A stretch of DNA of 7,266 nucleotides from Acidobacteriaceae bacterium. Lineage in GTDB: Bacteria; Acidobacteriota; Terriglobia; Terriglobales; Acidobacteriaceae. Within the stretch, counting starts at the first letter, position 1. Each line of letters opens with the position of its first letter. The DNA lies in contig JASIJX010000176.1 of the NCBI GenBank assembly GCA_030049955.1, positions 1 to 7,266 of the forward strand, read 5' to 3'. Shown piece after piece: positions 1 through 7,266 of this stretch. The notes under the pieces are model-generated. The model was given only the letters and a program-made list of their open reading frames with translations, searched no databases and was not told the DNA's origin. The position numbers and the translations under genes were made by a program.

Positions 1-457
1 TGGTTCCGTCGTCTTCGGTCACCTCGGGAATCGCGCTCGACGGAATGTCCTGATACCGCGGCTCGGTCATCTTGAGCGCCGCGGGCAGGTTGGCCCAGAG
101 TTGGAAGCCATGCATGCGGCCGCGCTCGTCGCCCTTCGGCATCTCCTGGTGCAGAATGCCGCTTCCGGCCGTCATCCACTGCACGTCGCCGGCAGTCATG
201 CGGCCCTTGTTGCCCAGCGAATCGCCATGCGCTACTTCGCCTGCAAGCACATAGGTGATGGTCTCGATGCCGCGATGCGGATGCCACGGAAATCCGGCCA
301 GATAGTCGGCTGGATTCTCATTACGGAAATCGTCCAGCAACAGGAACGGATCGAACTCCTTGGTTTTGCCGAATCCGAAGGCCCGCTGGAGCTTTACGCC
401 AGCACCCTCGATCGTCGGTTTGGTTTGAAGAATTTCTTTGACCGCACGCAGTGACAT
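1..457 (-). CDS. Pirin family protein, N-terminal part (gene runs off the left edge)
   Basis: Reading the minus strand from ATG 457-455 gives 152 residues that stay open to the window edge. The sequence is a clear pirin N-terminal cupin: MSLRAVKEIL, then FDPFLLLDDF at about 35-44, FPWHPHRGIE at about 56-65, and ILHQEMPKGDERG at about 101-113. The four expected metal ligands are present: His59 and His61 in the HPHRG motif, His103, and Glu105 in the HQE motif. They match the Fe(II)-binding His/His/His/Glu set known for pirins. Bacterial pirins are cytoplasmic, often stress-induced, and some act as quercetin dioxygenases; the substrate here cannot be told. The start is well supported by AAGGAGG (466-472) eight bases before the ATG. 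The full protein is usually about 230-300 aa, so the C-terminal cupin is missing only because of the window edge. It lies 97 bp downstream of the SDR-like gene on the same strand and may have its own promoter. Confidence 0.93.
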   Translation of the reverse strand, partial: MSLRAVKEILQTKPTIEGAGVKLQRAFGFGKTKEFDPFLLLDDFRNENPADYLAGFPWHPHRGIETITYVLAGEVAHGDSLGNKGRMTAGDVQWMTAGSGILHQEMPKGDERGRMHGFQLWANLPAALKMTEPRYQDIPSSAIPEVTEDDGT

Positions 458-465
458 GGCGGCGA

Positions 466-508
466 CCTCCTTTGCTGATAGGAGCGTACAAGAATTAGAT
501 GTTGCAAC
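466..508 (-). promoter_or_regulatory. Pirin leader: strong Shine-Dalgarno and upstream GTTGCAAC palindrome
   Basis: The minus strand carries AAGGAGG (466-472) at ideal distance from the pirin ATG. The perfect 8-bp palindrome GTTGCAAC lies at 501-508, 43 bp upstream of the start. Its TTGCAA could serve as a -35-like element (weak TCCTAT match 18 bp further on) or as a repressor half-site. The same 8-mer occurs before the YceI gene at 2149-2156. The role in control is inference. Confidence 0.4.
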
Positions 509-556
509 AGGTAACTGGATTCAGTCCATCCCCAGACGCGTCCGGTTCGGGGAAAG

Positions 557-1555
557 CTACGCCGTTTTCACGGATCGCTGATACCACTCGAGCGTGTTCT
601 TGAGACCATCCGCATAGGATGTCTTTCGCACGTTCCCAAGGAGGCGATCGAGAGCGCTGTCATCCATGATGACCGGTGTTGTTTGCAGATAGTGCATTTC
701 CACCAGCTCCCGGACAAACGGGTTGAACAGCCCTCCGATGCGAAGCATCGTTTTGCCTATCACCCGCAGCTTTGGCGGCCGCCCGGCGAGGCGAAAAACA
801 TGCTCCGCGATCTGTCGCTGTGTCATCGTCCCTGACCCGGCGAAGTTCCACCAGGTCCCGTAAGCCTCCGGGCAAGCCGCAAGGTCGAGTACCACTGGTC
901 CCACATCAGGGACATAGGTGAACTCGTGCGGAGTGTCGATTGGGCCGACCATGGTTGCCGTCTTGCCGGTCGCCGCAGCCTGGAACAAAGAATGGAGAAA
1001 ACTCGCTTCGACCCGCGGCCCGTAGAAGTCCGGCAGTCGGAGAATGGTTCCCTTGATCCGGCCCTCGGCGTGCGCTTTCAGCAAGCGATCTTCCTGCTCC
1101 CTGCGCATCCGGCCCTTGAAGGTTTGAGGATTGCGAGAGTGTTGTTCCGTAACCTTTGCCGATTGCGGCACACCGTACGGGTAAACCGTACCGATCAGTA
1201 CGAATCGCTGCACGCCGGCGTCAATCGCGCCCTGCAGTGTTCTTTCAATCAACACTGGGTGCAACTGAAACTGGTCATACGGCACGCCGACCAGGTACAC
1301 GAGCGTGTCGATTCCTTGCGCCGCTGCACGGATCGATGCCGGATCGTCCGGATTCCAGAGGACGAGTTCGGCAAGGGGATCGGAACCGAACTCGGGTTCC
1401 AGCCGCTGCTGGTGCCGTCCAACGACGCGGTAAGACTTTCCACGGCGGCGAAGTTCCACGGCGATACTTCTACCGATTGCTCCCCCGGCTCCAAAGAGTG
1501 CAATCTGTCCCACAGTGGGTTCGATTTTACGCTGCCTTAATAAACTGGGCGTCAA
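557..1555 (-). CDS. Atypical NAD(P)-binding SDR / NAD-dependent epimerase-dehydratase-like protein
   Basis: This 332-residue protein has an N-terminal Rossmann fold with the glycine motif GAGGAIG (residues 22-28). A VVGR end of beta-strand 2 (about 44-47) suggests NADP rather than NAD. Other extended-SDR landmarks are LVYLVGVP (85-92), RFVLIGTVYPYG with Thr123 at the Ser/Thr active-site position, and ILRLPDFYGPR (171-181). The expected YxxxK appears degraded: the matching stretch reads TFKGRMRREQE (145-155), with Phe146 where Tyr and Met150 where Lys would fall. It may therefore bind nucleotide without classical SDR catalysis; the substrate is unknown. The start is uncertain. The TTG at 1555 overlaps the YceI gene by 29 bases, with AGGAAG 12 bases upstream. 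A GTG at 1513 would begin MGQIALFGAG, 13 bases after the YceI stop, but lacks a good ribosome site. The short junction suggests cotranscription with YceI. The TAG stop is at 557-559. Confidence 0.85.
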   Translation of the reverse strand: MTPSLLRQRKIEPTVGQIALFGAGGAIGRSIAVELRRRGKSYRVVGRHQQRLEPEFGSDPLAELVLWNPDDPASIRAAAQGIDTLVYLVGVPYDQFQLHPVLIERTLQGAIDAGVQRFVLIGTVYPYGVPQSAKVTEQHSRNPQTFKGRMRREQEDRLLKAHAEGRIKGTILRLPDFYGPRVEASFLHSLFQAAATGKTATMVGPIDTPHEFTYVPDVGPVVLDLAACPEAYGTWWNFAGSGTMTQRQIAEHVFRLAGRPPKLRVIGKTMLRIGGLFNPFVRELVEMHYLQTTPVIMDDSALDRLLGNVRKTSYADGLKNTLEWYQRSVKTA

Positions 1556-2099
1556 TCGTAAGCGTCACTTCCTCGCCCACCAGCACTCCACCGGTTTCAA
1601 GCTGGGAATTCCAGGTAAGGCCGAAGTCCTTGCGGTTGATCTTGGCCGTCGCGGAAACGCCAACACGCAAGTTGCCCCAGGGATCCTTATTCGGGGTCCC
1701 GAGTTCTTCCACAGCAAAGGTAACCGGCTTTGTCACGCCATGAATGGTCAGGTTGCCTTTGACCTCAAATTCCTCTCCCCCAGTGCGCTTCACGGCAGTG
1801 GATTCGAAGGTCAGCATGGGGTACTTTTCAGCCTCGAAGAAATCGGCGCTCTTGAGATGCCCGTCGCGCTGTGGTTCACCAGTGTTGAGCGTGTTGAGAT
1901 CTGCCGACGCTGTGACTTTGGAACGGGTGAAATCGGCCTCGTCAAGGGTCAATACGCCCTTAAGGCCGCGGATGCTGCCCTTCACATGGGCGATCATCAT
2001 GTGCTTCACCTTGAACTCAGCCGCCGAATGGGCGGGGTCGATGTTCCAGGTGCTTACGGTGGAGGAACTGGTAGTGGAAACGGTTGTTGAAGTGCTCAT
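1527..2099 (-). CDS. YceI family lipocalin-like protein, cytoplasmic form
   Basis: This 190-residue protein matches the YceI family throughout: STWNIDPAHSAAEFKVKHMM (16-35), the HVKGSIRGLKGVLTLD region (38-53), HLKSADFFEAEKYPMLTFES (81-100), GNLTIHGVTKPVTF (115-128) and INRKDFGLTW (154-163). YceI proteins form a lipocalin-like barrel that binds isoprenoid-type lipids, and many are exported. Here no signal peptide precedes the fold. Instead residues 2-17 are almost only Ser, Thr and Val, so a cytoplasmic location is likely. The ATG at 2099 is preferred because AGGAG lies 11 bases upstream. A nearer ATG at 2107 is out of frame, and an in-frame extension to 2195 looks non-coding. Length is normal for the family. 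It is the first gene of a minus-strand set with the SDR-like and pirin genes, and is probably transcribed from the 2100-2217 spacer. Confidence 0.93.
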   Translation of the reverse strand: MSTSTTVSTTSSSTVSTWNIDPAHSAAEFKVKHMMIAHVKGSIRGLKGVLTLDEADFTRSKVTASADLNTLNTGEPQRDGHLKSADFFEAEKYPMLTFESTAVKRTGGEEFEVKGNLTIHGVTKPVTFAVEELGTPNKDPWGNLRVGVSATAKINRKDFGLTWNSQLETGGVLVGEEVTLTIDAQFIKAA

Positions 2100-2148
2100 G
2101 GGTGCATGATCTCCTCTTGTCGTATTTGGATGCGGGAAGAAACTGGTC

Positions 2149-2165
2149 GTTGCAACAAATATTTG
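2149..2165 (-). promoter_or_regulatory. Candidate operator/promoter element upstream of the YceI gene
   Basis: Two abutting palindromes lie here: GTTGCAAC at 2149-2156 and CAAATATTTG at 2156-2165, sharing one base. They sit 50-66 bp before the YceI ATG, in the only AT-rich patch of the spacer. GTTGCAAC is identical to the site before the pirin gene. In both leaders TTGCAAC is followed, a few bases on, by TTCTT and then TCC on the coding strand. No convincing -10 hexamer was found at standard spacing, so whether this is an operator, a -35 box or an activator site is open. Confidence 0.4.
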
Positions 2166-2191
2166 ACCGGAAGGACAGTCGGTTTTCGCGC

Positions 2192-2215
2192 CCACGTAGG
2201 TCAGCGCCTACGTGG
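2192..2215 (-). terminator. Perfect 9-bp hairpin just after the TPR/barrel gene; terminator-like, no U-tract
   Basis: CCACGTAGG (2192-2200) and CCTACGTGG (2207-2215) are exact reverse complements around a 6-base loop. The stem begins two bases beyond the TAA stop (2218-2220) of the upstream minus-strand gene. On that strand it is followed by GCGCGAAAACC, with no run of T, so it is not a classical intrinsic terminator. It may protect the 3' end of the mRNA, weaken readthrough into the YceI promoter, or bind a dimeric protein. Confidence 0.45.
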
Positions 2216-2217
2216 CC

Positions 2218-3936
2218 TTACTCCAGCAGGTTGACATACCAGGCATTATTGCCGGTCCGCAGGTCTCTACCGTAGGAGAAGACCAGTCCTTGATCGAAGA
2301 CGCGGAGCTTGAGCTGGGCGCCGGTATCGAAGAGCCATTGGTGAGAACCGAGCGCCGTGCCGGGATCGGCGATTTTCCCGATGTCGAGAAGCGGCCCGAG
2401 CTGCAGTTTCACAAGGCCATTGGCGTACAGGTTTTTGTCTAGCTCCCAATTCTCAAGGAAAAATTCGCGGCCGAGCGGAGCGCTGCCCTTGCGGCCGTCC
2501 CGCGTGCCAATGTGAGCGTGCATGGGCAGATCGTTGTCGCGCTCAAGGCCAAGGATATACAGCTCATCGAAAGGCGCCTGGCCGAATATGCGGCCAGCAT
2601 GGAACTGCTGCGCGGTTTCGTAGTCGTCGCCTTGCGGACGCGGAAACCAATGCCACGCAACCGAGCCCGAAAGTTTTTCGAAGCTCCCAATCCCCGTCAC
2701 AATCCCGGTCGTTGATGAACTCGACCAGAGGCGTGCAGCCTGCGAAGCTGCGCCGGCCGCGAGCGTGAAGCGATGCTCTGGGATACGCCAAAGCGTGGCG
2801 TCAAGCTGCGCACGCTGCTTGAGCTCGTAGCCGCCTGCGAGCATTTGCGGCGTGAGCACACTGCCGGCCGCGACACTGCGGAAGTCGCGATGCGAGAGCT
2901 CTGCGCCGGCGCGCCAACCAATGCGGCCGCTCGAGTACGAGGTAAGATCGAATCCTCCGCGTTCCGTACGCATGTTGAAGCTCGCCAGCACTGGCGCCGG
3001 ACCGGCAAATCCATTCCGCACTGCCCAGTTCTCATTGCGAAGATCGGTCGAGAACTGCCAGCGGTACTTCGCGCCGTGCTCCCACGGTCCGGACGTCTCG
3101 GCGAAGATGCGGCGCTTCTGTGTGTCCCAGCGAAACATGGAATCAAAGTTGATGCCTTGGCGTCGGAGGTTCCAAAAGCCCGGCTCAATCTCCTGGAACG
3201 GCAATCCCCGGAAGACCAGAAAAAGATTCTCCCAGCCAGCGCCCCCGAGGCCGTTTAGCTCGCGCGCGCGAAAGTTGGCATCGAAACTGCCTCCGGGGCG
3301 CGCGTCGAGATCGAGCTGCCAGGCGGGAAAGATGCCCAGGCCGCGTAGGCGCGATTGCGTGGCGAGGTACTGCGGCTCCAGCAGCGTGCTGGCCGGCGCG
3401 AAGGCGAACGCGTGATCGAGAAGCGCAGGTGAAATGCGCGGGATGGGGTCCTCGTTAATCTCGTCGATCTGCGGCTTGCCGATACGGTTCCAGTATTTGA
3501 GCGCGGCCTCGAGATTGCCGTCGAGGAAATAGAGCGTTGCAAGAAAGTTGTTGGCGTAAGCGTCGTTCGGGGCCAGGCGCAAAGCTGTGCGCAGGCGCTG
3601 CTCGGCCAGCGCATTGTGTTTCTGCTTGAAGGCGATGCCGGCGAGCTCGATCGGGAAGCGCGCATCGCGCGGAGCGAGTTGGCTGCCTTGCCGGAGTGCG
3701 CGTTCGGCTTCAGGCCAGCGGCCGAGGCGCGCGAGCGCCATACCGTAGTCGAAGTCCTGGCCGGCCGAGCGCGAATGAACGGGCGCGAGATTGCGGACGA
3801 TCTCATCCCAGTGCGGCGCGTCAGCGGCATTTTCTGATTGCGGTGTAGAGGAAGGCGTCAATGCCTGTGCGCCGGCAACGACGCACCTGGCGAACATCGA
3901 AATGACAATCAGCCACCTCGCCAGATCGCGCAGCAT
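2218..3936 (-). CDS. Exported TPR protein fused to a POTRA-like segment and Omp85-like outer-membrane barrel
   Basis: The protein is 572 residues. Residues 1-24 form a signal peptide (ARWLIVISMFARCVVAGAQA). About 60-155 contain TPR-type helices: FDYGMALARLGRWPEAERALRQG, then IAFKQKHNALAEQRLRTALRLAPND, then FLATLYFLDGNLEAALKYW. About 184-225 (LLEPQYLATQSRLRGLGIFP onward) resemble a POTRA repeat. The rest is alternating, aromatic-rich strand sequence. It includes LYILGLERDNDLPMHAHIG (459-477), FFLENWELDKNLY (492-504), and a closing QLKLRVFDQGLVFSYGRDLR, reminiscent of bacterial surface-antigen (Omp85/TamA) barrels. This suggests an outer-membrane protein with a periplasmic TPR scaffold. The ATG at 3936 is chosen over a GTG at 4014 because it puts the signal peptide first. 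It also gives a TGATG one-base overlap with the peptidase gene, so translation is probably coupled. The TPR call is firm; the POTRA and Omp85 calls are inference from pattern. A plain TPR-plus-porin fusion is the alternative. Confidence 0.82.
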   Translation of the reverse strand: MLRDLARWLIVISMFARCVVAGAQALTPSSTPQSENAADAPHWDEIVRNLAPVHSRSAGQDFDYGMALARLGRWPEAERALRQGSQLAPRDARFPIELAGIAFKQKHNALAEQRLRTALRLAPNDAYANNFLATLYFLDGNLEAALKYWNRIGKPQIDEINEDPIPRISPALLDHAFAFAPASTLLEPQYLATQSRLRGLGIFPAWQLDLDARPGGSFDANFRARELNGLGGAGWENLFLVFRGLPFQEIEPGFWNLRRQGINFDSMFRWDTQKRRIFAETSGPWEHGAKYRWQFSTDLRNENWAVRNGFAGPAPVLASFNMRTERGGFDLTSYSSGRIGWRAGAELSHRDFRSVAAGSVLTPQMLAGGYELKQRAQLDATLWRIPEHRFTLAAGAASQAARLWSSSSTTGIVTGIGSFEKLSGSVAWHWFPRPQGDDYETAQQFHAGRIFGQAPFDELYILGLERDNDLPMHAHIGTRDGRKGSAPLGREFFLENWELDKNLYANGLVKLQLGPLLDIGKIADPGTALGSHQWLFDTGAQLKLRVFDQGLVFSYGRDLRTGNNAWYVNLLE

Positions 3937-4496
3937 CAATGCAAGCCCGCCGGCGATCCTGTCAGGTTCGCCATCGGCACAGCGAGCAGCGTCCAGTTTC
4001 CGGTGACCTTCCACTCGCGCTCGAACTCCTCGCGTGCCTCTTTAAGCAGCTTGCGCTGCGCGGGATCGTTGAGCAGCACGACCTGCTCGGCATCGTCGAT
4101 GCCGGCGACAACCACATAGTGCAGCGAACGGCCGCCCGCAGGCTCGAGTGCGGCAATGACCGGGCGGCCTTTGGCAAGCTGATGCTCAAGATCGGACCAC
4201 TGGCCGGCAAAGGCGAAGGCGCGATAACTGTGCTGCTGAAAGTAGCGCAGCATATCGGCGGCGCGCACCCCATCGCGCCCTGGTGTAAGCGTGCGCAGCA
4301 CATCGGCTGCGCCACCGCTCGCTGGCGCGCGCTGCTGCTTCTGCCAATATTCCATGATCATGGCGATGCTGGCCGGGCCGCAGCCATTCTTCTGCTGCGC
4401 GACGAACGGCACGTCCAGCCAGATGTTGAGAGGAGCCGCGGCAAGCGCGACGCTACTGATCGCCAGCAGAACACCGGCTATCACTCCGCCGCGCAC
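3936..4496 (-). CDS. C39-family cysteine peptidase, secreted, stand-alone domain
   Basis: The protein is 186 residues with an N-terminal signal peptide (about 1-20, VIAGVLLAISSVALAA). The mature part opens with LNIWLDVPFVAQQKNGCGPASIAMIMEYW (23-51), the C39 hallmark. Cys39 is the nucleophile and Gln34 or Gln35 the likely oxyanion residue. His126 in SLHYVVVAGID and Asp144 in VLLNDPAQ complete the triad. It is close to the PA2778-type of C39 protein rather than to bacteriocin transporters: there is no ABC or membrane domain, and no double-glycine precursor gene nearby. A periplasmic site of action is expected. The start is GTG at 4496, with GAGAGGG seven bases upstream, 12 bases after the stop of the preceding gene. 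The TGA shares one base with the next ATG. PA2778 homologues, as I recall them, carry TPRs in the same chain; here the TPRs lie in the next gene. Confidence 0.9.
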   Translation of the reverse strand: MRGGVIAGVLLAISSVALAAAPLNIWLDVPFVAQQKNGCGPASIAMIMEYWQKQQRAPASGGAADVLRTLTPGRDGVRAADMLRYFQQHSYRAFAFAGQWSDLEHQLAKGRPVIAALEPAGGRSLHYVVVAGIDDAEQVVLLNDPAQRKLLKEAREEFEREWKVTGNWTLLAVPMANLTGSPAGLH

Positions 4497-4508
4497 TGCC
4501 GGACCCTC

Positions 4509-4919
4509 TCAGCGCACCGCTACGATGATGAGGATGATCACGGCGACGGCAACGAGAATGATCAGCAGGTCGTGATCGCTCATATTGCCGGCGGCGAAGT
4601 CGTTCTGCGCTTTGTTGGCGCGTGCGGCCAGTTGCGCCAGTTCCTGATCGCTGAGCCCGACGACGGCATTTTGCACCTCGACCGGGTTCATGTGCGCCTG
4701 CTCAAGCGCTTTCTCCGCTTTGGGCGAGGAAAGGAAACCGCGTAGCGTGTCGATGTTCTGCTGGCGAGCGTGCGTGGCGTCCTGTGCGGCCTTATTCAGA
4801 TCGCCAGGGCTGACCACGTGGTTCGCATTCTGCGCAGCCATGGGTTGGGGAACGGCGAATGCCGCAGCGAGAACAGCAGTCGAAAGAAAGCCGACCGGCT
4901 GCCGGAAATGAAACCGCAT
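4509..4919 (-). CDS. PA2779-like small exported, C-terminally anchored protein
   Basis: The 136-residue product has a signal peptide (about 1-29, FLSTAVLAAAFAVPQPMAAQ). A soluble helical middle includes NIDTLRGFLSSPKAEKALEQ (55-74) and VQNAVVGLSDQELAQLAARA (82-101). A single hydrophobic helix follows (LLIILVAVAVIILIIVAV, 118-135), ending in one Arg. This layout matches the PA2779 family: a short domain with an 'L..peV...L..lGL...E...LA' pattern, then a C-terminal membrane helix. The gene-order pairing with a C39 peptidase is the same as for PA2778/PA2779. Biochemical function is unknown to me; a membrane partner, chaperone or substrate of the peptidase is inference. It is the first gene of a three-gene operon. 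The ATG at 4919 has GGGAGG nine bases upstream and a promoter 46-72 bp upstream. Codon use and composition resemble the neighbours. Confidence 0.82.
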   Translation of the reverse strand: MRFHFRQPVGFLSTAVLAAAFAVPQPMAAQNANHVVSPGDLNKAAQDATHARQQNIDTLRGFLSSPKAEKALEQAHMNPVEVQNAVVGLSDQELAQLAARANKAQNDFAAGNMSDHDLLIILVAVAVIILIIVAVR

Positions 4920-4964
4920 GTGTCTCTACCTCCCGGGGGTTGGAAGTTTAGGCAACTCTCTGCG

Positions 4965-4991
4965 ATTATAACGTGGCTGCATGAGCAGCAA
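4965..4991 (-). promoter_or_regulatory. Promoter of the PA2779-like / C39 / TPR-barrel operon
   Basis: On the minus strand a perfect TATAAT lies at 4965-4970. TTGCTG at 4986-4991 is a weak -35 match (TTG only) at a short 15-bp spacing. Transcription would start near 4958, giving a leader of about 40 bases that carries the GGGAGG site before the ATG at 4919. The weak -35 may mean an activator or another sigma factor is involved. The spacer is shared with the divergent oxygenase gene. Confidence 0.6.
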
Positions 4992-5042
4992 GATGCGCCT
5001 GCAGAACCTTTCTGACTAACCTGGCTGCGACTCGCGCGCTCT

Positions 5043-5048
5043 AATAAT
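5043..5048 (+). promoter_or_regulatory. Candidate -10 box of a leaderless transcript for the oxygenase gene
   Basis: AATAAT (five of six matches to TATAAT) ends six bases before the ATG at 5055. That is the distance at which transcription would begin on the start codon itself. No Shine-Dalgarno-like sequence is present in the 30 bases upstream, which is GC-rich (GGCTGCGACTCGCGCGC). No clear -35 was found. Confidence 0.35.
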
Positions 5049-5054
5049 GTGCAT

Positions 5055-6041
5055 ATGACAGTGTTGCCAAGCGGCCGAGCAGGCGGACAGGTTTCTTCGG
5101 CGGATTTCGAAAGCGTCCTCGCCGGTGTCGCTCGCCGCACGCACGATCCGCGCGCCGGCATCTTCGGGCCGGGATCGACGAGCTGGCGGGTGAACCGCGA
5201 GTCGGCTGTTTTCCTTTGCGCCGGACGAGCGGCGCTGCTGCAGCTTGCCCATCCGTGGGTAGCTGCGGCACTCGAACAGCACTCGAGCGTGATGATGCGG
5301 CCGATTGAGCGCTTTCACAACACTTTCCGGATTGTTTACACGATGGTCTTCGGCACGCTGGAGCAGGCGCTGGCCGCGGCGCGGCATCTGTATAAACTGC
5401 ACACGACCATTCAGGGCGAATTGCCGGAGCAGATTGCAGGATGGCCGCGCGGCGCACGCTACCAGGCCAATGAGATTGCGGCGCTGCGCTGGGTCTTCTC
5501 CACGCTTGTCGAGAGTGCTGTCATCGCGTGGGAGTGCGCATTGGGGCCAATGCCGCACGACGAGCGCGACCGGTTCTACACCGAAAGCAGATTGTTGGCC
5601 GGTCTGTTTGGGCTGGCGGATGCGTCGCTTCCGCAAAGCTGGGAAGAATTCGCTGCCTATAACCAGGCGATGCACGGCTCGGATGAGCTGGGTGTAAGCG
5701 TGTACGCGCGCACAATGGCGCATTACCTGCTTTCCGGCGGCAATTCCTGGGTGTACATTCCGTGCTGGTACCGTGCGCTGACCGCGGCGTGGCTGCCGCC
5801 GCGGTTTCAGCAGGAGTTTGCGCTGGAGTTTACTGAAGTAGACCGCCGCGCCGCCGATGCTGCCTGCCGAAGAATTCCGCGGATCTACCGCAGGCTGCCA
5901 GCGGCGCTGCGCTTCGTGGGCCCGTGGCATCAGGCGCAGGCGCGGCTGGCTGGCCGTCGCGCCGGTCCGCTTGCCCGGCTCAGCAATCGCTTCTGGATCG
6001 GCCAGACGCTGCTGCCATTCGCGGATGAAACGCCGCGTTGA
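5055..6041 (+). CDS. Oxygenase MpaB / DUF2236 family protein
   Basis: The protein is 328 residues. It carries the DUF2236 signature across its length: WRVNRESAVFLCAGRAALLQ and LAHPWVAAALEQHS (44-77, with His66-Pro67), RFHNTFRIVYTMVFGTLEQA (86-105), HLYKLHTTIQGELPEQ (111-126), a WVFSTLVESAV helix (146-156), and FYTESRLLAGLFG with SLPQSWEEFAAYNQAM (174-206). Known relatives include fungal MpaB and the latex-clearing protein Lcp, which are heme-dependent oxygenases cleaving isoprenoid chains. The substrate here is unknown and I cannot assign the heme ligand from the sequence. Many relatives have His in the WVHATL motif where this protein has Phe148. No signal peptide is seen, so it is probably cytoplasmic. 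ATG 5055 is preferred to GTG 5049; neither has a ribosome site, which points to leaderless translation. It is divergent from the protease operon. Confidence 0.9.
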   Translation: MTVLPSGRAGGQVSSADFESVLAGVARRTHDPRAGIFGPGSTSWRVNRESAVFLCAGRAALLQLAHPWVAAALEQHSSVMMRPIERFHNTFRIVYTMVFGTLEQALAAARHLYKLHTTIQGELPEQIAGWPRGARYQANEIAALRWVFSTLVESAVIAWECALGPMPHDERDRFYTESRLLAGLFGLADASLPQSWEEFAAYNQAMHGSDELGVSVYARTMAHYLLSGGNSWVYIPCWYRALTAAWLPPRFQQEFALEFTEVDRRAADAACRRIPRIYRRLPAALRFVGPWHQAQARLAGRRAGPLARLSNRFWIGQTLLPFADETPR

Positions 6042-6145
6042 TCATGTTCCTCGCACGTTTCTATTTCCCTTTCCGCCGCCCTGCGCGCACAATAGGCATA
6101 CACGTATTGCCACTTCTGGACGCTCGTGACACCGGTAATTGCTGC

Positions 6146-6177
6146 GGCCAGGAGAGCAAATGGCCAGGAGAGCAAAT
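6146..6177 (+). repeat. Perfect 16-bp tandem duplication in the leader of the 6189 gene
   Basis: GGCCAGGAGAGCAAAT occurs at 6146-6161 and again, directly abutting, at 6162-6177. Each copy contains the Shine-Dalgarno-like AGGAG. The junction creates ATG at 6160-6162, opening a six-codon ORF (Met-Ala-Arg-Arg-Ala-Asn) that stops at TAG 6178-6180. The length is not a multiple of three, so the duplication would shift the frame of any coding sequence across it. This supports the region being a leader. Confidence 0.9.
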
Positions 6178-6188
6178 TAGGTTTTTCA

Positions 6189-6557
6189 ATGGATCCTCGC
6201 GACGCCGTCGACCCCGAACAGATTGAATCTCTCAACCGCGCCTTCGCCGATCAGTTACTGGCGTGCCTGGACGAATGCGCGCGCGGCCGGCACGGGCTGT
6301 TCTCGGAGTTCATCGGCGACGAGAGCCAAGAGAGCTTGTGGCGTGAGGCCGCGCTACTGCGGCATCTGGCCGTGGCGCTCCAGGGAGTGCTCGCGCGCCA
6401 GGGTGAGCGCAACGCACTGTGCGACGAGTTCCTCGAGCTGTGCAGCATCCACGGAGAAAGCCACCCCGGGGAGCGCAAGCTGGCGCGGACGTTCCTCGAA
6501 CGGATTGAGCGGGGCGAAGTGGGCGCACCTGTGGAGGAAGAGCGCAGGCGCTGGTAG
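6189..6557 (+). CDS. Conserved-looking hypothetical protein, 122 aa
   Basis: I do not recognise the family. The protein is soluble, acidic to neutral and predicted mostly helical. It runs MDPRDAVDPEQIESLNRAFA, then LLACLDECARGRHGLFSEFI (23-42), LWREAALLRHLAVALQGVLA (49-68), a central LCDEFLELCSIHGESHPGER stretch (75-94), and a charged Arg/Glu-rich C-terminus ending in Trp. There is no signal peptide or membrane segment. Cysteines at 26, 30, 76 and 83 include a CxxxC. The ATG at 6189 has only a weak TTAGG seven bases upstream. An in-frame GTG at 6126 would read through the tandem repeat and has no ribosome site. It lies 147 bp downstream of the oxygenase gene on the same strand and ends just before a strong terminator. 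Third-position GC and a continuous frame support real coding. Confidence 0.75.
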   Translation: MDPRDAVDPEQIESLNRAFADQLLACLDECARGRHGLFSEFIGDESQESLWREAALLRHLAVALQGVLARQGERNALCDEFLELCSIHGESHPGERKLARTFLERIERGEVGAPVEEERRRW

Positions 6558-6569
6558 GTTCAGAGCAAC

Positions 6570-6618
6570 GCCGCACCTGTGCTCCGTGGACTCGCAGCGC
6601 AGGTGCGGCTGTCTTTTT
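6570..6618 (+). terminator. Intrinsic (Rho-independent) terminator
   Basis: GCCGCACCTG (6570-6579) pairs perfectly with CAGGTGCGGC (6600-6609) across a 20-base loop. TGTCTTTTT (6610-6618) follows directly. It begins 12 bases after the stop of the 122-aa gene and ends the plus-strand transcription unit. There is no matching T-run for the opposite strand. Confidence 0.88.
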
Positions 6619-6625
6619 ATGCGGA

Positions 6626-6675
6626 GCTTGCCTGGGAATGAATGCGATTCGCGTGAAGTCGCCTCTCAGGCAAGC
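6626..6675. repeat. Inverted repeat with long loop between the convergent gene ends
   Basis: GCTTGCCTG (6626-6634) and CAGGCAAGC (6667-6675) are exact 9-base reverse complements separated by 32 bases. It sits 6 bases beyond the stop of the minus-strand barrel gene. It lacks a T-run on either strand, so it could be a weak 3'-end structure for the barrel mRNA rather than a classical terminator. Confidence 0.4.
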
Positions 6676-6681
6676 CGGTCT

Positions 6682-7266
6682 TCAGAAACGAAAGCCAATC
6701 GTAACCGGGATGAGCTCCGTGGTGCCAAGGCCATTCGTCGCCGTAATCGGCGGAGTATGGATGAAAGTGTAGCGCGCCTCGGCGAATACCATGCTCTTGC
6801 CTTCGCCGTACATTCCTCCGAAGCGATGGTAGAGGCCGACTCCTCCGTTGCCGCCCCATTGATTGGACGTAAAGGAAGCGACGGTCACATTTTCGTAGTA
6901 GTAGCCGTAAAAAGGAGAAAAGACTTCCTGGGGCGAGCTGAAGTTCGTTGACTTGTGGTACCAGCCCCAGCCGCCGACGAGGTAAGCGCCGTTTGACCAG
7001 TGCGGAGTCAGGTCGATAACGGGAGAGCCTGTAATCGAATTGAAGTGTGCGTTACCACCCGTGATCCCACAATCACCGCAACCGCTATTTGCTGCCGCAA
7101 TAAACGCGCCGGGCAGCTTGTTACTCATGAATTGATACTCGAGCAGCGCGGAGACGCGCCTGGAGAAACGGACGCCCGCACCGAGGGTGAAGTTGCCGCC
7201 CCAAGTGATGAAGGGACGGTCATTGCCGAGGGGAGCACTGAAGCCGCCGCCCGCCTCCCAGGTAAG
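6682..7266 (-). CDS. Small outer-membrane beta-barrel protein, C-terminal part (N-terminus beyond the right edge)
   Basis: The frame is open from base 7266 to the TGA at 6682-6684, giving 194 visible residues. They begin LTWEAGGGFSAPLGNDRPFI and run through alternating amphipathic strands rich in Gly, Tyr, Trp and Phe. Examples are NFTLGAGVRFSRRVSALLEYQF, GAYLVGGWGWYHKSTNF, WGGNGGVGLYHRFGG and MVFAEARYTFIH. The chain ends VTIGFRF, a typical terminal strand with C-terminal Phe that the BAM machinery recognises. This is the small barrel type (about 200-250 aa) common in Acidobacteriota. A loop contains CGDC (CxxC), probably surface-exposed. An ATG at 7128 exists, but coding clearly continues upstream in frame, so it is not the start. 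The signal peptide and promoter lie outside the window. Function beyond an outer-membrane barrel cannot be assigned. Confidence 0.88.
   Translation of the reverse strand, partial: LTWEAGGGFSAPLGNDRPFITWGGNFTLGAGVRFSRRVSALLEYQFMSNKLPGAFIAAANSGCGDCGITGGNAHFNSITGSPVIDLTPHWSNGAYLVGGWGWYHKSTNFSSPQEVFSPFYGYYYENVTVASFTSNQWGGNGGVGLYHRFGGMYGEGKSMVFAEARYTFIHTPPITATNGLGTTELIPVTIGFRF

What the first reader, a model, noticed from the sequence alone, without database searches (positions are those of the whole stretch)
2218..4919. Three-gene envelope module: PA2779-like anchor, secreted C39 protease, TPR/outer-membrane barrel
Three exported proteins are encoded in a tight minus-strand operon: 12-bp gap, then a TGATG overlap, with TATAAT upstream. 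A PA2779-like protein beside a C39 peptidase recalls the pseudomonad PA2778/PA2779 pair, which to my knowledge has no settled function. Here the set is completed by a TPR protein ending in an outer-membrane barrel. Together they span membrane anchor, periplasmic protease and outer-membrane pore. A protease-coupled export, maturation or surface-display system is a reasonable hypothesis.
Basis: partly seen in the sequence, partly recalled or inferred. Interest (0 to 1): 0.72.

Follow-up and report, generated by a model that had tools for sequence, protein, structure and literature searches.

The report
Periplasmic protease with outer-membrane transporter operon
A soil-bacterium operon pairs a cell-envelope protease with a predicted Omp85-type outer-membrane transporter and a small membrane-anchored protein that carries a conserved glycine site next to its anchor, which suggests an uncharacterised way to cut, and perhaps export, that small protein.

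Summary
Three minus-strand genes (2218-4919) encode a PA2779-family protein, an exported C39 peptidase and a TPR/barrel protein; 62 of 70 fetched loci keep this order. The barrel models confidently (pLDDT 89.9) as TPR, one POTRA-like domain and an Omp85 barrel like BamA or FhaC. Twelve loci fuse C39-TPR-Omp85, and C39+TPR is the PA2778 layout, so this is PA2778 split in two with an Omp85 barrel added. In 396 Acidobacteriota genomes 36 have both C39 and PA2779 (52 and 39 singly; Fisher p 5e-35). The partner's constant feature is Ala-Gly or Gly-Gly before a C-terminal membrane helix. One PA2779-like protein lacks it, and its genome lacks this C39. Eight genomes without a PA2779 hit encode, right after C39, a different small protein with a Gly-Gly-Gly tail. 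I infer that C39 cuts this tail (moderate confidence); passage through the barrel is a hypothesis. Nothing was tested at the bench.

The parts
4509..4919 (-). PA2779-family protein, 136 aa: signal peptide, helical domain, Ala-Ala-Gly, C-terminal membrane helix; proposed C39 substrate
   Evidence: (NF033919 42.9 bits, over cut-off 40)
4587..4595 (-). Ala109-Ala110-Gly111, proposed cleavage site directly before the membrane helix
   Evidence: A110 and G111 invariant in 29 aligned homologues; [AG]G within 14 residues of the helix in 116 of 120 family hits with a C-terminal helix
4512..4586 (-). 25-residue C-terminal tail (membrane helix, ends in Arg)
   Evidence: sequence
3936..4496 (-). Exported C39 peptidase, 186 aa; Cys39, His126, Asp144 (NDPA) and Gln34/35 before Cys present
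   Evidence: PF13529 1.8e-16, PF03412 1.7e-12; NF033920 63.5 bits, below cut-off 150
2218..3936 (-). TPR-POTRA-Omp85 protein, 572 aa (ATG 3936)
3481..3810 (-). TPR helices (residues 43-152)
3262..3471 (-). POTRA-like beta-alpha-alpha-beta-beta domain (residues 156-225)
   Evidence: model; VIA-align alignments to full-length BamA, TamA and FhaC begin at model residues about 146-156
2224..3180 (-). Omp85-type beta-barrel (residues 253-571), five strands after the L6-like loop
2467..2580 (-). L6-like loop with the [LM]R[AG]H-type motif of relatives (MHAH in the window's own protein)
4965..4970 (-). TATAAT, possible -10 element; no -35 found
   Evidence: sequence

Best explanation
The operon encodes a dedicated processing unit of the cell envelope. 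The PA2779-like protein is exported by its signal peptide and stays tethered to the inner membrane by its C-terminal helix (inferred from sequence). The periplasmic C39 peptidase, held at the outer membrane through the TPR-POTRA part of the Omp85 protein (inferred from the fusions), cuts the PA2779-like protein at or near Ala-Ala-Gly just before the helix and frees the roughly 80-residue helical domain (inferred). The freed domain is then bound by TPR/POTRA and passed to, or held under, the Omp85 barrel for translocation or surface display (hypothesis). Shown here: domain architecture (barrel by model), conserved order, fusions, co-occurrence and the motif pattern. Not shown: cleavage, its exact bond, complex formation, or translocation. 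My separate estimates: Omp85 and split-PA2778 identification about 0.9; C39 cutting the Gly tail about 0.6; passage through the barrel about 0.35.
Against: No cleavage or complex data exist. Ala-Gly or Gly-Gly before a membrane helix could be a hinge; 30 of 99 other ORFs with C-terminal helices also have [AG]G there (18 of 87 after removing the 12 tail proteins I recognised). Known C39 sites are Gly-Gly or Gly-Ala (PMC5557850, passage); Ala-Gly is unusual, and the LSDxEL segment is not at the leader spacing I recall. The motif-loss case is one genome, and G013 keeps its PA2779-like protein next to a barrel-like gene. The two plasmid PA2778/PA2779 pairs, and 18 of the 52 Acidobacteriota C39 genomes (14 C39-TPR, 4 C39 alone), have no barrel beside C39, so Omp85 is not required for the core reaction. 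In the aligned C39-TPR and proteobacterial forms the catalytic Asp is not at the NDPA position, and in L105, L107 and L146 the Gln before Cys is not seen. Sequences are related, so motif counts are not independent.
Confidence: 0.5

Rival explanations
1. The Omp85 protein is only an outer-membrane anchor and scaffold for the protease, as in PlpD, where the fused enzyme stays in the periplasm. C39 cuts the PA2779-like protein and the product remains periplasmic; nothing crosses the barrel.
For: Of the C39-TPR proteins that sit with PA2779 and have no barrel, 8 of 8 have a lipobox-like Cys (L099, L100, L105, L106, L107, L146, L154, L159; the regular expression found 5, I read L105, L106 and L107 by eye), while 0 of 12 fused proteins match (L262, whose barrel lies in another frame, left out). 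The PlpD abstract (PMC11116518) reports a periplasmic enzyme domain on an Omp85 protein.
Against: The swap is not clean: 14 of 85 C39-only rows also match the lipobox expression, 10 of them beside a barrel gene (two of these are the same place), and the eight C39-TPR proteins of the GGG-tail genomes have neither barrel nor lipobox. A complete conserved POTRA and barrel seems costly for an anchor only.
Confidence: 0.25
2. The Ala-Gly/Gly-Gly is a flexible hinge and PA2779 is a membrane-bound partner or regulator that recruits C39; the true substrates are other exported proteins.
For: [AG]G is fairly common before C-terminal helices in background ORFs; the helical domain is kept in the aligned PA2779 set.
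Against: The GGG-tail proteins and the short L160 protein keep only the Gly-tail part next to C39; dispersed multi-copy PA2779 with one C39 fits substrates better than regulators; the motif is absent together with C39 in G013.
Confidence: 0.2
3. A fibre or amyloid export system like Fap, where a periplasmic C39 peptidase (FapD) is needed for secretion through an outer-membrane barrel (FapF).
For: Same logic of exported C39 plus outer-membrane barrel; FapD needs its active-site Cys for secretion (PMC5557850, passages). L160's C39 has a weak FapD match (3e-7, 29.9 bits against cut-off 330).
Against: The barrel is Omp85-like, not the trimeric 12-strand FapF; I saw no Asn/Gln-rich repeat subunit in the three genes; the window's C39 gave no FapD match at E 0.1.
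Confidence: 0.06
4. A polysaccharide-export porin of the TPR-plus-barrel type (BcsC, PgaA, NfrA).
For: TPR followed by a barrel; weak TPR-region matches to PgaA and BcsC models; BcsC at rank 43 with the first, poor model.
Against: Barrel is Omp85-like with a POTRA-like domain; no glycosyltransferase family among the nine window ORFs scanned.
Confidence: 0.03

Closest known systems
PA2778 (NF033920) / PA2779 (NF033919) pair
   Same: PA2779 partner over cut-off; C39 and TPR both align to the PA2778 model, in one stretch in the fused form L102
   Different: In the window C39 and TPR are on separate proteins and the TPR carries POTRA and an Omp85 barrel; window C39 scores 63.5 bits against the equivalog cut-off of 150
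Omp85 superfamily (BamA, TamA, FhaC/CdiB, PlpD)
   Different: One POTRA-like domain preceded by TPR; C39 peptidase alongside or fused; Pfam finds Omp85 in fused relatives (1 over, 1 under cut-off of 8 scanned), not in the window protein
GlyGly-CTERM / rhombosortase (PMC3237569)
   Same: Gly motif, then helix, at the C-terminus; dedicated pairs adjacent, multi-copy targets unlinked
   Different: Protease is a soluble C39 cysteine peptidase, not a rhomboid; 1-4 targets per genome here; basic cluster reduced to one residue or absent
Fap system (FapD C39, FapF barrel; PMC5557850)
   Same: Exported C39 peptidase works with an outer-membrane barrel
   Different: Different barrel class, no amyloid-repeat subunit seen, different C39 subfamily
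Two-partner secretion (FhaC/CdiB)
   Same: Omp85 barrel encoded with a dedicated partner
   Different: No TPS domain or large exoprotein recognised in the window; partner is a short helical membrane-anchored protein; a protease is included
Borrelia BBJ25 cluster (PMC13078400, passages)
   Same: An Omp85-family gene next to TPR-protein genes in a proposed export system
   Different: TPR proteins are separate; the cluster has an ABC transporter and a LolA-like protein; no C39 peptidase in the passages read

Membership tests
PA2779 family (NF033919) | Score over curated cut-off 40 | tested here: met
   42.9 bits
PA2778 family (NF033920, equivalog) | Score over curated cut-off 150 | tested here: not met
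   63.5 bits; aligns only with profile positions 4-150
PA2778 family (NF033920, equivalog) | C39 and TPR on one polypeptide | tested here: not met
   Two genes in the window; one polypeptide in L102 and others
C39 peptidase (PF03412/PF13529) | Profile score over cut-off, with catalytic Cys and His | tested here: met
   47.7 and 61.5 bits; Cys39, His126, plus Asp144; the family profile matches PCAT and ComA peptidase domains
C39 peptidase (PF03412/PF13529) | Cleaves after a double-Gly-type site | not testable with these tools
   Needs biochemistry
Omp85 superfamily | Barrel fold of the BamA/FhaC type | tested here: met
Omp85 superfamily | Exactly 16 barrel strands | tested here: inconclusive
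   15 strands of five or more residues counted in the model's DSSP from residue 253
Omp85 superfamily | At least one POTRA domain | tested here: met
   By model only: residues 156-225 beta-alpha-alpha-beta-beta; alignments to full-length Omp85 proteins start near residue 150
Omp85 superfamily | L6 (V/I/L)RG(F/Y)-type motif (recalled) | tested here: inconclusive
   Relatives have LR[AG]H, some LRGH; the window has MHAH
Omp85 superfamily | Pfam PF01103 score over cut-off | tested here: not met
   No match for the window protein; over cut-off in L259, below in L158, none in the other 6 of 8 relatives scanned
GlyGly-CTERM / rhombosortase | Rhomboid-family protease as the paired enzyme | tested here: not met
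   Paired enzyme is C39; no rhomboid among the nine window ORFs scanned
Fap system | FapD-type C39 (NF058616) | tested here: not met
   No match at E 0.1 for the window C39
BcsC/PgaA/NfrA TPR porins | Their barrel fold | tested here: inconclusive
   Not among the rows shown for the better model; absence there does not exclude

The most novel reading that the evidence does not exclude
A new kind of C-terminal sorting system: a C39 cysteine peptidase tethered at the outer membrane recognises a portable Gly-Gly/Ala-Gly plus helix tail, present on unrelated small exported proteins, cuts it, and hands the product to a dedicated TPR-POTRA-Omp85 translocator fused to or encoded with the protease. It would be to C39 what rhombosortase is to rhomboids, with its own outer-membrane export route.
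Probability: 0.3. Interest if true: 0.87.

Novelty: new variant of a known kind. Interest (0 to 1): 0.7.

Why it matters
PA2778 and PA2779 are named families for which my two searches found no assigned function. Here they gain a testable one: enzyme and substrate, with a predicted site, an outer-membrane partner, and natural cases to compare (motif lost with the enzyme, an unlike protein with a Gly tail, fusions). It would also describe an Omp85 type with TPR plus a peptidase, and another job for C39 peptidases outside ABC exporters besides FapD. Of the best 120 of 856 relatives of a fused protein, the source names I could read are 'C39 family peptidase', 'predicted double-glycine peptidase', 'Peptidase_C39 like family' or 'hypothetical protein', and none mentions Omp85, so the barrel appears unannotated.

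Tried and rejected
Generic pore and polysaccharide porin: disfavoured by the Omp85 fold. The first AF2 model, from homologues of 61% identity or more, had pLDDT 64.9 and gave the same fold family with weaker scores; I replaced it by the model from a more diverse alignment.

PDB sequence search with the barrel profile: 117 matches, 60 shown, nearly all TPR or designed TPR chains matched in profile positions 50-168, so it says nothing on the barrel. PA2779 profile against PDB: a lysozyme entry (1.6e-6 overall, no stretch passing on its own) and weaker rows; not used.

Canonical double-Gly leader: the LSDxEL segment of PA2779 resembles a C39 leader as I recall it, but the spacing to the Gly differs, so I do not call it one. 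That the hydrophobic tail is itself the product (microcin-like) is not excluded; its strong conservation argues against a diversifying toxin.

Tail-only profile: among 12,176 ORFs, 7 of the 8 listed non-PA2779 hits are GGG-tail proteins, but E-values are 0.011 to 7.5, and 3 of the 10 GGG-tail proteins were not hit; tail homology is suggestive, not proved.

Lipid anchor exchanged for barrel: only partly borne out (see rival 1).

C39 genomes G010, G038, G051, G076 (E about 1e-16) showed no Gly-tail neighbour by my filter and no TPR/barrel match; I treat them as other C39 proteins. G301 has a shortened PA2779 hit without a membrane helix near a contig end and no C39; I left it out of the 42-genome motif count, which does include G297's short form.

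Other phyla: one search found the C39 in 8 plasmid records (6 Deinococcus, not followed up; Eleftheria; Azoarcus); the barrel was in none, and searches with the Eleftheria proteins added no record. NF033919 rang in 0 of 14 control genomes. Rfam and tRNA scans: nothing.

Papers: 'Omp85' with 'C39' gives two papers on other subjects by title and abstract start; 'CTERM' with 'C39 family peptidase' none; five terms with Omp85, TPR and patatin none. A search for Omp85, POTRA and tetratricopeptide words gives 59 papers holding at least 3 of 4 terms, 12 listed, of which I opened two; so I do not claim that TPR-Omp85 proteins are undescribed. One search listed 13 papers on C39 and related terms, of which I opened one. 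Most subscription papers and all preprints are outside that library.
Full report
What is there. The window is most likely from Acidobacteriota: named relatives of its proteins come from Terracidiphilus and other Acidobacteriota, and all 70 related loci carry Acidobacteria-group titles. Three minus-strand genes form the set. Gene 1 (4509-4919, 136 aa) has a signal peptide, a helical domain and a C-terminal membrane helix. Gene 2 (3936-4496, 186 aa) is an exported C39 peptidase. Gene 3 (2218-3936, 572 aa from the ATG that overlaps the stop of gene 2) has TPR repeats and a barrel.

Conservation. One scan with the barrel alignment gave 70 loci. In 62 of 70 all three genes stand in this order on one strand (script one search counted 61 and flagged L054 only because of a 110-bp gap; it is in order). 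Seven others are cut by the contig end. L041 has C39 and barrel without an adjacent PA2779, and its genome carries an unlinked PA2779 with the same Ala-Ala-Gly.

C39, TPR and barrel belong together. Twelve loci encode C39-TPR-Omp85 as one ORF (L101, L102, L145, L151, L153, L156, L158, L257-L261). In L102 the PA2778 model aligns over both C39 and TPR, positions 2-247 of 255. In the window these parts are split over two genes, and the TPR of gene 3 gives a weak match to the second half of the same model (E 0.033). In two plasmid pairs (Azoarcus, Eleftheria) PA2778 is C39-TPR without a neighbouring barrel gene in the annotation. Eight of 8 C39-TPR proteins that sit with PA2779 and lack a barrel have a lipobox-like Cys (5 by regular expression, 3 by eye) and none of the 12 fused proteins does; but 14 of 85 C39-only rows match too, 10 of them beside a barrel, and the 8 C39-TPR proteins of L241-L248 have neither. 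So 'lipid anchor exchanged for barrel' is at best a tendency.

Survey. In 396 Acidobacteriota genomes, PA2779 (E up to 1e-6) is in 39 and this C39 (E up to 1e-15) in 52; both are in 36, PA2779 alone in 3 (G013, G072, G301), C39 alone in 16 (Fisher p 4.8e-35, not corrected for kinship; I chose the thresholds, and at most 9 or 10 candidates per genome were scored in this mode). G072's C39 was found with fuller scoring. I sorted the 52 C39 genomes by reading: 17 have C39 next to a TPR-Omp85 gene, 13 are fused (one, G393, in two frames), 14 are C39-TPR without barrel, 4 are C39 alone, and 4 look like other C39 proteins. All 48 of the first four groups have a Gly-tail protein: 36 PA2779, 3 found by NF033919 (G019, G047, G060; not beside their C39), 1 short form (G297), 8 GGG-tail.

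The Gly tail. In 29 close homologues Ala110-Gly111 is invariant. Over the pooled loci, 121 ORFs match PA2779, 120 end in a membrane helix, and 116 have [AG]G within 14 residues of it. The four others are L103 (none), L165 and L168 (Ala-Gly a little further away) and L162 (Thr-Gly). Background: 30 of 99 other ORFs with a C-terminal helix, or 18 of 87 without the 12 tail proteins I recognised. By genome, 40 of 42 representatives have [AG]G; G072 has Thr-Gly; G013 has none (the script counted 41 of 43, and I removed G301, whose match is not in a tail).

Three natural comparisons favour enzyme and substrate. First, G013 (L103) keeps a PA2779-like protein beside a barrel-like gene but lacks the Gly motif, and its genome has only distant C39 matches (1.7e-8 and 4.0e-8, in frames of 1803 and 833 residues). 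Of the other 11 genomes in that search, 10 have a C39 at E 1.5e-23 or better and G301 has none. Second, 8 of 8 C39-TPR genomes without a PA2779 hit have, directly after C39, a 74-79-aa exported protein with DVITASDAGGG followed by a membrane helix (10 proteins in the 8 genomes). Its domain is unlike PA2779, and the one member scanned matched no NCBIfam family; only the Gly tail is alike. L160 is similar: a PA2779 hit reduced to the tail, next to C39. Third, copy number among the 36: 28 genomes with one PA2779 have it adjacent to C39 in 26; 5 genomes with 2-4 dispersed copies have one C39 each and none adjacent; 3 have tandem copies that are adjacent. Haft and Varghese describe the same adjacency rule for GlyGly-CTERM and rhombosortase (PMC3237569, abstract and one section read).

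Mechanism. Shown: architecture, gene order, fusions, co-occurrence, motif pattern. Inferred: C39 cuts next to the Gly and frees the helical domain. Hypothesis: TPR-POTRA-Omp85 moves or displays it. Fap offers a precedent for an exported C39 needed with a barrel (PMC5557850, passages), and PlpD warns that an enzyme on an Omp85 protein may stay periplasmic (PMC11116518, abstract).

Against. The tail may be a hinge; Ala-Gly is not a classical C39 site; G013 is one genome; the barrel is missing beside C39 in 18 of the 52 genomes; the catalytic Asp and the Gln before Cys vary between subfamilies. By best representative, 12 of 13 fused genomes have Gly-Gly and 17 of 17 three-gene genomes Ala-Gly, which could be co-evolution or just shared ancestry; the three-gene loci L040 and L056 have Gly-Gly.

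Literature. The PA2778/PA2779 search gave nine papers, of which I read passages in three: a transposon insertion between PA2779 and the neighbouring regulator gene, a PA2779-family gene in a table of the screen for strong constitutive promoters in P. stutzeri, and a start-codon change in PA2778. None of these passages assigns a function. The other six I judged unrelated from title and abstract start.

Noticed in passing
L241-L248 (e.g. L246:3919-4155): Ten 74-79-aa exported proteins with DVITASDAGGG and a C-terminal helix beside C39-TPR genes; the one scanned matched no NCBIfam model.
   Followed up: partly
window 5049-6041 +: Divergent neighbour is an MPAB/latex-clearing-type oxygenase (PF09995, 5e-42).
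   Followed up: no
window 6126-6557 +: 143-aa ORF without a Pfam match.
   Followed up: no
window 6682-7266 -: Partial ORF resembling a small outer-membrane barrel (PF13505, below cut-off).
   Followed up: no
L099:5845-6801: The annotated Azoarcus PA2778 CDS (6058-6804) starts late; the longer frame contains a LAAC lipobox-like motif and the start of the C39 domain.
   Followed up: partly
G032, G058, G330, G306, G229: Two to four unlinked PA2779 paralogues per genome with one C39.
   Followed up: partly
L160:6361-6672 -: A PA2779-like protein reduced mainly to its Gly-Gly tail next to a stand-alone C39.
   Followed up: partly
Deinococcus plasmid records (H2, H4-H8): Distant C39 relatives (26-31% identity) on six Deinococcus plasmids, two annotated as LysM proteins.
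   Followed up: no
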